64,000 nucleotides of DNA from Gammaproteobacteria bacterium (GTDB taxonomy: Bacteria > Pseudomonadota > Gammaproteobacteria > HK1). Within the stretch, counting starts at the first letter, position 1. The number at the start of each line of letters is the position of its first letter. Of this stretch, positions 1 through 64,000 are shown in pieces. Location of the stretch: positions 434,001-498,000 of the forward strand of contig JAJFJU010000012.1 in assembly GCA_021773645.1 (NCBI GenBank). The letters run 5' to 3'. The translations under genes were made by a program, and so were the position numbers. The notes under the pieces were generated by a model. That model did no database searches, was not told the origin of the DNA, and saw nothing but the letters and a program-made list of their open reading frames with translations.

Positions 1-959
1 GCTATGGCCTTGTTGGACTCAGGTGCGGCCGCTGGGGGCAAGTGGATCTGCACGGTAGTGGGGTAGCTCGCACCAGCGGTGTGGGCCACGATGGTAAGGG
101 GGAGTTTGTTGGCTAACCCAGCGGTGCTAGCCCCTGACAGATCGAGGACAATTCGGCCGCCACGATCCAGGCCAGTAAAAGGGGCAGCCATGAAGTCGGC
201 TGCCAGTTGTCGCTTGCCATCGGCGGCTTGAAAGACCCCTCCTGTTTCATCGCTTAGGCGTCGCAGAGTTTGCAGGGCGACGGATTGCGAGACCGAGCGG
301 GCAAAACCTAGTCCATAGATGGTGATCTGATGCTGGCGAGCTTTTTCGACAACGTCGCGGTGAAAGTAGGCGCGATCCTCGGCAATGCCATCCGAGAAAA
401 TGAATAGTGCCCTGCGCCGAGCCGGATAATTTGCCAGCGTATCCAGTGCCTGCAAGGTGTTGCGGTAGAGCTCAGTGGTGCGTCCGCGGGCACGGATTTC
501 CTGGGTGGCTTTGCGTAGTTGTTCCGGGCTGCTTCCTAGTGGGCTGACAAGATGGTAGTTGGCATCAAAGCGGGCAAGGCCAAAGCGATGATGTGGCGCG
601 CCGTGAGCCATCAGCTTTACGATTTGATCAGCATTTTTGGCTACCACCGACCCGCGTGCGGGATCGCTGGTATCTATCAGAAACAGGATGGCACCAATAT
701 CGCCGGGTTCCGGGTAGGGGATAAATTTGGGTTTGGGGAGCGAGAATTCTCCCAGGCGGGCCTCGAAATCCAGCACGGCTTTGGCTTGGCGCAGGCGAAA
801 GTCACAGCTGCCTTGGGCGGTATCAAATGGAGTGCAATGGAGTAATAGCTCCAGCGCATTTCCCGCCGAGACTGCGGCGCTACTTGCCCGTAGCACGCCG
901 CCAGAAAGTAGTGCTGCGGTGAGGAGCGCGGTGACCAGCATCCTTGTCTTCCGAGGCAT
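1..959 (-). CDS. exported von Willebrand factor A domain protein, 3' end outside window
   Basis: Translated from the ATG at 959-957, the frame stays open for about 319 codons to the window edge, so the protein is C-terminally incomplete here. Residues about 7-28 form a signal peptide (basic start, then LVTALLTAALLSGG). A VWA fold follows from about residue 88: strand AILFLIDTSD gives a partial MIDAS (D96, S98; the usual DxSxS is not complete), GRTTELY around 159-165 supplies the Thr position, and FIFSDG near 187-191 supplies the third acidic position. The rest, after about residue 265, looks like the start of a beta-rich domain. VWA proteins bind partner proteins through a metal ion, here presumably in the periplasm. 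It lies after fetB on the same strand with an 89 bp gap, so it may be a separate unit. Family call is firm; role and partner unknown. Confidence 0.8.
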   Translation of the reverse strand, partial: MPRKTRMLVTALLTAALLSGGVLRASSAAVSAGNALELLLHCTPFDTAQGSCDFRLRQAKAVLDFEARLGEFSLPKPKFIPYPEPGDIGAILFLIDTSDPARGSVVAKNADQIVKLMAHGAPHHRFGLARFDANYHLVSPLGSSPEQLRKATQEIRARGRTTELYRNTLQALDTLANYPARRRALFIFSDGIAEDRAYFHRDVVEKARQHQITIYGLGFARSVSQSVALQTLRRLSDETGGVFQAADGKRQLAADFMAAPFTGLDRGGRIVLDLSGASTAGLANKLPLTIVAHTAGASYPTTVQIHLPPAAAPESNKAI

Positions 960-1048
960 GAAATTGCTTTCCATCTGCTTACTGGGAAGGCTTATCTTAG
1001 CATCGGAGAAAGCAAGTTCAGAAGCATGCCGCTGCCCTGAAGGCAGCT

Positions 1049-1840
1049 TCAGGGGCGTTGCAAGCGGTCGAGACGTAGCCGTTCACGGTGGTCAAAGAGG
1101 CGGCGAGAACCCATCCATACCGCTCCCATGGTGCCTAGCAGGGTGCCAGCGGAGATGAGAAACATAATCAGGATCTGGTAGTTCACCGCATGTACTGGCG
1201 AGGCACCTGCCAGAATCTGGCCGGTCATCATCCCCGGCAGACTGACCACTCCTGCGGCTGCCATGGAGTTGATGATCGGCATGATGCCGCTGCGGATACT
1301 TTGGCGACGGATATCCCCAATGGCTTCGTTCCAGTCTTCCCCTAGTATCAGGCGCGCCTCTATGACTTCGCGTCGTTCCCAGGCCCCCTCGGTGAGGCGA
1401 TCCAGCCCCAGGGAGACCCCGGTCATGGTGTTGCCCAGCAGCATCCCCAGCAGTGGAATGGCGTATTGCGGGGTGTACCAGGGATCCGGTGCAATGATCA
1501 CCTGGAGGGCCAGGATGGTAACGGTGAAGGAGGACAGGAACATTGAGGTGGTGCCGATGCCATAACCCCACCAGCCCTTGAGGCGCCGATGTTGGCGGGC
1601 CAGCACCTCGCGCCCGGCAATGGCTAGCATGAGTAGCGACAACAGCCCAATGAATAGCGCATTGGTGCTGGCAAACAGAGCCTTGAGTACCAGCCCGATG
1701 AGCAGCAATTGGGCCACCGTGCGTATTGCAGCAATGGCAATGTTGCGGCTGATACCGAGCCTCAAAAGATGGGCGCAAATCCCCGTTAACAGCACCAGGA
1801 ATGCTGAAATACCCAGTTCCAGTGGGCCGACGGGAATCAC
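1049..1840 (-). CDS. fetB: FetB-type metal (iron) export ABC permease
   Basis: 263 residues, the usual length of the FetB/YbbM (UPF0014) permease family. About seven hydrophobic segments span the protein, with the family block PLLGMLLGNTMTGVSLGLDR near residues 128-150 and the cytoplasmic stretch WERREVIEARLILG after it. FetAB in E. coli exports iron and protects against peroxide stress; that role is transferred from the family. The start overlaps the end of fetA by 4 nt (ATGA type), so the two are translationally coupled. A GC-rich hairpin (stems 1031-1036 and 1042-1047) lies just past the stop but lacks a convincing U-run, so I do not call it a terminator. Confidence 0.9.
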   Translation of the reverse strand: MIPVGPLELGISAFLVLLTGICAHLLRLGISRNIAIAAIRTVAQLLLIGLVLKALFASTNALFIGLLSLLMLAIAGREVLARQHRRLKGWWGYGIGTTSMFLSSFTVTILALQVIIAPDPWYTPQYAIPLLGMLLGNTMTGVSLGLDRLTEGAWERREVIEARLILGEDWNEAIGDIRRQSIRSGIMPIINSMAAAGVVSLPGMMTGQILAGASPVHAVNYQILIMFLISAGTLLGTMGAVWMGSRRLFDHRERLRLDRLQRP

Positions 1841-2451
1841 TGCAGGGCCTCGTCTATGGTATGTAGCTCACCAGCCTCAACACGGTACTGACGATCACTG
1901 GTCCGTTGCAATTGGTCGATATCGTGGCTTACCCAGATGACCCCGGCTCCGGTATCACGGCGGTAGTTCTCCACTAGCGCTTCAATGCGTTGCGTATTCA
2001 CGGCATCGAGATTGGCGGTCGGTTCATCCAGTAATAACACTCGGGGTTGGTTGTTGGCTATCAGGCGGGCAAGAGACAGGCGCTGGCGTTCACCGGAGGA
2101 AAGCTCACTTACCGGTTGTTTAAGGATGGATGGCGTTAGCCCTAACTGATCCAAGGGCGCAGCCTCGGGTGAGTGGAGATGCTCGCCTGCAAACTCCTTC
2201 CACCAGCGGCTTTCAGGAGGCAGCATACCTACCGTATGGCGCCACTCGGAGGCGCTAAAATCGGTGCGAGGGACTCCGTCCAGCAAAACCTCACCTTCGT
2301 GCACGTCCAAATCCACAATGGCGCGCAATAGCAGGGATTTTCCACTCCCGGAAGGCCCGCTAAGGCCGATGCTTTCGCCGTTTTCCAATTCAAAACTCAG
2401 CGCCTCCTTGAAGATGCAGGGACGGAGATTTTCAATCCTCAATAAGGTCAT
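1837..2451 (-). CDS. fetA: FetA-type metal export ABC ATPase
   Basis: 204-residue single nucleotide-binding domain. Walker A GPSGSGKS at residues 32-39, ABC signature LSSGERQRLSLARL near 115-128, and Walker B RVLLLDEPTANLD are all intact, with the switch His in VSHDIDQL. It is short for an ABC ATPase, as FetA (YbbL) is. It pairs with fetB immediately downstream, with a 4 nt overlap. No good ribosome binding site precedes the ATG because a MITE-like repeat ends only 8 bp upstream (2460). Expression may therefore depend on read-through from the kinase gene or on a promoter inside the repeat; this is inference. Confidence 0.9.
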   Translation of the reverse strand: MTLLRIENLRPCIFKEALSFELENGESIGLSGPSGSGKSLLLRAIVDLDVHEGEVLLDGVPRTDFSASEWRHTVGMLPPESRWWKEFAGEHLHSPEAAPLDQLGLTPSILKQPVSELSSGERQRLSLARLIANNQPRVLLLDEPTANLDAVNTQRIEALVENYRRDTGAGVIWVSHDIDQLQRTSDRQYRVEAGELHTIDEALQ

Positions 2452-2459
2452 AGGGTGGC

Positions 2460-2616
2460 TAGCAGTCTGTTAAAAGATGTTCAGGTGAGCGCAAGACAAG
2501 GGAAAAATTGGCGAAAAAGCGGAGTTTGCAAGTCGCTTGCCACTTCCTGGCCCCGCATTTTGAGCCGGTTTTTAACGCAGTATGGTGCCACATGAGCATC
2601 TTTCAACAGATTGCTA
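2460..2616 (-). repeat. MITE-like repeat family A, copy A1 (157 bp)
   Basis: Reverse-orientation copy of the dispersed element also found at 6427, 52858 and 55908. Ends are imperfect inverted repeats: TAGCAATCTGTTGAAAG on the minus strand and TAGCAGTCTGTTAAAAG on the plus strand. It shares the cores TGCGTTAAAAACCGGCTC and CAATTTTTCCCTTGTCTTG with the other copies. This copy has a GC-rich middle with a GCAAG/CTTGC hairpin where the others have an AT-rich hairpin. Its terminal TAG is the stop codon of the kinase gene (2616-2614). No coding capacity. Confidence 0.85.
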
Positions 2617-3909
2617 AACTGGATTGAGGCTCGCGAGGGCCGCCGTAGTGTCGGACAGGCGGGCAATAAGGGTGCGCACGAAGACCTTGTGAAAGCGTAA
2701 TTGAGTGCCTTCTGCAGCGCTATCAATGGTGGCTGCATTGACCTGCATCAGCGAGACATCGGTTTTCGCGGTTACCGTGGCGGTGCGCTTGGCTTTGCTT
2801 AGATAACCCATTTCGCCAAAGCAATCGCCTTCCTGCAGCTGATCCACCTCACGGTCATTTTTCTCTATACCCACCAGGCCGGCGAGCACGATATAGAAAG
2901 AGTGGTCGGTTTCACCTTCACGGATGATGGTGCTGCCCATGTGATAGTTGTGCCAGTTGCAAGAGCGCGCCAGCTCCCAGATATCCTGTTCCTCAAAGCC
3001 CTTGAAGAAGCCTAGATTTTTGATCGAGCTAAATTTATCCCGCAACGCATCCTCGGTCTGAACGCTATCGAGATCCTCGTAAATCAGGGCGAGATCGGCG
3101 GCTAGCTCGAGTCCACTGGCATAGCGCTCCGTGGGGCTCTTTTTGATCATGCGGCTGGCCGCATAACCCAGCCCGTCCGGAAGATCGTTACGGTACTGGC
3201 TGAGCGGTGGCGGATCCTCGTGGGTGATCTTATGGCTGATGGCACTGAGATTGTCAGCGCGAAAGGGCTGATGGCCGCTGAGTGCCTGGTACATCACCAC
3301 CCCAAGGGAAAAGATGTCAGTGCTGTGGGTGAGATTGCCCTCGTTGATCTGCTCCGGTGACATATACAGTGGGGAGCCGAGAAAGCCGGTGAACTGGGTG
3401 TTGGCATTGTCCGTCCGGGTGATCATGGCAATGCTGAAATCCGCTAATCGGACATCATGCTCTGGGGTCAACAGAATATTATTGGGTTTGATGTCGCGAT
3501 GGATCACGCCTTGGCGATGGGCATAATCCAGAGCCTTGGCGAGTTTGTAGATGATGCCGACTATGGTCCGCGCTGGCAGCAAGGTATCCGCGGCACAGAA
3601 CTCACCCAGGGTTTTGGCCGCTGCTAAATGTTCCATGACGATGTAACAGAGATTCCCGTCTACATCGGCGTCGTAGATATGCAGGATATTGGGATGATCC
3701 AGACTTCCCGCGGCATGAGCCTCATTGAAGAACAGCTTGCGAAAGCGCTCGCCCTCACGGCTCTGATCGGCGAATTGGGGATGGGCGACCTTAAGTGCCA
3801 CCATGCGATCAGAGAAGGGATCGTGGGCGGCATAGACCACCCCCATGCTACCCCGGCCGAGTTCCGCCGTAGGGGAGTATTTGCCGATCTTCTGTGGAAT
3901 TTCATTCAT
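2614..3909 (-). CDS. Ser/Thr protein kinase with C-terminal cyclic-nucleotide-binding domain
   Basis: 431 residues, soluble. Kinase domain at about 9-270: Gly-rich loop LGRGSMGVVY (18-27), catalytic Lys K40 in VALKV, HRDIKPNN (137-144), metal site DFS (157-159) in place of the usual DFG, and SPE in place of APE. The metal-binding Asp and the HRD Asp are both kept, so I expect an active kinase. From about residue 300 a cNMP-binding domain follows, with the phosphate-binding-cassette-like stretch GDCFGEMGYLSKAKRTATV. The architecture suggests phosphorylation of targets under control of cAMP or another cyclic nucleotide, but ligand and substrates are not visible. It lies 107 bp after the PhnD-like gene and probably shares its transcript. 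The last residues run up to a MITE-like repeat that provides the stop codon, so the original C-terminus may have differed slightly. Confidence 0.88.
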   Translation of the reverse strand: MNEIPQKIGKYSPTAELGRGSMGVVYAAHDPFSDRMVALKVAHPQFADQSREGERFRKLFFNEAHAAGSLDHPNILHIYDADVDGNLCYIVMEHLAAAKTLGEFCAADTLLPARTIVGIIYKLAKALDYAHRQGVIHRDIKPNNILLTPEHDVRLADFSIAMITRTDNANTQFTGFLGSPLYMSPEQINEGNLTHSTDIFSLGVVMYQALSGHQPFRADNLSAISHKITHEDPPPLSQYRNDLPDGLGYAASRMIKKSPTERYASGLELAADLALIYEDLDSVQTEDALRDKFSSIKNLGFFKGFEEQDIWELARSCNWHNYHMGSTIIREGETDHSFYIVLAGLVGIEKNDREVDQLQEGDCFGEMGYLSKAKRTATVTAKTDVSLMQVNAATIDSAAEGTQLRFHKVFVRTLIARLSDTTAALASLNPV

Positions 3910-4016
3910 GGGAGCGGCGCTATTGTAGCGGCGCTGGAGCGGTGGAATCCACCTGCTTGTCGGGTTGGTGGAGATGAAGTTCCCGGGGCGGCTATGCTCC
4001 CCGGGGACATGGCTCG

Positions 4017-4901
4017 CTAGAGTCGGCCGCCTAGTTCCTTGCGAATTTGGCGAATCAGGTCGTATTGCTCGTCAAAGGCGGTTTCATAGTGAGAAATGGC
4101 GGGATCAAAGTTGACCTGGTCACGAGGAAATCCCAGGAAGGCCTTTAGCAGCCGATATTTAATCTGATCCGGGAGATCGGAACGGATGGTAACGGGTTCC
4201 CCCGGCAGATCAGGCGATTTCCAGATGATCTTTGTGTTATGGGCGTTGATGAACCCCTGTTTTAACAAGGCCTCGAAGGAGCGGATATTGGTGCCGCCAC
4301 CATCCACCTCACCAAAGTTGACCGCGGTAAGCGTGGCGGTGTGGCTGCCTGTAAAACGGGTTCCCGCCAAGCTCTTTTGTGGATCGATACCCTGGTTTCC
4401 CAACTCCCACATGGGAACAAGATAGCCGGAGGTAGAGGCTGGATCGCTGAAGGCCAGGGTATGTTTTTCCCCGAATTGTCTGGGATGGCGAATCTTCAGG
4501 GAGGCACGGGCAACGATAACGCTGTTGTAGGTGCTTCTGCCGGTGGATTTACTGACACCGGTAACCAAAGGCTCAACCTTTCCCTTGGTTTTTTCGTGGG
4601 CCATGACATAAGAAAAAGGGCCAAGAAAGGCAATGTCCGCCCGCTTGGTGCTAAGTGCGTGCACCGCTTCTGTGTAGCTGGTAGCGACATCGGTCTGGAC
4701 CCGGACACCCGCAACTTGCTCCAGAAAGTCAGACATCGGGCGGAAGTTGAAGAGTGCGGCCTGGGTATCCTCCACAGGGGGTAACAGTACTCGGAGTACC
4801 TTGAGGCCACCTGCGGTGGCTATGGGGACCTGTAGTAGGAGAGCAACTGCGGCGAGGGTGAACAGGGAGAGAAATGGTCTACGGAGTTGATCAATCAGCA
4901 T
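4017..4901 (-). CDS. PhnD/phosphate-type periplasmic substrate-binding protein
   Basis: 294 residues with a hydrophobic signal segment at about 10-30 ending near VPIATAGG. The body matches the PhnD-like solute-binding family: VLLPPVEDTQ near the mature N-terminus, FNFRPMSDFLEQ, RADIAFLGPFSYVMA around 90-105, and the ligand-loop stretch SDPASTSGYLVPMWEL. A strong ribosome binding site (GGAGG, 8 nt before the ATG) fixes the start. No ABC permease or ATPase of the phosphonate type is next to it. The next gene on the strand is a protein kinase, so it may work as a periplasmic sensor input rather than in transport; that is inference from context. It is divergent from mtaB across about 200 bp (4902-5099) that must hold both promoters. 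Confidence 0.8.
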   Translation of the reverse strand: MLIDQLRRPFLSLFTLAAVALLLQVPIATAGGLKVLRVLLPPVEDTQAALFNFRPMSDFLEQVAGVRVQTDVATSYTEAVHALSTKRADIAFLGPFSYVMAHEKTKGKVEPLVTGVSKSTGRSTYNSVIVARASLKIRHPRQFGEKHTLAFSDPASTSGYLVPMWELGNQGIDPQKSLAGTRFTGSHTATLTAVNFGEVDGGGTNIRSFEALLKQGFINAHNTKIIWKSPDLPGEPVTIRSDLPDQIKYRLLKAFLGFPRDQVNFDPAISHYETAFDEQYDLIRQIRKELGGRL

Positions 4902-5099
4902 GGTGTCTTCCTCCAGATAATTTGGGAAAACGGATGGTATCCACGGTGTTTTAGTTTGCTGTTATCCAGATCCCATCCACCGGTACTGCTTACAAAACCA
5001 TTAGTTAAAATACTAGATGGTCGCGCGGGGTGTTGTCCAATTTTTGATCCTGCACCGTTTAGCTCCTGCTATGATCCTGGGTGTTTTTTTAACAACTCG

Positions 5100-6425
5100 A
5101 TGAGTGACCTAATGACTTCAACCAAACCCCAGCGGGTGGCCTTTCGCACCTTTGGCTGCCGGCTTAACCAATACGATAGCGAGGCTATGCGGACCCTGTT
5201 GGAGGGTGATGAGAGTTACGAAACGGCGGCTCCCGGTGAGGTGGCGGATGTTTATGTAGTGAACACCTGTAGCGTCACCGCCCGAGCCGATGCCAGCGCA
5301 CGCAAGGCCATTCGGCGTCTGCGTAAGGAGCACCCCGAGGCGAAGTTGGTGGTGGCTGGTTGTTACGCCCAGCGTGCGCCCAAAGAGATAGCCCAACTGG
5401 CGGGTGTATCGCTGGTTTTGGGCACTCCGGATCGGGCGAATATCGTTGAGGAAATCACCGCAGCGAAGGGCGAGGCACCACGTATAGCGGTTTCTCCGGT
5501 GGAGATGGAAAGTGAATTTCTCAATGTGCCGGTGACCGATATGCTGGGCCACACCCGGGCGGTGGTTAAGGTGCAGGATGGCTGCAATCAGGCTTGTAGC
5601 TACTGCATCATCCCCCAAACTCGTGGGCATTCGGTTAGTCGGGAGCCACAGCAGGTGATTGAACAGGTAGCGGGCCTAGTTTCCGGTGGCTATCCAGAGG
5701 TGGTTATCTCCGGCGTGCACGTGGGAGATTATGGGCTTGATTTAGCTAATTCAGATTGGGATTTACCGCGGTTGTTGCGTGCCTTGCTAGCGGTGCCCGG
5801 GCTCGAGCGTTTGCGGCTTAGCTCCATCGAACCCGCCAGCATCAATCATGAACTGATCGATCTGATGGCCTCGGATCGGCGTTTTGCACGGCATTTTCAT
5901 ATTCCACTACAAAGCGGTAGCGACAGCGTGCTTGAACGTATGGGGCGGCGCTATCGGGCGGCTGATTTCAGTGAACTGGTGGCGCGTATTGCAGCGACTA
6001 TCCCGGATTGTGGTATCGGCAGTGATTTGATCTGCGGATTTCCCGGTGAGACCGAGGATGATTTTGAGCAGACTTTAGAGCGTCTGCGCGCGGCACCGCT
6101 GTCCTATTTGCACGCCTTTCCCTATTCCGTGCGCCCTGGCTCCCCCGCCGAGGCCTTTGGGGACCGGGTGCCGGGAGACATCAAGAAGCAGCGGGTGCGT
6201 ATGGCAAAGCGTCTGGTCAGCGAGAAGAATGAGCATTTTCGTCGCGCCCAGGTGGGTCAGCGTATGCGCGTGCTGTTTGAGCGGGTGAAGGGCAAGGACT
6301 ACAGTGCCGGCTGGTCCGATAACTACCTGCGGGTGGAATTGCCCGGAGAGGCCGGGCTATCCGGTATGAAGGAAGTAAAAATTACCGGCCTGAGTGTGTC
6401 CGGCCTCACCGCAACAATCTGCTAG
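5100..6425 (+). CDS. mtaB: MtaB-type tRNA t6A37 methylthiotransferase (radical SAM)
   Basis: 441 residues from the ATG at 5100 (a second ATG at 5112 is also possible); an upstream TTG at 4887 would add 71 residues that do not fit the family. N-terminal methylthiotransferase domain carries the three Fe-S cysteines C20 (FRTFGCRLNQYDSEA), C57 (VNTCSVT) and C88 (VAGCYAQ). The radical SAM cluster is C162-x3-C166-x2-C169 (CNQACSYC). A weak TRAM-like tail closes the protein. The shape and the motif FGCRLNQ fit the MtaB/CDKAL1 group, which makes ms2t6A at position 37 of tRNAs reading ANN codons, rather than MiaB or RimO. The stop codon lies 1 bp before a MITE-like repeat. The gene converges with nrdJb. 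Confidence 0.88.
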   Translation: MSDLMTSTKPQRVAFRTFGCRLNQYDSEAMRTLLEGDESYETAAPGEVADVYVVNTCSVTARADASARKAIRRLRKEHPEAKLVVAGCYAQRAPKEIAQLAGVSLVLGTPDRANIVEEITAAKGEAPRIAVSPVEMESEFLNVPVTDMLGHTRAVVKVQDGCNQACSYCIIPQTRGHSVSREPQQVIEQVAGLVSGGYPEVVISGVHVGDYGLDLANSDWDLPRLLRALLAVPGLERLRLSSIEPASINHELIDLMASDRRFARHFHIPLQSGSDSVLERMGRRYRAADFSELVARIAATIPDCGIGSDLICGFPGETEDDFEQTLERLRAAPLSYLHAFPYSVRPGSPAEAFGDRVPGDIKKQRVRMAKRLVSEKNEHFRRAQVGQRMRVLFERVKGKDYSAGWSDNYLRVELPGEAGLSGMKEVKITGLSVSGLTATIC

Positions 6426-6426
6426 C

Positions 6427-6571
6427 TAGCAGACTGTTGCAAAACGCTCATGCGGCACCATTCGGCGTTAAAAATCGGCTTAAAATGCTCATTTACGATG
6501 TGTAAACTCCGCTTTTGCGCCAATTTTTGCCTTGTCTTGCGCTCACCTGAACCTTTTTCAACAGTCTGCTA
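6427..6571 (+). repeat. MITE-like repeat family A, copy A2 (145 bp)
   Basis: Complete copy between the convergent mtaB and nrdJb genes. Inverted ends TAGCAGACTGTTG and CAACAGTCTGCTA are perfect over 13 bp. Central inverted repeat TTTACgatgtGTAAA. Shares GGCGTTAAAAATCGGCT and TTTTTGCCTTGTCTTG with copies A3 and A4. Confidence 0.9.
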
Positions 6572-6579
6572 GGAGCTCT

Positions 6580-7278
6580 CTAGCCGCATTTAGAATCCCC
6601 GCAATTCAGGCAGGTCATGCAGCCGTCCATCTGAATTACCGCCTTGGTGCTGCATTTGGCGCACAGGACTGCCGCATCGGGAAAGCCGTTATCCCCATTG
6701 CCACAATCTTTTGCCTGGGCCTGGTGTTCTTCAAACTCCTTTTTCTTCTGGTCTACCAGTTTCTGCTGATGCTCATCCAGGGTGGCCGGCTCGAGCATGC
6801 CGATCATGCGCATATGGGCCTCAATGGCATCACCGATCTCGGCTACCAGTGAAGGCATATAGTGCCCGCCCTTTTTAAAGTAGCCACCGCGCGGATCGAA
6901 GACCGAGTGTAATTCCTCCACCAGGAAGGTGACGTCGCCACCCTTGCGGAACACCGCGGAGATAATGCGGGTGAGGGCAACAATCCATTGAAAATGCTCC
7001 ATATTCTTGGAGTTTATGAAGATTTCAAAGGGTCGCCGTTGCTCGTGCTCGGTGCCCGGATTAAGCACGATGTCGTTGATGGTGACGTACAGCGCGTGTT
7101 CCGAGAGCGGGGTCTTCACCTTGTAGGTGGATCCGATGAGCATCTCCGGACGCTTCAGTTTCTCGTGCATCTGAATGACGTCAGCGCTGGGCTTCTCTAC
7201 GGCTGCCGTTTCTTCAGCCACGGTCTCGGTGTTCTTGACGCTGTATTTAACGATGGGTTTTTCGATGTTGATTGCCAC
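6580..7278 (-). CDS. nrdJb: class II ribonucleotide reductase, NrdJb subunit (TSCPD and zinc-ribbon tail)
   Basis: 232 residues. The sequence corresponds to the C-terminal part of adenosylcobalamin-dependent reductases encoded as a separate gene, as in Pseudomonas aeruginosa nrdJa/nrdJb. A TSCPD-type domain covers roughly residues 40-165 (YVTINDIVLNP, FEIFINSKN, TRIISAVFRKGGD). A charged linker (KLVDQKKKEFEEHQAQAK) follows, then a Cys-rich end with CAKC, CMTC and CGDSKCG that probably forms a zinc ribbon and carries the redox cysteines that re-reduce the active site. It starts 85 bp after the nrdJa stop on the same strand, so the two are one operon. Its 3' end faces mtaB across MITE-like copy A2. 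Assignment as partner subunit is strong from position and sequence. Confidence 0.88.
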   Translation of the reverse strand: MAINIEKPIVKYSVKNTETVAEETAAVEKPSADVIQMHEKLKRPEMLIGSTYKVKTPLSEHALYVTINDIVLNPGTEHEQRRPFEIFINSKNMEHFQWIVALTRIISAVFRKGGDVTFLVEELHSVFDPRGGYFKKGGHYMPSLVAEIGDAIEAHMRMIGMLEPATLDEHQQKLVDQKKKEFEEHQAQAKDCGNGDNGFPDAAVLCAKCSTKAVIQMDGCMTCLNCGDSKCG

Positions 7279-7363
7279 TGGGTTATCTCCCTTAGGGGCG
7301 AATGCTATTTGTTAGCTATGGATTCGGTTTATTTCCAAATCAAAGCACTGAAAAATTATCAGA

Positions 7364-9511
7364 TTAAAATTTGCCGTAATAACCTTCCTTCAACGCATCG
7401 TAAAGATTAGCGGCGGTATGGGTTTCACCGTCATAGGCAATCTCTTCGTTGCCCTTGGCCTCGACCAAGGTGCCATCCTCCAGAGTGAAGCGGTAGGTGG
7501 TATTTTCCAGGTCCTCCTCCTTCACCAGCACCCCCTGAAAAACCTCTGGATTGAAGCGGAAGGTGGTGCAGCCCTTGAGTTTTTTCTCGTAGGCGTAGAG
7601 GTAAATATCCTTGAAATCCTCGTAGGGAAAGTCCGTAGGCACATTGGCGGTTTTGGAAATGGAGGAATCAATCCATCGCTGCGCCGCAGCCTGCACATCC
7701 ACATGGGCCTTGGGGCTAATATTGTCGGCGCTAATAAAATAATCCGGTAACCCGGCATCGGGCATGGCATCGGCATCCACCAGCGCGTGATAGGCCAGCA
7801 GCTCGAAGGAATAGACGTCCACCTTCTCCTTGCTCTTCTTGCCCTCGCGGATGACGTTGCGGGAGTAATGGTGGGCAAAGCTCGGCTCGATGCCGTTGCT
7901 GGCATTGTTGGCCAGTGACAGCGAGATGGTGCCGGTGGGGGCAATGGAGGTGTGATGGGTAAAGCGCGCACCCACCTCAGCCAATTCATCCACCAACGCC
8001 GGTTCGATCTCCGCCAGGCGCTGCATATAGCGACTGTAGCGGGCGAATAGTAGCTTGCCGTCTACTTTATCCCCCGCTTGGTAGCCATCCACGGCCATCT
8101 CTGGCCGTTGGCGCAGCATTTCCGTGGTCACACTAAAGGATTTTTGCAGCAATGGTGCCGGCCCTTTCTCACGAGCCAACTCCGCCGCAGTACGCCAACC
8201 GACTACCGCTAGCTCCCGTGCGACTTGTTCGGTGAACTCCAGTGAGTCGTCCTCGCCGTAGCGCATCTGCAGCATGGTGAGGGTGGAGCCTAGCCCCAGG
8301 AAGCCCATGCCATGCCGGCGTTTCTCGGTGATCTCCTGGCGCTGTTGTTCCAACGGTAAGCCATTGATCTCCACCACGTTATCCAACATGCGGGTAAATG
8401 TGGCTACGGTTTCGCGGAAACCCTCCCAATCAAAATGAGCATCCGCACCAAAAGGCTGGCGCACAAAGCGGGTGAGATTGATGGAGCCCAACAGGCAGGA
8501 GCCATAGGGAGGTAACGGCTGTTCGCCGCAAGGATTGGTCGCACGCACTTCCTCGCAAAACCAGTTGTTGTTCATCTCGTTGATTTCGTCGATGAGGATG
8601 AAGCCGGGTTCGGCGAAATCGTAGGTGGATGACATCACCAGGTCCCACATCTTACGGGCCTTCAGGGTCTGGTAAATCGCGCAGGCTACTTCGCCGGCAT
8701 CATTTACTACGTAATTTTTATGTACCGGCCAGTTGCGCCAGACGATGTCCTCGGTGGTCAGATCCACACTGCCGTCTTCTACCTCTTTGGCGGTGACCGG
8801 GAAGGCCAGTTGCCAATCCTGATCTTGTTTTACCGCCTCCATGAATTCACGGGTGATGAGCAGCGACAGGTTGAACTGGCGCAGACGGCCATCTTCACGC
8901 TTGGCGCGGATGAAGTCCGGAGCATCGGGATGGCCGATGTCGAAGGTGGCCATCTGGGCACCGCGACGGCCACCAGCAGAGGACACCGTGAAGCACATCT
9001 TGTCGTAGATATCCATGAATGACAGCGGGCCGGAGGTGTAGGCACCGGCACCAGAGACATAGGCACCTTTGGGGCGCAGGGTGGAGAATTCGTAGCCGAT
9101 ACCGCAGCCGGCCTTGAGGGTTAGACCCGCCTCATGAACCTTGCCGAGGATATTGTTCATGGAGTCCTGGATGGCTCCAGAGACGGTGCAGTTGATGGTG
9201 GAGGTAGCGGGTTTGTGTTCCAAGGCGCCGGCATTGGAAATAATGCGTCCCGCGGGGATGGCACCGTGGCGCAGGGCGTGCAGGAAGCGCTCGAACCAGT
9301 GCTCTTGTTTCTCCGGCGTGTCCTCTACATCAGCCAATGCGCGGGCTACCCGCTGAAAGGTGTCATCAATGGCTTCATCCACGGCCTCGCCATCTTTGGT
9401 CTTGAGGCGATATTTTTTGTCCCAGATGTCCAGTGATGCGTCCTGCAAGGGGATATCGATGTTTTCGTCTTCGGGTGCGATGTTCAAAACGGGCTGGTGT
9501 ACGGGGTCCAT
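7364..9511 (-). CDS. nrdJa: class II (B12-dependent) ribonucleotide reductase, NrdJa catalytic subunit
   Basis: 715 residues from the ATG at 9511, which has a strong GGGAGG site just upstream; an in-frame codon at 9607 would add 32 residues of unlikely sequence. It reduces ribonucleotides to deoxyribonucleotides using adenosylcobalamin, without oxygen dependence. Visible family marks are the N-terminal active-site Cys in TINCTVSGAIQDS, the glycine-rich stretch LKAGCGIGYEFSTLRP, and NPCGEQPL with the catalytic Cys and Glu. The C-terminal TSCPD/zinc-ribbon part is missing and is supplied by nrdJb downstream. The leader (9512-9755) holds two NrdR-box matches and a DnaA box, so the operon is probably under the NrdR repressor and tied to replication initiation. 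No cobalamin riboswitch was recognised. Confidence 0.92.
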   Translation of the reverse strand: MDPVHQPVLNIAPEDENIDIPLQDASLDIWDKKYRLKTKDGEAVDEAIDDTFQRVARALADVEDTPEKQEHWFERFLHALRHGAIPAGRIISNAGALEHKPATSTINCTVSGAIQDSMNNILGKVHEAGLTLKAGCGIGYEFSTLRPKGAYVSGAGAYTSGPLSFMDIYDKMCFTVSSAGGRRGAQMATFDIGHPDAPDFIRAKREDGRLRQFNLSLLITREFMEAVKQDQDWQLAFPVTAKEVEDGSVDLTTEDIVWRNWPVHKNYVVNDAGEVACAIYQTLKARKMWDLVMSSTYDFAEPGFILIDEINEMNNNWFCEEVRATNPCGEQPLPPYGSCLLGSINLTRFVRQPFGADAHFDWEGFRETVATFTRMLDNVVEINGLPLEQQRQEITEKRRHGMGFLGLGSTLTMLQMRYGEDDSLEFTEQVARELAVVGWRTAAELAREKGPAPLLQKSFSVTTEMLRQRPEMAVDGYQAGDKVDGKLLFARYSRYMQRLAEIEPALVDELAEVGARFTHHTSIAPTGTISLSLANNASNGIEPSFAHHYSRNVIREGKKSKEKVDVYSFELLAYHALVDADAMPDAGLPDYFISADNISPKAHVDVQAAAQRWIDSSISKTANVPTDFPYEDFKDIYLYAYEKKLKGCTTFRFNPEVFQGVLVKEEDLENTTYRFTLEDGTLVEAKGNEEIAYDGETHTAANLYDALKEGYYGKF

Positions 9512-9607
9512 TTTTTCCTCCCTGAGGCTCCGAGGGCACGGCAGCAGTAGTGCCCCTTGGCGACATGTATTGTTAGATGGGATGTGGCTGAAAGCGATTC
9601 GAGCCAA

Positions 9608-9655
9608 ACACTACAGATTGTATGCCAGCCGCACACAAAACGCTATATGTTGTGT
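9608..9655 (-). promoter_or_regulatory. tandem NrdR boxes upstream of nrdJa
   Basis: Box 1 at 9608-9623 (ACACTACAGATTGTAT) matches the NrdR consensus ACACTATATATAGTGT at 12 of 16 positions. Box 2 at 9640-9655 (ACGCTATATGTTGTGT) matches at 13 of 16. They start exactly 32 bp apart, about three helical turns, which is the usual tandem arrangement. Box 1 overlaps a possible minus-strand -10 element TACAAT (9622-9617), consistent with repression. They lie 97-144 bp upstream of the nrdJa start codon. Confidence 0.8.
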
Positions 9656-9681
9656 GCCCTGGGGAAAGACTCATGACAAGC

Positions 9682-9690
9682 TGTGGATAA
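9682..9690 (-). promoter_or_regulatory. DnaA box upstream of nrdJa
   Basis: The plus strand reads TGTGGATAA, i.e. TTATCCACA on the minus strand, a perfect match to the DnaA box TTATNCACA. It sits 27 bp upstream of the distal NrdR box. E. coli nrdAB is also controlled by DnaA and NrdR sites near its promoter, which makes a regulatory role plausible. A 9-mer can occur by chance, so function is inferred. Confidence 0.55.
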
Positions 9691-9754
9691 ACTGTGGGGT
9701 ATTCCAGGCGATGGCAGCGGCGACCTGAATGGCAAAAAAGCTTACAATTCAGTC

Positions 9755-10708
9755 ATGAACAAGCACTCAAAACACTGCAACATCAAAAATTACTTTGCTG
9801 GCCTGGCTCTGGATCGGGCCGCTGGCATGCGTCGGGACCCACAATGGCTACAACGCCGGATGCAGGCTGCAGATAGCCGCTTTGTTCCGGTCTGGCGGGA
9901 GCGTAACTTGCTGCGTACAGACGCATCTGCCGCAGCGCTATTAACCCGGGGAGAGGCGGACCCGTGGCTGGAGGTCGCCGATGCGGTGGTGTTTCTGGGT
10001 GAGGATGGCGACAGCGCTTACTTCGCCCTGATCCTCGATGGCGGCGACGATGCCGTGCCGGCACAGTTGGCAAAGTTTGGTGAATTCCATCAGCTTAAGG
10101 GTGCGGCGGAGGGCCTTGGGGAGGAAGAAAGAGGCCTGCTTGCCTATGCCCGGGCCATGGCCCATTGGCATGGTCGCCAGCGTTTTTGTTGTGACTGTGG
10201 CGCGCCCACTCACTGTAGTTCCGATGGCCATGTACGCATCTGTAGTTCCAGCGATTGTGGTCGAGAACATTTTCCGCGTACCGATGCGGCGGTCATCGTG
10301 GTGGTGGAGCATGAAGATAGTTGTTTGTTGGTACGTCAGCCGCGCTGGCGTGAGGGGCTTTATTCCGCCCTTGCCGGTTTTGTGGAAGCCGGGGAGAGCG
10401 TCGAGGATGCGGTGGTACGCGAGGTCTTTGAAGAGGCGGGGGTGCGGGTTATCGGCCAGCGTTATCACTCCTCCCAACCTTGGCCTTTTCCGTCTTCCCT
10501 GATGCTTGGGTTTGAAGCCATAGCGGCTAAGCAAGAGGTGAACCCGGGGGACGATGAACTGGAGGATGCGCGTTGGTTCACCCGCGAGGAATATGCCGCG
10601 GCACTGACCAGTGGTGAGGTGAAAATGCCCTCGCGTCCATCTATCGCCCGGCGTTTAATAACCGATTGGTATAGCCGTGACGGGGCGGTATTGCCCGAGG
10701 TGGATTGA
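9755..10708 (+). CDS. nudC: NADH pyrophosphatase NudC (RNA NAD-decapping Nudix hydrolase)
   Basis: 317 residues from the ATG at 9755. The zinc ribbon is formed by CCDCG and the later ICSSSDCGREHFPR (about residues 144-170). The Nudix box GFVEAGESVEDAVVREVFEE (GX5EX7REUXEE pattern) follows, then the NudC signature SQPWPFPSSLM. These three together are diagnostic. The enzyme hydrolyses NAD(H) to NMN(H) and AMP and removes NAD caps from RNA. A slightly earlier in-frame start at 9683 is possible but would include nothing conserved. Divergent from nrdJa. No clear ribosome binding site precedes the chosen ATG. Confidence 0.92.
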   Translation: MNKHSKHCNIKNYFAGLALDRAAGMRRDPQWLQRRMQAADSRFVPVWRERNLLRTDASAAALLTRGEADPWLEVADAVVFLGEDGDSAYFALILDGGDDAVPAQLAKFGEFHQLKGAAEGLGEEERGLLAYARAMAHWHGRQRFCCDCGAPTHCSSDGHVRICSSSDCGREHFPRTDAAVIVVVEHEDSCLLVRQPRWREGLYSALAGFVEAGESVEDAVVREVFEEAGVRVIGQRYHSSQPWPFPSSLMLGFEAIAAKQEVNPGDDELEDARWFTREEYAAALTSGEVKMPSRPSIARRLITDWYSRDGAVLPEVD

Positions 10709-10764
10709 AAAACGCTTTTGATGGCTGGGTGGAATCCGCCGGTGTGTCATCCGGCTATTGGCTT

Positions 10765-10836
10765 CGTAGGGCGCACCATGTGCGCCGTTGGGCGGTGGTT
10801 ACGATAAAGGTGTTGGCGGGCACGGCCCGCCCTACA
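10765..10836. repeat. REP-type palindromic repeat pair
   Basis: Two inward-facing units: GTAGGGCGCACCATGTGCGCC (10766-10786) and GGCGGGCACGGCCCGCCCTAC at the other end. The same family occurs at 18164, 31297, 31436 and 62850. The distal unit contributes the TAG stop codon of the thioredoxin-fold gene on the minus strand (10834-10832). Confidence 0.8.
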
Positions 10837-11371
10837 TTTCCCGGTTCTCTACCATTTCAAAGTGCTTGCGGAAATAGTTGGCGGTGGCCTGTGGGTCCAC
10901 ATGGAAGTCGTTGTATAACACTTTCCGGTTGGGGTCGATGATGACTACCCAGGGGGTACCGCCGGTGCGGTAGTGCTGCATGATGGCTGAGTGGGGGTGG
11001 CCATTTGGATCTCCGGCATCGTGTCCCATGGGAATGGTGAGTCCGTATTGCTGTTGAAGCTCGGCTACTTTGCCCGGAGTGTTTTCCTCAAAACCTTCAA
11101 ACACCGTTTGCACTGCGGCAAAGCGGATATCTGGATGGTCGCCGAATTCAGCCAATAGCTGTTGCAGTGCGGGAAAGCCATAGCGATGGCAGCCATCACA
11201 CCACGCTTGGAAGAAATACAGATAAATGAAGCGGCGTCGCTGCTCGGCAATGCTGAAACTGCCAGGCTCGCCGTTGGCGTCGATCCATTGGGCTTGAATC
11301 TCCGGAGCCCGTCGGCCAACGATGCCGGGGGTATGGATGTTTTCAAGGGTCTCGGGTGTGTCTGCGGTCAT
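10832..11371 (-). CDS. thioredoxin-fold protein of the TlpA/redoxin type
   Basis: 179 residues without a signal peptide. Thioredoxin-like core: FIYLYFFQAWCDGCHRYGFPALQ with the CxxC active site CDGC near residues 58-61, and the cis-Pro loop TGGTPWVVIIDP near 137-148. The N-terminal segment (GRRAPEIQAQWIDANGE) is like that of redoxins. Such proteins reduce or oxidise disulfides; the lack of an export signal suggests cytoplasmic action, or the start is misplaced. It is transcribed after the cytochrome P460 gene with a gap of 79 bp and may be co-transcribed. The stop codon is provided by a REP element. Confidence 0.8.
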   Translation of the reverse strand: MTADTPETLENIHTPGIVGRRAPEIQAQWIDANGEPGSFSIAEQRRRFIYLYFFQAWCDGCHRYGFPALQQLLAEFGDHPDIRFAAVQTVFEGFEENTPGKVAELQQQYGLTIPMGHDAGDPNGHPHSAIMQHYRTGGTPWVVIIDPNRKVLYNDFHVDPQATANYFRKHFEMVENREM

Positions 11372-11450
11372 TTACAAACATCTCCCTGAGCGGAGCTAAA
11401 TCCCATTCCCGGAAGACAGCTAGTGTGCCTCCGGGAATGGACAGTTTTAA

Positions 11451-12014
11451 CTAGTTCGCGTAACGGTCGTTATTAAAGACCATATCGCCGCCCGGTGCTG
11501 CGGTGTGGCAGGCGATGCAGCCCTTGGGCATACCCTTGGCCACACGGCCAGCGAGTGACATGCCTTTGGGGTTCTTGTGGAGGCCGCCATTGGCTTTGTA
11601 TTTGGCCCAGAACCAGTTCTTGTTGTCCGCATCATAGCCACTTTCGCGCTGATACATGACGGTGACTGCCTTCAGGTATTTGCCCGGATTATTGGCTACA
11701 TTGGCAATGCTGACATTCGGACCGCCGTAATTGCGTTTGACGATAGCCGTGCCGCTATGGCCATTGACGGTGACTGTGCCCTCGATGGTGTCCAGCACCG
11801 CACCGTGGGGATGCTGGCCCTTGTAGGGTTTGGACATGATGGCGTTGGGCCCCACCATGTGTGCATCGGCCAGTGCCGACCAGAGTTTCTGGGAATAGCC
11901 GACGCTCCCCTTGTCGCCAAAGGGCATCTTCATTTGGGCCTGAGCGCCTAGTGGAATGAGTGCGCTGAGCAACGCGATAGATAGCAGTCTGCCTAGAGTT
12001 GTGGTTAGTTTCAT
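11451..12014 (-). CDS. cytochrome P460-family periplasmic heme protein
   Basis: 187 residues from the ATG at 12014, preceded at 9 nt by GAGGGAG; in-frame ATGs at 12023 and 12035 are less well placed. Signal peptide covers about residues 1-26 (LLSIALLSALIPLGAQA). The mature protein has the P460 fold signature near the C-terminus: YDADNKNWFWAKYKANGG, then the heme-binding CIACH (c-type CxxCH) followed by TAAPGGDMVFNND. Family members oxidise hydroxylamine or act as cytochromes c'-beta that bind NO; which of these applies cannot be read here. The Lys cross-link residue of true P460 was not verified. Confidence 0.82.
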   Translation of the reverse strand: MKLTTTLGRLLSIALLSALIPLGAQAQMKMPFGDKGSVGYSQKLWSALADAHMVGPNAIMSKPYKGQHPHGAVLDTIEGTVTVNGHSGTAIVKRNYGGPNVSIANVANNPGKYLKAVTVMYQRESGYDADNKNWFWAKYKANGGLHKNPKGMSLAGRVAKGMPKGCIACHTAAPGGDMVFNNDRYAN

Positions 12015-12366
12015 TGGTTTCATCTCCCTCGTCATATCAATAAGTTTTGTACAGGGACGTACTTATGTCGTGAAGCACAAGGATGTGCAAGAACGACGCC
12101 CAGAGGTGAAAGACAGCGTCGCAACCAACCGATACTATCCTTCCCATGGGCTGCATAGACCGGTGGGGTCAGAAAAAATTCCCCGCCACTTCATTTTTTG
12201 GCGGACGGTGCTTGATTTCGGGTGAAGATAAACGTCGTTATGCCGATAAAGAAGGTGTCACGGGGCGCTGCTTTTGTCTTGAAGTTGGAGTGAACGATGA
12301 CGGGCTACGACATAGAAGATTCCAGCGGTCGTGTACGCTACGGGACCGTGTTGGCGTGGATGGCAG
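12015..12366. other. intergenic region with degenerate repeat and leader ORF
   Basis: The region upstream of both the P460 gene and the first diguanylate cyclase. It holds a repeat fragment at 12062-12099 (about 32 of 38 bases match 45000-45037, family D), a hairpin CCGCCA/TGGCGG around 12183-12205, and the small ORF at 12297. No other coding signal was seen. Confidence 0.6.
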
Positions 12367-12374
12367 ATGAATAA
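12297..12374 (+). CDS. possible 25-residue leader peptide overlapping the diguanylate cyclase start
   Basis: ATG at 12297 with a GGAG site 7 nt upstream reads 25 codons (begins MTGYDIEDSSGRV, ends AWMADE) and stops at TAA 12372-12374. The cyclase ATG (12367) overlaps this stop as ATGAATAA. The second cyclase gene overlaps its upstream neighbour in the same 8 nt way. It may be a coupling leader or the remnant of an upstream gene. No homology is recognised; it could be fortuitous. Confidence 0.35.
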   Translation: MTGYDIEDSSGRVRYGTVLAWMADE

Positions 12375-15057
12375 TACGGATTCCCGCAGAAAGCACCTCG
12401 GCGCGCTGGCATCGGCCGCCGTTATTCTTATTGCCATCATCATCCTGGGTGGCTGGCTCACGGATCACGCGCGCTTGATGGCGGTGTTGCCGAGTATTCA
12501 CCGCATGACCTTTAACACGGGCCTGTGTTTTCTGCTGACGGGCGCGGCCTGTTTGCTGTCATTCATCAATTGGCGCTTTGGGCACCGCATCCAGATGGTT
12601 CTGGGTGCCTTGGTGGCAGTCTTTGCGGGAGTGGTGTTGCTGCAGGACCTCGTCGCTATTGAGTTGGGTGTTGATGAGTTATTCCTCGATCAGACTCGTG
12701 TTTATTCCGACTCTCTCCATCCCGGGCGCATGAGCCCCTTCACGGCTTTCTCCTTTTTATTGCTTGGTGGGGCGATGGTGATAAGCACAGCGACTAGTCG
12801 TCGTTCCATGCTCCCCAATATCGCCCGCTTGTTGGTGCTTAGCATCGCGCTGCTTAATCTTGTGGTGCAGATATTGTTTCCCCTAACCCCGGGGCCACTC
12901 ATCCATTTATTATCGATGTCACCCTTCACCATTTTGGCCTTTTTATTGCTAGTGAGCGCCTTGTGGCTGCGTTGTCCGACTGATATGAAGCATGGGATCT
13001 TGGCTCCCGGTGTTGCTCTGATGCTGCGTCTGAAAGTCAGTTGGAAGTTTCGCTTGTTGCTGTTCATCGTGTTGTTGCCATTTGCGTATTCCCTCTCATT
13101 TATGAGTACTGAGATTGGCAATAACGTTGTCCAGGTTCGGAAGCAACAGCTGGCCCTGGGATATGTGCAGGCCATTTCCAGTGTGTTGGAATTGGTCCCA
13201 CAACACCGGGGATTAATGAATAGTTATTTGTACGGGGATCTCGCCCTCCATCCGCAGATTGAACGCCTGCGTGGGGGGATTGAGGGAGAGATAGTGGCCC
13301 TGGACGAATATCAGAGCAGGGGGAATATCCCTGTGGAATTCAAGGAAAAATGGTCACTATTGTGGGCCCGGTGGCGAGATTTGGAATCCATGACCTTAGG
13401 GCCATCTGTCGAGACAAGCTGGGTTCAGCATACTGAGCTGATCGCAGAGATACTCGACTTGAATGAGGAAATATATCTGCGTTTTGATTTGGTGCTGGAA
13501 GAGGACTCCGGTGTAAGAAGTCTGGGCAGCGTTCTATTCGAGTATTTGCCTGTTTTAATTGAGGGCCTTGGGCAGTTGCGCGGCCAGGGTGCCGCTTTTC
13601 TTGTTGATGGTGAGTTCAGTCCGGCAGAGAAAACAAAGCTGATTGAACTGGGTGAACGTGTCAGGGTGCAAATTAAGAAGGCACGCTGGCATTTTGCTAT
13701 GGCCTATGGAGCCGAGCCACAGTTGCAGGAACGTTTTAAGCATCTCGTAACGGGTGCCTTTAGCTCGGCGAGTGCTTATGGAAGCCTGCTTGCAAGGCAG
13801 GCATCGGCTAACCGTGCTCCGGAAATTCGTTCCAGTGAATTTTTTGAACAGGGAACCAATATTATCAGTGAGAACTATCGTCTACTGCGGGCGCTTACAG
13901 ATTTTATGCTTGTGCACGAGGAGAACGATCTGACAGCACAGTATCTAGTTGCCTATCGGGTGACAGCGCTTGTCCTGGTGGCAATGATGTTGATACTTTA
14001 TTTATGGTTCGCATTCAGTCGAACTTTGCACCGCAGTGTGAGCGATATGGCCTTGGTAGCTGAACGGTTGTTGCATGATGAATCCACCCGTGGCATCCAG
14101 GTCTCGGGCCATGATGAACTAGCGCAGATAACCCACAGCTTCAACGAGGTAGCGGCAAGATTGCGGAATCGTAACAAACGTCTGCATACGGTGATGGATC
14201 ATGTGCATGACGGTATCGTAACCATCGATAGTGAAGGCTGTATCGATTCCGTCAACACGGCTATGGGCAAGATGTTTGGTTATGAGCCTGAGGCGCTGGT
14301 GGGCAAGAACATCACCATGCTGATACCGGAGTCATTGCGTGCAGCGCATGAGGAAGGGTTGCGCGGCTATGTTGCCCACTCGGCAGCATCTAGCGCCGTG
14401 GTGGGGAAAGAGGCGGCGCTTGAAGGCCGCCGGCGCGATGGCAGCCATTTCCCGCTGGAACTGCGGGTCGATAAGTTGAGATTGGGTGGCAAGCGCTATT
14501 TTCTCGGGGCCTTGCGGGATATCACCAGGCGAACACAGGCCGAGGCCGCGCTCATGGCTATGGCCACTACCGACTCGCTCACCGGGGTGCGCAACCGGCG
14601 AGATTTCTTTCTTCACGGCGAACGGGCGGTCAGTCAGGCCTGTCGTTATCTGCAGCCGCTGGCCATCATCATGATCGATATCGATCATTTCAAGCGCGTC
14701 AATGATAGCCATGGCCACCCGGTGGGCGATCAGGTGCTCAAGGCGGTCAGTGCCTGCTGCACTGAGGCGCTGCGTGAAAACGATATCTTCGCCCGTATCG
14801 GTGGTGAGGAGTTCGCCGTGGTAATGCCCCAGACTACCATCGCGGCGGCCGAAATCAGCGCCGAACGTCTGCGCGCGGCAGTGGAGGCACTGTCTGTACC
14901 CATAGAAGATGGCCAGCTACAGGTCACCATCAGCCTCGGGCTCGCTACTCTGGAAAGTGATGATATCGATCTGGATGAGCTGCTAAAACGCGCTGATAAC
15001 GCGCTTTATCGCGCCAAGGAAAATGGCCGCAACCGCTTCGAGCTGTGGAGCGCCTAG
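12367..15057 (+). CDS. membrane diguanylate cyclase with NIT-like sensor, HAMP, PAS and GGDEF domains
   Basis: 896 residues. The N-terminal ~200 residues hold about six hydrophobic segments with two related motifs, MTFNTGLCFLLTG and GRMSPFTAFSFLLLG, a membrane domain also seen in other bacterial sensor proteins. After another TM, a sensor region at about 255-540 begins with SSVLELVPQHRGLMNSYL, resembling nitrate/nitrite-sensing (NIT) helices. Then TM VTALVLVAMMLILYLWFAF, HAMP, a PAS domain (HDGIVTIDSEG...NTAMGKMFGYEPEALVGK), and a GGDEF domain with GGEEF. The inhibitory site RxxD (REND) lies five residues before GGEEF. It should make c-di-GMP with product inhibition. Its paralogue is at 20907. 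The ligand is unknown; NIT is a fold resemblance only. Confidence 0.88.
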   Translation: MNNTDSRRKHLGALASAAVILIAIIILGGWLTDHARLMAVLPSIHRMTFNTGLCFLLTGAACLLSFINWRFGHRIQMVLGALVAVFAGVVLLQDLVAIELGVDELFLDQTRVYSDSLHPGRMSPFTAFSFLLLGGAMVISTATSRRSMLPNIARLLVLSIALLNLVVQILFPLTPGPLIHLLSMSPFTILAFLLLVSALWLRCPTDMKHGILAPGVALMLRLKVSWKFRLLLFIVLLPFAYSLSFMSTEIGNNVVQVRKQQLALGYVQAISSVLELVPQHRGLMNSYLYGDLALHPQIERLRGGIEGEIVALDEYQSRGNIPVEFKEKWSLLWARWRDLESMTLGPSVETSWVQHTELIAEILDLNEEIYLRFDLVLEEDSGVRSLGSVLFEYLPVLIEGLGQLRGQGAAFLVDGEFSPAEKTKLIELGERVRVQIKKARWHFAMAYGAEPQLQERFKHLVTGAFSSASAYGSLLARQASANRAPEIRSSEFFEQGTNIISENYRLLRALTDFMLVHEENDLTAQYLVAYRVTALVLVAMMLILYLWFAFSRTLHRSVSDMALVAERLLHDESTRGIQVSGHDELAQITHSFNEVAARLRNRNKRLHTVMDHVHDGIVTIDSEGCIDSVNTAMGKMFGYEPEALVGKNITMLIPESLRAAHEEGLRGYVAHSAASSAVVGKEAALEGRRRDGSHFPLELRVDKLRLGGKRYFLGALRDITRRTQAEAALMAMATTDSLTGVRNRRDFFLHGERAVSQACRYLQPLAIIMIDIDHFKRVNDSHGHPVGDQVLKAVSACCTEALRENDIFARIGGEEFAVVMPQTTIAAAEISAERLRAAVEALSVPIEDGQLQVTISLGLATLESDDIDLDELLKRADNALYRAKENGRNRFELWSA

Positions 15058-15074
15058 TTCGTATAGCCAGCAGT

Positions 15075-15947
15075 CTAGGGAAGATCTGTTGGCGCATTCG
15101 CCGGGACTCCGGGCTGCTGGAAACCCGAATTGGTTGCAATATAAGCTCGCGACACTATTTTGCACAAATTTCCCGCCGCGTGTTGTCCCTATTGTTGTAA
15201 GGCATACCAATGCTTAAAACTTTTGCAAGGAGATTTATAATGAAAATTAAATTTGTTTTTTTACTTTCCTTTGTTTTTATATTCTTCACCAGTCTTAGTA
15301 TTCCTGCCAGCGCCTCATCCAAAGCGGAAATTGATGCCAAGGTGACGGAGGCTTTGTCAACGTTTTACAAGGAGACCTTGGCAGGGAAAAAACTAGCTCA
15401 TAAAGCGGCGGGACTTTTAGTTTTCCCCACGGTCTATAAAGCAGGCATAGGAATTGGTGGGGAATACGGAGAGGGTGCTTTACTTGTTAACGGTAAATCG
15501 GTTGACTACTACAATACAGTTGCGGCTTCTATTGGTTTTCAATTAGGTGCCCAAGTTAAAACTCAAATCATTCTTTTTATGAATAAAAAAGTACTCGCTT
15601 CTTTTAGAGAAAGCGAGGGATGGGAAGCGGGTATAGATGGAAGTGTAGCTATAGCGACTTTCGGTACTGGCGGAGAAGTTGATACTAAAACAGCCAAGGA
15701 ACCTATTATTGGTTTTATCTTTTCCAATAAAGGACTTATGTATAACCTTACCCTTGAAGGATCGAAACTTACTAGAATTAAGAAGTAAGGATTGTGCATG
15801 GAAAAAACAAAATCCATTTCCCTTAAAATCGGTAGTTATTGAACAGCTATTCGCATCGCCTTATATCGCGGAAAATTTCTTTCTGTTTCTATCCGCCTGT
15901 CAGGAAATGCGAATTAGGCAAGATCTGATTAATCAGAGCTTCCCTAG
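15075..15947. mobile_element. possible transposon-like unit framed by IS-type inverted ends around the SYLF gene
   Basis: CTAGGGAAGATCTG (15075-15088) and CAGAGCTTCCCTAG (15934-15947) are inverted repeats matching at 13 of 14 positions, including a CTAG at each outer edge. The segment between is visibly AT-richer than both flanks and carries one gene. Ends of this look resemble IS5-group termini by recollection, with YTAR-like targets. There is no transposase inside. Alternatively the ends are solo IS remnants. Confidence 0.4.
15240..15788 (+). CDS. exported SYLF (Ysc84-like) lipid-binding domain protein
   Basis: 182 residues from the ATG at 15240 with AAGGAG 8 nt upstream; an earlier TTG-type start at 15210 is weaker. 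Signal peptide at about 1-26 (FVFLLSFVFIFFTSLSIPASAS). The SYLF core follows: LAGKKLAHKAAGLLVFPTVYKAG (helix and strand with FP), GIGGEYGEGAL, and the later FIFSNKGLMYNLTLEGSKLTRIKK that ends most members. SYLF proteins bind phosphoinositides in eukaryotes; bacterial versions are exported and of unknown role. Codon use is AT-rich, unlike the neighbours, and the gene sits between short inverted repeats, both signs of recent acquisition. Confidence 0.85.
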   Translation: MKIKFVFLLSFVFIFFTSLSIPASASSKAEIDAKVTEALSTFYKETLAGKKLAHKAAGLLVFPTVYKAGIGIGGEYGEGALLVNGKSVDYYNTVAASIGFQLGAQVKTQIILFMNKKVLASFRESEGWEAGIDGSVAIATFGTGGEVDTKTAKEPIIGFIFSNKGLMYNLTLEGSKLTRIKK

Positions 15948-15977
15948 ATGTAGCAAAGCGGAATCCGGGGAACGGAG

Positions 15978-16658
15978 CTAAACTGGTGCGTTGGCCGCTT
16001 CATCAATGAGGATATCGACACCATTTACGGCACTGATACTGGCGGCGGGAATAGCTATGCCAGCCTTCCAGTCAGAGACCGCCTGGCGTTTGCCGGCACC
16101 GGTGACCAGAAACAGCACGGCGTGGCTTTTGGCGATAGTGGCGGCACTGAGGCTAATGCGCTCGGGTGGAGGTTTGGGGGCGTTAAATACCACGTGCACC
16201 CGTTCTTCGGGATGAATATGGCCAGGGAACAGGCTGGCAGTGTGGCCATCCTCGCCCAAACCCAGCAGTACTAGATCGAAGGCTGGGGTGTTGGCTAACA
16301 ACGCGGCGTATTCCTGTGCCCCGTCTACTGGCCCTTTTTCTCCTGCCATGGGATGGATCTGAGCTGCGGGAATGCTGACATGCTCAAGCCAGGCCTTGGT
16401 GGCCATCTGGCTATTACGATCGGGATGGTCTGCGGGCAAACAGCGTTCGTCGCCGTAATAGATCTCCCAGTTTTGCCAATCGGCCTTGGCAGTGGCAAGG
16501 ATGCGAAAGGCTTGTTCCGGGGTGCGCCCACCCGCCAGCACCAGGCGAAAGCGGTCCTGGTGGGAAAGGGCCTGTGTGGCTGCCGCGAGTATCCGTGCCG
16601 CCGCTTCCTCAGCCACGGCTGTTCCATCGGGGAATAGCTGCCAGCGAGTTTCACCCAT
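15978..16658 (-). CDS. pgl: 6-phosphogluconolactonase
   Basis: 226 residues of the DevB/NagB-like lactonase family: FRLVLAGGRTPEQAFRIL near 38-55, YYGDERCLPADHPDRNSQMA near 70-90, and DLVLLGLGEDGHTASLFPGH near 130-150 with the catalytic GLGEDGHTASLFP block. It hydrolyses 6-phosphogluconolactone to 6-phosphogluconate, step two of the oxidative pentose phosphate pathway. It starts 3 nt after the zwf stop and completes the gnd-zwf-pgl set. Confidence 0.93.
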   Translation of the reverse strand: MGETRWQLFPDGTAVAEEAAARILAAATQALSHQDRFRLVLAGGRTPEQAFRILATAKADWQNWEIYYGDERCLPADHPDRNSQMATKAWLEHVSIPAAQIHPMAGEKGPVDGAQEYAALLANTPAFDLVLLGLGEDGHTASLFPGHIHPEERVHVVFNAPKPPPERISLSAATIAKSHAVLFLVTGAGKRQAVSDWKAGIAIPAASISAVNGVDILIDEAANAPV

Positions 16659-16661
16659 GCC

Positions 16662-18146
16662 CTATACCTCTTCAGGATTCAGGGTATGACGCCAGTGGTG
16701 GGTGGCTTTGTCGAATAGTCGGCGGCTCTCGATGGGGCCCCAGCTACCGGCGGGGTAGGTGGCGATGTAGTCGCGTTCCGTGGACCACTGTCGCAGGATC
16801 GGGTCCACTATCGCCCAAGCAGCTTCCACCTCGTCGTAGCGCAGGAACAGCGAGCGATCCCCCTTAATGACGTCCAGCAGCAGATCCTCGTAGGCGTCGG
16901 TAACCACCTCATCCTCATTACGAAAGCTGGCATCCAGGCTGGTGAGGCGGGTATTCATCTCCAGCCCCGGTTCCTTCACGGTCATTTCCATACGCAGACA
17001 TTCGGTGGGCTGGATCCCCATGAGGATCCAGTTGGGAGTGGGGCGCTGCACCTGGGAGGCGCGGAAGAACTGCTGTGGCGGATGGCGGAAGCAGATGGAG
17101 ATCATGGACTGGCCACGGGCCATGCGCTTGCCGGTGCGCACATAGAAGGGCACACCGCGCCAGCGCCAGTTGTCCACGTAGAACTTGGCCGCTGCATAGG
17201 TCTCGGCGACGCTATCCTGGGGAATACCCTCTTCCTGCAAATAGCCCAGGGCCTTTTTTCCCTCGACTACGCCGGGAGCGTACTGGGCGCGAAAGGCGTG
17301 TGCGTTGACCGCGTTTTGGGGAATCGGGCGCATGGAACGCAGTACTTTTACCTTTTCATCGCGCAGCGCCTCTGCCTCCATGGAGACCGGTGGTTCCATG
17401 GCTACCAGGGTGAGTAGCTGGAGCAAGTGGCTCTGTACCATATCGCGCAGGGCTCCGGAGCCGTCGTAATAGCTGGCCCGGCCGCCAACGCCGATGGTCT
17501 CGGAGTGGGTGATCTGCACGTGATCGATGTAGTTTCGGTTCCACAACGGCTCCATCATGACGTTGGCAAAACGAAACACCAGTACGTTCTGTACCGTGCC
17601 CTTGCCGAGATAATGGTCGATGCGGAAGACCTGATCCTCGCGCATGTAGCGGGTGATGCGGGTTTGTAGCGCACGTGCGCTTTGCAGGTCATAGCCGAAG
17701 GGTTTTTCAATCACCACCCGGCGCCAGCCATGTTCCTCGTTAAGCAGGCCGGCCTCCGAGAGATTCTGGCTGACTACACCGAATTCTGCCGGTCGAATGG
17801 ACAGGTAGAAGGCGACATTGGGGGGAAAGTTCTCGCCGTTGTGCAGGCGCTTTTCCAGCCGTACGTACATCTCGGGGTCGGTGAGATCGCCCTCGAAAAA
17901 ATACAGGCGCTCGCAGAAGCGTTTGAAGAGCGCCTCATCGACACCGCCACGTCCGCGCTCCTCGATCATGCCACGCACTTCTTGCTGCCACTCCTCGCGC
18001 GACCAGGACCGTCGGGCTGAGCCTAGAATGATGGTGTCTTTCGGCAGGCGTCCGGCCTCTTCCAGATGATAGAGGGCAGGCATGAGCTTTTGCCGCGATA
18101 GGTCTCCAGCGGCGCCAAAGATGACGTAGGTACAGGCTTCGGTCAT
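16662..18146 (-). CDS. zwf: glucose-6-phosphate dehydrogenase
   Basis: 494 residues, normal length. N-terminal nucleotide-binding GAAGDLSRQKLMPAL (11-25) and the catalytic RIDHYLGKGTVQN near 175-187, with EKPFGYDL before it. It oxidises glucose-6-phosphate to the lactone, producing NADPH. The order on the minus strand is gnd, zwf, pgl; 119 bp containing REP elements separate gnd from zwf, while zwf and pgl are almost adjacent. Confidence 0.96.
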   Translation of the reverse strand: MTEACTYVIFGAAGDLSRQKLMPALYHLEEAGRLPKDTIILGSARRSWSREEWQQEVRGMIEERGRGGVDEALFKRFCERLYFFEGDLTDPEMYVRLEKRLHNGENFPPNVAFYLSIRPAEFGVVSQNLSEAGLLNEEHGWRRVVIEKPFGYDLQSARALQTRITRYMREDQVFRIDHYLGKGTVQNVLVFRFANVMMEPLWNRNYIDHVQITHSETIGVGGRASYYDGSGALRDMVQSHLLQLLTLVAMEPPVSMEAEALRDEKVKVLRSMRPIPQNAVNAHAFRAQYAPGVVEGKKALGYLQEEGIPQDSVAETYAAAKFYVDNWRWRGVPFYVRTGKRMARGQSMISICFRHPPQQFFRASQVQRPTPNWILMGIQPTECLRMEMTVKEPGLEMNTRLTSLDASFRNEDEVVTDAYEDLLLDVIKGDRSLFLRYDEVEAAWAIVDPILRQWSTERDYIATYPAGSWGPIESRRLFDKATHHWRHTLNPEEV

Positions 18147-18163
18147 GGTTTTTTTCCGTTAAA

Positions 18164-18256
18164 CGGCGGACATGGTCCGCTCTACTATTCAGTTGGGTGG
18201 CGGTTTTTGTCGGGCGGACCAGTTCCGCCGCTGTGAGGCGGGCACGGCCCGCCTTG
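18164..18256. repeat. REP-type palindromes between gnd and zwf
   Basis: Three related palindromic units: GGCGGACATGGTCCGC (18165-18180), GGGCGGACCAGTTCCGCC and GGCGGGCACGGCCCGCC. They lie in the gnd-zwf gap and could form mRNA hairpins that set the relative stability of the two messages. The short direct repeat CTATTCAG also occurs on both sides of the block. Confidence 0.7.
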
Positions 18257-18265
18257 CCCAACTAT

Positions 18266-19714
<1,449 letters not shown>

Positions 19715-19801
19715 TATTTTTCCTGAAGATAAGTGCAAGGATGCCGCTAGCTTCTATAGTAGTCCTATGGCCCGCACGGAAGAAGCCTCAGGAAAAAAAT
19801 A

Positions 19802-20914
19802 ATGAAATCGATCTGCGACAGGATTCTCTCCATCCACGCCGAAGTCCGTAAACACTGGCCGAGGCTGTGCCGTATCTCCATCGCCATGTATGACCCGCAC
19901 GACGATCGCCTGAGCACCTTTGCCGACAGCACCACCGGCGGCCGTCCTCTGGAGCACTATAGTCAGCAGTTGGCGAATATACCTTCCCTGCAGATGCTTG
20001 CCGAGGGGCATGAGTCGCGCATCGTTTCGGCGCTGGAACGTGGCTATTCCATGGATACTGAGCATAGCCAGAAACTCTTGGCCAGTGGTTACCACTCCAG
20101 CTACACCATCCCCATGTATCGCGGTGAACACTTTGCGGGTTTTCTGTTCTTCGATGCCGATGAGGAGGCCTATTTCCAGCCTGCGGTGACCCAGTATCTC
20201 GGCGCCTACGCGGAGCTGATCATCGCCACCATCACCCACGAGATGGTGTCTATCCATACCCTGATCGGAGCCATTAATACCACCCGGAAATTCAGCCGTT
20301 ATCGGGATGAGGAAACCGGCGCCCACGTGCAGCGTGTCTCGCACTATGCGCGGGAAATCGCCCTGGGCATTGCCGATGAGCAGGGGCTGGATGATGAATA
20401 TGTGGAGTATCTGTTCCAGTTTGCTGCTATCCACGATGTCGGCAAGATCGCCATTCCCGACAACATCCTGTTAAAGCGCAGTTGTCTGGATGCGGGCGAG
20501 ATCCGGACGATACAGACTCACGTTAGCAAGGGGCTGGAGCTCATCGATGTGCTGATTCATGAATTTGAATTGGACACTGTGGGGCATATAGACCTGCTGC
20601 GAAATATCGTCGCCCATCATCACGAACGGCTTAATGGGACTGGCTATCCCGCCGGGCTTTGTGGCAACGAGATCTCCCTGGAGGGGCGCATTGTGGCGGT
20701 GGCGGATGTATTCGACGCGCTAACTAGCGGCCGCCCCTACAAATCTGCCTGGCCAATGGAACAGGCCTTCGAGCATCTGAATGACAACGCAGGGATCTTG
20801 TTTGATGCCCGTTGTGTGCAGGCTTTCCTGGAGAATAAAGCCGGTATTCTGAAGATTCGGCAAAAGTTTGCCGAGTGTCGGGAAACGGATCGTGGGTTCT
20901 CAACGCGTGCTTAA
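19802..20914 (+). CDS. HD-GYP c-di-GMP phosphodiesterase with N-terminal GAF-like domain
   Basis: 370 residues, soluble. Residues about 20-150 look GAF-like (ISIAMYDPHDDRLSTFADST, SSYTIPMYRGEHFAGFLFFDAD). HD-GYP domain from about 165: HD at 211-212 in AIHDVGKIAIPD, and HHERLNGTGYPAGL (273-286) with the complete HHExxDGxGYP-type motif (Asn in place of Asp). It should degrade c-di-GMP. The next gene, a diguanylate cyclase, starts inside its last codons (GTGCTTAA, 8 nt overlap if the GTG at 20907 is used). The pair therefore couples synthesis and breakdown of c-di-GMP. Confidence 0.9.
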   Translation: MKSICDRILSIHAEVRKHWPRLCRISIAMYDPHDDRLSTFADSTTGGRPLEHYSQQLANIPSLQMLAEGHESRIVSALERGYSMDTEHSQKLLASGYHSSYTIPMYRGEHFAGFLFFDADEEAYFQPAVTQYLGAYAELIIATITHEMVSIHTLIGAINTTRKFSRYRDEETGAHVQRVSHYAREIALGIADEQGLDDEYVEYLFQFAAIHDVGKIAIPDNILLKRSCLDAGEIRTIQTHVSKGLELIDVLIHEFELDTVGHIDLLRNIVAHHHERLNGTGYPAGLCGNEISLEGRIVAVADVFDALTSGRPYKSAWPMEQAFEHLNDNAGILFDARCVQAFLENKAGILKIRQKFAECRETDRGFSTRA

Positions 20915-23672
20915 TTCTCTTCAAAAGTTCACGGCTGCTTTGCTGATTGCCGCGGTATTGCTCATCGCCCTTACCGCTCTCGGTGGTTGGTTTACGGATC
21001 ACGCTCGCCTGGCAGCGGTGTTGCCGGGCATCCATCGCATGACCTTCAATACCGCCCTGGGTTTTCTGCTCATGGGCGGGGTCTGCTTACTGCCGTTGAT
21101 TCTTCGCCGTCCCATGCGGGAGGCCCAGCGATTTATTGGCGGAGTGGTTTTTCTGGTTGCCGGGGCGAGTTTGTTGCAGGACCTTGCCAGCATCGAGCTA
21201 GGTCTCGATGAGTTTTTTCTTGATCAGAGCCTTGCTTATCATGACTCCCCCCATCCGGGACGGATGAGTCCTTTTACCGCCTTCTCTTTCGCGCTCACCG
21301 CCGGGCTGTTGATGCTGTCGACCCGCTTGAGTGCTCCCCGATATTCACTACAGCTGGTTACTGCCTTATTACTGCTAATGACTGTTGCAGTGCTCAATCT
21401 GGTGATGCGAGGGTTGTTTCCCGCAACACCCGCTCCCTTTATTCATCTGCTATCCATGTCGCCGTTTACCGCCATTGCCTTCCTGCTGCTGTCAGCAACG
21501 CTATGGATAAACGGTAGGGCGCTTTCCGGGCAGGGGCAGTGGAGCGGCATGGCGCCAGGTATAGCGTTGATGCAGCGCCTCAAATTCGCATGGAAATTCC
21601 GCCTATTGTTATTCATCGTGCTGCTTCCCCTGGGCTACGGGATGTCTTTCATGGCGACGACGGTGAGCGACAACATCAATCAGAGCCGTGAGCAACAACT
21701 GGGCCTCAAATACACCCGTGCTATCTCCGTGGTGTTGGAATTGATTCCGCAACATCGGGGTTTGGCCAATAGTTATTTGCGTGGCGACCACTCTCTGCAT
21801 CCACAGATCGAGCGTGTGCGTTTGGCAATCGATGAGCAGATCGGGCGCGTGAATACCTTCCAAAAACAGCACAACATCTATCCAGAGTTGATTAAAAAAT
21901 GGTCTTTGTTACAGCTGCGTTGGTCAGCCATTGCGGCCACAATGCCGGATATCTCACCATCGGAAAGCTGGCGTGCACATTCCCTGTTAATCGCCGATAT
22001 CATTGAATTTTCTCAGGATATCTCTACGGAGATGAGTGCGGGGCTGAATGAGGATGTGGCTGCTCGTCATCTGGCCAATAGCGTATTCGATCATCTGCCG
22101 GAATTGATGGAAAGCCTCGGCCAGTTACGCGGTTTGGGTACCGGTTTCCTGGATGATGCCGGGCTTGAGTCTAGTGAACGCACTGCTCTGGCAGTACTGC
22201 ACACGCGCATAGAAGGCGAATTGCAAAGCGTGGAAGGGCATTTAAGCAAGGTCATTGTGCTCAGGCCAGCGCTTGCCGAGTTTTTGGAAGCGCCGCTAGC
22301 AGGGTTGTTGGCGGCGGCCGATGCTTATCAATTATTACTGGTCACAGAAGCGCCCAGTAGCTCGACCATAATGTTGCTCCCGGGAGATTATTTTGCACAG
22401 GGGACCAAGGTGATCAAGGCAAATTCACGCTTGCTTGGGGTGACATCCCGTGTTTTGAACCAGTATTTCGAGCAACAGCTTGCCACCCAGTATGCACACG
22501 CTTATCGGGCGACTTTGCTGGCAGTGGTGACCTTGGCGTTGATGTTTTATCTGTGGGCTGCATTTCGCCATTCCTTACGCCACAGCGTGGATGTCATGGC
22601 CTCGGCGGCCTATGGCCTGCTGCATAACAAGCCTGCGGCCAGTATTCCTATTGGTGGCAGTGATGAATTGGCAGAGATGGTGGGTAGTTTTAATGACGTG
22701 GCTGAGGTAACGGGTAGCTTTAATGAGGTGGCGGAACGATTGGAATCCCATAACACCTGGTTGAAGACGGTGATGGATCATGTGCATGAAGGGATTATGA
22801 CCATCAACCCGGAGGGGCGTATCGAGTCGGCCAATCAGGCGGTGGCAAAGATGTTTGGCTATGAGGTCGAGACGCTGGTGGGAAAAAATATCAGTCTGCT
22901 GATGCCGGAGTCTTCTCGCCAAGCCTACGCAAAAGGGTTCCGGCATTATGTCGCTCGCTCCTCATACAAGAACAAGATGCCAGGAAGGGAATTGTTGCTA
23001 CAGGGGGGGCGGCAAGACGGCAGCTGTTTTCCGCTGGAACTGCATGTGAACGAGGTGCGCCTGGCTGGAAAGCTATATTTCCTGGGGGCCATGCGAGATA
23101 TCACCCGGCGTAAGCGAAGGGATGCCGAGCTGAAGATGCTGGCCACCACTGATTCGCTCACAGGGGTGCGTAATCGGCGGGATTTCTTATTCCACGGGGA
23201 GCGTGAACTGGCTCGATCTTGCCGTTATCAGCAGCCGCTGGCCTTCATCATGCTGGATATCGACAATTTTAAGAGCATTAATGATCGCTATGGACATCCT
23301 GTGGGCGATCAGGTGCTCAAAGCAGTCAGCCGCTGTTGTACGGATGTTTTGCGCGAAAACGATATCTTTGGGCGTGTGGGTGGTGAGGAGTTTGCCGTGG
23401 CGTTGCCACAAACTTCCCTGGCAGAAGCGGCCAACAGTGCCGAGCGCCTACGCGTGGCGGTGGCCGCCTTGGTTGTCCCGCTTGAGGATGGTGACAGCGT
23501 AAACGCCACCATCAGCCTGGGCGTTGCCGAGCTAGAGGAGGGTGCCAGCCAGTTTGATGAGCTATTCAAACGGGCCGATAGCGCCCTTTACCGCGCCAAA
23601 GAAAACGGCCGTAACCGTTTCGAGTTATGGGCCGACTCGGGTCCGAAGAGCTCTAACCCCGACGCCAGCTAA
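20907..23672 (+). CDS. membrane diguanylate cyclase with NIT-like sensor, HAMP, PAS and GGDEF domains (paralogue)
   Basis: 921 residues from GTG 20907; GTG 20892 and TTG 20868 are alternative starts. I prefer 20907 because the N-terminus then matches the length of the paralogue at 12367. Same order of parts: membrane region with MTFNTALGFLLMG and GRMSPFTAFSFALTAG, NIT-like helices (SVVLELIPQHRGLANSYL), TM, HAMP, PAS (HEGIMTINPEGRIESANQAVAKMFGYE), and GGDEF with GGEEF and the inhibitory REND site. A 30 bp tandem duplication (22677-22706 and 22707-22736, GSFNDVAE/GSFNEVAE) lengthens the HAMP-PAS linker by ten residues relative to the paralogue. The sensor middle diverges, so the two probably sense different inputs. 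Its 3' end overlaps the convergent reductase gene by 20 nt. Confidence 0.88.
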   Translation: MLNSLQKFTAALLIAAVLLIALTALGGWFTDHARLAAVLPGIHRMTFNTALGFLLMGGVCLLPLILRRPMREAQRFIGGVVFLVAGASLLQDLASIELGLDEFFLDQSLAYHDSPHPGRMSPFTAFSFALTAGLLMLSTRLSAPRYSLQLVTALLLLMTVAVLNLVMRGLFPATPAPFIHLLSMSPFTAIAFLLLSATLWINGRALSGQGQWSGMAPGIALMQRLKFAWKFRLLLFIVLLPLGYGMSFMATTVSDNINQSREQQLGLKYTRAISVVLELIPQHRGLANSYLRGDHSLHPQIERVRLAIDEQIGRVNTFQKQHNIYPELIKKWSLLQLRWSAIAATMPDISPSESWRAHSLLIADIIEFSQDISTEMSAGLNEDVAARHLANSVFDHLPELMESLGQLRGLGTGFLDDAGLESSERTALAVLHTRIEGELQSVEGHLSKVIVLRPALAEFLEAPLAGLLAAADAYQLLLVTEAPSSSTIMLLPGDYFAQGTKVIKANSRLLGVTSRVLNQYFEQQLATQYAHAYRATLLAVVTLALMFYLWAAFRHSLRHSVDVMASAAYGLLHNKPAASIPIGGSDELAEMVGSFNDVAEVTGSFNEVAERLESHNTWLKTVMDHVHEGIMTINPEGRIESANQAVAKMFGYEVETLVGKNISLLMPESSRQAYAKGFRHYVARSSYKNKMPGRELLLQGGRQDGSCFPLELHVNEVRLAGKLYFLGAMRDITRRKRRDAELKMLATTDSLTGVRNRRDFLFHGERELARSCRYQQPLAFIMLDIDNFKSINDRYGHPVGDQVLKAVSRCCTDVLRENDIFGRVGGEEFAVALPQTSLAEAANSAERLRVAVAALVVPLEDGDSVNATISLGVAELEEGASQFDELFKRADSALYRAKENGRNRFELWADSGPKSSNPDAS

Positions 23673-25779
23673 GAAAGCGCTCCACTAGATTCAGCAGGCC
23701 CGCTGGGGCGTGGGCACGGCGCCATTCGCCGGCGACGAATTTATTGGCCTCGCTTAAGGTCGGATAAATATGAATGGTGCTGAGGATGCTCTTTAGCCCG
23801 CGCTTGTGGCGCATGGCGGCGATGAATTCGGTAATCAACTCGCCCGCATGCTCGCCCATGATGGTCACTCCGAGGATGCGATCCCGGCCCGGTACAGTAA
23901 GCACTTTCACAATGCCTTCGTTCTCCCCCGAGGCGATGGCGCGATCCAGATCGTCAATGCCGAAGGTAGTGACTTCATAAGCAATGTTCTGCTCTTTGGC
24001 CTCCTGCTCATTGATCCCCACCCGTGCCACCTCCGGTTCGGTGAAGGTCGCCCACGGAATCACCGAGTAATCCACGGCGAATTTCTTAAAGCCCTGCAGC
24101 GCGTTGACCGCCGCGTACCAGGCCTGATGGGCGGCGGTGTGGGTGAACTGGTAGGGGCCGGCGACATCGCCGCAGGCGTAGATGTTGGGGTAGCTGGTCT
24201 GCAGGTATTTATTAACCTCGATGGTGCGTCTTTCGCTTAATGGGATCTCCAGCTCTTCTACGCCAAAGCCCTGGGTGTTGGCGGCGCGACCGACAGCGAC
24301 GATCACCTGGTCGAACTCGAACTTCACCTCTTTGCCTTCGTGCTCGCACATCAGGACTTTCTGCTCGCCCTCGAGATGGAAGGATTTGGCCTGATGGCCA
24401 GTGCGTACCCGTACGCCTTCTTCCTCAAAGCGCTTGGTCATGAATTCGGAGATCTCCGGGTCTTCCCGCAGCATGATGCGCGGTGCCATCTCCACCTGCG
24501 TGACCTCACTGCCGAGACGCGCAAAGGCCTGGCTCAATTCGCAGCCGATGGGGCCGCCACCCAACACCACCAGGCGTTTGGGTAACTCGCGCAGCGCCCA
24601 TAGGTTGTCCGAGGTCAGCGGATCAATGTCCGTAATGCCGGGAATCGGCGGCACGAAGGGACGCGCTCCGGTGGCGATGATGATGGCGCGGGTGGTCAGG
24701 GTCTGGCCGTTCACCTCCACGCTATAAGGTGAGGTCATGCGTGCCTCGCCTTCGATCACCTCCACACCCAGTTTGGTATAGCGCTCGACGGAGTCATGCG
24801 GGGCTACCTCGCTGATAACCCGCTGCACTCGTTCCATGATGTCGGCGAAGTCAAAGTCGGCGCTGGCCGAGCGGATGCCGAAGTCATTGGCCCGCTTCAG
24901 GCGGGCGACGAAGCGGGCCGAGGAGATCAACGCCTTGGAGGGCACGCAGCCGCTATTCAGGCAGTCACCCCCCATTTTATTTTTTTCAATCAGGGTGACC
25001 TTGGCCTTTAGCGCGGCGGCGATATAGGAGGCCACCAGGCCACCGGAACCGGCACCGATGACAATGAGATTGCGGTCAAATTTGGCTGGTTTTGGATAGT
25101 TCTTCATGATTTTATATCTCTTGATGCCTTGTACTAATAAGCGTGCGAGCCATGGAAAGATCCCCAGCAGCGCAAAGGCACCGATGAGTCCGGGTGAGAG
25201 GATGTCAGCGGGGGATTCCAGGGTGGCGATTTGAGTGCCCGCGTTTACGAACACCACGGTGGCGGGCAGCATACCCACCTGACTCACCAGATAGTAGGTG
25301 AGGGTGCGGATGGGGGTTAGCCCCATGGCCAGATTGATGGCAAAAAAAGGAAATACTGGAATAAGTCGCAGGGTGAACAGGTAGAATGCGCCATCTTTCT
25401 CCATGCCGGCATTGAGCGCATCTAGATTGGCACCAAAGCGGCGTTGCACGGTGTCTCGAAGCAGAAAGCGTGCCACCAGGAAGGCCAGTGTGGCGCCGAT
25501 GCTGGAGGCAAAAGAAACCAGCACGGTACCCCAGCCGAGGCCGAAGACCAGGCCGCCGGCCAAGGTCATGAAAACGGCACCGGGGATAGACAGTGCGGTG
25601 ACCAGGATGTAGCCGCCGAAAAAGATCGCCACAGTTTGCCCGGGATGGGCGGCATAATAATCGCCGATGCTGGCCTGCTGGGACTTAAGATAGGCGAAAT
25701 TCAGGTATTGGCCGGGCTCCAAAAAGACCAGCGCCAGGCCAAAAAGGGCCAATAGAGTAATGAGTAGAATTTTTTTCAT
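23653..25779 (-). CDS. fusion of a DedA/TVP38 membrane domain with a mercuric-reductase-like flavin disulfide reductase
   Basis: 708 residues. Residues 1-220: TVP38/TMEM64 (SNARE-associated/DedA) domain with about six hydrophobic segments, including IPGAVFMTLAGGLVFGLGWGT and the re-entrant-loop stretch FTLRLIPVFPFFAINLAMGL. Residues about 235-708: pyridine nucleotide-disulfide oxidoreductase with FAD site GAGSGGLVASYIA, redox pair CLNSGCVPSK, NAD site GGGPIGCELSQAFARLG, second FAD site YACGDVAG, and the dimer-interface HIYPTLSE with the active-site His. No N-terminal HMA domain and no mer genes nearby, so mercury reduction is unlikely; a quinone, thiol or other membrane-linked substrate is possible. 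The fusion is contiguous and not a frameshift product. Confidence 0.87.
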   Translation of the reverse strand: MKKILLITLLALFGLALVFLEPGQYLNFAYLKSQQASIGDYYAAHPGQTVAIFFGGYILVTALSIPGAVFMTLAGGLVFGLGWGTVLVSFASSIGATLAFLVARFLLRDTVQRRFGANLDALNAGMEKDGAFYLFTLRLIPVFPFFAINLAMGLTPIRTLTYYLVSQVGMLPATVVFVNAGTQIATLESPADILSPGLIGAFALLGIFPWLARLLVQGIKRYKIMKNYPKPAKFDRNLIVIGAGSGGLVASYIAAALKAKVTLIEKNKMGGDCLNSGCVPSKALISSARFVARLKRANDFGIRSASADFDFADIMERVQRVISEVAPHDSVERYTKLGVEVIEGEARMTSPYSVEVNGQTLTTRAIIIATGARPFVPPIPGITDIDPLTSDNLWALRELPKRLVVLGGGPIGCELSQAFARLGSEVTQVEMAPRIMLREDPEISEFMTKRFEEEGVRVRTGHQAKSFHLEGEQKVLMCEHEGKEVKFEFDQVIVAVGRAANTQGFGVEELEIPLSERRTIEVNKYLQTSYPNIYACGDVAGPYQFTHTAAHQAWYAAVNALQGFKKFAVDYSVIPWATFTEPEVARVGINEQEAKEQNIAYEVTTFGIDDLDRAIASGENEGIVKVLTVPGRDRILGVTIMGEHAGELITEFIAAMRHKRGLKSILSTIHIYPTLSEANKFVAGEWRRAHAPAGLLNLVERFLSWRRG

Positions 25780-25839
25780 GACGATTCAGTTGAGTGGGAA
25801 TAGCTCCATGGGACACGAGAGCTCCCGGGAAGTTGCAGG

Positions 25840-26772
25840 ATGATACCCGCACTTGCCGTTGAAGGCTTAAAAAAGACCTACGCCACTGGCGTTGAGGCCT
25901 TGGGCGGTATCGATCTGCGGGTGGAAGAAGGGGATTTCTACGCTCTGTTGGGGCCTAACGGCGCTGGCAAAAGCACCGCCATAGGCATCATCGCCTCGCT
26001 GGTGACCAAGAGCGCGGGCCGGGTGGCTGTCTTTGGTCACGATCTGGATGATGACTGGCGCGCAGCACGCAGCACCATCGGTATCGTGCCGCAGGAATTT
26101 AACTTCAACGTCTTCGAGCCGGTGGAGGAGATCCTGATAAACCAGGCCGGCTATTACGGTATTGCGCGGGAGCGGGCGTGCCAGCAGGCGGAAAAATACC
26201 TGCGTGAACTGGAGCTTTGGGATAAACGCCGCACCCAGGCGCGGGATCTCTCTGGTGGTATGAAACGGCGGTTGATGATCGCCCGTGCGCTGGTGCATGA
26301 GCCGCGCTTGCTGATTCTGGATGAACCCACCGCCGGGGTGGATTTAGAGATCCGCCACGCTATGTGGGAATTCCTGCAGCGCCGTAATCGCGAAGGCACC
26401 ACCATCATACTCACCACCCATTATCTGGAAGAGGCGGAGAGCCTGTGTCGGCGTATCGCGGTAATCCATCAGGGACGGATCGTGGAGCAAGGCGGGATGC
26501 GTGAGCTGCTGGCGCGTACCCATGGTGAGCATCTAGTGCTGAGTCTGACCGGGACGCTTGAGGTTGCTCCGGTATTAAAAGGTTTTCGCTGTGAGTTGGT
26601 AGACCCCGTGACCCTGGAAGTGCAGCTCCCGACAGGGATGGGAATTAATGCGTTGTTTGCCGCTCTTTCAGCTGTGGGCATTGAGGTGCTCAGCATGCGT
26701 AATAAACACAACCGCTTGGAGCAGGCCTTCCTGCAATTATTGCGGGAAAATTCGGTCGATGAGCATGAATAA
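25840..26772 (+). CDS. yadG: ABC-2 type exporter ATPase (YadG-like)
   Basis: 310 residues, close to E. coli YadG. Walker A GPNGAGKST, signature LSGGMKRRLMIARAL, Walker B LLILDEPTAGVDLEIR and the switch His in LTTHYLEEAE are all intact. The C-terminal ~80 residues (LVLSLTGTLEVAPVL onward) form the extra domain of this group. It pairs with the permease gene overlapping its last 8 nt. Substrate unknown; drug or polysaccharide export is family-level guesswork. Divergent from the DedA-reductase gene across 60 bp. Confidence 0.88.
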   Translation: MIPALAVEGLKKTYATGVEALGGIDLRVEEGDFYALLGPNGAGKSTAIGIIASLVTKSAGRVAVFGHDLDDDWRAARSTIGIVPQEFNFNVFEPVEEILINQAGYYGIARERACQQAEKYLRELELWDKRRTQARDLSGGMKRRLMIARALVHEPRLLILDEPTAGVDLEIRHAMWEFLQRRNREGTTIILTTHYLEEAESLCRRIAVIHQGRIVEQGGMRELLARTHGEHLVLSLTGTLEVAPVLKGFRCELVDPVTLEVQLPTGMGINALFAALSAVGIEVLSMRNKHNRLEQAFLQLLRENSVDEHE

Positions 26773-27544
26773 GGTGGCACATCCTTACCTGATCGGTTAC
26801 CGGACTATCCTGGCGAAGGAGGTGCGGCGCTTTATGCGCATCTGGCCACAGACCATTCTGCCGCCAGCTATTACCACCGCACTTTATTTCGTCATCTTCG
26901 GCAAGCTCATCGGTTCACGCATTGGGCCGGTAGCCGGCTTTGGATACATTGATTACATCGTGCCGGGGCTGATTTTGATGGCGGTAATCAGTCATTCCTA
27001 TGCCAATGTGGTGTCGTCTTTTTACAGCACCAAGTTTCAGCGGCACATTGAGGAATTACTGATTGCCCCGTTACCCAGCTGGATCATTCTTGCCGGTTAC
27101 GTCAGCGGCGGAGTTGCCCGGGGACTGGTAGTCGGTGTGGTGGTAACGTTAGTGTCTGCCTGCTTTGTTGAGCTTTCCGTCTTCCATTGGCCATTGGTGA
27201 TTGCTGTAGTGTTTTTAACCGCCATCCTGTTTGCCATGGCGGGTTTTATCAATGCGGTATTTGCCCGCACCTTTGACGACATTTCTATTATCCCTACCTT
27301 TGTGCTGACTCCGTTGATCTATCTGGGTGGAGTGTTTTATTCGGTGGATATGCTGCCGCCCTTCTGGCAAGGGGTGTCGCTGTTTAATCCCATGCTCTAC
27401 ATGGTCAATGCATTGCGTTATGGGATGCTGGGGGTGAGTGATATTGAGAGCAGCAGCGCCTTGGTTATCATCATTGTTTTTATTGGTTTGCTGGGTGCTG
27501 CAGCGCTGTGGTTATTGCATAAGGGCGTGGGTATTAAGAGCTGA
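26765..27544 (+). CDS. yadH: ABC-2 type exporter permease (YadH-like)
   Basis: 259 residues from the ATG at 26765, which overlaps the ATPase stop (ATGAATAA); this matches the length of E. coli YadH. Six hydrophobic segments and the ABC-2 hallmarks: FMRIWPQTILPPAITTALYFVIFG near the N-terminus, KFQRHIEELLIAPLPSW, and the late block PLIYLGGVFYSVDMLPPFWQ...NPMLYMVNALRYG. Translationally coupled to yadG. A pair of hairpin repeats follows the stop codon. Confidence 0.88.
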   Translation: MNKVAHPYLIGYRTILAKEVRRFMRIWPQTILPPAITTALYFVIFGKLIGSRIGPVAGFGYIDYIVPGLILMAVISHSYANVVSSFYSTKFQRHIEELLIAPLPSWIILAGYVSGGVARGLVVGVVVTLVSACFVELSVFHWPLVIAVVFLTAILFAMAGFINAVFARTFDDISIIPTFVLTPLIYLGGVFYSVDMLPPFWQGVSLFNPMLYMVNALRYGMLGVSDIESSSALVIIIVFIGLLGAAALWLLHKGVGIKS

Positions 27545-27560
27545 TTGGGCGCCGTTCCCA

Positions 27561-27653
27561 GGCTTCGTCACCACTCGTTCCCGACGGGTGGCGACATACT
27601 CTCCATCGCTAGGGTTTCGCCGCCATCTGTTCCTGACATCTGGCGGCATACAC
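27561..27653. repeat. tandem pair of imperfect hairpin repeats (BIME-like)
   Basis: Unit 1 (hairpin 27567-27595) pairs GTCACCACTCGT with ACGGGTGGCGAC around a five-base loop. Unit 2 (27620-27650) pairs GCCGCCATCTGT with ACATCTGGCGGC. Both continue as CATAC and share the frame TCGYCRCCA...TGGCGRCATAC. They lie between convergent yadH and yajQ and may act as a two-way mRNA end signal; no U-run is present. Confidence 0.65.
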
Positions 27654-27666
27654 CCCATCCCTGGGG

Positions 27667-28149
27667 TTAGTCGCGGAAGTTGAGGAACTGTAGCGGCAGG
27701 TCGAGGTCTGCTTCGCGCAGGATAGCCATGATTTGTTGCAGGTGGTCACGCTTTTTTCCGGTGACCCGGACCTGTTCCTCCTGGATGGCGGTTTGTACCT
27801 TCAACTTGCTGTCCTTGATCAAGCGGATGACCTTTTTTGCCATCTCCCGGTCGAGGCCATGGCGCACCACGAGGGTTTGACGCGCAGCAGTACCCACCTC
27901 GATGATCTCACCACATTCCAGGCAGCTAACATCAATTTTACGTTTGCCCATCTTGGTCTGCAGGATGTCACGCACCTGGTCCACCTGAAATTCCGCGGCG
28001 GCATGGACCGTGAGCTCGTGTTCTGCCTGTTCCACCCGGGCGTCAGTGCCCTTGAAGTCGAAGCGGTTGCCAACCTCGCGGTTAGTCTGGTCCACCGCAT
28101 TGCGGAGTTCTTGCAGGTCGACTTCGGAAACTACGTCAAATGATGGCAT
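27667..28149 (-). CDS. yajQ: YajQ-family nucleotide/c-di-GMP-binding protein
   Basis: 160 residues, exact family length. Starts MPSFDVVSEVDLQELRNAVD, with NRFDFKGTDARVEQ and the end QIMAILREADLDLPLQFLNFRD typical of YajQ. Xanthomonas YajQ homologues bind c-di-GMP and alter transcription, so it is a candidate effector for the cyclases in this window; that link is inference. Single gene, convergent with yadH. Confidence 0.95.
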   Translation of the reverse strand: MPSFDVVSEVDLQELRNAVDQTNREVGNRFDFKGTDARVEQAEHELTVHAAAEFQVDQVRDILQTKMGKRKIDVSCLECGEIIEVGTAARQTLVVRHGLDREMAKKVIRLIKDSKLKVQTAIQEEQVRVTGKKRDHLQQIMAILREADLDLPLQFLNFRD

Positions 28150-28273
28150 GGAACATTTCCCTTAGTGGGGTGAGTTGGGCGCAGAAACAGAGTTTAACAG
28201 GCGCCATGGTGATGCGGGGGCTGTTATGCTTTAAACAGTATCCGTAATAGCAATAAGTAGAGAGGAGGGAGCG

Positions 28274-28480
28274 ATGCCTAAAGATGAATCAAGTAACCTC
28301 CGTCGACAACTTGAAGCGGTGCGCACCGAACATCGCGATCTGGATGATGTGCTGCACCGCTTGGCCGAGCAGCCGCCCGTGGATCAGCTACAGGTGCGCC
28401 GACTGAAAAAGCGCAAACTGCGGTTGAAAGACACCATTACTCATCTTGAGAGCAACTTGATTCCGGATCTGGATGCCTAG
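28274..28480 (+). CDS. YdcH-like (DUF465) small helical protein
   Basis: 68 residues of almost continuous helix with charged heptads: RTEHRDLDDVLHRLAEQP, then DQLQVRRLKKRKLRLKDTITHLE and IPD near the end, the typical DUF465 pattern. A good GAGGAGGGAG site lies before the ATG. Function unknown in the family. It converges with uup, with the stops 4 bp apart, and is transcribed away from yajQ. Confidence 0.85.
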   Translation: MPKDESSNLRRQLEAVRTEHRDLDDVLHRLAEQPPVDQLQVRRLKKRKLRLKDTITHLESNLIPDLDA

Positions 28481-28484
28481 GCCG

Positions 28485-30347
28485 CTAGCCTTCCCTCTCT
28501 TCCAGCTGTTCCCACTGCCCGTAAGCCATCGCTAGTTCTTTCTCCAGCTGTTCCAGGCGTTCGCGACTACTAGCCATCTCAGCACCCTGCTGACGGTAAA
28601 ACGTGGGGTCCGCCATTTGTGTGTGCAGGGCTTCTTGTTCTGCTTCCAGCGTCTCGATGCGTTTGGGGAGCGCCTCCAGCTCACGTTGTTCCCGGTAATT
28701 GAGTTTTTTCCCGGTGCTGGCTTTGGTGGCGGGCTTGGTGGTGGCCGTGCGAGCTTTTACCTTTATGGGCTCAATCCGTTGCCGTAGCCAGTCCTGATAA
28801 CCCCCCACGTATTCGTTGATTCCCGCCTTGCCTTCAAAGGCGAGCATGCTGGTGACGACATTATCCATAAAGCTGCGATCGTGGCTCACCAGCAACAGCG
28901 TGCCCGGGTAATTCACCAACAGAGTTTCCAGTAGTTCCAAGCTCTCCACGTCGAGATCATTGGTGGGTTCGTCCATTACCAACAGATTGGCCGGTAGGCT
29001 GAACAGGCGAGCCAGTAGCAGGCGGTTTTTCTCCCCACCGGAGAGCGCCTTTACCGGGGTGCGGGCGCGGGCAGGGGCGAATAGGAAGTCTTCCAGATAG
29101 CCCAAAACATGACGGGAGTTGCCGTTAATCTCAATATGATCGTTGCCGTCGGCGACGTTTTCCCACACCGGCCTTTCGGGATCCAGGGCGGCGCGTTGTT
29201 GATCGAAATAGGCAATTTGCAGCCCGGTGCCGAGATTTAACTCACCGCTTTGTGGCTTCAAGGTGCCGAGCAGCAGGCGCAGCAGGGTGCTCTTGCCCGC
29301 GCCGTTGGGACCGATGATGCCAACGCGATCGCCACGCATAATGTTGGTGGAGAAATTCTTGACCACCAGTGTGTCGTCATAGCCAAAGTTGATATTGCGT
29401 GCCTTGATGACACGTTTGCCGGACTTGTTTCCCATGGCCAAAGAGAATTGTGCAGATCCCGTGCGTTCGAGCCGTTGTTGGCGTTGCCGGCGCAGCTGTT
29501 CCAGCGCTCGGACGCGGCCCTCATTGCGGGTGCGCCGGGCCTTGATGCCCTGGCGGATCCAGCGTTCCTCGATGGCGAGTTTGCGGTCGAAGGCGGCGGC
29601 GTGCTGGCTTTCTTCTTCCAAGGCTATGGCCTTTCTGCGCACATAGTCGGCGTAGTTGCCCGGCCAGGAGCTGAGTTGGCCACGATCCAGATCGATGATG
29701 CGGGTGGCCAGCCGATCGACGAAGGTACGGTCATGGCTGACAAACATCTGGGTGCAGTGGGTGGCGAGTAGAAATTCCTCTAGCCAGGCGATGCTATCGA
29801 GATCGAGATGGTTGGTGGGCTCATCCAGCAGCAGGATGTCCGGTTCTTCCACCAGTGCACGGGCCAGCAGAACCCGACGCTGCATGCCGCCGGAGAGGCT
29901 GCGAAAGTTGGCCTCCGGGTCCAGTGATAAGCGTGATAACACACGCTCAACTCGATGGGCGGCATTCCAGCCACCGGCGGCCTCGATGGCATCCGAGGCA
30001 TGCGCCAATGCCTCCGGGGAGGCATCATCTTCTAGGGCATGGTGATAGGCATTGAGGGCCTGCTGTAAATTGCCAATGCCGGCACAGACCACCTCAGAGG
30101 CGGTACCCTCAAGCTCAGTAGGTATTTCCTGGCCGAGAAAGCTGACTCGTACCCCGGAGCGAAAGCGTAGTTCACCACCATCGCTATCGATGATGCCGGC
30201 GATGAGTTTTAGCAGGGTAGATTTGCCAGTGCCGTTTTGTCCCACCAGTGCCACGCGCTCGCGGCGGTGGAGTTCCAGCGAGATCCGCTCCAATATGGGC
30301 GGGCCGCCAAAATCTACACTGACTTCATTGATACGTAGTAACGGCAT
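28485..30347 (-). CDS. uup: ABC-F ATPase Uup
   Basis: 620 residues with two ABC domains: Walker A GQNGTGKST (about 36-44) and GPNGAGKST (about 347-355), signatures LSGGMQRRVLLARAL and LSGGEKNRLLLARLF, Walker B motifs with DEPTNHLD and DEPTNDLD. The interdomain linker is rich in Arg (KARRTRNEGRVRALEQLRRQRQQR) and the C-terminal ~80 residues form the charged coiled coil of Uup. ABC-F proteins act on ribosomes; Uup is also tied to precise excision of transposons and branched DNA. Divergent from the dehydrogenase gene across 62 bp. Confidence 0.93.
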   Translation of the reverse strand: MPLLRINEVSVDFGGPPILERISLELHRRERVALVGQNGTGKSTLLKLIAGIIDSDGGELRFRSGVRVSFLGQEIPTELEGTASEVVCAGIGNLQQALNAYHHALEDDASPEALAHASDAIEAAGGWNAAHRVERVLSRLSLDPEANFRSLSGGMQRRVLLARALVEEPDILLLDEPTNHLDLDSIAWLEEFLLATHCTQMFVSHDRTFVDRLATRIIDLDRGQLSSWPGNYADYVRRKAIALEEESQHAAAFDRKLAIEERWIRQGIKARRTRNEGRVRALEQLRRQRQQRLERTGSAQFSLAMGNKSGKRVIKARNINFGYDDTLVVKNFSTNIMRGDRVGIIGPNGAGKSTLLRLLLGTLKPQSGELNLGTGLQIAYFDQQRAALDPERPVWENVADGNDHIEINGNSRHVLGYLEDFLFAPARARTPVKALSGGEKNRLLLARLFSLPANLLVMDEPTNDLDVESLELLETLLVNYPGTLLLVSHDRSFMDNVVTSMLAFEGKAGINEYVGGYQDWLRQRIEPIKVKARTATTKPATKASTGKKLNYREQRELEALPKRIETLEAEQEALHTQMADPTFYRQQGAEMASSRERLEQLEKELAMAYGQWEQLEEREG

Positions 30348-30409
30348 ATTTGCCTATGGTTTGTATGGTAAACACGGAATTTTAGCATCGAAGTGAAGAG
30401 GAGGATGTA

Positions 30410-31300
30410 ATGGCAGACACTCAAAAGACGATTGCTAAGGTCGCTTTCCTTGGCCTGGGCACCATGGGTTTTCCCATGGCCGGGCATCTGGCTCAGGCGG
30501 GCTATGAGGTCACCGTATACAATCGCACCCGGAAGCGGGCTGAGGCCTGGCTAAACAGCTATCCAGGTAGTGTCGCGGAAACACCAATGGCCGCGGCCCA
30601 GGGTGCCGATGTGGTGTTTAGCTGCGTCGGTAATGATGACGATGTGCGTGCCGTGGTGTTGGGGGACTCTGGTGCCTTTGCCGGCATGGCCCCGGGGGCA
30701 GTGTTCGTCGATCACACCACCGCCTCAGCGGAATTGGCGGAGGAGTTGGATGCCTGCGCGCGAACGGGGCAGTTTCACTTTCTCGATGCACCGGTATCCG
30801 GTGGGCAAGTAGGCGCGGAGACCGGGGCACTGACGGTGATGGTGGGTGGCGAGGTGCAAGCCTTTGCCCGGGTAGAGGCTGTCATCGACAGTTATGCCAA
30901 GGCGGTGACGCTGATGGGGCCGGTGGGCTCTGGACAGCGGACTAAAATGGTCAATCAGATCTGTATAGCCGGGCTGGTGCAGGGCCTGGCCGAGGCCATG
31001 CACTTTGCCCAACGGGCTGGGCTCGATGGCGAGCGAGTGCTGGATGTGATCTCCAAGGGGGCGGCCCAGTCCTGGCAAATGGATAACCGTGGTAAGACCA
31101 TGCTGGCGGATCAGTTCGACTTTGGTTTTGCGGTGGACTGGATGAGCAAGGACCTGGGCATCTGTTTGCGGGAGGCGAAAAAGTGTGACGCGTTGTTACC
31201 GGTGACGGCACTGGTGGACCAGTTTTACAGCAAGCTGCAGGCGCGTGGCGGCGGGCGCTGGGATACCTCCAGCCTGATACGCTTGCTTAATCAGCCGTAG
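30410..31300 (+). CDS. beta-hydroxyacid dehydrogenase (3-hydroxyisobutyrate/tartronate semialdehyde reductase family)
   Basis: 296 residues. N-terminal Rossmann motif FLGLGTMGFPMAGHLAQAG (about 13-31), substrate-binding DAPVSGGQVGAETG (about 125-138), and catalytic Lys in GSGQRTKMVNQ (about 180-190). The exact substrate (hydroxyisobutyrate, tartronate semialdehyde, succinic semialdehyde or similar) cannot be read from the sequence. The stop TAG comes from an adjoining REP element, and the last codons are duplicated 139 bp downstream. Confidence 0.88.
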   Translation: MADTQKTIAKVAFLGLGTMGFPMAGHLAQAGYEVTVYNRTRKRAEAWLNSYPGSVAETPMAAAQGADVVFSCVGNDDDVRAVVLGDSGAFAGMAPGAVFVDHTTASAELAEELDACARTGQFHFLDAPVSGGQVGAETGALTVMVGGEVQAFARVEAVIDSYAKAVTLMGPVGSGQRTKMVNQICIAGLVQGLAEAMHFAQRAGLDGERVLDVISKGAAQSWQMDNRGKTMLADQFDFGFAVDWMSKDLGICLREAKKCDALLPVTALVDQFYSKLQARGGGRWDTSSLIRLLNQP

Positions 31301-31456
31301 GGCGTGCCGTGCACGCCATTGGGGCGCCGAGGTGAAGCTGGATGGCGGATATGATCCGCCCTACAGCAAAGGGTGTTTGTGAGTTGTAGCTAACACTGTT
31401 TCCAGCTCCAGCCTGATACGCTTGCTCAATCAGCCGTAGGGCGGACCATGTCCGCC
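31267..31456. repeat. REP elements with a 38 bp direct duplication of the dehydrogenase gene end
   Basis: The segment 31267-31304 (end of the dehydrogenase gene plus the first bases of a REP unit) recurs at 31406-31443 with a single mismatch. REP units: GTAGGGCGTGCCGTGCACGCC (31297-31317), GGCGGATATGATCCGCCCTAC (31344-31364) and GTAGGGCGGACCATGTCCGCC (31436-31456). The second copy of the duplication forms the 3' end of the DsbA-like gene on the minus strand. Confidence 0.85.
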
Positions 31457-32058
31457 AGCCGTTTCAGGATGTCATCCGCCTTGCCATAGCCCGATAACAG
31501 GAGGGTGCGATGTTCACCCTGTTCCAATACCAGGCTGGGAAACCCGGAGACACTCAGCTCACGGCACAGCGCGAGATCGGCCTGTAGTGCCACTTCGGTT
31601 TCCGGAGCGGTCAGCAATTGGGTGAAGCGGCTCTCATCCAGCCCGAGCTCCACGGCTAGGGCGATGAGGGTGCTGCTATCGGAGGGATTGCGTGCATCCC
31701 GGTAATAGGCATGCTGGATCGCCTCGATCATTTTCTCTGCGCCATGTCCATCCAGTTTGCCCGCAGCAATCACCGTGCGGCAGGCGGGATAAGTGGAACG
31801 CCTAGGTGCGCAGCGGCTCCAGAAGTCACGATTAAAGTGGGCTCCGGTGCGGGCCTCCACCGCATCCCAGGCGCCTTGTACATAACCCCGGGTCTGTGGG
31901 TCCATGGGCTCATCGCTATCGCTGGCGAGTCCGCCCATCACGTAGCGTATTTGAATGTCGTCAGGGAGCCGTTGGCAGAGGCTCCTAAACTCGGACCGGA
32001 AGGCCCAGCACCAGCTGCACATGGGATCGAGCACGTAATAGAGAACTGTGGTGCTCAC
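31426..32058 (-). CDS. DsbA-family thioredoxin-fold protein (FrnE/HCCA isomerase-like)
   Basis: 210 residues, no signal peptide. Starts with a strand followed by DPMCSWCWAFRSEF, giving the CSWC active site at about residues 14-17; the helical insert and SVSGFPSLVLEQGEH (cis-Pro loop) near 175-190 complete the DsbA fold. Cytoplasmic DsbA relatives such as FrnE act as disulfide isomerases or have isomerase-like roles. The last eight or nine residues (ADMVRPTAD) are encoded by a REP unit and duplicated DNA from the neighbouring gene, so the native C-terminus was replaced. The start overlaps the DUF3108 gene by 4 nt, so they are coupled. Confidence 0.85.
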   Translation of the reverse strand: MSTTVLYYVLDPMCSWCWAFRSEFRSLCQRLPDDIQIRYVMGGLASDSDEPMDPQTRGYVQGAWDAVEARTGAHFNRDFWSRCAPRRSTYPACRTVIAAGKLDGHGAEKMIEAIQHAYYRDARNPSDSSTLIALAVELGLDESRFTQLLTAPETEVALQADLALCRELSVSGFPSLVLEQGEHRTLLLSGYGKADDILKRLADMVRPTAD

Positions 32059-32798
32059 GGCAGACCTTCCAGCGACTTAATGCGCAGCACAACGTCAGTG
32101 CCGTCTTTCTCCCGGTGCCCGATCTGTACCGGAAAATAGCCGTAATGAATAGCACACCACACCACTGTGTTGCGCTTGTCACTTTCACGCAGGCGTTGGA
32201 CTTTCAGGGTCTGGAGGGGTCCTAGGGCAGTCTCCAGCAGTTCCTCGCCGATGACTTTGAGGTGATAGCGCTTGAGGCGGCCGCCATCGGCGATGGGGTA
32301 GTGCATCTCGCGTTTGCCGTCAGCCAGATCACGCATCATCAGCAGCAGATAGGAGAGCTTGTCCACGGTGCCTTTTTGCACTGGCATGTGCCAAGTGTCG
32401 GCACGGAAGGTATGGCTGGCGACGCCTTCTTTCCAGTCGAAGGCGATTTCCATGTGCCGTTTGCGGGAGCCACCCGAGCGTTTGTAGCTATAGGCGAGGG
32501 GGAGCAGCACGCCATCTTTCTCACGCCACTCGCTTTGTTCGAGCACCTTGCGCGGGCTAAACAGCGATACGAGGCCAGTGGCGTTGCTGAGCGATCGATA
32601 TACATGGCGATCATCGCCAAGGGCTTCCAGTGTCCAGGTGGTCTCTCCGACCCGTAGATCACCGGAGTACAGCTCGAAATGGGCATTAAAAGCAGACGGT
32701 AATGGTGCTGCAATCGCCTGCATGCCCCATAGCAGCCACAGTGGACAGAGCAATCGCGTGATGGCGTTTAACAGATATTGGGGCAGCGCAGAGTGCAT
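32055..32798 (-). CDS. exported DUF3108 protein
   Basis: 247 residues with an N-terminal hydrophobic export segment (LLCPLWLLWGMQAIAAPLP, about 14-32). The mature part fits DUF3108: FNAHFELYSGDLRVGETTWTLE, YSYKRSGGSRKRHMEIAFDW, VDKLSYLLLMMRDLADG, and a late segment ending HYGYFPVQIGHREKDGTDVVLRIKSLE. Periplasmic, beta-rich, function unknown; the family has an outer-membrane-biogenesis-like look, but I would not assign a role. First gene of a two-gene unit with the DsbA-like gene. Confidence 0.83.
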   Translation of the reverse strand: MHSALPQYLLNAITRLLCPLWLLWGMQAIAAPLPSAFNAHFELYSGDLRVGETTWTLEALGDDRHVYRSLSNATGLVSLFSPRKVLEQSEWREKDGVLLPLAYSYKRSGGSRKRHMEIAFDWKEGVASHTFRADTWHMPVQKGTVDKLSYLLLMMRDLADGKREMHYPIADGGRLKRYHLKVIGEELLETALGPLQTLKVQRLRESDKRNTVVWCAIHYGYFPVQIGHREKDGTDVVLRIKSLEGLP

Positions 32799-32953
32799 GT
32801 GGCCATCCTAATGCGGCCATAGCCTGCTCCACAAGGGTGGCTCTAGTTGCGAGGGGCCGCGCCGGGGGTCATTATGGGCACCGCGTCTTTCATCTGATTC
32901 ACCGGCTTTCAGGGCGCGGAAATATAGTTTTCAGCCAAACTCGGGCACAGCGC

Positions 32954-34555
32954 ATGAGTACGAGAAATTCGTCTCCTATCGATCTTATCCGCCGACTTAC
33001 CGAGGTGGGCTTTGCGCTGTCCTCGGAAAAGGATAGCCCGCGCTTGCTGGAGCTCATCCTACAAAATGCCCGTGAGCTCACAAACGCCGACGGTGGCACC
33101 CTCTACAGCGCTACCGATGACGGCCATCTTCGTTTCGAGACCCTGTTTAATGAGACCCTGGGTATCCACTTTGGTGGTACCAGTGGCAAACCCGTCGATC
33201 TACCGCCCCTGGTTCTCTACGATGATGATGGTGAGCCCAATGATCATATGGTGGCGGCGCGTGCAGCGGTAACCGCTGAGACAGTCAATATTCCCGATGC
33301 CTATGCAGATAAGGATTTTGATTTCTCGGGCACCCGGGAATTTGATCTCCAGGCGGGTTATCGCTCCACCTCTTTTCTAACCGTGCCCATGCGTAACCAC
33401 GAAGACGTGGTGATTGGCGTTCTGCAACTCATCAATGCGCGGGATGTAGATGGCAAGACGGTGATTCCCTTTACCGAGGACGATCAGGGGCTGGTGGAGT
33501 CGCTGGCCTCTCAAGCGGCGATCTCACTCACCAACAAGCGGCTTATTGATGAGCAGCGGGTATTGTTCGAGTCCTTTATCGAGCTGATGGCCAACGCCAT
33601 CGATGACAAATCTCCCTATACCGGTGGTCATTGTCGAAGGGTGCCGGAGCTCACCCTGATGCTGGCTGATGCCATGGCGAAGGTTGACTATGGTCCGCTA
33701 CAGAATTTCTCCATGAGCGGAGATGATCGCTATGAGCTGCGCATAGCCGGCTGGCTGCATGATTGCGGCAAGGTGACGACGCCGGAGTATGTGGTGGATA
33801 AGGCCACTAAGCTGGAGACCATCTTCGATCGCATTGCGCTGGTGGAAACCCGTATCGCATTGCTTAAACAGCAACTGGAGAATCAGCTTCTGCGTGCGCA
33901 GCTGGAAGGCGTGGCGGCGGATGAGACGGTAGCGGAGCGATTGGCGGAATTGGATGCGGATCTGGATTTCCTGCGCACCTGTAACGTGGGTGGTGAGGCC
34001 ATGGGTGATGAGGCTCAGGCGCGGGTGCGGCGGATTGCTGCGTATCGCTATACCGATATTGAGGGTAAGGAGCAGCCCTTGCTGTCGGATAATGAGGTTT
34101 ATAACCTCACGGTAGTACGTGGAACCCTGACTGCGGAAGAGCGGAAGGTGATTAATCATCACATCACTGCCACCATCAAGATGCTGGAATCCTTGCCCTA
34201 TCCCAAGCATCTGAGCCGGGTGCCGGAATTTGCCGGTGGGCACCACGAGCATATGGATGGCACGGGCTATCCCAAGGGGCTTACGGGCGAGCAGATGTCA
34301 GTACAGGCCCGCGCCATGGGAATCGCCGATATCTTCGAGGCATTGACTGCCGGGGATCGACCTTATAAAAAAGCCATGCCACTCTCTCTGGCACTCACTA
34401 TTCTTGGCCGCATGAAACAGGACCAGCACATTGACCCGGATCTCTTCGAGATCTTTGTGCGCGAGAAGGTCTATCTACAGTACGCAGACAAATTTCTTCA
34501 GCCCGAGCAGATTGACGAGGTGGATCTAGCCTCTATTCCGGGTTTTTCGGTTTAG
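32954..34555 (+). CDS. GAF-HD-GYP c-di-GMP phosphodiesterase
   Basis: 533 residues from the ATG at 32954; an upstream in-frame codon at 32837 would add an unlikely Arg/Gly-rich stretch. GAF domain at about 15-195 (LLELILQNARELTNADGGTLYS...SFLTVPMRNHEDVVIGVLQLINA). HD motif in WLHDCGKVTTPEYV and GYP motif in GGHHEHMDGTGYPKGL. Between them lies an insert of about 100 residues, largely a charged helical segment (DRIALVETRIALLKQQLENQ) that ordinary HD-GYP domains lack. It should hydrolyse c-di-GMP under control of a small ligand at the GAF domain. The stop codon lies at the edge of what looks like a family B repeat remnant. Confidence 0.9.
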   Translation: MSTRNSSPIDLIRRLTEVGFALSSEKDSPRLLELILQNARELTNADGGTLYSATDDGHLRFETLFNETLGIHFGGTSGKPVDLPPLVLYDDDGEPNDHMVAARAAVTAETVNIPDAYADKDFDFSGTREFDLQAGYRSTSFLTVPMRNHEDVVIGVLQLINARDVDGKTVIPFTEDDQGLVESLASQAAISLTNKRLIDEQRVLFESFIELMANAIDDKSPYTGGHCRRVPELTLMLADAMAKVDYGPLQNFSMSGDDRYELRIAGWLHDCGKVTTPEYVVDKATKLETIFDRIALVETRIALLKQQLENQLLRAQLEGVAADETVAERLAELDADLDFLRTCNVGGEAMGDEAQARVRRIAAYRYTDIEGKEQPLLSDNEVYNLTVVRGTLTAEERKVINHHITATIKMLESLPYPKHLSRVPEFAGGHHEHMDGTGYPKGLTGEQMSVQARAMGIADIFEALTAGDRPYKKAMPLSLALTILGRMKQDQHIDPDLFEIFVREKVYLQYADKFLQPEQIDEVDLASIPGFSV

Positions 34556-34573
34556 GAATCTGTCAGACTTAGA
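34553..34573 (+). repeat. possible end remnant of MITE-like family B
   Basis: TAGGAATCTGTCAGACTTAG matches the left end of the element at 40831 (TAGGAGCCTGTCGGATTTAG) at about 16 of 21 positions, and like it begins with the stop codon of the upstream gene. No matching right end was found, so this may be a decayed or solo end, or chance. Confidence 0.4.
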
Positions 34574-34618
34574 CCGAAGATTTCGCCCCGTATTTAACCC
34601 CCTATTTCGGAGTACACA

Positions 34619-35548
34619 GTGTCCAGTCTAGCTATCTCTATGGCGGCGGCTCGTGCCGAGCTACGCACCCCCGCTGATTTTGTGCGCTGGGGTACCAGCC
34701 GTTTTAATGAAGCCGGCCTGTGTTTTGGCCATGGCGCGGACAATGCCCTGGACGAGGCCCTCGCTCTAGTGCTTGGTACTCTGCACCTGGAACCTGGTTT
34801 ACCTGCAGAGCTTTGGCAAGCGGCGTTGACCGAGCCGGAGCGGGAGCAGGTGTTGGTAAATCTGGCGCGCCGCATTGAAGAACGCATCCCCGCTGCCTAT
34901 ATCACCCACACTGCCTGGTTTGCCGGTAGCGCCTATTATGTGGACGAGCGCGTGCTGGTGCCCCGTTCTCCCATTGCAGAGCTGGTGGAAGGTGGTTTTT
35001 CTCCTTGGATGGATGGGGTTGAGGTGGCGCATGTGCTCGATCTCTGTACCGGTTGTGGCTGTATCGCAGCGGCCTGTGCCCAGGTTTTTCCCGAGGCCGC
35101 TGTGGTGGGTGTAGATCTTTCTCTTGAGGCGCTGGCCGTAGCCCATCGCAATATTGAGGCCCTGGGCCTGGAAGAGCAGGTAGCTTTACTGGAGTCTGAT
35201 CTCTTTTCTCAAGTTGAAGGGGCCTTCGACCTGATTGTCAGTAATCCCCCCTACGTCAGTGAGGCCTCGGTAGCGGCCTTGCCCGATGAATACCACCACG
35301 AACCGGCCATGGGCCTCGCCTCGGGCGCGGACGGCCTGGACTGTACCCACCGTATTTTGCGCGAGGCGGGACGTTATTTGGCCCCTCACGGGGTGTTGGT
35401 AGTGGAGGTGGGAGAGAGTCGGCCGGCACTGACCGCCGCCTATCCCGAGCTGCCCTTCATGTGGCTCGATTTTGTCCGTGGCGGGGAGAATATCTTTCTG
35501 CTAACTGCCGCGGAACTGGTGGAACACGGTTTCTCTCCGGCTTCCTGA
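34619..35548 (+). CDS. prmB: ribosomal protein L3 glutamine N5-methyltransferase
   Basis: 309 residues from GTG 34619; ATG 34640 is the next choice. N-terminal helical domain (PADFVRWGTSRFNEAGLCFGHGADNALDEA) as in E. coli PrmB, then YYVDERVLVPRSPIAEL, the SAM-binding LDLCTGCGCIAAACAQVFPEA, and the active-site SNPPYVSEASVAALPDEYHHEP. The NPPY motif followed by a Tyr-His-rich stretch separates PrmB from PrmC (HemK). It methylates Gln150 of L3 in E. coli. Next on the plus strand are aroC and a transporter, with a minus-strand CDF gene between. Confidence 0.93.
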   Translation: MSSLAISMAAARAELRTPADFVRWGTSRFNEAGLCFGHGADNALDEALALVLGTLHLEPGLPAELWQAALTEPEREQVLVNLARRIEERIPAAYITHTAWFAGSAYYVDERVLVPRSPIAELVEGGFSPWMDGVEVAHVLDLCTGCGCIAAACAQVFPEAAVVGVDLSLEALAVAHRNIEALGLEEQVALLESDLFSQVEGAFDLIVSNPPYVSEASVAALPDEYHHEPAMGLASGADGLDCTHRILREAGRYLAPHGVLVVEVGESRPALTAAYPELPFMWLDFVRGGENIFLLTAAELVEHGFSPAS

Positions 35549-35614
35549 AATATCTCCGTCATCCCAGATGCAGTCTCGCATCAAGCGCGGGGCAAGCTTT
35601 GCGGATTATGGCGG

Positions 35615-36529
35615 TTAGTGTGTGTGTTCGTGTAGACAGTCTTTATCTAGGCAGTGGCCACGTTCGATCTGGACGGTGACGTGATTGACCTGGAACTCTG
35701 CTGCTAGCTGAGCCTTAATCCCCTGCATCACTGCGCACTCGTCGGCATTTTCCTCCACCCGGGCATGCAGGGTGACGATGCGTTGCTCTGGCGTCAGGGA
35801 CCAGGCATGCAGGTGATGAATATCCTTGATGCCCGGTACCGTTTCGCTCAATACCCGGCTCAGAGTTTCGGGGTCGAGGTCGCTAGGTGTTCCCTCCAAC
35901 AAGATATGCCCGGATTGCCGCACTACCACCCAGGCACTACGTAGAATCAGCAGGCCTACCAGCACTGAGAGCAGGGGGTCGATGGGAAACCAGCCGCTCC
36001 AGAGGATCACCACTGCCGCGACGATGGCCGCGATGGAACCCAGCAGATCCCCTAGCACATGCAGTGCGGCGGCGCGGATATTGATGTTTTTCTGCCCACC
36101 ACTATGCAACAGAGCAAAGGCTGCCAGGTTGACCAATAGGCCGATGACAGCCACTACCAGCATCATGCCACCGAGCACGGGTTGCGGTTCCAGTAGCCGG
36201 TCGACGGCCTCGACCGCTATCCAGCCCACCACCAGGAACAGGGCCCCGCCGTTGACGAAGGCGGCTAGTACCTGAAAGCGCTGATAGCCATAGGAGCGCT
36301 GCGCGTCTGCAGGTTTGTGAGCTGCCCGTATGGCCAGCCACGCGAGGCCGAGTGCCACGGTATCGGCGAGCATATGGCCGGCATCGGCCAGCAGTGCGAG
36401 GGAGCCGGAGAGGATTCCACCCACTATCTCTATTACCATGAAGCCGCCGGTCAGTAGCAGTGCCAACAGCACCCGCTTTTCATCAGCTCCTGCAAGATGG
36501 TGGCCGTGATGATGGGGATGGTCGCTCAT
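35615..36529 (-). CDS. cation diffusion facilitator (ZitB/CzcD-type zinc transporter)
   Basis: 304 residues. A His-rich N-terminus ([10 protein letters not shown]) precedes six TM helices. TM2 carries [22 protein letters not shown] with the HxxxD metal site, and TM5 a matching region around [15 protein letters not shown]. The C-terminal cytoplasmic ferredoxin-like domain includes [23 protein letters not shown] and ends with an HEHTH tail. These features fit proton-driven Zn2+ (or Cd/Co) efflux from the cytoplasm. Divergent from aroC over 84 bp. Confidence 0.9.
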
Positions 36530-36613
36530 GTAGCCTTTAGTTTAGCCCGCATTCAGGTATATACGCGGTTCGTGGTGGTGGGACCGCGCGATGCAAGCGG
36601 CTACACTACCCCC

Positions 36614-37711
36614 ATGTCTGGAAATACCATTGGAAAACTGTTCGCGGTGAGCTCGTTTGGCGAGAGTCATGGGCCTGCTATTGGTTGTGTGGTGGACGGT
36701 TGTCCGCCGGGGATGGCGCTGAGGGAGGCCGATCTTCAAGATGATCTGGATCGCCGTCGACCGGGGAAAAATCGCCACATGACCCAGCGACGTGAGCTTG
36801 ATCAGGTGCGCATCCTTTCCGGTGTGTTCGAGGGTTTGACCACTGGTGCGCCGATTGGCCTACTGATTGAAAACACCGACCAAAAGTCCAAGGATTACAG
36901 CAATATAAGTGAGCAATTCCGTCCGGGGCACGCGGATTACACCTACCAACAAAAATATGGCATCCGTGACTATCGCGGTGGTGGTCGTTCCTCAGCGCGC
37001 GAGACCGCAATGCGGGTGGCGGCGGGGGGAATTGCCAAGAAATACCTGCGCGAGTCCTGTGGCATCGAGATCCGTGCTTATCTCGCCCAGCTTGGGCCTC
37101 TAATCCCCGCCACGCTGGATTGGGAACAGGTGGAGCAGAATCCGTTTTTCTGTCCTGATGCCGCGCTGGTGCCAGAGTTGGAAGCCTATATGGATACCTT
37201 GCGCAAAGAGGGGAACTCCATCGGCGCGCGTATCAATGTGGTGGCCACCGGCGTACCGCCAGGCCTAGGTGAACCCGTCTTCGACCGCCTGGATGCGGAT
37301 CTTGCCCATGCGCTGATGAGCATCAACGCGGTTAAGGGGGTGGAGATCGGTGATGGCTTTGAGTCGGTGACTCAGAAGGGCACGGAACATCGTGATGAAA
37401 TTACTTCGGAGGGTTTTCTCAGCAATCATGCCGGTGGCACCCTCGGCGGCATTTCCTCGGGTCAGGATGTGGTGGCTAGTATTGCCATGAAACCCACTTC
37501 CAGCCTGCGGCTGCCGGCCCGTAGCGTTAATCGTCAGGGCGAGCCGGTGGAGGTGGTGACCCACGGTCGTCACGACCCTTGTGTGGGCATACGCGCGACA
37601 CCGATTGCCGAGGCCATGATGGCCATCGTGTTACTCGATCATCTGCTGCGCCATCGCGCCCAGAACGCCGAGGTGAAATCGGAAACCCCTCGTATTCCCG
37701 CTCATCCCTGA
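36614..37711 (+). CDS. aroC: chorismate synthase
   Basis: 365 residues from the ATG at 36614; in-frame codons upstream from 36497 overlap the CDF gene and encode nothing conserved. The three family signatures are visible: [18 protein letters not shown] (about 16-33), the central [18 protein letters not shown] near 125-142, and [19 protein letters not shown] near the end. It converts EPSP to chorismate with reduced FMN. The MFS transporter gene starts 24 bp downstream and probably shares the message. Confidence 0.97.
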
Positions 37712-37735
37712 TTGCCTTTGCGGGCTGCATAGGAA

Positions 37736-38917
37736 ATGGTCGCTCCCGGCGTGCCCTACTGGCGGTTATCCGCCTTTTATCTGTTTTATTTCGCCACCCT
37801 CGGCGCTCTCATTCCCTATTGGGGGCTGTATCTCTCCTCGCTGAATTTCGGGCCACGCGCCATCGGTACATTGATGGCAATTCTGATGTTGACCAAGATC
37901 ATCGCACCCAACATCTGGGGCTGGATTGCGGACAAGCGTGGCAATCGTCTAGCCATTATTCGTCTCGCGGCCTTTTTGTCCATATGTGCCTTTGCCGGGA
38001 TATTTTTTACTGACTCCTTCTGGGGACTGGCCCTGGTGTTGGCGACCTTCGGTTTTTTCTGGAACGCCGCTTTGCCGCAGTTCGAGGTGATTACCCTCAA
38101 TTGCCTCGGTGAACATAGCCATCGTTATACCTGGGTGCGACTCTGGGGTTCGGTGGGTTTCATTCTGGCAGTGGTGGCCTTGGGTTATCTGCTGGAGCAT
38201 TACGGTGTGGCCTTGCTGCCATCCATAGTGTTGCTGCTCGCTGTGGGCATCTGGTTTGCCAGCCTGATAGCACCAAAAGTCGGCGAGGTGGAGCTGCCAC
38301 TACAAAAGGAACCGCTGCTGCGGGTATTGAAACAGCCTACGGTCATAGCGTTTTTTGTCGCCTGTGCTCTGATGCAGGCTAGCCACGGGCCCTATTACGC
38401 CTTCTATTCCATCTATCTCGATGATTTTGGTTATAGCCGGGGGCTCATCGGCCAGCTTTGGGCCTTGGGAGTGGTGAGCGAAGTCGTACTTTTTTTGGTC
38501 ATGCACCGCTTGTTTCAGCATTATCCTTTGCGCCGACTGTTTCTCTTGTGTTTCGGGCTCACTGCTGTGCGCTGGGTGTTGGTGGCTTTTTTCGTGGATC
38601 AATTGCCGGTGCTCATCGCAGCCCAGTTGCTGCATGCTGCCAGCTTCGGGATTTATCACGCAGTGGCTATCCAGTTGGTGCATCGCTTTTTCACCGGTCG
38701 TTTGCAGGGGCGCGGACAGGCGCTATACAGCAGCTTGAGTTTCGGGGCCGGGGGGGCGGCTGGAAGTCTGGCCGGTGGTTATCTTTGGGATGGCCTCGGG
38801 GGGCAGAGCACCTATCTGGTTTCGGCCTTGCTTAGTGGTGTGGCACTGCTGATTTGCTGGCGTTGGCTGCGTCCCGGCGAAGTCCCAGTGGCAGGTGAGC
38901 TGAGATCTGGCTGTTAA
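37736..38917 (+). CDS. MFS transporter (MFS_1-like, HcaT/PPP-type)
   Basis: 393 residues with about twelve hydrophobic segments. The start RLSAFYLFYFATLGALIPYWGLYL and the motif IAPNIWGWIADKRGNRLAIIR (loop 2-3) match the MFS_1-like subgroup that includes HcaT; AALPQFEVITLNCLG and HRYTWVRLWGSVGFI are also typical of it. Substrate unknown; the subgroup includes nucleoside and aromatic-acid carriers. Follows aroC closely. Confidence 0.87.
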   Translation: MVAPGVPYWRLSAFYLFYFATLGALIPYWGLYLSSLNFGPRAIGTLMAILMLTKIIAPNIWGWIADKRGNRLAIIRLAAFLSICAFAGIFFTDSFWGLALVLATFGFFWNAALPQFEVITLNCLGEHSHRYTWVRLWGSVGFILAVVALGYLLEHYGVALLPSIVLLLAVGIWFASLIAPKVGEVELPLQKEPLLRVLKQPTVIAFFVACALMQASHGPYYAFYSIYLDDFGYSRGLIGQLWALGVVSEVVLFLVMHRLFQHYPLRRLFLLCFGLTAVRWVLVAFFVDQLPVLIAAQLLHAASFGIYHAVAIQLVHRFFTGRLQGRGQALYSSLSFGAGGAAGSLAGGYLWDGLGGQSTYLVSALLSGVALLICWRWLRPGEVPVAGELRSGC

Positions 38918-38999
38918 TGTGCAATGTTCGACACTTTAATGGCCAGATCGATGCCATTGTGGCTGGAATAAGCGGTTTGGTTTTCCTATCCTTTCAGCT

Positions 39000-39281
39000 A
39001 TGAAAACCTTGTCTACAGTTCTGTTGTTATTTGCCCTTGGCGGTTTACTCCCAGTCACCGCCGAAGTGCTTACCATGCCGCTCGCAGCCGCCGATGCACT
39101 ACAGGGGGCACCCACCCGTGGCACCAGTATGGAGGCGGTACGATCTCAATTGGGAGAGCCCACCGAGATTGTTCCTGCCGTAGGTGAACCTCCCATCAGC
39201 CGCTGGCATTACCCGCAATATACGGTCTATTTCGAAGGCCAACGCGTCCTCCACGCGGCAAAAAGAAGGCAGGAGAAGTGA
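39000..39281 (+). CDS. small exported protein of unknown function
   Basis: 93 residues with a clear signal peptide (VLLLFALGGLLPVTAEV, about 7-23). The mature part has a SmpA/BamE-like feel: GTSMEAVRSQLGEPTEIVPAVGEPPISRWHYPQYTVYF, with a helix, the LGEP turn and a strand ending in VYFEGQRVLHA, a layout common in short periplasmic proteins. No conserved catalytic residues. Ends 30 bp before a strong terminator and is probably its own unit. Confidence 0.75.
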   Translation: MKTLSTVLLLFALGGLLPVTAEVLTMPLAAADALQGAPTRGTSMEAVRSQLGEPTEIVPAVGEPPISRWHYPQYTVYFEGQRVLHAAKRRQEK

Positions 39282-39311
39282 GCTTCATCGTCGCTTTATA
39301 AGGTTAACCAG

Positions 39312-39334
39312 GGCTGGGTCTTCCGGCCTTTTTT
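39312..39334 (+). terminator. rho-independent terminator after the small exported protein
   Basis: Stem GGCTGG (39312-39317) and CCGGCC (39323-39328) with one G-U pair, a five-base loop, and six T residues (39329-39334). Confidence 0.75.
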
Positions 39335-39426
39335 CATTTTGAAGCATTTGCACACCGCTCCCGGTTTGGTCGTTGGGCTACAATAGGCCCTTTTCAGTTA
39401 CGGCCGCACGGGCGGTGGAGAGAATC

Positions 39427-40833
39427 ATGGCGGGACAGACCCTTTACGACAAACTTTGGAATGACCATGCGGTCTGTCATAACGAGGACGGCAGCACCCT
39501 CCTTTATATTGATCGCCATTTGATCCACGAGGTGACTTCGCCTCAGGCCTTCGAGGGACTGCGTTTGGCGGATCGCAATTTGTGGCGTCGTGAGGCCAAT
39601 TTTGCTGTGGCCGATCACAATGTGCCGACTCAGGATCTGGCGCAGGGTATTAGCGATCCGGTGGCCCGTTTGCAGGTGGATACGCTGGTGGACAATTGCG
39701 GGCGCTTTGATATTCCGCTTTATGGCATGGGTGACCCGCGTCAGGGCATCGTGCATATCGTTGGCCCGGAGCAGGGTATTACCTTGCCGGGCAGTACGCT
39801 GGTGTGCGGAGATTCCCATACATCCACCCACGGTGCCTTGGCATCACTGGCGATTGGGATTGGTACCTCGGAAGTCGAACACGTCCTCGCCACTCAGTGT
39901 CTGGTGGCAAAGAAATCGAAGAATATGCGGGTAGAGGTAAGCGGTTCGGTGCCTGAAGGGGTCGGGGCGAAGGATATTGCGTTGGCGATCATCGGCGAGA
40001 TGGGTACCGCCGGCGGTACCGGTTTTGCCATTGAATACACCGGCCAGGCGATCCGTGATTTGAGCCTGGAAGGGCGTATGACACTATGTAATATGACCAT
40101 CGAGGCGGGTGCTCGCACTGGCCTGGTGGCGGTGGACGAGAAGACCGTTGATTACGTGAAGGGTCGTCCCCAAGCACCGAACGCTGAGAATTGGGCGTTG
40201 GCTACGGCGGCATGGAACGAGCTCAAAAGTGATGCTGATGCGGTTTTTGATCACGAGTTACGCATCGACGGCAGTCAGATTGAACCCCAGGTGACCTGGG
40301 GGACCTCTCCGGAAATGGTATTGCCGGTGTCTGCCTGTTTGCCCGATCCGGCTGCTGAGGCCGATGCGACTCGCCGTACCGGGATAGAGCGGGCTTTGGA
40401 ATACATGGGGCTCGCCGCGGGGATGGCCATTACCGATATTGAAATCGATACTGTATTTATCGGTTCCTGTACCAATGCGCGTATCGAGGATCTGCGTGCC
40501 GCCGCCCGCGTGGTCGAGGGACGGCAGGTGGCGGAGCGAGTTAAACCTGCCTTGGTGGTGCCAGGCTCCGGTGGGGTCAAGCAGCAGGCCGAAGCCGAGG
40601 GGCTGGATCAAATCTTTATCGCTGCGGGTTTTGAGTGGCGGGAGCCTGGCTGCTCTATGTGTCTGGCAATGAATGCCGATCGCCTGGGTGCTGGCAAGCA
40701 CTGTGCCTCTACCTCAAATCGAAACTTTGAGGGGCGTCAGGGGCCGGGTGGCCGTACCCATTTGGTGAGTCCGGCAATGGCCGCCGCGGCTGCTATTGCG
40801 GGTCATTTTGTCGATGTGCGTCAGTGGACCTAG
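39427..40833 (+). CDS. leuC: 3-isopropylmalate dehydratase large subunit
   Basis: 468 residues from the ATG at 39427, the usual LeuC length. Aconitase-type motifs: [34 protein letters not shown], and the 4Fe-4S cysteines in [11 protein letters not shown] and [14 protein letters not shown]. Needs the LeuD small subunit to isomerise 2- to 3-isopropylmalate in leucine synthesis. leuD does not follow; instead a MITE-like element starts at the stop codon (its first bases TAG are the stop) and the next gene is on the other strand. Either leuD is elsewhere in this genome or the leuCD(B) operon was split here. Confidence 0.95.
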
Positions 40834-40995
40834 GAGCCTGTCGGATTTAGGCGTCCGTAGCGAGGGGAAGTCATTTTGAGACAGATTTTTCGGTCATTTG
40901 AGGATAATAGTCGTTCTATTAGACGAAAAGGACCGGAAAATAGGGCCAAAATGGCTTTTCCGCAGTAGGGCAGTCCTAAACCCGACAGACTCCTA
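40831..40995 (+). repeat. MITE-like repeat family B (165 bp)
   Basis: Ends are inverted repeats TAGGAGCCTGTCGG and CCGACAGACTCCTA (one mismatch), followed inward by ATTTAGG and CCTAAACC. The interior has an inverted segment around a centre near 40920: TTTTCGGTCATTTGAGG and GGACCGGAAAATAGG. No ORF. It lies between the convergent leuC and channel genes and its first three bases form the leuC stop. Confidence 0.8.
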
Positions 40996-41003
40996 GCCGC
41001 TCG

Positions 41004-41975
41004 CTAAGACTTCGAATGCAGGTCCTCACCACAGTGAGGGCATCGGGGCGGGAGATGTTTGTCGCTGCGCGCGACATTGTCGAGCAGATGGAGCGCCTCC
41101 TGTTCACTGAGGCCCAGTTCCTTGCGGAGCTTATTGAGTAAATGGCGTTCATCGGCGTCAATCACACCGTCTTTCAGAGCATGAGTGACTTGTCGGCTAA
41201 AGTGCTCGCGGCGGCGTTGGATTTGCTCGGAAAAACCCGAGGCTAGCAGGCCCGCTGGCAAGGCGACCATACCGATACCAGCAATCATCACGCAGCCGCC
41301 AAAGAGTTTGCCCAGCGTAGTGATGGGGGTGATATCGCCATAGCCTACGGTAGTCAGGGTGGCGATGGACCACCACATGGCGGCGGGAATGCTACTGAAG
41401 GCCTCCGGTTGTGCCGCTTGCTCGGCCAAATAAATTCCGCTGGAGGCAAAGATGATGACGACTACTAGGATGGACAGGGCGATACCGAAGGCCTTGGCCT
41501 CGGCTGCAAAGACTGCGCCCACCAGGGACAGGGCGGGTGAGTAGCGGGCCAGCTTGAACAGGCGTAGCAGGCGCAGGGCACGCAGGAAGCGAAGATCAAT
41601 GCCAAAGAACATGGACAGGTAATAGGGCAGAAAGGCGGCAAGATCGAGCAGTGCCAGCGGCGAGGCCATATAACGCAGACGGGCGATGAGTGGTGAGTTG
41701 CTCCGTAGCCGCTGTACTTCCACAGCGGTCCACAGCCGCAGGCCATACTCAACACTAAAGATGGCCACCGAAATAGTTTCAAACCAGTTGAAGAAAGCGC
41801 CGTAGCTTAGTGCCATGGAGGCAACTGATTCGAGGATAACGGCCAGTACATTGCTGGCCACCAAAGCGACCAGTGCAATGTCGGCGATGCGGCTAAGGAG
41901 ATCTCCAGGCCGGGCGGGCTCCAGGACCTGATGGATTCGCAGTCGCGCTGATGGGGTGTCAGTTTTCTCGGTCAT
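41004..41975 (-). CDS. voltage-gated K+ channel-type ion channel
   Basis: 323 residues. Six-TM Kv layout: S1-S3 in the first ~125 residues, S4 with regularly spaced Arg/Lys (RFLRALRLLRLFKLARYS), S5, pore helix and selectivity filter TTVGYGDITP, then S6 (LFGGCVMIAGIGMVALPAGLLASGF). The Gly hinge and TVGYGD indicate K+ selectivity. The C-terminal cytoplasmic part is helical (EQIQRRREHFSRQVTHALKDG) and ends in a CPHCGEDLH motif that could bind metal. Bacterial members of this group lack a cNMP-binding domain, as here. It lies just downstream of cyaA on the same strand with a 32 bp gap and may be co-transcribed. Confidence 0.9.
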   Translation of the reverse strand: MTEKTDTPSARLRIHQVLEPARPGDLLSRIADIALVALVASNVLAVILESVASMALSYGAFFNWFETISVAIFSVEYGLRLWTAVEVQRLRSNSPLIARLRYMASPLALLDLAAFLPYYLSMFFGIDLRFLRALRLLRLFKLARYSPALSLVGAVFAAEAKAFGIALSILVVVIIFASSGIYLAEQAAQPEAFSSIPAAMWWSIATLTTVGYGDITPITTLGKLFGGCVMIAGIGMVALPAGLLASGFSEQIQRRREHFSRQVTHALKDGVIDADERHLLNKLRKELGLSEQEALHLLDNVARSDKHLPPRCPHCGEDLHSKS

Positions 41976-42007
41976 GGCGCAATCCGTATTTGTCAGTCCG
42001 GGGTTCC

Positions 42008-44830
42008 TCAGTTTTCCTCAAAGTTCGCCAAGGTATCGTTCAGATGCTGTTCGATGCGACGTTTATAACGCAGATAATGGATGGTTTGTAATCCTCCGAC
42101 CGCACTATCCTCAAGACGCAAGGCCGAGAGGTCGATATCGGTGATATAAACCGGATATTTTTCGCGGTTATGGCGATGTTCCAGCACATAGGCGGCTACT
42201 TGTTGAAACACGTCTTGGCCGTATTCCAAGGTGGAAAATTCCTTGCCGTTGCAATAGAGGGTGAATTCGGTTTTAGTGCCCACTATCTGGGCAATGACTT
42301 GAATATGCAGTAGCGATGGCCTGTCAGCGTCTTCCGCTACTGGACGCGTTTTGACGCTATAGCGGTGGGCGGCACCTTTTTTGTGGAGCAGGTAATAAGC
42401 AGTGCGCAGCGGAGCCTTGGCCCCATTCCTACGCTGGTCGATGGCTTTGAAGAAACGCTGGAAATGCTGTTGTAATGCGGCCTCGGTAAAAAACTTAACC
42501 CGATCCTGAAACAGTGTGCCAAATTCATCCAGAATGTAGAGGTGAGCGGTTTTAGCGTGGTGTAGATAAAAGCACTGCACGATATCCTTCTTATTCGTCT
42601 TGAATATTTCTGCCAGCGGTCCCGGTCCGGATGAATGGGAGTCGAAGGTTGTGCTAGTAAATTTCTCGTTGGCGTTTTGTAAGGTAGTGCGTAATTTTGC
42701 AGCAGAGCCGGAAAATTCATGCTTGATGCTTCCCGCCGTTGCCAGGAAGCTGTGATAGCTTCCGTGGGCACGAAGCACGTAGCGACGCCGTGCTTTCCTG
42801 GTGGGTTTTTGGTACCAGCGCGTGAGAGAGTCCAATAGCTCTCGCAAACGGTGTGTGATGGATTCCGCGTATCCCGGGGTATAACAGAGGCAGGTGATAT
42901 GGGTTTCGGTCGGCTTGCTCGCTATGCCCAAGCTAAGTAGATATTTGCACAGACAGGCTATGAGGCCATCCAATCCATTGAAGCGGAAGTTCATCAGCTC
43001 CCCCCAGCTGTTCAGGTGGAGGTAATCCACGGTCTGCACCAGATTTTCCTCCCGGTTGCTGTAGTTTAGGGCGTCTACCTGATTGCTAGTGAGGCTCATG
43101 CCTTGCCGGGTGTAATGCTCCATGGGATCAATGCCGAGATTAATGACCAGTGCGCCATTGAGTAGCCGAGGCGCTTGTTCCAGGTCTTCTACCGAGGCAT
43201 GACCTGCCCTTGAACTTGGAAAGTGACGCCGGAGATCGCCACAGAGTTGCTCGATATCTCTGCTCGATGGGTGATTATCGTTAGCCTCCAGGTTTAGCCG
43301 CGTACGTGGATTTAACAGGCCATTGAATTGGCACCATGCGACCAACTCCAGCAGCGAGTGACTGCGTTTAAGCGAGGCTCCAAGAGTATCTCCATCGGCG
43401 GCGGACAGGCCACGATACAAGCTCCAGCTCAGATCATTTTGGCTGGAACTATCACACTGGAGCAGTAGATGGGCCTCCGTGAGATCCTGTGATATACCCT
43501 GGTTGATAATATCAATCTTGCCTGCCTTGGGTTCAAAAACGGCAAATAATTTACGCCCCAGTATGGTCATATCGTGATCACTGACCATGCTCTTATCATC
43601 CGTTTTATCGGCAACCCGGCTGAGCACTTTGTAACTGTGGGTAAGGGCGCGGATCAAGTGCTGGCGTTCATCTAGAACCTGCGCAATTTTCCAGTGTTCG
43701 CGGCTGTCTAGGAGATGGAATTGGGCCTTATCCCAGCCCCAGCGTTTTGTCAGGCGTTGTAATAATTTATGCCGCCAATTATTTTCTCCGGCTTTCACAC
43801 GACGGCTGAGAGGGATTTCCACTTTGAAGTAGAAGGAACGTTGGGCAAGTTTGAGCCGTTCTGGATCTTCATTCGCCTGCAGATGTTCTTCGATGAGCCC
43901 TAGCATGAGTACATAGGGATCCAGCTCATCGAGTTTTTTTACGCCGTCATAGATTGCTTTTTTAAAACGAACGCTGAGCAGATCAAGATTAGGAAAACCC
44001 TTGGCGTAGGATTCCAACACAAGAATCTTTAGGAGAGATTTATGTGGAGAGGCAATGGCCTTGTAGAGTTGCCAGAGGGCTGCGCCCAGAAATTCCCCGG
44101 GGGTAATATTACTAACGGGACCAAAGTCCAGGCACTCATGATCTTTAATGAAGCGTTTGTGGTGCAAAAGTTCAACATAACGCTCGTAGTCTTGTTCTTG
44201 TTCCGGGGGAACCAGCCACCAGATAGGATAGCGTCCGGAGAGCAACAGGCCGGTACGGTAGAATTCATCTAGCAAAAGTTTTTTTTGGGCAGTGCCACTA
44301 CTTTCACTAGACAAGGCGCTGATCCCACCGCCGCGAAATTCCTCATCCACCATGAGGAAGAAATGGATCTCTAGATCCACTTCTTCCGCCCATCGACTGA
44401 TTAGTTCACCTTTTTTCTCTAATTCCTTTTTCGCGGTAGTGCTCAATCCGGGTTGATGACAGATCCAGATATCCAGATCGCTGCCTTGGGTGTAGGCGAT
44501 GGTGCCGCTACTGCCCATGAGATAAATACTGTAAATCATTCGTTGGCGAACGGGGTGACGACGGAAATCAAAACTCTTTGCTAATTTGCGCGCCAGCTTC
44601 AGAGTTTTTCTATCGGGTGTGTAGTCCGAGATCCCGGCCGGCGTATCATTGCTGACATAACCGGGGAACAACGGATGATTGCTATGGAAAAGCAGTGGCA
44701 GGAGGGAAACGTATTCCTGCTGCGTGGGGTTTAGTAAACTAAGGGTGCGCGCCAGCCGCTCTCGGTTACAGAGCAGAAAATGCCGTTTAATCTCGCGTAT
44801 CTTGGTTCGGTCCGGTCCAGAATGAGTCAT
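42008..44830 (-). CDS. cyaA: class I adenylate cyclase
   Basis: 940 residues from the ATG at 44830; a GTG at 44875 would add 15 residues. The catalytic N-terminal half shows the class I hallmark GSSGTIAYTQGSDLDIWICHQ (about residues 107-127) with the metal-binding Asp pair, FLMVDEEFRGG, and LVLESYAKGFPNL. The C-terminal half is the regulatory domain that in enterobacteria answers to the sugar phosphotransferase system; no PTS gene lies nearby. It makes cAMP. Its downstream gene is the Kv-type channel and upstream is a repeat-rich 458 bp gap. Confidence 0.95.
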   Translation of the reverse strand: MTHSGPDRTKIREIKRHFLLCNRERLARTLSLLNPTQQEYVSLLPLLFHSNHPLFPGYVSNDTPAGISDYTPDRKTLKLARKLAKSFDFRRHPVRQRMIYSIYLMGSSGTIAYTQGSDLDIWICHQPGLSTTAKKELEKKGELISRWAEEVDLEIHFFLMVDEEFRGGGISALSSESSGTAQKKLLLDEFYRTGLLLSGRYPIWWLVPPEQEQDYERYVELLHHKRFIKDHECLDFGPVSNITPGEFLGAALWQLYKAIASPHKSLLKILVLESYAKGFPNLDLLSVRFKKAIYDGVKKLDELDPYVLMLGLIEEHLQANEDPERLKLAQRSFYFKVEIPLSRRVKAGENNWRHKLLQRLTKRWGWDKAQFHLLDSREHWKIAQVLDERQHLIRALTHSYKVLSRVADKTDDKSMVSDHDMTILGRKLFAVFEPKAGKIDIINQGISQDLTEAHLLLQCDSSSQNDLSWSLYRGLSAADGDTLGASLKRSHSLLELVAWCQFNGLLNPRTRLNLEANDNHPSSRDIEQLCGDLRRHFPSSRAGHASVEDLEQAPRLLNGALVINLGIDPMEHYTRQGMSLTSNQVDALNYSNREENLVQTVDYLHLNSWGELMNFRFNGLDGLIACLCKYLLSLGIASKPTETHITCLCYTPGYAESITHRLRELLDSLTRWYQKPTRKARRRYVLRAHGSYHSFLATAGSIKHEFSGSAAKLRTTLQNANEKFTSTTFDSHSSGPGPLAEIFKTNKKDIVQCFYLHHAKTAHLYILDEFGTLFQDRVKFFTEAALQQHFQRFFKAIDQRRNGAKAPLRTAYYLLHKKGAAHRYSVKTRPVAEDADRPSLLHIQVIAQIVGTKTEFTLYCNGKEFSTLEYGQDVFQQVAAYVLEHRHNREKYPVYITDIDLSALRLEDSAVGGLQTIHYLRYKRRIEQHLNDTLANFEEN

Positions 44831-44894
44831 CGCGTTAGAGGTAGATGGAGTGGCCGTGGCCCGTGGTTTTATCACCGATTGGTTCCTGGTGGCG

Positions 44895-45288
44895 TGTTGC
44901 CGTCGACAAAGGGATAGCGGCCTCTTGAGGAAGCTTGTCCCTATTAGCGGCCAGCAATGGGTTTACTTCAACTTTGGCCAAGCGCCGTTCTCGCACGTCC
45001 TTATGCCGTGAAGCACAAGGACGTGTGAGAGCGGCGCTTGGCCAAGGACCGCTCCTGGGCATCCACGCCCTCACGGCAAAAGTGCCTCCCTGCACAAAAG
45101 GTGCGAGAACGGCGCTTGGCCAAAGACTGCTCCCCGGTATCCATCTCACCGTATCGTGGTACGGGGCAGGTTCTGCGGTATAGGGGCCCCTGCACAAACA
45201 CTGCTCTTGGGCATCCATGCCCCCGCAGCATGGCCGCTCCCGGGCTTCCTGCCCTTTGCGACATAAATACATCCATGCACAAAATGGC
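44895..45288. repeat. family D repeat block upstream of cyaA
   Basis: A gene-free stretch (44831-45288) filled by related units. GGCCAAGCGCCGTTCTCGCA is at 44976-44995 and its exact inverse is at 45102-45121; GTGTGAGAGCGGCGCTTGGC (45023-45042) is a third, diverged copy. Other units repeat GGGCATCCAYGCCC (about 45057 and 45209) and CTGCACAAA. A fragment of the same family lies at 12062-12099. No ORF with family likeness was seen. The cyaA promoter must lie here unless the message comes from 46.2 kb. Confidence 0.75.
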
Positions 45289-46224
45289 CTAGCGTCGTCC
45301 CTTCTCTACCCCCATAAGAGAAAGTTCACGGATAGCAAAATCACCACCAAGATTGCGTACCATCAATCGGTCAAAGGACTTGCGAAAGCTGCGGTCACTC
45401 ACCTCCATAAGCAGGGCACCATCGAGGCGGATACGCATGAATCCCGCGGTATCACGGGTCCAGTTCAGCTGGTGGCTCGCGTCATCATCGAGCGTGGGGC
45501 CTTGATCGGTTTGTTCTATTAGCGACATGCCGCGGGGAGTGGTGCGCAGTAATTCATAATGTCCCGGATTCCCCGGCCGATAGCTTATCCAGTATCCCCC
45601 ACCCTTGTTTTCTATGCCGAGTTCCAAGCCTTCATTGGCATTGTTGGCGCGGAGTTCAAGCTCTAGGGAAAAGGCATTGCTGAGCTTAACAGTGGTTTCG
45701 ATGACGGCTGGATTGGGGGTAAGTTTTTGCGGCTTCGGTGTGGCTGCAGGCGTTGATTTGTGATTGGGCGATTCGAGTACCGCCCCAAAGATAGCGGCAG
45801 CGAGATCAACACCGAAATCGCCAGAACTACGCGGTTGCTTTGTTTTAGGTTTTTGGGTTGCTGCGACGGTTGTTTCTTCCACAATGCTGCGCAAGCCGGT
45901 CTCACGATCAACGAAAAACGTGCCACTGCTCACTCGCCATTTTGGGTTGTGATTGAAATCGTCATCACGAAAACTATCGTGTAGTACTTCCAGGCCCCAT
46001 GGTTTGTCATAAGCGCTGACTAGGGAGCGAAGATCGCGCAGAAAACGCCGGTCAGCGGCACGTTCTTTCTCGGCTTCGGTCACTAAATCGCGTAATTGAT
46101 CCACGATGTTTTGTACTTTGTCGTCCTCACGCCAACTGCGATAACGAGAGTCAGCGGCATAGGCGCCGCTAATTGTCAGCAAGCCGAGCAGGAGTAGGGT
46201 GCTTAGGGGACGTAGAAGAATCAT
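45289..46224 (-). CDS. exported protein with LamG/concanavalin-like beta domain, kinase-cluster associated
   Basis: 311 residues. Signal peptide at about 1-23 (LLLLGLLTISGAYA). A charged helical segment (NIVDQLRDLVTEAEKERAADRRF) is followed by VLHDSFRDDDFNHNPKWRVSSGTFFVD, the start typical of sugar-binding jelly-roll domains. A Pro/Lys-rich linker follows, then a second half VIETTVKLSNAFSLELELRANN...FMRIRLDGALLMEVSD, which fits a LamG or 3-keto-disaccharide-hydrolase-like sandwich. No enzyme motif identified. It ends the kinase cluster with a 91 bp gap after the SPOR-like gene. Possibly the periplasmic ligand-binding arm of the kinase system; inference from position. Confidence 0.72.
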   Translation of the reverse strand: MILLRPLSTLLLLGLLTISGAYAADSRYRSWREDDKVQNIVDQLRDLVTEAEKERAADRRFLRDLRSLVSAYDKPWGLEVLHDSFRDDDFNHNPKWRVSSGTFFVDRETGLRSIVEETTVAATQKPKTKQPRSSGDFGVDLAAAIFGAVLESPNHKSTPAATPKPQKLTPNPAVIETTVKLSNAFSLELELRANNANEGLELGIENKGGGYWISYRPGNPGHYELLRTTPRGMSLIEQTDQGPTLDDDASHQLNWTRDTAGFMRIRLDGALLMEVSDRSFRKSFDRLMVRNLGGDFAIRELSLMGVEKGRR

Positions 46225-46315
46225 GTGGTCGATCTCCGAAAAGGTTTGTCTTCAAATGGGGCCTCTAAAACCCTCATCCTCGTGCCGCGCGGAAATCCCA
46301 GTAAATAGAGGTTCC

Positions 46316-47317
46316 CTAAATTTGTTTGGTCGTTTTTTCCAATCCGGCTTTAAGTTCCTGCATTGTTTTAATGATCGGCTTCGGCTGTTCCAGACGAAGG
46401 GCCTCGGGCAATGCATTGTAGGCGGTTTGTGCGGCTTCACGGCTGCTAAAGATGCCATAAAGTAACCGAAAACGGGGGTTGGCCCGTTCCAGTGGAACAA
46501 GCTTCAGTTCTAACTCGGGAAAGCGGGTGATGAGGCGCTCGACCTTATGCAGATGATTAACCGCGAAGAGTTGCAAGCTAAAGTGTTCGTTGGCTTGAAT
46601 GTTGAGCCAACGTGCCCCGTTTAAATTAGCTTCCTCTACTGGGGCGATATTTTCCAGGCTGGGCGGTGATGAATTTGCGAGTATCTCAGACGGTACGGCA
46701 AGCGGTTCGGAAAATAACGGTTTCAGCTCCTTGATGCCCAACATCATTCCAAAGGAGATCAGGCGGGCGATGTTAGCCTGGTTGTCCTTTGATGAGGTCA
46801 GAGCGGCAATGGCCTTTTGGGCATTTAATTCCCGGTTCAGCGCATTTTTCATGCGTTGGTACCAAGGCTTTGCTTGGGCTAAAAAGCGAGCCTGTTCTGG
46901 TAGTTCCTGCCAGTGTATTTCAAAGTTGTCGAGGGTGGCTTGGTCCCACAGGTTGGCTGACAGGAATTGCTCTAGCAGCAGCTGTTCTGGTGAAACATAA
47001 GGCGCATTGGCTGGTGAAGCTATAGTGTCTGGAGCGTGCTTGAAAACAGTGCGGGGCACTAGGAACCAGACGAGTAATGCGAGCAATAGCGTTCCTGCCA
47101 TGGCCATAGCTTTAGGGCTTACACGGGGGTGCGGCGGGGTTTCTGGAGACCCGTTTTTTGAGGTGGCTGGAGGTGTAGCAGCTGACGCGTTGGGTAACTT
47201 GATATCACCATCTTCTATCGCGTCGAGTAGTCGACGGCGCTGTTCGCGATAATCCTCCAGACTGAGTTCTTTCTGGGCGTAGGCCTCTGCCAGCTCTCGA
47301 AGTGGCGATTTATACAT
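46316..47317 (-). CDS. single-pass membrane protein with SHOCT-like start and SPOR-like end
   Basis: 333 residues from the ATG at 47317, which overlaps the kinase stop by 8 nt (ATGTATAA). N-terminal 36 residues (LAEAYAQKELSLEDYREQRRRLLDAIEDGD) resemble a SHOCT-type short helix pair. A Pro-rich stretch precedes one TM (MAMAGTLLLALLVWFLVP, about 70-88). The periplasmic part is helical, and the last ~80 residues (HFSLQLFAVNHLHKVERLIT...YGIFSSREAAQTAYNALPEAL) match the SPOR pattern that binds denuded peptidoglycan. A cell-wall sensor or anchor for the adjacent kinase is plausible. Neither domain call was checked by a profile search. Confidence 0.7.
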   Translation of the reverse strand: MYKSPLRELAEAYAQKELSLEDYREQRRRLLDAIEDGDIKLPNASAATPPATSKNGSPETPPHPRVSPKAMAMAGTLLLALLVWFLVPRTVFKHAPDTIASPANAPYVSPEQLLLEQFLSANLWDQATLDNFEIHWQELPEQARFLAQAKPWYQRMKNALNRELNAQKAIAALTSSKDNQANIARLISFGMMLGIKELKPLFSEPLAVPSEILANSSPPSLENIAPVEEANLNGARWLNIQANEHFSLQLFAVNHLHKVERLITRFPELELKLVPLERANPRFRLLYGIFSSREAAQTAYNALPEALRLEQPKPIIKTMQELKAGLEKTTKQI

Positions 47318-49895
47318 TTTCAAGAGCTGTCCTTAATCCAAGTCCGCGGCGGGAGCTATGGTTCTGAGACACGGCCCTTCCATGGATGGGACTATGAGCT
47401 GATTCAGATGATGAACCGGGTTCATTAGGTGATGCTTGCGGGGGCTGCTGATCAGCGCCTATGGTTTTACGTGGTTTGTTAGAGGCAGTAGATGGCGGCG
47501 AAGGTTTGTGTTCTCGTTTGAGAAACCTCAGTGCTTCCGCAAAACGATTTGCCCCTTGGGTCTGATTCGGTTGCTGTAGATAATGTTGGGCGATTAGGGT
47601 CACGATAGCTTTCAAACGGGGATCACCGGCTGGTAGTAAGGCGATTAATTCCTTGAATGGAGCGCGCAGCGTATTTTCCCAGTCCGAGGACAAGGGTGGC
47701 TCGGCCAATAGCTTCTGCAATATGTTTTGACGGTGGCTAATGGCCTTGATGTGTTCGGGGGTTGATGTGAGTTGAAATCCTGCCCTTGCCTCGGCGCTGG
47801 AAAGTTGTTCGCGCCTTTTCAACAGATCGGAGAGGTTAAACAGGGGGGCGAATTGAAATAGCAGGGACTCAGCGACTGCCCAGCGTTGATTTCGGAGATG
47901 TTTCTCAATGGCTTGTTGAAAAGCGCCTTTGAGATTTTCTTGCAGCTCTTTCAGCAGCTTGCCGTCAGGATTAAGTACGGAAAGTTGCACTAGATCACCA
48001 CGTAGTGGCTGAAAATCATCCAGAGATTTAAAATTCTTTTTTTGCTGCTTAATTCGTTGCTGGATGGAGGCTATCAAAAGTATATTTTGTTTTAGCTCAA
48101 GACGTTTTGTTATCTCAATACGCAACTGCTTGAGTCTTTTGTTGTTTGGGAAATAGGTGGCAGTTGCCCCCAATAAAGCCCTGGTACGTAGTGCTTTATT
48201 GGCCTTCATCGCTGCGCGGATCAGTGTTTCGTAGCGTAGCGGTAGTTGGCGATCCTTTAGCAATGAATTGTCTGGATCAACTCGGGCGAGAATGCGGAGC
48301 ACATCATGAATATCCTCCCGTTTTTCTATAGCTAACAGATTGCCTCGTTTTAAATGAAGCTGGTATTGCTCATGAAGAGCCTTGAGCAAAGCCGCTTTTT
48401 TCACCTTTAATTCACTGCGGTTTTTAAATGCTGTGGCGGAATCTGGATATAGCGCTGTGAGAGCGTGTAGTGCCTGCTCCGCTGCTGGATAGTCTTGGGC
48501 GTTTAGTGCCGTTTCCTTGAGTTCCAAGTAGTAAGTAATCAGTGCGGTACGCGTTTTCTCATTTTGCTTGATACCGTGTTGCTGTTCATCGTCGAAGGCG
48601 TGTAACTGTTCGAGTCCGCTGCGTATTCCTGCGGCATCCCCGCGTAGTAGTTGGCTAATCACTGCGTGTTGCTTGCTGCTTTTTCCCAGCTCGCTCACCG
48701 GTTTGTAGGCCAGCCCTGCGGTTAGCAGCAGCCCAGCGATGCCGGCGGCGATAATTTGTCGGGTATAGCTTTTTCTAGGGCGGAGCTCGTGGAGAAATTC
48801 GTCAACGGTGGCTGTGCGATCGGCCCGGTGCAGGGCAAGGGCTCGCAATAGGCCACGATTCTGACGTTTGCTGAGGCGTAAAATCGGCGCTGGCCTGAGC
48901 TTGTTCTTAACCGCCTTGGGGGCGCTTTGTTTGGCATAGGGATGGCGACCGCTAAAGAGTTGGTAGCTGATGATGGCGAGGGCATAGATATCATCACGTG
49001 GGTCCGGGTCAAGGCCTTCAAACATCTCCAGAGTGGCATAGGTGGGCGTTAGTGCTCCCAAGGTTCCGGGGTCAAACAGGGTGATTTCACCGTCTTCATC
49101 GGCATGAGTTTTGGAGGCGCGCGCGATACCAAAATCCAGTAGCTTGACGACACCTTCATGGGTGAGAAAGGCGTTGCCCGGTTTCAGATCCGAGTGCACT
49201 AGCTTGGCGGCATGGGCATAGCTGAGTCCGGAAGCGAGTTGCTCGATCAGGTCCATCGCCTCTTCCACCGCTAGTCCCTCGGCCGGGATATGACGAATGA
49301 CGGTGGTGAGATCCTTGCCCTCTAGGACCTCCATGGTCATATAGATGGTGTTGCCGTCACGGTCGAAGTCATACACCGTGGCGATATTCGGATGGGCTAG
49401 GCGCATGGCCTTGCTTGATTCCCGTTGTAGCGCAATAAAGGCCTCAGGATGCTCGCGAAAATCCTCGGAGAGCAGTTTAACCGCGACGTAGGGGTATGGA
49501 TCCCGCGCCTCCTCCTTCAATAGGTCAATGGCCTTCCAGACCGTGCTCATCCCGCCTTCACCCAGGGTTGAGAGTAGGCGAAAGCGCTGACGCAGGACTG
49601 AACCGCTTTGAAATTCCCGATGGTTTTCTATTAACGCTTTGTCGGCCTTTATTTGCTTTTCGATATCCAGGCTCAGGGTTTCATCGGTGTCGTTACCCGT
49701 TTCGGGGAACTGGGCCAGCAGAGCGACATAAACGGGATCGGGCAGTCCACGTTGGTGTGCTGCGTGGAGGGCAGCTTTTAATTTCCGGGTGCTGGCGGGA
49801 GAGCCGGCCATGATCTTGGCGATGGCGCTCTCTAACTCTTCGAGCTTGGCCTGTCCCCCGAGGAAATCATCGAATAGCGCTTCAAATGGCATCAT
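47310..49895 (-). CDS. transmembrane Ser/Thr protein kinase with long C-terminal helical region
   Basis: 861 residues. An N-terminal helical part (1-100) precedes the kinase domain at about 105-375: G-loop LGEGGMSTVW (111-120), Lys K140 in YVAVKLL, HSDLKPGN (234-241; Ser replaces Arg of HRD, a non-RD kinase), DFG (254-256), ATLE in place of APE. One TM segment (IIAAGIAGLLLTAGLAY, about 380-397). The remaining ~460 residues are mostly helical and TPR-like (YPAAEQALHALTALYPDSATA), ending in a Pro/Ser-rich tail. It is expressed with the PP2C gene (6 bp upstream) and the SPOR-like gene (overlapping). Substrates are unknown; the FHA protein across the divergent promoter is the best candidate reader. 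Confidence 0.88.
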   Translation of the reverse strand: MMPFEALFDDFLGGQAKLEELESAIAKIMAGSPASTRKLKAALHAAHQRGLPDPVYVALLAQFPETGNDTDETLSLDIEKQIKADKALIENHREFQSGSVLRQRFRLLSTLGEGGMSTVWKAIDLLKEEARDPYPYVAVKLLSEDFREHPEAFIALQRESSKAMRLAHPNIATVYDFDRDGNTIYMTMEVLEGKDLTTVIRHIPAEGLAVEEAMDLIEQLASGLSYAHAAKLVHSDLKPGNAFLTHEGVVKLLDFGIARASKTHADEDGEITLFDPGTLGALTPTYATLEMFEGLDPDPRDDIYALAIISYQLFSGRHPYAKQSAPKAVKNKLRPAPILRLSKRQNRGLLRALALHRADRTATVDEFLHELRPRKSYTRQIIAAGIAGLLLTAGLAYKPVSELGKSSKQHAVISQLLRGDAAGIRSGLEQLHAFDDEQQHGIKQNEKTRTALITYYLELKETALNAQDYPAAEQALHALTALYPDSATAFKNRSELKVKKAALLKALHEQYQLHLKRGNLLAIEKREDIHDVLRILARVDPDNSLLKDRQLPLRYETLIRAAMKANKALRTRALLGATATYFPNNKRLKQLRIEITKRLELKQNILLIASIQQRIKQQKKNFKSLDDFQPLRGDLVQLSVLNPDGKLLKELQENLKGAFQQAIEKHLRNQRWAVAESLLFQFAPLFNLSDLLKRREQLSSAEARAGFQLTSTPEHIKAISHRQNILQKLLAEPPLSSDWENTLRAPFKELIALLPAGDPRLKAIVTLIAQHYLQQPNQTQGANRFAEALRFLKREHKPSPPSTASNKPRKTIGADQQPPQASPNEPGSSSESAHSPIHGRAVSQNHSSRRGLGLRTALENV

Positions 49896-49901
49896 CAGCT
49901 C

Positions 49902-50687
49902 TTAATGCCCCAGGGTTTTCATTGCGGACATTTCCTCATTCGCTATCAGCTTGAGATTATCGTGGACCTGCAAACCGATGACGGTGGTGTTATCCCGAGC
50001 CCCTCGGGACAGGCTCAGTTCTACCAGTTCATCGGCCAATTTTGTAACCGGTATCTTAGCTATTGCCGCTGCAACCTCATTTTCATTAACCTCTTTATCC
50101 AGTCCGTCGGAGCAGAGCAAAAAGACGTCTTGATCTTCCAGTTCATAGAGCTCCATATCCACATGCAGGGGGTCCATCGCCCCCACCGCGCGGGTAATGA
50201 GGTTGGCTTGAGGGTGTTTGCTAGCTTCCTCCCGGCTCAGCAGGCCTCCTTGCACCATTTCTTCCACCAGGGTGTGGTCCTGCATGAGCTTTTCAAGATT
50301 GCCATTGCGAAAACGATAGATACGGCTGTCTCCGGTCCATAGGCAAAGGGCGAATCTGCCATGAATGTATAGGGTTGCAACGGTGCTTCCGATGGTCTGT
50401 CCACCGCGCTCGGTGGATAGCTTCTGCAAGCGTTGGTTGACCTCTATCAGGCGTGATTCCAGCTGCTCTGTCGCGGCGCTAAGGCGAGGGCAAGCCAGAA
50501 AGCTATCCAGAAGATCGATAATCATCTGGCTGGCCACATCACCTGCATCGTGTCCACCCATACCATCTGCGACCACCCATAGGCCAAGCTCCGGCCGTTC
50601 AAGCAGGGCATCCTCATTGATACGGCGCACCTTGCCAATATCGGTTCTACTGGCTGAATTCCAGGAAAAATCTTGGGAAGTAGGCAT
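49902..50687 (-). CDS. PP2C-type Ser/Thr protein phosphatase
   Basis: 261 residues, a single soluble PP2C (PPM) domain. Metal-binding motifs are complete: VRRINEDA (20-27), VVADGMGGHDAGDVAS (about 38-53), VFLLCSDGLDKEV and the late ARDNTTVIGLQV. It should reverse phosphorylation by the kinase encoded 6 bp downstream, first gene of the minus-strand operon. The 240 bp to the PPIase gene on the other strand is the shared divergent promoter region. Confidence 0.92.
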   Translation of the reverse strand: MPTSQDFSWNSASRTDIGKVRRINEDALLERPELGLWVVADGMGGHDAGDVASQMIIDLLDSFLACPRLSAATEQLESRLIEVNQRLQKLSTERGGQTIGSTVATLYIHGRFALCLWTGDSRIYRFRNGNLEKLMQDHTLVEEMVQGGLLSREEASKHPQANLITRAVGAMDPLHVDMELYELEDQDVFLLCSDGLDKEVNENEVAAAIAKIPVTKLADELVELSLSRGARDNTTVIGLQVHDNLKLIANEEMSAMKTLGH

Positions 50688-50927
50688 GTCGTTGTATTAG
50701 GGCGCGGGCTCGAATGTGTAGTGTCTGATTGTTCGATTTTGGGCTACCAGTATATACATCCGTAGCGGCCGCAAATGTCGATGGGTCTTGCTATTGCGGG
50801 TCGCTATGTTTGGGTGCACCTGAAATCGGGTGAAGACCCTTTCTTAAAGCTAGGAAGCCCCAGTTTGACAGCTATTTGTCGTCCCCACACACTAGCGTCA
50901 CCTATTGTTTTTGAGAGTATTGAAATC

Positions 50928-51947
50928 ATGATATTGGATGCCGTTTCTCGCCCCTACCTTGCTGTGCTGCTACTTTCTCTATCACCGGCAATGGCTTCGG
51001 CCTTTTCCTTTAGTGATCTCTTTGGTGGCTCGGAAGAGAAAGAGAGCACGCCGTCTACTCTGTCGGCGGTTAAGGCGGGCACACCACCGACGGCGGCCGT
51101 GAGCCAAGGGGGCAAGCTGGAATATGCTGATCTCGACACCCTTTTCGGTTTGCTTAATTCCCCGCAGCGTAAAAAGGTGCTGGAAGATGAAAAGTTGTTT
51201 GCCGGTTTTGTAGACCGTGAATTGGCGCGTCGTGCGGTGGTTGCGGTGGCGACAGCGGAGCATTGGCAAGAAGATCCACGGGTTGCTTACCTGATGCGTC
51301 AGCGTTCAGAGCAGGTGCTGGTAGATACCTATTTACGCAAAAAGGCGCTGGAGAAATTGCCGGAAAGCTATCCCTCGGCAGAGCAAGTAAAGGTCTTTTA
51401 TGAGCAGAACCAGGCGCAGTTTCGTATCGGTGAGCGGATGCATCTGTGGCAGATATTTTTACCTCTTTCAGCCGATGCTAAAAAGGATGAGGTTGTAAAA
51501 GTGGCCGCTGAGGCAGCGCGTATTGATAAGGCCATACGCGCTGGCAAGCTGACGTTCAAAAATGCGGTGGAAAAGTATTCCCAACATACGGCCAGCCGCC
51601 TGAATGACGGCTATATGGGGTTGCTCAAGTTGTCTACGCTGCGTCCCGAAATTCGAGAGATGCTTACAAAACTAAAGGACAATGATCTTGCTGCACCGGT
51701 GCAGGAGCGAGACGGAGTGCATCTTATCAAGCGTGGTGCTCTGGTTTCCGGGCAGGCGCTGCCACTGGCGCAGGTGAGTAATCAGATCCGCACGCTATTA
51801 CGCAAGAATGTCGCCCTGCAATCGGCTAAGGGGGCGTTGAATGAGATTCGTACCGCCCAGGGGGCAAGCGTGGCAAAAGAAACGCTGGAGGAATGGCGGT
51901 TGCGTTTACGGGTTGCGGAATCCGAACGTAATGCTGCTCCGAAATAG
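50928..51947 (+). CDS. exported parvulin-type peptidyl-prolyl isomerase (SurA/PpiC-like)
   Basis: 339 residues from the ATG at 50928, which begins a signal peptide (YLAVLLLSLSPAMASAF); an earlier in-frame ATG at 50775 adds 51 residues with no family match. A short linker is followed by a SurA-like helical part (FGLLNSPQRKKVLEDEKLFAGFVDRELARRAV) and the parvulin domain at about 180-270 (ERMHLWQIFLPLS...FKNAVEKYSQHTASRLNDGYMGLLKLSTL...GVHLIKRG). Predicted periplasmic folding catalyst. It heads the plus-strand half of the kinase cluster and is followed after 25 bp by the FHA-cyclase gene. Confidence 0.85.
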   Translation: MILDAVSRPYLAVLLLSLSPAMASAFSFSDLFGGSEEKESTPSTLSAVKAGTPPTAAVSQGGKLEYADLDTLFGLLNSPQRKKVLEDEKLFAGFVDRELARRAVVAVATAEHWQEDPRVAYLMRQRSEQVLVDTYLRKKALEKLPESYPSAEQVKVFYEQNQAQFRIGERMHLWQIFLPLSADAKKDEVVKVAAEAARIDKAIRAGKLTFKNAVEKYSQHTASRLNDGYMGLLKLSTLRPEIREMLTKLKDNDLAAPVQERDGVHLIKRGALVSGQALPLAQVSNQIRTLLRKNVALQSAKGALNEIRTAQGASVAKETLEEWRLRLRVAESERNAAPK

Positions 51948-51972
51948 TCTGCTGTTTTTTTAGAGGCCCAGC

Positions 51973-52896
51973 ATGGGCACAAAAACCCTCGCTATTGTTT
52001 TCGCCGATATCAGCGGTAGCACCCGACTTTACGATAGCCTTGGCGACAGCACGGCCCGTGAACTTGTGGCCCAATGTCTGACACTGATGTCGGATCAGAC
52101 CAGCAAGTATCAGGGTGTGGTCATTAAGACTATCGGCGATGAAATTATGTGTACCTTTGGGACCGCGGATGAAGCGGTGGAGGCGGTCATGGGTATGCAG
52201 GAGAGTATTACCGAAGACTTGCCGCGGATGCATCCGTATATGCCAGCGAGCTTAAAAATCCGTGTGGGCTTACATTTTGGCCCGGCTATTTTGGAGCATG
52301 GGGATGTGTTTGGTGATGCGGTTAATGTGGCTGCGCGCATGACCGATTTTGCTAAAGGGGGGCAGATTATTTGCACCCAGGAGACCATAGAGGCGCTCAC
52401 GCCCGCCTTGCGTGCCAGTAGTCGTCATCTGGATCGACTGCAGGTTAAGGGTAAAGCCGCGGATATTGATATCTTCGAGGTTGTTTGGCAGCCGGATGAT
52501 ATGACCCGCATTGCCACCGATCTGGTTAAATCAAGGGGCTTTAAGGGAAACCTTCGGCTTCGTTATAATGGCGAAGTGCTTACCCTGGATCACCGTAGTG
52601 GCGTTGTGATACTCGGGCGTGGGAAAAATGTCGATATGGTGGTCAACGACTCGATGATCTCCCGCGAGCATGCACGCATAGAGACTCGTAGGGGCAAGTT
52701 TTTCCTTATCGATCAGAGCACCAATGGCACCTACGTTTTAGGTGTTGAGGGGCCAAGCTATATACGCCGGGAGGAAATGTTGCTTAGTGGCAGGGGCAAG
52801 ATCACCCTCGGGCGAGAGCTGGGTAAGGCGACGGAGGTGGTGTGTTTTGACTGTGAACCTGTTGAAAAACCCTCATGCGGCACAATACGGCGTTAA
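51973..52896 (+). CDS. class III adenylate cyclase fused to an FHA domain
   Basis: 307 residues. Cyclase domain at 5-170: metal Asp D12 (VFADISGSTRLY) and D56 (TIGDEIM), purine-selecting Lys K52 and Asp D115 (DVFGDAVNVAARM), then Asn118 and Arg122 for the transition state. The K/D pair predicts ATP rather than GTP as substrate. FHA domain at about 205-290: VVILGRGKNVDMVVNDSMISREHARIE...STNGTYV with the GR, SxxH and NGT motifs that bind phosphothreonine. Expected to be recruited by the neighbouring kinase's products. The last twelve residues (PVEKPSCGTIRR) are encoded by MITE-like copy A3, which also supplies the TAA stop, so the original C-terminus was lost or replaced. Confidence 0.9.
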   Translation: MGTKTLAIVFADISGSTRLYDSLGDSTARELVAQCLTLMSDQTSKYQGVVIKTIGDEIMCTFGTADEAVEAVMGMQESITEDLPRMHPYMPASLKIRVGLHFGPAILEHGDVFGDAVNVAARMTDFAKGGQIICTQETIEALTPALRASSRHLDRLQVKGKAADIDIFEVVWQPDDMTRIATDLVKSRGFKGNLRLRYNGEVLTLDHRSGVVILGRGKNVDMVVNDSMISREHARIETRRGKFFLIDQSTNGTYVLGVEGPSYIRREEMLLSGRGKITLGRELGKATEVVCFDCEPVEKPSCGTIRR

Positions 52897-52995
52897 AAAT
52901 CGGCTCAAAATGCTCACTTACTATATGTAAGCTCCGCTTTTTTTCCTAGTTTGCCTTGTCTTGCACTCGCCTGAGTCTTCTTCAACTGTCTGCTA
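52858..52995 (+). repeat. MITE-like repeat family A, copy A3 (138 bp)
   Basis: Lacks the first seven bases of the left end (starts CCTGTTGAAAAACC instead of TAGCAGGCTGTTG) but keeps the right end CAACTGTCTGCTA and the central hairpin CTTACtatatGTAAG. Its left part is read as coding sequence of the FHA-cyclase. Orientation as A2 and A4. Confidence 0.85.
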
Positions 52996-53046
52996 GTGGG
53001 CTGGCAGATAGCCACTTAAAATACTGGAAATTCAACAAGAAATAGA

Positions 53047-53121
53047 TGGTGGGCGATGCTGGGTTCGAACCAGCGACCCCTGCCGTGTGAAGGCAGTGCT
53101 CTCCCACTGAGCTAATCGCCC
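53047..53121 (-). tRNA. tRNA-Val, anticodon CAC
   Basis: 75 nt including an encoded CCA. Acceptor stem GGGCGAT pairs with ATCGCCC; D-arm AGCTCAGTGGGAGAGC; anticodon stem CTGCC/GGCAG around loop TTCACAC, giving anticodon CAC (reads GUG); T-arm GGTTCGAACC. All stems pair. Confidence 0.95.
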
Positions 53122-53141
53122 ACGTTTGTACGCGGCCGGCT

Positions 53142-53171
53142 ATTCTACGGCCTCGTTTCCCCATGCGTCAA
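53142..53171 (-). promoter_or_regulatory. sigma-70 promoter of tRNA-Val
   Basis: On the minus strand TTGACG (53171-53166), an 18 bp spacer and TAGAAT (53147-53142), followed by a GC-rich discriminator (GCCGGCCGCG), about 20 bp before the mature tRNA 5' end. Confidence 0.7.
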
Positions 53172-53286
53172 TCGGTCTGTATATTGCCGTGGTTTGCAGG
53201 TGAAGCGCTTCCTTCAAACACTGGAATGTCGGTTGTAGATCGGATGTTTTTGCACCTGATTTAAGTCAATTTACAAAGAGAGAATT

Positions 53287-54705
53287 ATGAGAGTTCGTAC
53301 CCGTTTTGCACCGAGCCCCACCGGTTATTTGCATGTGGGCGGTGCTCGTACCGCCTTATTTTCCTGGTTGTTTGCCCGCCGACATGGGGGTGAGTTCATC
53401 CTGCGGGTGGAGGATACCGATCGCGAGCGTTCTACCGCTGAGTCTGTGGATGCCATCCTTGAAGGCATGAGTTGGCTTGGGCTGGATTATGATCAAGGGC
53501 CATTTTTTCAGAGTGAGCGTTTTCCGCGTTATCGGGAGGTGGTGCAGCAGTTGCTGGACTCAGGGCACGCTTATCACTGTTATTGCAGCAAGGATCGGCT
53601 GGACACACTGCGTGCTGAGCAGATGGCTAACAAGCAAAAGCCCCGTTATGACGGTTATTGTCGCGAGTTAAGCGCTCCGCCTGCAGGAGCGACCGATAGC
53701 CCAGTGGTGCGTTTTCGCAATCCTGCCGAGGGCGAGGTAGTGATGGAGGATGCCATCCGCGGCAAGATTGCCTTCCAGAACACCGAACTCGACGATCTCA
53801 TCATTGCTCGTGGCGATGGCACGCCCACTTATAACCTCACTGTGGTGGTGGATGACAGTGATATGGAGATCACCCACGTTATTCGTGGTGACGACCACAT
53901 CAACAACACCCCCCGGCAGATCAACATCATCCGTGCCCTGGGTTTGGAGCCACCGATATACGCCCATGTGCCCATGATTCTTGGCGATGATGGCCAGCGT
54001 CTATCCAAGCGCCACGGCGCGGTGAGTGTGGTGGAATATCGCCGGCAGGGCTATCTCCCGGAGGCGCTGCTTAATTATCTGGTGCGCCTGGGGTGGTCCC
54101 ACGGAGATCAGGAAATTTTTAGCCTGGACGAAATGGTGGCGCTGTTTGATCTTTCTGACGTCAACCGGGCGGCATCGGCCTTTAATACCGAAAAGCTGGT
54201 GTGGCTTAACCAGCACTATTTAAAAAGTGCTGATCCAGCTCATGTGGCCCGCTATCTCGGTATGCACTTGGGTGAGATGGATGTGGATCCGAGCACGGGT
54301 CCTGAATTGGTGGAAGTGGTGATGGCACAGCGAGAACGCGCCAAGACCCTCATTGAGATGGCTGAGAACAGCGTTTTCTTCTATCAGGATTTCGATGCCT
54401 TCGATGCCAAGGCGGCTCAAAAGCACCTGCGTCCAGTGATTGGAACGGCGCTGGCAGCCTTGAAAGAACGCTTACAAGTATTGGATAGCTGGACCGCCCC
54501 AGCGATTCATCAAGAGGTGATCGATCTGGCGGAGGAGCTGGATTTGAAACTCGGTAAATTGGCGCAACCGTTGCGGGTTGCAGTGAGTGGTCGCGGCTTT
54601 TCTCCACCCATTGATATCACTCTCGAGCTGGTGGGAAAGAAGCGTAGCTTGGAGCGCCTCGACAAGGCGCTAAAATTTATTGCCGATCGCGCGAATTCTG
54701 CTTGA
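53287..54705 (+). CDS. gltX: glutamyl-tRNA synthetase
   Basis: 472 residues. Class I signatures: HIGH-equivalent in [19 protein letters not shown] (about 7-25) and KMSKS-equivalent [10 protein letters not shown] (about 239-248). Catalytic domain of discriminating GluRS type with [14 protein letters not shown] and the [10 protein letters not shown] block; the C-terminal anticodon-binding helices complete the length. Charges tRNA-Glu, which is encoded 156 bp downstream. The stop codon overlaps the -35 box of the tRNA promoter. Confidence 0.97.
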
Positions 54706-54730
54706 CAGCAAGGGGGGTGTCGCGTAGATT
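54702..54730 (+). promoter_or_regulatory. sigma-70 promoter of the tRNA-Ala/tRNA-Glu unit
   Basis: Consensus -35 TTGACA (54702-54707), 17 bp spacer, -10 TAGATT (54725-54730), then GC-rich discriminator TTGCCGCC as expected for stringently controlled stable RNA. The -35 overlaps the gltX stop codon TGA (54703-54705). Confidence 0.85.
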
Positions 54731-54745
54731 TTGCCGCCTGTTTTT

Positions 54746-54821
54746 GGGGCCATAGCTCAGCTGGGAGAGCGCAACACTGGCAGTGTTGAGGTCGGCGGTT
54801 CGATCCCGCCTGGCTCCACCA
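54746..54821 (+). tRNA. tRNA-Ala, anticodon GGC
   Basis: 76 nt with encoded CCA. Acceptor GGGGCCA pairs with TGGCTCC (one G-U); D-arm AGCTCAGCTGGGAGAGC; anticodon stem CAACA/TGTTG around loop CTGGCAG, anticodon GGC; T-arm GGTTCGATCC. First gene behind the consensus promoter. Confidence 0.95.
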
Positions 54822-54833
54822 AATCTGGTTCTA

Positions 54834-54860
54834 GGGCTGGTTTTCCAGCCCTTTTCTTTT
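54834..54860 (+). terminator. rho-independent terminator between tRNA-Ala and tRNA-Glu
   Basis: Perfect 7 bp stem GGGCTGG (54834-54840)/CCAGCCC (54845-54851), TTTT loop, then TTTTCTTTT (54852-54860). It ends one base before the mature 5' end of tRNA-Glu. Confidence 0.8.
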
Positions 54861-54861
54861 C

Positions 54862-54937
54862 GTCCCCATCGTCTAGAGGCCCAGGACACCGCCCTTTCAC
54901 GGCGGCGACGGGGGTTCGACTCCCCCTGGGGACGCCA
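54862..54937 (+). tRNA. tRNA-Glu, anticodon TTC
   Basis: 76 nt. Acceptor GTCCCCA/TGGGGAC, discriminator G and encoded CCA; D-arm GTCTAGAGGCCCAGGAC; anticodon stem CCGCC/GGCGG around loop CTTTCAC, anticodon TTC; T-arm GGTTCGACTC. It lies directly behind a terminator-like hairpin, with a T6 run after its CCA. Confidence 0.95.
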
Positions 54938-55013
54938 TTTTTTCCGGCGACATCCGGTTACAATCTCTGCCAGAGGATTGATTAGAGAGTCTCACAGGCT
55001 CCAAGGAAACCGG

Positions 55014-55910
55014 ATGTCTGAAACTGTGGAAAAATTGGTTGTCGCAATTTCCTCCCGGGCCTTGTTTGACCTGGAAGAGAGCCACCATATCTACGCCGAC
55101 AAGGGCGTAGCCGAGTACTCCCGCTACCAAATCGATCACGAGGATCGGGTGCTGACCCCCGGGGTCGCCTTTCCGGTGGTCAAGAAACTGCTTGCCCTCA
55201 ATGAACGTTCACCCCTACGGCACCGGGTGGAGGTCATTCTGTTATCTCGTAACAGTGCCGATACCGGGTTGCGTATTTTTAACTCAGTGGCACATCACGG
55301 CCTCGATATCAGCCGCGCGGCCTTTACCTCGGGCGCAGCGCCTTTTCGTTATGTGGCCCCCTTTGCCGCCCATCTCTTTCTCTCCGCCAATGGTGAGGAC
55401 GTGCGTGCGGCACTGGCTGCGGGTTATGCCGCAGCCACCATTTTGCCCTCGGCGGCAACGGCTAACCCCGAGGCTCAGATTCGTATCGCCTTTGATGGCG
55501 ATGCGGTGTTGTTTTCCGATGAGGCCGAGCAGGTATTTCAGTCCGAGGGGCTGGAGGCATTCACGGAAAGCGAGAAATCTGCCGCCCGTGAGCCGCTTCC
55601 TGGTGGCCCCTTCAAACAACTCCTTGCCGCCTTGCAGCGTATTCAGGTGGAATTTCCATCGCCGGATTCACCGCTGCGCACCGCATTGGTTACCGCCCGA
55701 GCTGCCCCCACGCATGAACGTGTGATCCGTACCCTGCGGGCTTGGGGTATCCGTATCGATGAGGCTTTCTTTCTCGGTGGTATGAGCAAGGGGGAATTTC
55801 TTTCGGCCTTTGGAGCGGATATCTTTTTTGAGGATCAGGAGGGGCATTGCCAGGCCGCCGCCGAGCATGTGGCTACTGGTCATGTTCCCCATGGCGTAAC
55901 CAACTCTTAG
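55014..55910 (+). CDS. cytosolic 5'-nucleotidase family protein
   Basis: 298 residues from the ATG at 55014 with AAGGA 7 nt upstream; longer in-frame extensions overlap the tRNA genes and are not coding. Fits the bacterial 5'-nucleotidase family (HAD-like): LVVAISSRALFDLEESHHIYADKG near the start with the nucleophile-region DLE, LLSRNSADTGLRIFNS, IRIAFDGDAVLFSDEAEQVFQSEG with the DxD, and AWGIRIDEAFFLGGMSKGEFL near 250-270. It should dephosphorylate nucleoside monophosphates. Its stop TAG is the first triplet of MITE-like copy A4. Confidence 0.85.
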   Translation: MSETVEKLVVAISSRALFDLEESHHIYADKGVAEYSRYQIDHEDRVLTPGVAFPVVKKLLALNERSPLRHRVEVILLSRNSADTGLRIFNSVAHHGLDISRAAFTSGAAPFRYVAPFAAHLFLSANGEDVRAALAAGYAAATILPSAATANPEAQIRIAFDGDAVLFSDEAEQVFQSEGLEAFTESEKSAAREPLPGGPFKQLLAALQRIQVEFPSPDSPLRTALVTARAAPTHERVIRTLRAWGIRIDEAFFLGGMSKGEFLSAFGADIFFEDQEGHCQAAAEHVATGHVPHGVTNS

Positions 55911-56052
55911 CAGGCTGTTGAAAAAATCTCATGCGGCACAATACGGCGTTAAAAATCGACTCAAAATGCTCACTTACTATTTGTAAGCTCCGCTTTTTCG
56001 TCAATTTTTGCCTTGTCTTGCACTCACCTGAACCTTTTTCAACGGTCTGCTA
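55908..56052 (+). repeat. MITE-like repeat family A, copy A4 (145 bp)
   Basis: Full copy between the 5'-nucleotidase and recC. Ends TAGCAGGCTGTTGAAAAA and TTTTTCAACGGTCTGCTA; central hairpin CTTACtatttGTAAG; cores GGCGTTAAAAATCG and TTTTTGCCTTGTCTTG as in A2. It leaves only 7 bp before the recC ATG, so recC has no ordinary ribosome binding site of its own. Confidence 0.9.
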
Positions 56053-56059
56053 AATAAGC

Positions 56060-59000
56060 ATGCTGCGCGTTTACCACAGCAACCGCCTTGAGTGCCTGGC
56101 TGGCGAACTAGGGCGGACGCTGGCCGAGCCAGTGGCCGGGCCGCTGGTGCCGGAGACTGTGGTGGTGCAGAGCCCCGGGATGGCGCGTTGGTTGTATCAG
56201 CGTTTGGCAGCCAGACAGGGGATCGCCGCGAATATCGACTTTCCGCTACCGGCTTCTTTCGTGTGGCACTTATTCCGTGGCCAGTCGCCGCAATTACCCG
56301 AGCGTTCCTCCTGTGGTCGTGAGGTGTTGCGCTGGCGCTGTATGGGGCTGCTACCAGCGTTGCTCAAGCAGCGTGAATTCGGTGCTCTCAAACACTTTCT
56401 CGGCCCGGCCCCTACTTCGGAGCGTCGCTTCCAATTGGCAGGGTTGATTGCCGATGTGTATGACCGCTATCTCATCCACCGGCCGGAGCTCATCAGCCGT
56501 TGGGAGGCGGGCAAGGACTCACACTGGCAGGCCAAGCTCTGGCGTGCACTGCGCGAGGCTGATTCCTCACCGCATCGCTCCGGTGTGTTTCTAGAATTCA
56601 AAGCCCGATGGCAGGCGGGCACGGTGGATGAAGCGGCGTTGCCACCCCGTCTCTCGGTGTTTGGGCTGGCCGGTTTGCCGCCGATGTATCTGGAGGTGCT
56701 GGGGTTGTTGGCGGAGCGCATTGAGGTCCATGCCTACGTGCTTAATCCTAGCCAGGCCTATTGGGGAGATATCACCGATCCGAAGCGCATCGGGCGGCTA
56801 CAGGCAAAGTGGCGGCAGGCGGGGAAGTCTAGTGCCGATGCTCATTTTTCTATCGGCAATCCGCTGTTGGCCTCCATGGGCGGTCCGGCGCGAGAGCTGC
56901 TCGAACTCTTGTACGAATATCCCTGTGAGGAACGGGTGCTGGATCAGCAGCCGGAGGGCGGTCATCGCTTGGCGCAAATCCAGCGCGCTATCTACCAGCT
57001 AGAAGATCCCACCACGGGAACTGCGACGAGCGCATTGGTCGAGGATGATCACTCGCTGCAGATACACCGCTGCCATGGACCCATGCGCGAGATGCAGGTA
57101 CTGCACGATCAACTGCTCGCGATGTTTGCGGAGGAGTCGGAGCTTGGGCCGCAGGATATCGTGGTGATGACCCCGGATATCGCCACTTACGCGCCCTATA
57201 TTGAGGCGGTTTTTGCGGCCGTTCCCCGCAAGCGCCATATTCCCTGGGAAATCTCGGATGTTGCGAGTGCAACCGCTACCCGGGTCAGCGCTTGCTTGTT
57301 GCGCTTGCTGGATCTTGGCGAGGGCCGCATGAGCGCGCCGGAGCTGCTGGAGTTGTTGGAGAACCCCTTAGTCGCACGTCGTTATCAGCTGGACTCCGAG
57401 GCGCTGGAAAGGCTGCGTAGCGCCTGCCGGGATAGTGGCATTCGCTGGGGCCTGGACGCTGATGCCCGCAAGGAACTGGGGATACCCACGGCAGCAATCC
57501 ATACCTGGCAGCATGGATTGCGCAGATTACTGCTGGGCTATGCCATGCCTACTGATAGTCCGTCTTTCAATGGTGTCACCCCCTGTGCGGCATTCAGTGG
57601 CCGGGAGGCGGAGTGGCTGGGAATATTGGCGTCTTTTATCGATGACATTGGGCGCTGGCGTCGGCGTCTGCGCCGTAAGTACGAGATGGAGGGCTGGGCC
57701 CGGTTGCTGCCGGAATTGGTAGCGGATTTCATTGCAACCGAGGGGGATGAGGAAGCGGCTGCGGTGCAAATGGTGCTGGCCGGCATGAGCGAGATTGCCA
57801 GTCGGGCGGGCACGGCAGATTTTTCCGAGGCCATCGAGTGCCGGGTCATCAAGGATGCTCTGGAACTTCAACTCAAAGGGGTCTTGGCACAAGAGCGCTT
57901 TCCCGGCGGGCGGGTGACCTTTTGTAGCCTGGTGCCCATGCGCTGCGTGCCTTCTCGTGTGATCTGTCTGGTGGGTATGAACGAGGGCACGTTTCCACGC
58001 CACCATCCGCGCCCTGGTTTTGACCTCATGGAGAAAGCACGTCGCCGTGGCGATCGCGTCGAGCGGGACCTGGATCGCTACTTGTTTCTGGAAGCACTGT
58101 TGTCGGCACGGGATGTTTTCTACATCAGCTACGTAGGGGCTAGCCCACGGGATGATTCACCCATCATGCCGGCAGCCCCGGTGAGTGAGTTACAGGATTA
58201 CGTGACGCGTGCCTGGGGGGAGGACGCGGCTGGCGTGGTCACTGAGCATGCCTTGCAGGCATTTAGCCGGGATTATTTTGGCCAGCAGAACAGTGCGTTG
58301 TTTAGCTATGCCGATGAATGGATGCCACCGGCCCAGACGCAGATGGATGATCCTGCGCCCATGGTGATGGAAGCGCTGGCATCGCCAGAGATGCTGGGTA
58401 AGGGTATTGCCGTGGATGAGTTGGTGGCATTTTTCCGTAATCCGGTGCGTGCTTTCTTACGCAATCGTCTCGGCATTAGCTACTGGGAAGAGGATCTTGG
58501 GCTGGCTGAAACTGAGTCCTTTGGTCTGGACCCTCTGGAGTGCTATGGCTTGCGTGGCGAGTTGCTGGAACAAGCCTTGGCGGGTGAGTCGCCTGCAGCT
58601 TTGGGGCAGTGGGCCAGGGCCAGTGGTTTGTTGCCAGCGGGCGCGGTAGCTGGCCCTTGGTTGGAGAGCCTATTGGGCGAAGTGCTGGAAATGGCGGCGC
58701 AAATCCTGCCGCGTATGGAACAGGCCTTGCCGGCACGCGAGATTGCGTTGGCCATAGACGGCGTTCATTTATACAGTGAAGTGGGTGGTTTGAGTGCCGC
58801 TGGCTGTACCCGCTATCGCGGGGCCAAATTAAAGGGAGAGGACCGTTTGGCCCTCTGGCTACCCCATCTGGTGCTCAATGCGGGAGGCTCCCAGCAGACC
58901 AGCATGCATGTTGCCCTCGACGGTCAGTTGGAACTCGTACCAAAGATTGAGGATGCCGCCCAACACCTCGCCACGCTGGTTGGGCTGTATCAGCGTGGAC

Positions 59001-59242
59001 AGCGCGAGCCGCTGCCCTTTTTTCCCAATAGTGCCTGGGCCTATGCGGTGAGCATGGCCAAGGATGGGGATGAAGGAGTGGCGATGAAAAAGGCGCTGAT
59101 AGTTTGGCAAAGGCAGGAGATGAATCGGCCGGAATATCGCAGTGTCTTTCGCCGCCCGGATCCGCTGGATGCGGTGTTCTGTAGCTTGGCCGAGACCATC
59201 TACGCACCTCTGGTCGCCGCGGTTACCAAAGGTCGCCGATGA
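56060..59242 (+). CDS. recC: exodeoxyribonuclease V gamma subunit RecC
   Basis: 1060 residues, near the usual RecC length. Starts MLRVYHSNRLECLAGELGRTL; family blocks VVVQSPGMARWLYQRLAARQGIAANIDFPLPASFVWHLFR near 30-70, the dead-helicase stretch DIVVMTPDIATYAPYIEAVF, and the PDEXK-like nuclease-dead region including VDELVAFFRNPVRAFLRNRLGI around 800. RecC recognises Chi and splits DNA strands within RecBCD. recB follows with a 4 nt ATGA overlap. Upstream leader is repeat A4. Confidence 0.93.
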   Translation: MLRVYHSNRLECLAGELGRTLAEPVAGPLVPETVVVQSPGMARWLYQRLAARQGIAANIDFPLPASFVWHLFRGQSPQLPERSSCGREVLRWRCMGLLPALLKQREFGALKHFLGPAPTSERRFQLAGLIADVYDRYLIHRPELISRWEAGKDSHWQAKLWRALREADSSPHRSGVFLEFKARWQAGTVDEAALPPRLSVFGLAGLPPMYLEVLGLLAERIEVHAYVLNPSQAYWGDITDPKRIGRLQAKWRQAGKSSADAHFSIGNPLLASMGGPARELLELLYEYPCEERVLDQQPEGGHRLAQIQRAIYQLEDPTTGTATSALVEDDHSLQIHRCHGPMREMQVLHDQLLAMFAEESELGPQDIVVMTPDIATYAPYIEAVFAAVPRKRHIPWEISDVASATATRVSACLLRLLDLGEGRMSAPELLELLENPLVARRYQLDSEALERLRSACRDSGIRWGLDADARKELGIPTAAIHTWQHGLRRLLLGYAMPTDSPSFNGVTPCAAFSGREAEWLGILASFIDDIGRWRRRLRRKYEMEGWARLLPELVADFIATEGDEEAAAVQMVLAGMSEIASRAGTADFSEAIECRVIKDALELQLKGVLAQERFPGGRVTFCSLVPMRCVPSRVICLVGMNEGTFPRHHPRPGFDLMEKARRRGDRVERDLDRYLFLEALLSARDVFYISYVGASPRDDSPIMPAAPVSELQDYVTRAWGEDAAGVVTEHALQAFSRDYFGQQNSALFSYADEWMPPAQTQMDDPAPMVMEALASPEMLGKGIAVDELVAFFRNPVRAFLRNRLGISYWEEDLGLAETESFGLDPLECYGLRGELLEQALAGESPAALGQWARASGLLPAGAVAGPWLESLLGEVLEMAAQILPRMEQALPAREIALAIDGVHLYSEVGGLSAAGCTRYRGAKLKGEDRLALWLPHLVLNAGGSQQTSMHVALDGQLELVPKIEDAAQHLATLVGLYQRGQREPLPFFPNSAWAYAVSMAKDGDEGVAMKKALIVWQRQEMNRPEYRSVFRRPDPLDAVFCSLAETIYAPLVAAVTKGRR

Positions 59243-62200
59243 GCGCGCTACACAAGCTCGATCTTTTCGAGGTGCCACTGCGCGGGGTTAGCCTTATTGA
59301 GGCCAGTGCTGGCACTGGCAAGACCTACGCCATCGTTGCCCTCTACTTGCGCCTGTTGCTGGAGGAGCGCCGTGATGTAAGCGAGATCCTGGCGGTGACC
59401 TTTACCGAGGCCGCAACTCAGGAGTTGCGCGGGCGTTTGCACCAGGCCTTGCTATCAGCCGAGGCCGCCCTGGCGGGTGATGACGGGGGCCAGGAGGACT
59501 TCATAGTGAAGTTGATGGCCCGCCTGTCCGATAAACCCGAGGCCCTGGAGCGGGTGCGAGATGCCATTATCCGGCTGGATGAGGCCGCGGTGTATACCAT
59601 TCATGGTTTTTGTCATCGGGTACTGCGTGATCATGCCTTCGAGTGTGGCGTCGACCTGCACAGCAGCTTGGTGAAGGATGAAGTAGCACTGCAACACGTG
59701 GTCATGGAGGACTTCTGGCGTCGTCGCGTGCAGCATGCCCCGACGGCGGAATTTGGCTGGATATACGCTTGCTGGAAGGGTCCTGAACAGCTATTAAATG
59801 AGGTGCGGGATCTGGCGGGCTTTCATGGCCTGCAATTGTTGGGGGTGCCGACAGCGGATGAGTTGGCGGCCATGGCGGAAGGCGTGAATGGCTTGCACCA
59901 GTCCTTATCCATGGCTTGGTCAGCCGACCGTGATGAGTTATGGGAAATGCTGGCAAATGATCCGCATCTGTCGCGAGCGGTTAAGACGTATCGGGCCGAC
60001 AGGCTGGAGGCTGCCGCCGATGCAATGGATGAGCTCTGCGCTGCCCCCGCCGCCCCGGCCATGTTGCCAGCGGACATTGCACTATTCACCGCCGAGTTTC
60101 TTATGGCATCGGTCAAGCCGGCGGCACTGAAAAAAGGTAACGGCCCCCCGGAACATCCATTTTTTGAACGTTGCGAGCGCTATGTGCTAGCCAGTGAAGC
60201 TTGGTTGCAGGGGCGACGGGCCGGTTTTCTGGCTGCGGCAGTGGAGTGGTTTCAAATAGAGGGCCAGCAGCGACGCGCGCAGGCACAGGAGTGGAATTTC
60301 GAGGATCTGCTGGCCGAGGTGCAACGGGCGGTCACTGGAGCTGCCGGCCCGCAGATCTGTGCAAAGCTGCGGACCCGTTTCCCGGTGGCGCTCATTGACG
60401 AATTTCAGGATACCGACCCACTGCAGTGGGATATTTTCCATGCGCTGTGGGTAGGAGCGGCCAAGACGGGGCTGTTTCTGGTGGGGGATCCCAAGCAGGC
60501 TATCTATGGTTTCCGGGGAGCGGATGTTTTCACCTACTTTCGGGCCCGTAAGATGGTGGGTCCACTGGCAGCATCCTTCGGTATGGCGACCAACTGGCGT
60601 GCTAGCTCGGCGTTGGTGGCGGCGCTTAACCGTCTGTTTGGTGAAACCGCCAATCCCTTTTTGTATGCCGACAGTATCCAATATCACCCGATCGAGGCCG
60701 CTGGAAAGACCGATGAACGACCGCTTAGCCTAGCGGGCATCCAGCCTGCTCCTTTGCAATTCTGGCTGTTGCGACGGGAAGGCAAGCAGAAGGTGATTAA
60801 CAAGGGTGTTGCCCAAGATCGTCTGGCGGCGGCCTGTGCCGCGGAAATTTCGCGCCTGCTGACTCTAGCGGTGCGCGGTGAGGCAGTGATTGGCGAGAAG
60901 GCTTTGCGACCTGCAGACATTGCGGTACTGGTGCGTACTAACAAAGAGGCGGCCTTGCTATGCCGGCACCTCACCGTAGCCGGGGTTGCCAGTGTGTATA
61001 GCAGCCGCAGTAGCGTTTACGAGAGCGATGAGGCCACCGAGTTGCATTGGCTGCTGGCGGCGTTAGCGGAGCCAGGCGATGCTCGCCGTATTGCCGCGGC
61101 CCTCGGTACGGCATTGATGGGCGTTGCTGGCCGGGAGTTGCTGGCCTTTCATGATGATCCCGCGGTGCGGGTTCGCTGGGTGCAGCGTTTCCAGCGCTAT
61201 CATCAGCATTGGTGCGAGCGGGGCTTTATCCCGATGCTCTATCGTTTGTTGTGGGAGCAGGGTATTCCCGGCCAGCTTTTGTGTCAGGCGGATGGCGAGC
61301 GCCGTCTGACCAATTTGCTGCATCTGGCGGAACTGTTACAGCAGGCCGATGAGGAGCAGGCTGGACCCGAGACGCTATTGCGCTGGTATCAGCAAGCGCG
61401 GGTTAACGCTGATGGCAAACAGGATGATCAGCAATTGCGTCTTGAAAGCGACGCCAAGCGGGTGCAGGTGCTGACCGTACATCGCAGCAAAGGACTGCAG
61501 TACCCCATCGTTTTCCTGCCCTTTCTTTGGGATGGCCGTGACGAGGAAAAGAGCGATACCGTGCTGTTTCACGACTCGGAAGGCATCCATAGCGCCGATC
61601 TTGGTTCTGCCGCACGTCCAGCACATATCAAACTCATGGGGCGCGAGGCGCGCGCCGAGGCCGTACGCTTGAGTTATGTGGCCCTGACTCGTGCCTCCCA
61701 TCTTTGCTATATCGGCTGGGGTCAAATCAAAGGAGTGGAATTGTCTGCCTTGGCTGCATTGCTCCATCCCGTGGACCCGGAGGTGAATGCAGGCAGTGCC
61801 ATCGGGCAATTGGATGACGCGGGCATTGGTGCCGGGATCGAGCAGCGTCTGGGGGACGGGGTGAATATTGGCCCGCTCCCCGAGGCGCGTGTGTTTGCCC
61901 CCGATACGGCTAGTGCAGACAGCGTTCCCCAGGCTCGGCTTTTGTTGGGAAAGGTAGGCCCCGGTTGGCGGGTGGTGAGCTATAGCGCCCTGGCCTCTGG
62001 TCAGGAGGATGGGGATGAGGGGCTGGAGTATGAGCGAGAGCTGGACGTGGAGCCTTCCGAGCCTAGGGTTGAGCGGATAGTAAATCCACTAGCATTGCCC
62101 AAGGGGGCTCAGGCCGGGAACTTGCTGCATGGGCTGCTGGAGCAGCTGGATTTCCCCACGGCCCAGGGACCCTTGCTGCGCGAGGCGATAATTGCAGCTC

Positions 62201-62802
62201 TGCAGCGTGATGGCTTCGACTCGGCTTGCGCAGCGGCGGTAGAGATACTCATCGCTAATCTTCTTGATACCCCCTTAGATAGTGCGGGGACATTGCGCTT
62301 GCGTGATATCGGGGTCGGACAGAAGTGTGCGGAGCTGAGTTTTTGGTTCCCGGTCCTGGGCTTGAAGGCCAAAGACTTGAATGCGGTATTAGCGCGCTAT
62401 CAGGTGCCGGGCAACCACGCTTATCACTTCCGCGAAATCATGGGGATGATGAAGGGCTATATCGATCTGGTGTTTGAACATCAGGGGCGCTATTACCTGG
62501 CAGACTATAAATCCAATCACCTGGGTGACAATCCTGGGGCCTATGATGCGGCGGCGCTGGCGGAGGCCATGGCTGCCCATCACTACGAGTTGCAGTACCT
62601 CATCTACGCGGTTGCCCTCCATCGTCACCTTGCAACCCGTATCCCAGACTATGACTACGACACCCATTTCGGGGGTGTTTACTATCTCTTTCTGCGCGGT
62701 ATCGAGCCGGCTCTGGGGCCCGTTAGTGGCATCTATTTTGATCGCCCGGAACGTGCCCTTATCGAGTCCCTGGATGGCCTTTTTGCAGGGGGGGTCGTAT
62801 GA
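59239..62802 (+). CDS. recB: exodeoxyribonuclease V beta subunit RecB
   Basis: 1187 residues with UvrD-type helicase and C-terminal nuclease. Walker A ASAGTGKTYAI (about 22-32), Walker B IDEFQDTDPLQWDIF (near 385-400), DPKQAIYGFRGADVFTYF, VLTVHRSKGLQYPIVFLP and YVALTRASH. The nuclease active site ends in GYIDLVFEHQGRYYLADYKSNHLGD (Asp and DYK, about 1075-1100). A 3'-5' helicase and nuclease of RecBCD, needed for double-strand break repair. Stop codon overlaps a small ORF (ATGA) that leads to recD. Confidence 0.95.
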   Translation: MSALHKLDLFEVPLRGVSLIEASAGTGKTYAIVALYLRLLLEERRDVSEILAVTFTEAATQELRGRLHQALLSAEAALAGDDGGQEDFIVKLMARLSDKPEALERVRDAIIRLDEAAVYTIHGFCHRVLRDHAFECGVDLHSSLVKDEVALQHVVMEDFWRRRVQHAPTAEFGWIYACWKGPEQLLNEVRDLAGFHGLQLLGVPTADELAAMAEGVNGLHQSLSMAWSADRDELWEMLANDPHLSRAVKTYRADRLEAAADAMDELCAAPAAPAMLPADIALFTAEFLMASVKPAALKKGNGPPEHPFFERCERYVLASEAWLQGRRAGFLAAAVEWFQIEGQQRRAQAQEWNFEDLLAEVQRAVTGAAGPQICAKLRTRFPVALIDEFQDTDPLQWDIFHALWVGAAKTGLFLVGDPKQAIYGFRGADVFTYFRARKMVGPLAASFGMATNWRASSALVAALNRLFGETANPFLYADSIQYHPIEAAGKTDERPLSLAGIQPAPLQFWLLRREGKQKVINKGVAQDRLAAACAAEISRLLTLAVRGEAVIGEKALRPADIAVLVRTNKEAALLCRHLTVAGVASVYSSRSSVYESDEATELHWLLAALAEPGDARRIAAALGTALMGVAGRELLAFHDDPAVRVRWVQRFQRYHQHWCERGFIPMLYRLLWEQGIPGQLLCQADGERRLTNLLHLAELLQQADEEQAGPETLLRWYQQARVNADGKQDDQQLRLESDAKRVQVLTVHRSKGLQYPIVFLPFLWDGRDEEKSDTVLFHDSEGIHSADLGSAARPAHIKLMGREARAEAVRLSYVALTRASHLCYIGWGQIKGVELSALAALLHPVDPEVNAGSAIGQLDDAGIGAGIEQRLGDGVNIGPLPEARVFAPDTASADSVPQARLLLGKVGPGWRVVSYSALASGQEDGDEGLEYERELDVEPSEPRVERIVNPLALPKGAQAGNLLHGLLEQLDFPTAQGPLLREAIIAALQRDGFDSACAAAVEILIANLLDTPLDSAGTLRLRDIGVGQKCAELSFWFPVLGLKAKDLNAVLARYQVPGNHAYHFREIMGMMKGYIDLVFEHQGRYYLADYKSNHLGDNPGAYDAAALAEAMAAHHYELQYLIYAVALHRHLATRIPDYDYDTHFGGVYYLFLRGIEPALGPVSGIYFDRPERALIESLDGLFAGGVV

Positions 62803-62948
62803 GCAGAATTGCTTTCACTCGCCCCACGTGGCAACGGGCTACGTTCACCGTAGGGCGGACCATGTCCGCCTTCGCCTCGCCACATCATCGCAATGGCGGA
62901 CATGGTCCGCCCTACGCAGCTGGCCACCTTGCTGGCGAGTTGTCATGA
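62799..62948 (+). CDS. 49-residue bridging ORF between recB and recD, partly REP-derived
   Basis: ATG at 62799 overlaps the recB stop (ATGA) and TGA at 62946-62948 overlaps the recD ATG (62945, ATGA). The 49 codons (start MSRIAFTRPTWQ, end GHLAGELS) run through an inverted REP pair at 62850-62915. It probably arose when a REP unit inserted in a recB-recD junction; reading through it would keep translational coupling. Not recognised as a protein; expression unproven. Confidence 0.5.
   Translation: MSRIAFTRPTWQRATFTVGRTMSAFASPHHRNGGHGPPYAAGHLAGELS
62850..62915. repeat. REP inverted pair between recB and recD
   Basis: GTAGGGCGGACCATGTCCGC starts at 62850 and its exact inverse ends at 62915 (21 bp arms with a 24 bp centre). 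This is the best-preserved pair of the REP family in the window. Confidence 0.9.
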
Positions 62949-64000
62949 GCGTGCTGGCCGGTTTGCGGCGGATGGTAGGCGACGGTGATGTACGCGAGTT
63001 GGACTGGCACTTTGCCCGTTTTATGGCGCAACTCGATAGCGCGGAAAGTGCAGACCCAGTATTGGGAGCCTGTCTCGCCAGTGCTGCCGTGGGCCGTGGT
63101 AGTACCTGTTTGCGTCTTTCCACCTGGGCGGGTCAGACGCTTGCCGGGGGACTGCAAGTTCCCGCGCGGAAGGATTGGCAACAAACGCTCGAGGCCTCAT
63201 CGGTGGTGGGTGCGCCGGGAGAGCATGCTCCGCTTATCTTTGATGGCGATGAGCGACTGTATCTCGCTCGTTATTGGCAGGAGGAGGGGGTGCTGGCCAA
63301 GGCCCTGCGGGAGCGTGCTTTGGCGCTGCCTTCGGATGCGGATGAGGCGCTGCTTGAACGCGGTCTGGAACGGATGTTTCCAGGTGATGCCGGAGAAGCC
63401 GGTAGTCAGCGTGCCGCTGCCGCCATGGCGGTGCGCCATTCTCTGGCGGTGATCTCCGGCGGTGCGGGTACCGGCAAGACCCATACCGTGGCACGTATTC
63501 TTGCGCTGCTGGCGGAGCAGGCTTCAGCCGATAACTGGTGTGCCTTACTTGCGGCACCCACTGGCAAGGCGGCGGCGCGTTTGGCCGAGGCGGTGCGGGC
63601 GCAGAAGGTAGAACTCGGCATGGATGCGGTATTGCCTGAAACCGCGAGTACCCTGCATCGCTTGCTGGGCTATGGGGGTGGGGGTTCACCCCGCTACCAT
63701 GCCGGACGGACGCTTGTTGCTGATGTGGTGGTGGTGGATGAGGCCTCCATGGTGGACTTGCCGATGATGCGGGCACTGGTGGACGCCCTTGCCCCCACCA
63801 CCCGCCTGATTTTGCTGGGTGACAAAGATCAGCTTAGCTCGGTGGAAGTGGGTACGGTGCTCGGTGATATCTGTATTGCTGCCGGGAAGGGTGGGGTGCT
63901 CGGCCCCTGTGTACAAACTTTGCAGAAAAGCCGGCGCTTTGCTGAGTCCCAGGGTATTGGGCAGTTAGCCATGGCGATCAACGCGGGCGATAGTGAGCGG
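62945..64000 (+). CDS. recD: exodeoxyribonuclease V alpha subunit RecD, cut by window end
   Basis: 352 codons visible, no stop in the window. ATG at 62945 (TCATGAGC) follows the bridging ORF. N-terminal domain with RELDWHFARFMAQLDSAES; helicase Walker A ISGGAGTGKTHTVARIL (about 168-184); ALLAAPTGKAAARLAEAV; ASTLHRLLGYG; Walker B VVVVDEASMVDLPMM; LILLGDKDQLSSVEVGTVLGD. These are RecD superfamily 1 5'-3' helicase motifs. The N-terminal ~165 residues are of usual RecD length, so the gene looks intact despite the REP upstream. Confidence 0.95.
   Translation, partial: MSVLAGLRRMVGDGDVRELDWHFARFMAQLDSAESADPVLGACLASAAVGRGSTCLRLSTWAGQTLAGGLQVPARKDWQQTLEASSVVGAPGEHAPLIFDGDERLYLARYWQEEGVLAKALRERALALPSDADEALLERGLERMFPGDAGEAGSQRAAAAMAVRHSLAVISGGAGTGKTHTVARILALLAEQASADNWCALLAAPTGKAAARLAEAVRAQKVELGMDAVLPETASTLHRLLGYGGGGSPRYHAGRTLVADVVVVDEASMVDLPMMRALVDALAPTTRLILLGDKDQLSSVEVGTVLGDICIAAGKGGVLGPCVQTLQKSRRFAESQGIGQLAMAINAGDSER

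Follow-up and report, generated by a model that had tools for sequence, protein, structure and literature searches.

Mycobacterial interspersed repetitive units (MIRUs) are described as mobile repeats with a place at start codons or coupling sites, where an ORF inside the repeat and the adjacent gene are linked at -4 nt; this arrangement is thought to minimise harm to expression (PMC12548453). The termini of REPs with a GTAG head often furnish genes with TAG stops, and some repair genes, such as recB of Xanthomonas, are also known to harbour REPs (PMC3733652). Gene pairs with a -4 overlap are enriched for subunits of one complex, and for gene pairs of E. coli, reinitiation falls by 80-90% or is lost altogether once 38 nt separate the two genes (PMC10666635). 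In E. coli, recB and recD belong to one operon, and the recB stop overlaps the recD start by 1 nt with no insert (PMC2586629). DNA inserted between tightly coupled operon genes should leave a complex short of one of its subunits, and we describe here a recB-recD junction of a gammaproteobacterium at which such an insert is found.

The window is a 64-kb stretch of the genome G000, and its positions are used as the G000 coordinates. It includes a recC-recB-recD operon, of which the last gene (578 aa in full length) continues beyond the window end. The recC/recB overlap is ATGA. The recB and recD genes stand in one operon as in E. coli, whereas in G000 they are separated by a gap of 142 nt, which is bridged by a mini-ORF whose ATG overlaps the recB TGA and whose TGA overlaps the recD ATG (Table 1). 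The coordinates that the first-pass annotation had given were all exact, including those of the 49-codon ORF with ATGA at the recB stop and at the recD start. Because a gap of only 38 nt removes most or all reinitiation in E. coli, recD would be expected to lose its coupling to recB across a bare gap of 142 nt that contains a strong hairpin. The junction resembles the systems known for -4 termination-reinitiation coupling in its ATGA overlaps, in the subunits of one complex that it joins and in the short ORF that feeds the next gene (PMC6728339, PMC10666635, PMC12548453), and it differs from these and from upstream-ORF systems in that the putative relay ORF comes from a mobile repeat in the middle of an operon.

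Table 1. Features of the recC-recB-recD operon and of the recB/recD junction in G000 (window positions).
Feature	Position	Strand	Description
recC	56060..59242	+	Pfam Exonuc_V_gamma E 2e-90, RecC_C E 3e-53; first gene of the operon
recB	59239..62802	+	NCBIfam TIGR00609 recB E 1e-277; 1187 aa; stop TGA 62800-62802
Shine-Dalgarno-like AGGGGGGG	62787..62794	+	end of recB; now 5' of the mini-ORF
Bridging mini-ORF	62799..62948	+	49 codons plus stop; ATGA overlaps at both ends
Left ATGAGC, 6-bp direct repeat at the insert edge	62799..62804	+	recB stop / mini-ORF start; G000 and G002 sequence
REPIN 5' flank within the insert	62805..62849	+	common to G002
Left REP, GTAG-tagged, GTAGGGCGGACCATGTCCGCC	62850..62870	+	in-frame reading VGRTMSA
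REPIN spacer / hairpin loop, 24 nt	62871..62894	+	
Right REP, GTAG on the minus strand	62895..62915	-	in-frame plus-strand reading GGHGPPY
His-Gly-Pro-Pro, mini-ORF codons 35-38	62901..62912	+	same in G002; reported nascent-peptide arrest motif (PMC12992588)
3' flank	62916..62944	+	29 nt; strongly diverged in G002 (47 nt)
recD	62945..64000	+	Pfam RecD_N E 8e-19, NCBIfam TIGR01447 recD E 2e-81 (in-window part)
Right ATGAGC copy	62945..62950	+	mini-ORF stop / recD start; G000 and G002 sequence

The repeat inside the mini-ORF had been described as a REP palindrome. Its perfect 21-bp arms in frame were confirmed, but the element is a REP doublet (REPIN) and not a single REP: the arms are complementary over their full length across the spacer, and the RNA hairpin was folded at -47.7 kcal/mol. 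The REP core GGCGGACNNNGTCCGCC has 41 exact copies in the 2.49-Mb genome versus 0 for a reversed control pattern, the full GTAG head is present on 34 of the genome's REP cores, and inverted pairing is common among the copies, with many further doublets. A RAYT gene (REP_Tyr_transpos NF047646, E 1e-55; L046:7648-8181, own contig C4:505648-506181) lies 8.7 kb past the recB-recD insert and is flanked by REPs at 7576 and 8216, both in the same orientation; its orthologues in two congeners, G001 and G002, likewise have REPs on both sides. By these sequence features, namely the GTAG head with a short palindrome, the inverted doublet forming a hairpin and a nearby RAYT gene with its REPs, the recB-recD element is classified as a REPIN of the GTAG class (PMC3116915, PMC3733652). 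In contrast to the described GTAG REPs, it is situated at a gene-gene overlap and would be read as a separate linker ORF, not inside one protein, and it is accompanied by about 75 nt of non-REP flank with the ATGAGC repeat at both edges. No second copy of the insert flanks was found in its own genome and no convincing one in the congeners, and an Rfam scan gave chance matches only, below the gathering score (mir-600, HOTTIP_3).

Other REPs of these genomes were noted in passing. The window has three more REP doublets (10766-10835, 18165-18229 and 31344-31456), two of them with the GTAG ends inward. Four genes have a TAG stop that seems to come from the GTAG end of a REP overlapping them by 4 nt (window 10832-11371 on the minus strand, L054:697-2709, L057:2730-3677 and L063:2323-4986). 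A second Y1 transposase match (L009; own contig C28:320116-320445) has one in-frame TGA, which may reflect a decayed copy or a sequencing error. A REPIN between converging genes (L055:2916-2983, with L073 and L084) occupies one site in each of the three species, and its spacer and flanks are well conserved, which suggests that some REPIN sites are kept over long periods.

The junction was compared with those of G001 (MAG OFTM98) and G002 (MAG OFTM50), which are of the same genus as G000. The G001 junction is empty, with a direct GTGA overlap (-4) of recB and recD; insert-free ATGA or GTGA junctions were also found in several distant genomes (L018, L020-L023, L030, L045). Because G001 and several distant relatives have direct overlaps, the filled junction is derived, in agreement with the first-pass annotation, which had read it as an insertion. 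G002 has the same REPIN and the same 5' flank between recB and recD. There the ATG-to-ATG distance is 164 nt versus 146 nt in G000; the 3' flank is longer by 18 nt, which leaves the phase unchanged, and the bridging frame is open over 55 aa and shares a final ATGA with the recD start. At its upstream end G002 has a +1 spacing in place of the first overlap, recB ending with TAG one nucleotide before the mini-ORF (TAG-T-ATG). Across the insert of G000, the mini-ORF frame and the recD frame are both free of stops on the forward strand, and in G002 this is true of the bridging frame alone. Frame disruption in a relative, which had been named as evidence against a preserved frame, was looked for, and the G002 frame was found open despite the 18-nt change and 11 substitutions. 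Note that the recD frame of G000 is open far upstream (62474-64000, plus strand), through the insert into recB, so that automatic annotation could misplace the recD start; an N-terminal extension of recD back to 62474 was considered and rejected, since the corresponding frame in G002 has stops and the extension is not conserved.

G000 and G002 agree fully in the two REP arms and in the frame in which these are read; they differ at 6 of 48 positions in the stretch from the ATG to the REP and at 5 of 24 in the spacer, while the fourfold sites of recB and recD differ by 46-48%. This likeness was rejected as proof of selection because it is not specific: the flanks of other REPINs shared by the genomes are similarly conserved (12-27% different). 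The first 23 nt of the mini-ORF (62799-62822 and the G002 equivalent) are identical in the two species, with a small hairpin in both.

ATGAGC stands at each edge of the insert in both G000 and G002. A repeated edge is expected among the survivors, because an insertion without a repeated ATGA would destroy either the recB stop or the recD start. Since the repeated edge by itself yields the first ATGA overlap, this overlap needs no selection, and only the second, in-phase overlap between the mini-ORF and recD requires explanation. REP elements are akin to IS200/IS605-type systems. Such systems are not known to make target duplications, so a larger rearrangement may have brought the REPIN along. 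The G001 state may mean that the insert was never there, or that it was lost precisely, for example by slippage between the ATGAGC copies. In gene trees within the genus, RecD groups G001 with G002 (88/82) and a ManC-type protein groups G000 with G001 (84/38), a weak disagreement under which there may have been either a gain in G000 and G002 or a loss in G001.

The bridging frame could also be a matter of chance. In that case the insertion would have been neutral, the ATGAGC edges having spared both genes, and recD would start independently at its own site. Among frames at the outward-tagged REP doublets examined, 14 of 108 are open over -48/+29 nt, so a REPIN without stops in a given frame is no rarity per se; what is unusual is a frame in phase at both ends. 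The origin of the first overlap from the repeated edge fits a neutral insertion too, as do the many REPs that lie between co-directional genes of these genomes without a bridge. In the fetched stretches of three genomes, 31 co-directional gene pairs bear REPs (with gene starts crudely taken from the longest ORF), and a bridge in phase at both ends was found in none of the 29 pairs other than recB-recD of G000 and G002, although these two junctions count as little more than one case because the species are related. In simulations, the conserved part of the frame stayed open after 11 substitutions with a probability of 0.73 and the new 3' flank of G002 was open with a probability of 0.32; with one third for phase, the combined chance of a kept frame in G002 is 0.077. 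These values suggest that retention of the frame is favoured, while a chance of about 0.08, which the neutral explanation can claim as its own, is not decisive and does not prove selection. Against neutrality, no forward frame other than the bridging one is open across the insert of G002, and the length change is in phase.

The ribosome-binding sites bear on the same question. Shine-Dalgarno strength was expressed as the energy of the duplex with the anti-Shine-Dalgarno sequence, which is -11.5 (G000) and -8.6 (G002) kcal/mol before the mini-ORF, and -3.0 (G000), -6.6 (G002) and -7.2 (G001) kcal/mol before recD. The strong site at the end of recB in G000 matches in position the G-rich stretch that precedes recD in the insert-free G001. 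The value of -3.0 for recD in G000 is weak for an independent start; on the other hand, the scores are also weak at recB (-3.9) and recC (-2.9) of G000, so that the weak site at recD is not special, and G002 has GGAG upstream of recD at -6.6. Taking both sides together, we regard a neutral insertion with an independently started recD as somewhat unlikely, yet as an explanation of some weight.

We lean instead towards a reading in which the REPIN insert serves as a translated frame that keeps the synthesis of RecD coupled to that of RecB, and from the sequences compared we judge it somewhat more probable than not. A REPIN of the resident GTAG-REP/RAYT family would have been inserted, together with about 75 nt of DNA on its flanks, at the 4-nt recB/recD overlap, and with ATGAGC at both edges neither the recB stop nor the recD start would have been lost. 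The new short frame would then lie behind the ribosome-binding site that had formerly served recD, and the retained form would be the one in which this frame crosses the REPIN without a stop and closes in an ATGA shared with recD. Ribosomes finishing recB would restart at the mini-ORF, would unwind the hairpin as they translate it and would then restart at recD, the mini-ORF acting as a relay with a peptide whose sequence is not conserved. Translation of the mini-ORF, the kept coupling and selection holding the frame are thus putative parts of this proposal. In its favour are the direct overlaps in G001 and the outgroups, the open G002 frame with its in-phase change, the lack of bridges at the other 29 pairs, the Shine-Dalgarno pattern and the mainly non-synonymous codon changes described below. 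Against it are the chance of about 0.08, the occurrence of the insert in only two related species, TAG-T-ATG and the -6.6 kcal/mol site in G002, and the weak scores at recB and recC. The first-pass annotation had proposed that the insertion preserved the hand-over from recB to recD; the open bridging frame of G002 agrees with this, but the first overlap is lost there, recD has a fair site of its own, and the frame could have been kept by chance.

The peptide itself is not conserved. Eight codons changed between G000 and G002, and the residue is altered in six of them; the C-terminal 10-16 residues of the two peptides are unrelated. A profile search of the mini-ORF peptide against protein families gave no match. 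A functional peptide was rejected because of the lack of a family match and the mostly non-synonymous change, and since the peptide is not conserved, it would be translation itself that matters, not the product. That the mini-ORF encodes a functional small protein therefore appears extremely unlikely to us: the frame is open in two species and its first eight codons give the same amino acids in both, but much of the mini-ORF is translated REP.

The hairpin might have a role in its own right, alone or with a pause motif in frame, by lowering or tuning RecD relative to RecB. The right REP arm reads Gly-Gly-His-Gly-Pro-Pro-Tyr in the mini-ORF frame of G002 as well as of G000, which places HGPP at residues 35-38 of 49 in G000 and of 55 in G002. 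Arrest sequences obtained by random screening in E. coli include HGPP, a motif that is under-represented in bacterial proteomes (PMC12992588) and absent from the 44 long ORFs (19,345 aa) of the window. Ribosomes in the relay may thus pause at this motif shortly before they reach recD. The stability of the hairpin and the identity of the arms and their frame in G002 are likewise consistent with attenuation, but HGPP may be incidental, because it is fixed by the sequence of the REP arm once read in this frame, and conservation of the arms is usual among shared REPINs. Neither an intrinsic terminator nor an internal promoter was found when both were looked for at the junction. The hairpin ends 29 nt before the recD ATG in G000 (29-47 nt over G000 and G002), and the recD start region is no less accessible than others (mean unpaired 0.46 and 0.37). 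On balance, attenuation of RecD by the hairpin seems unlikely. Still less credence can be given to the more specific idea that the REPIN is a regulatory leader of recD, in which the HGPP pause and the hairpin would make the RecD:RecB ratio respond to translation conditions; this we consider very improbable.

Viewed as a translated relay, the junction is closest to the MIRUs: the empty site is a start/stop overlap in relatives, and in both G000 and G002 the ORF of the insert has a 4-nt overlap with the gene that follows. Unlike the MIRUs, the element is a GTAG REPIN with a RAYT gene in a gammaproteobacterium, of a sequence that we regard as unrelated, and the bridge is found here only at the recB-recD copy (0 of 29 others), whereas it is apparently a family-wide property of MIRUs. 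The junction thus works like a MIRU insertion, and we do not file it as a MIRU because its sequence family is that of the GTAG REPINs, for which coupling sites are not a general target. Insertions of the MIRU type and REPs in repair genes were known already; what is useful here is that empty, filled and length-changed states of one junction occur in one genus. The three-species junction suggests that a selfish repeat can be tolerated through its conversion to a translated relay. If this is true, the MIRU idea would extend to the widespread REPIN/RAYT elements, and a simple rule based on phase and stops would predict which repeat insertions within operons survive.
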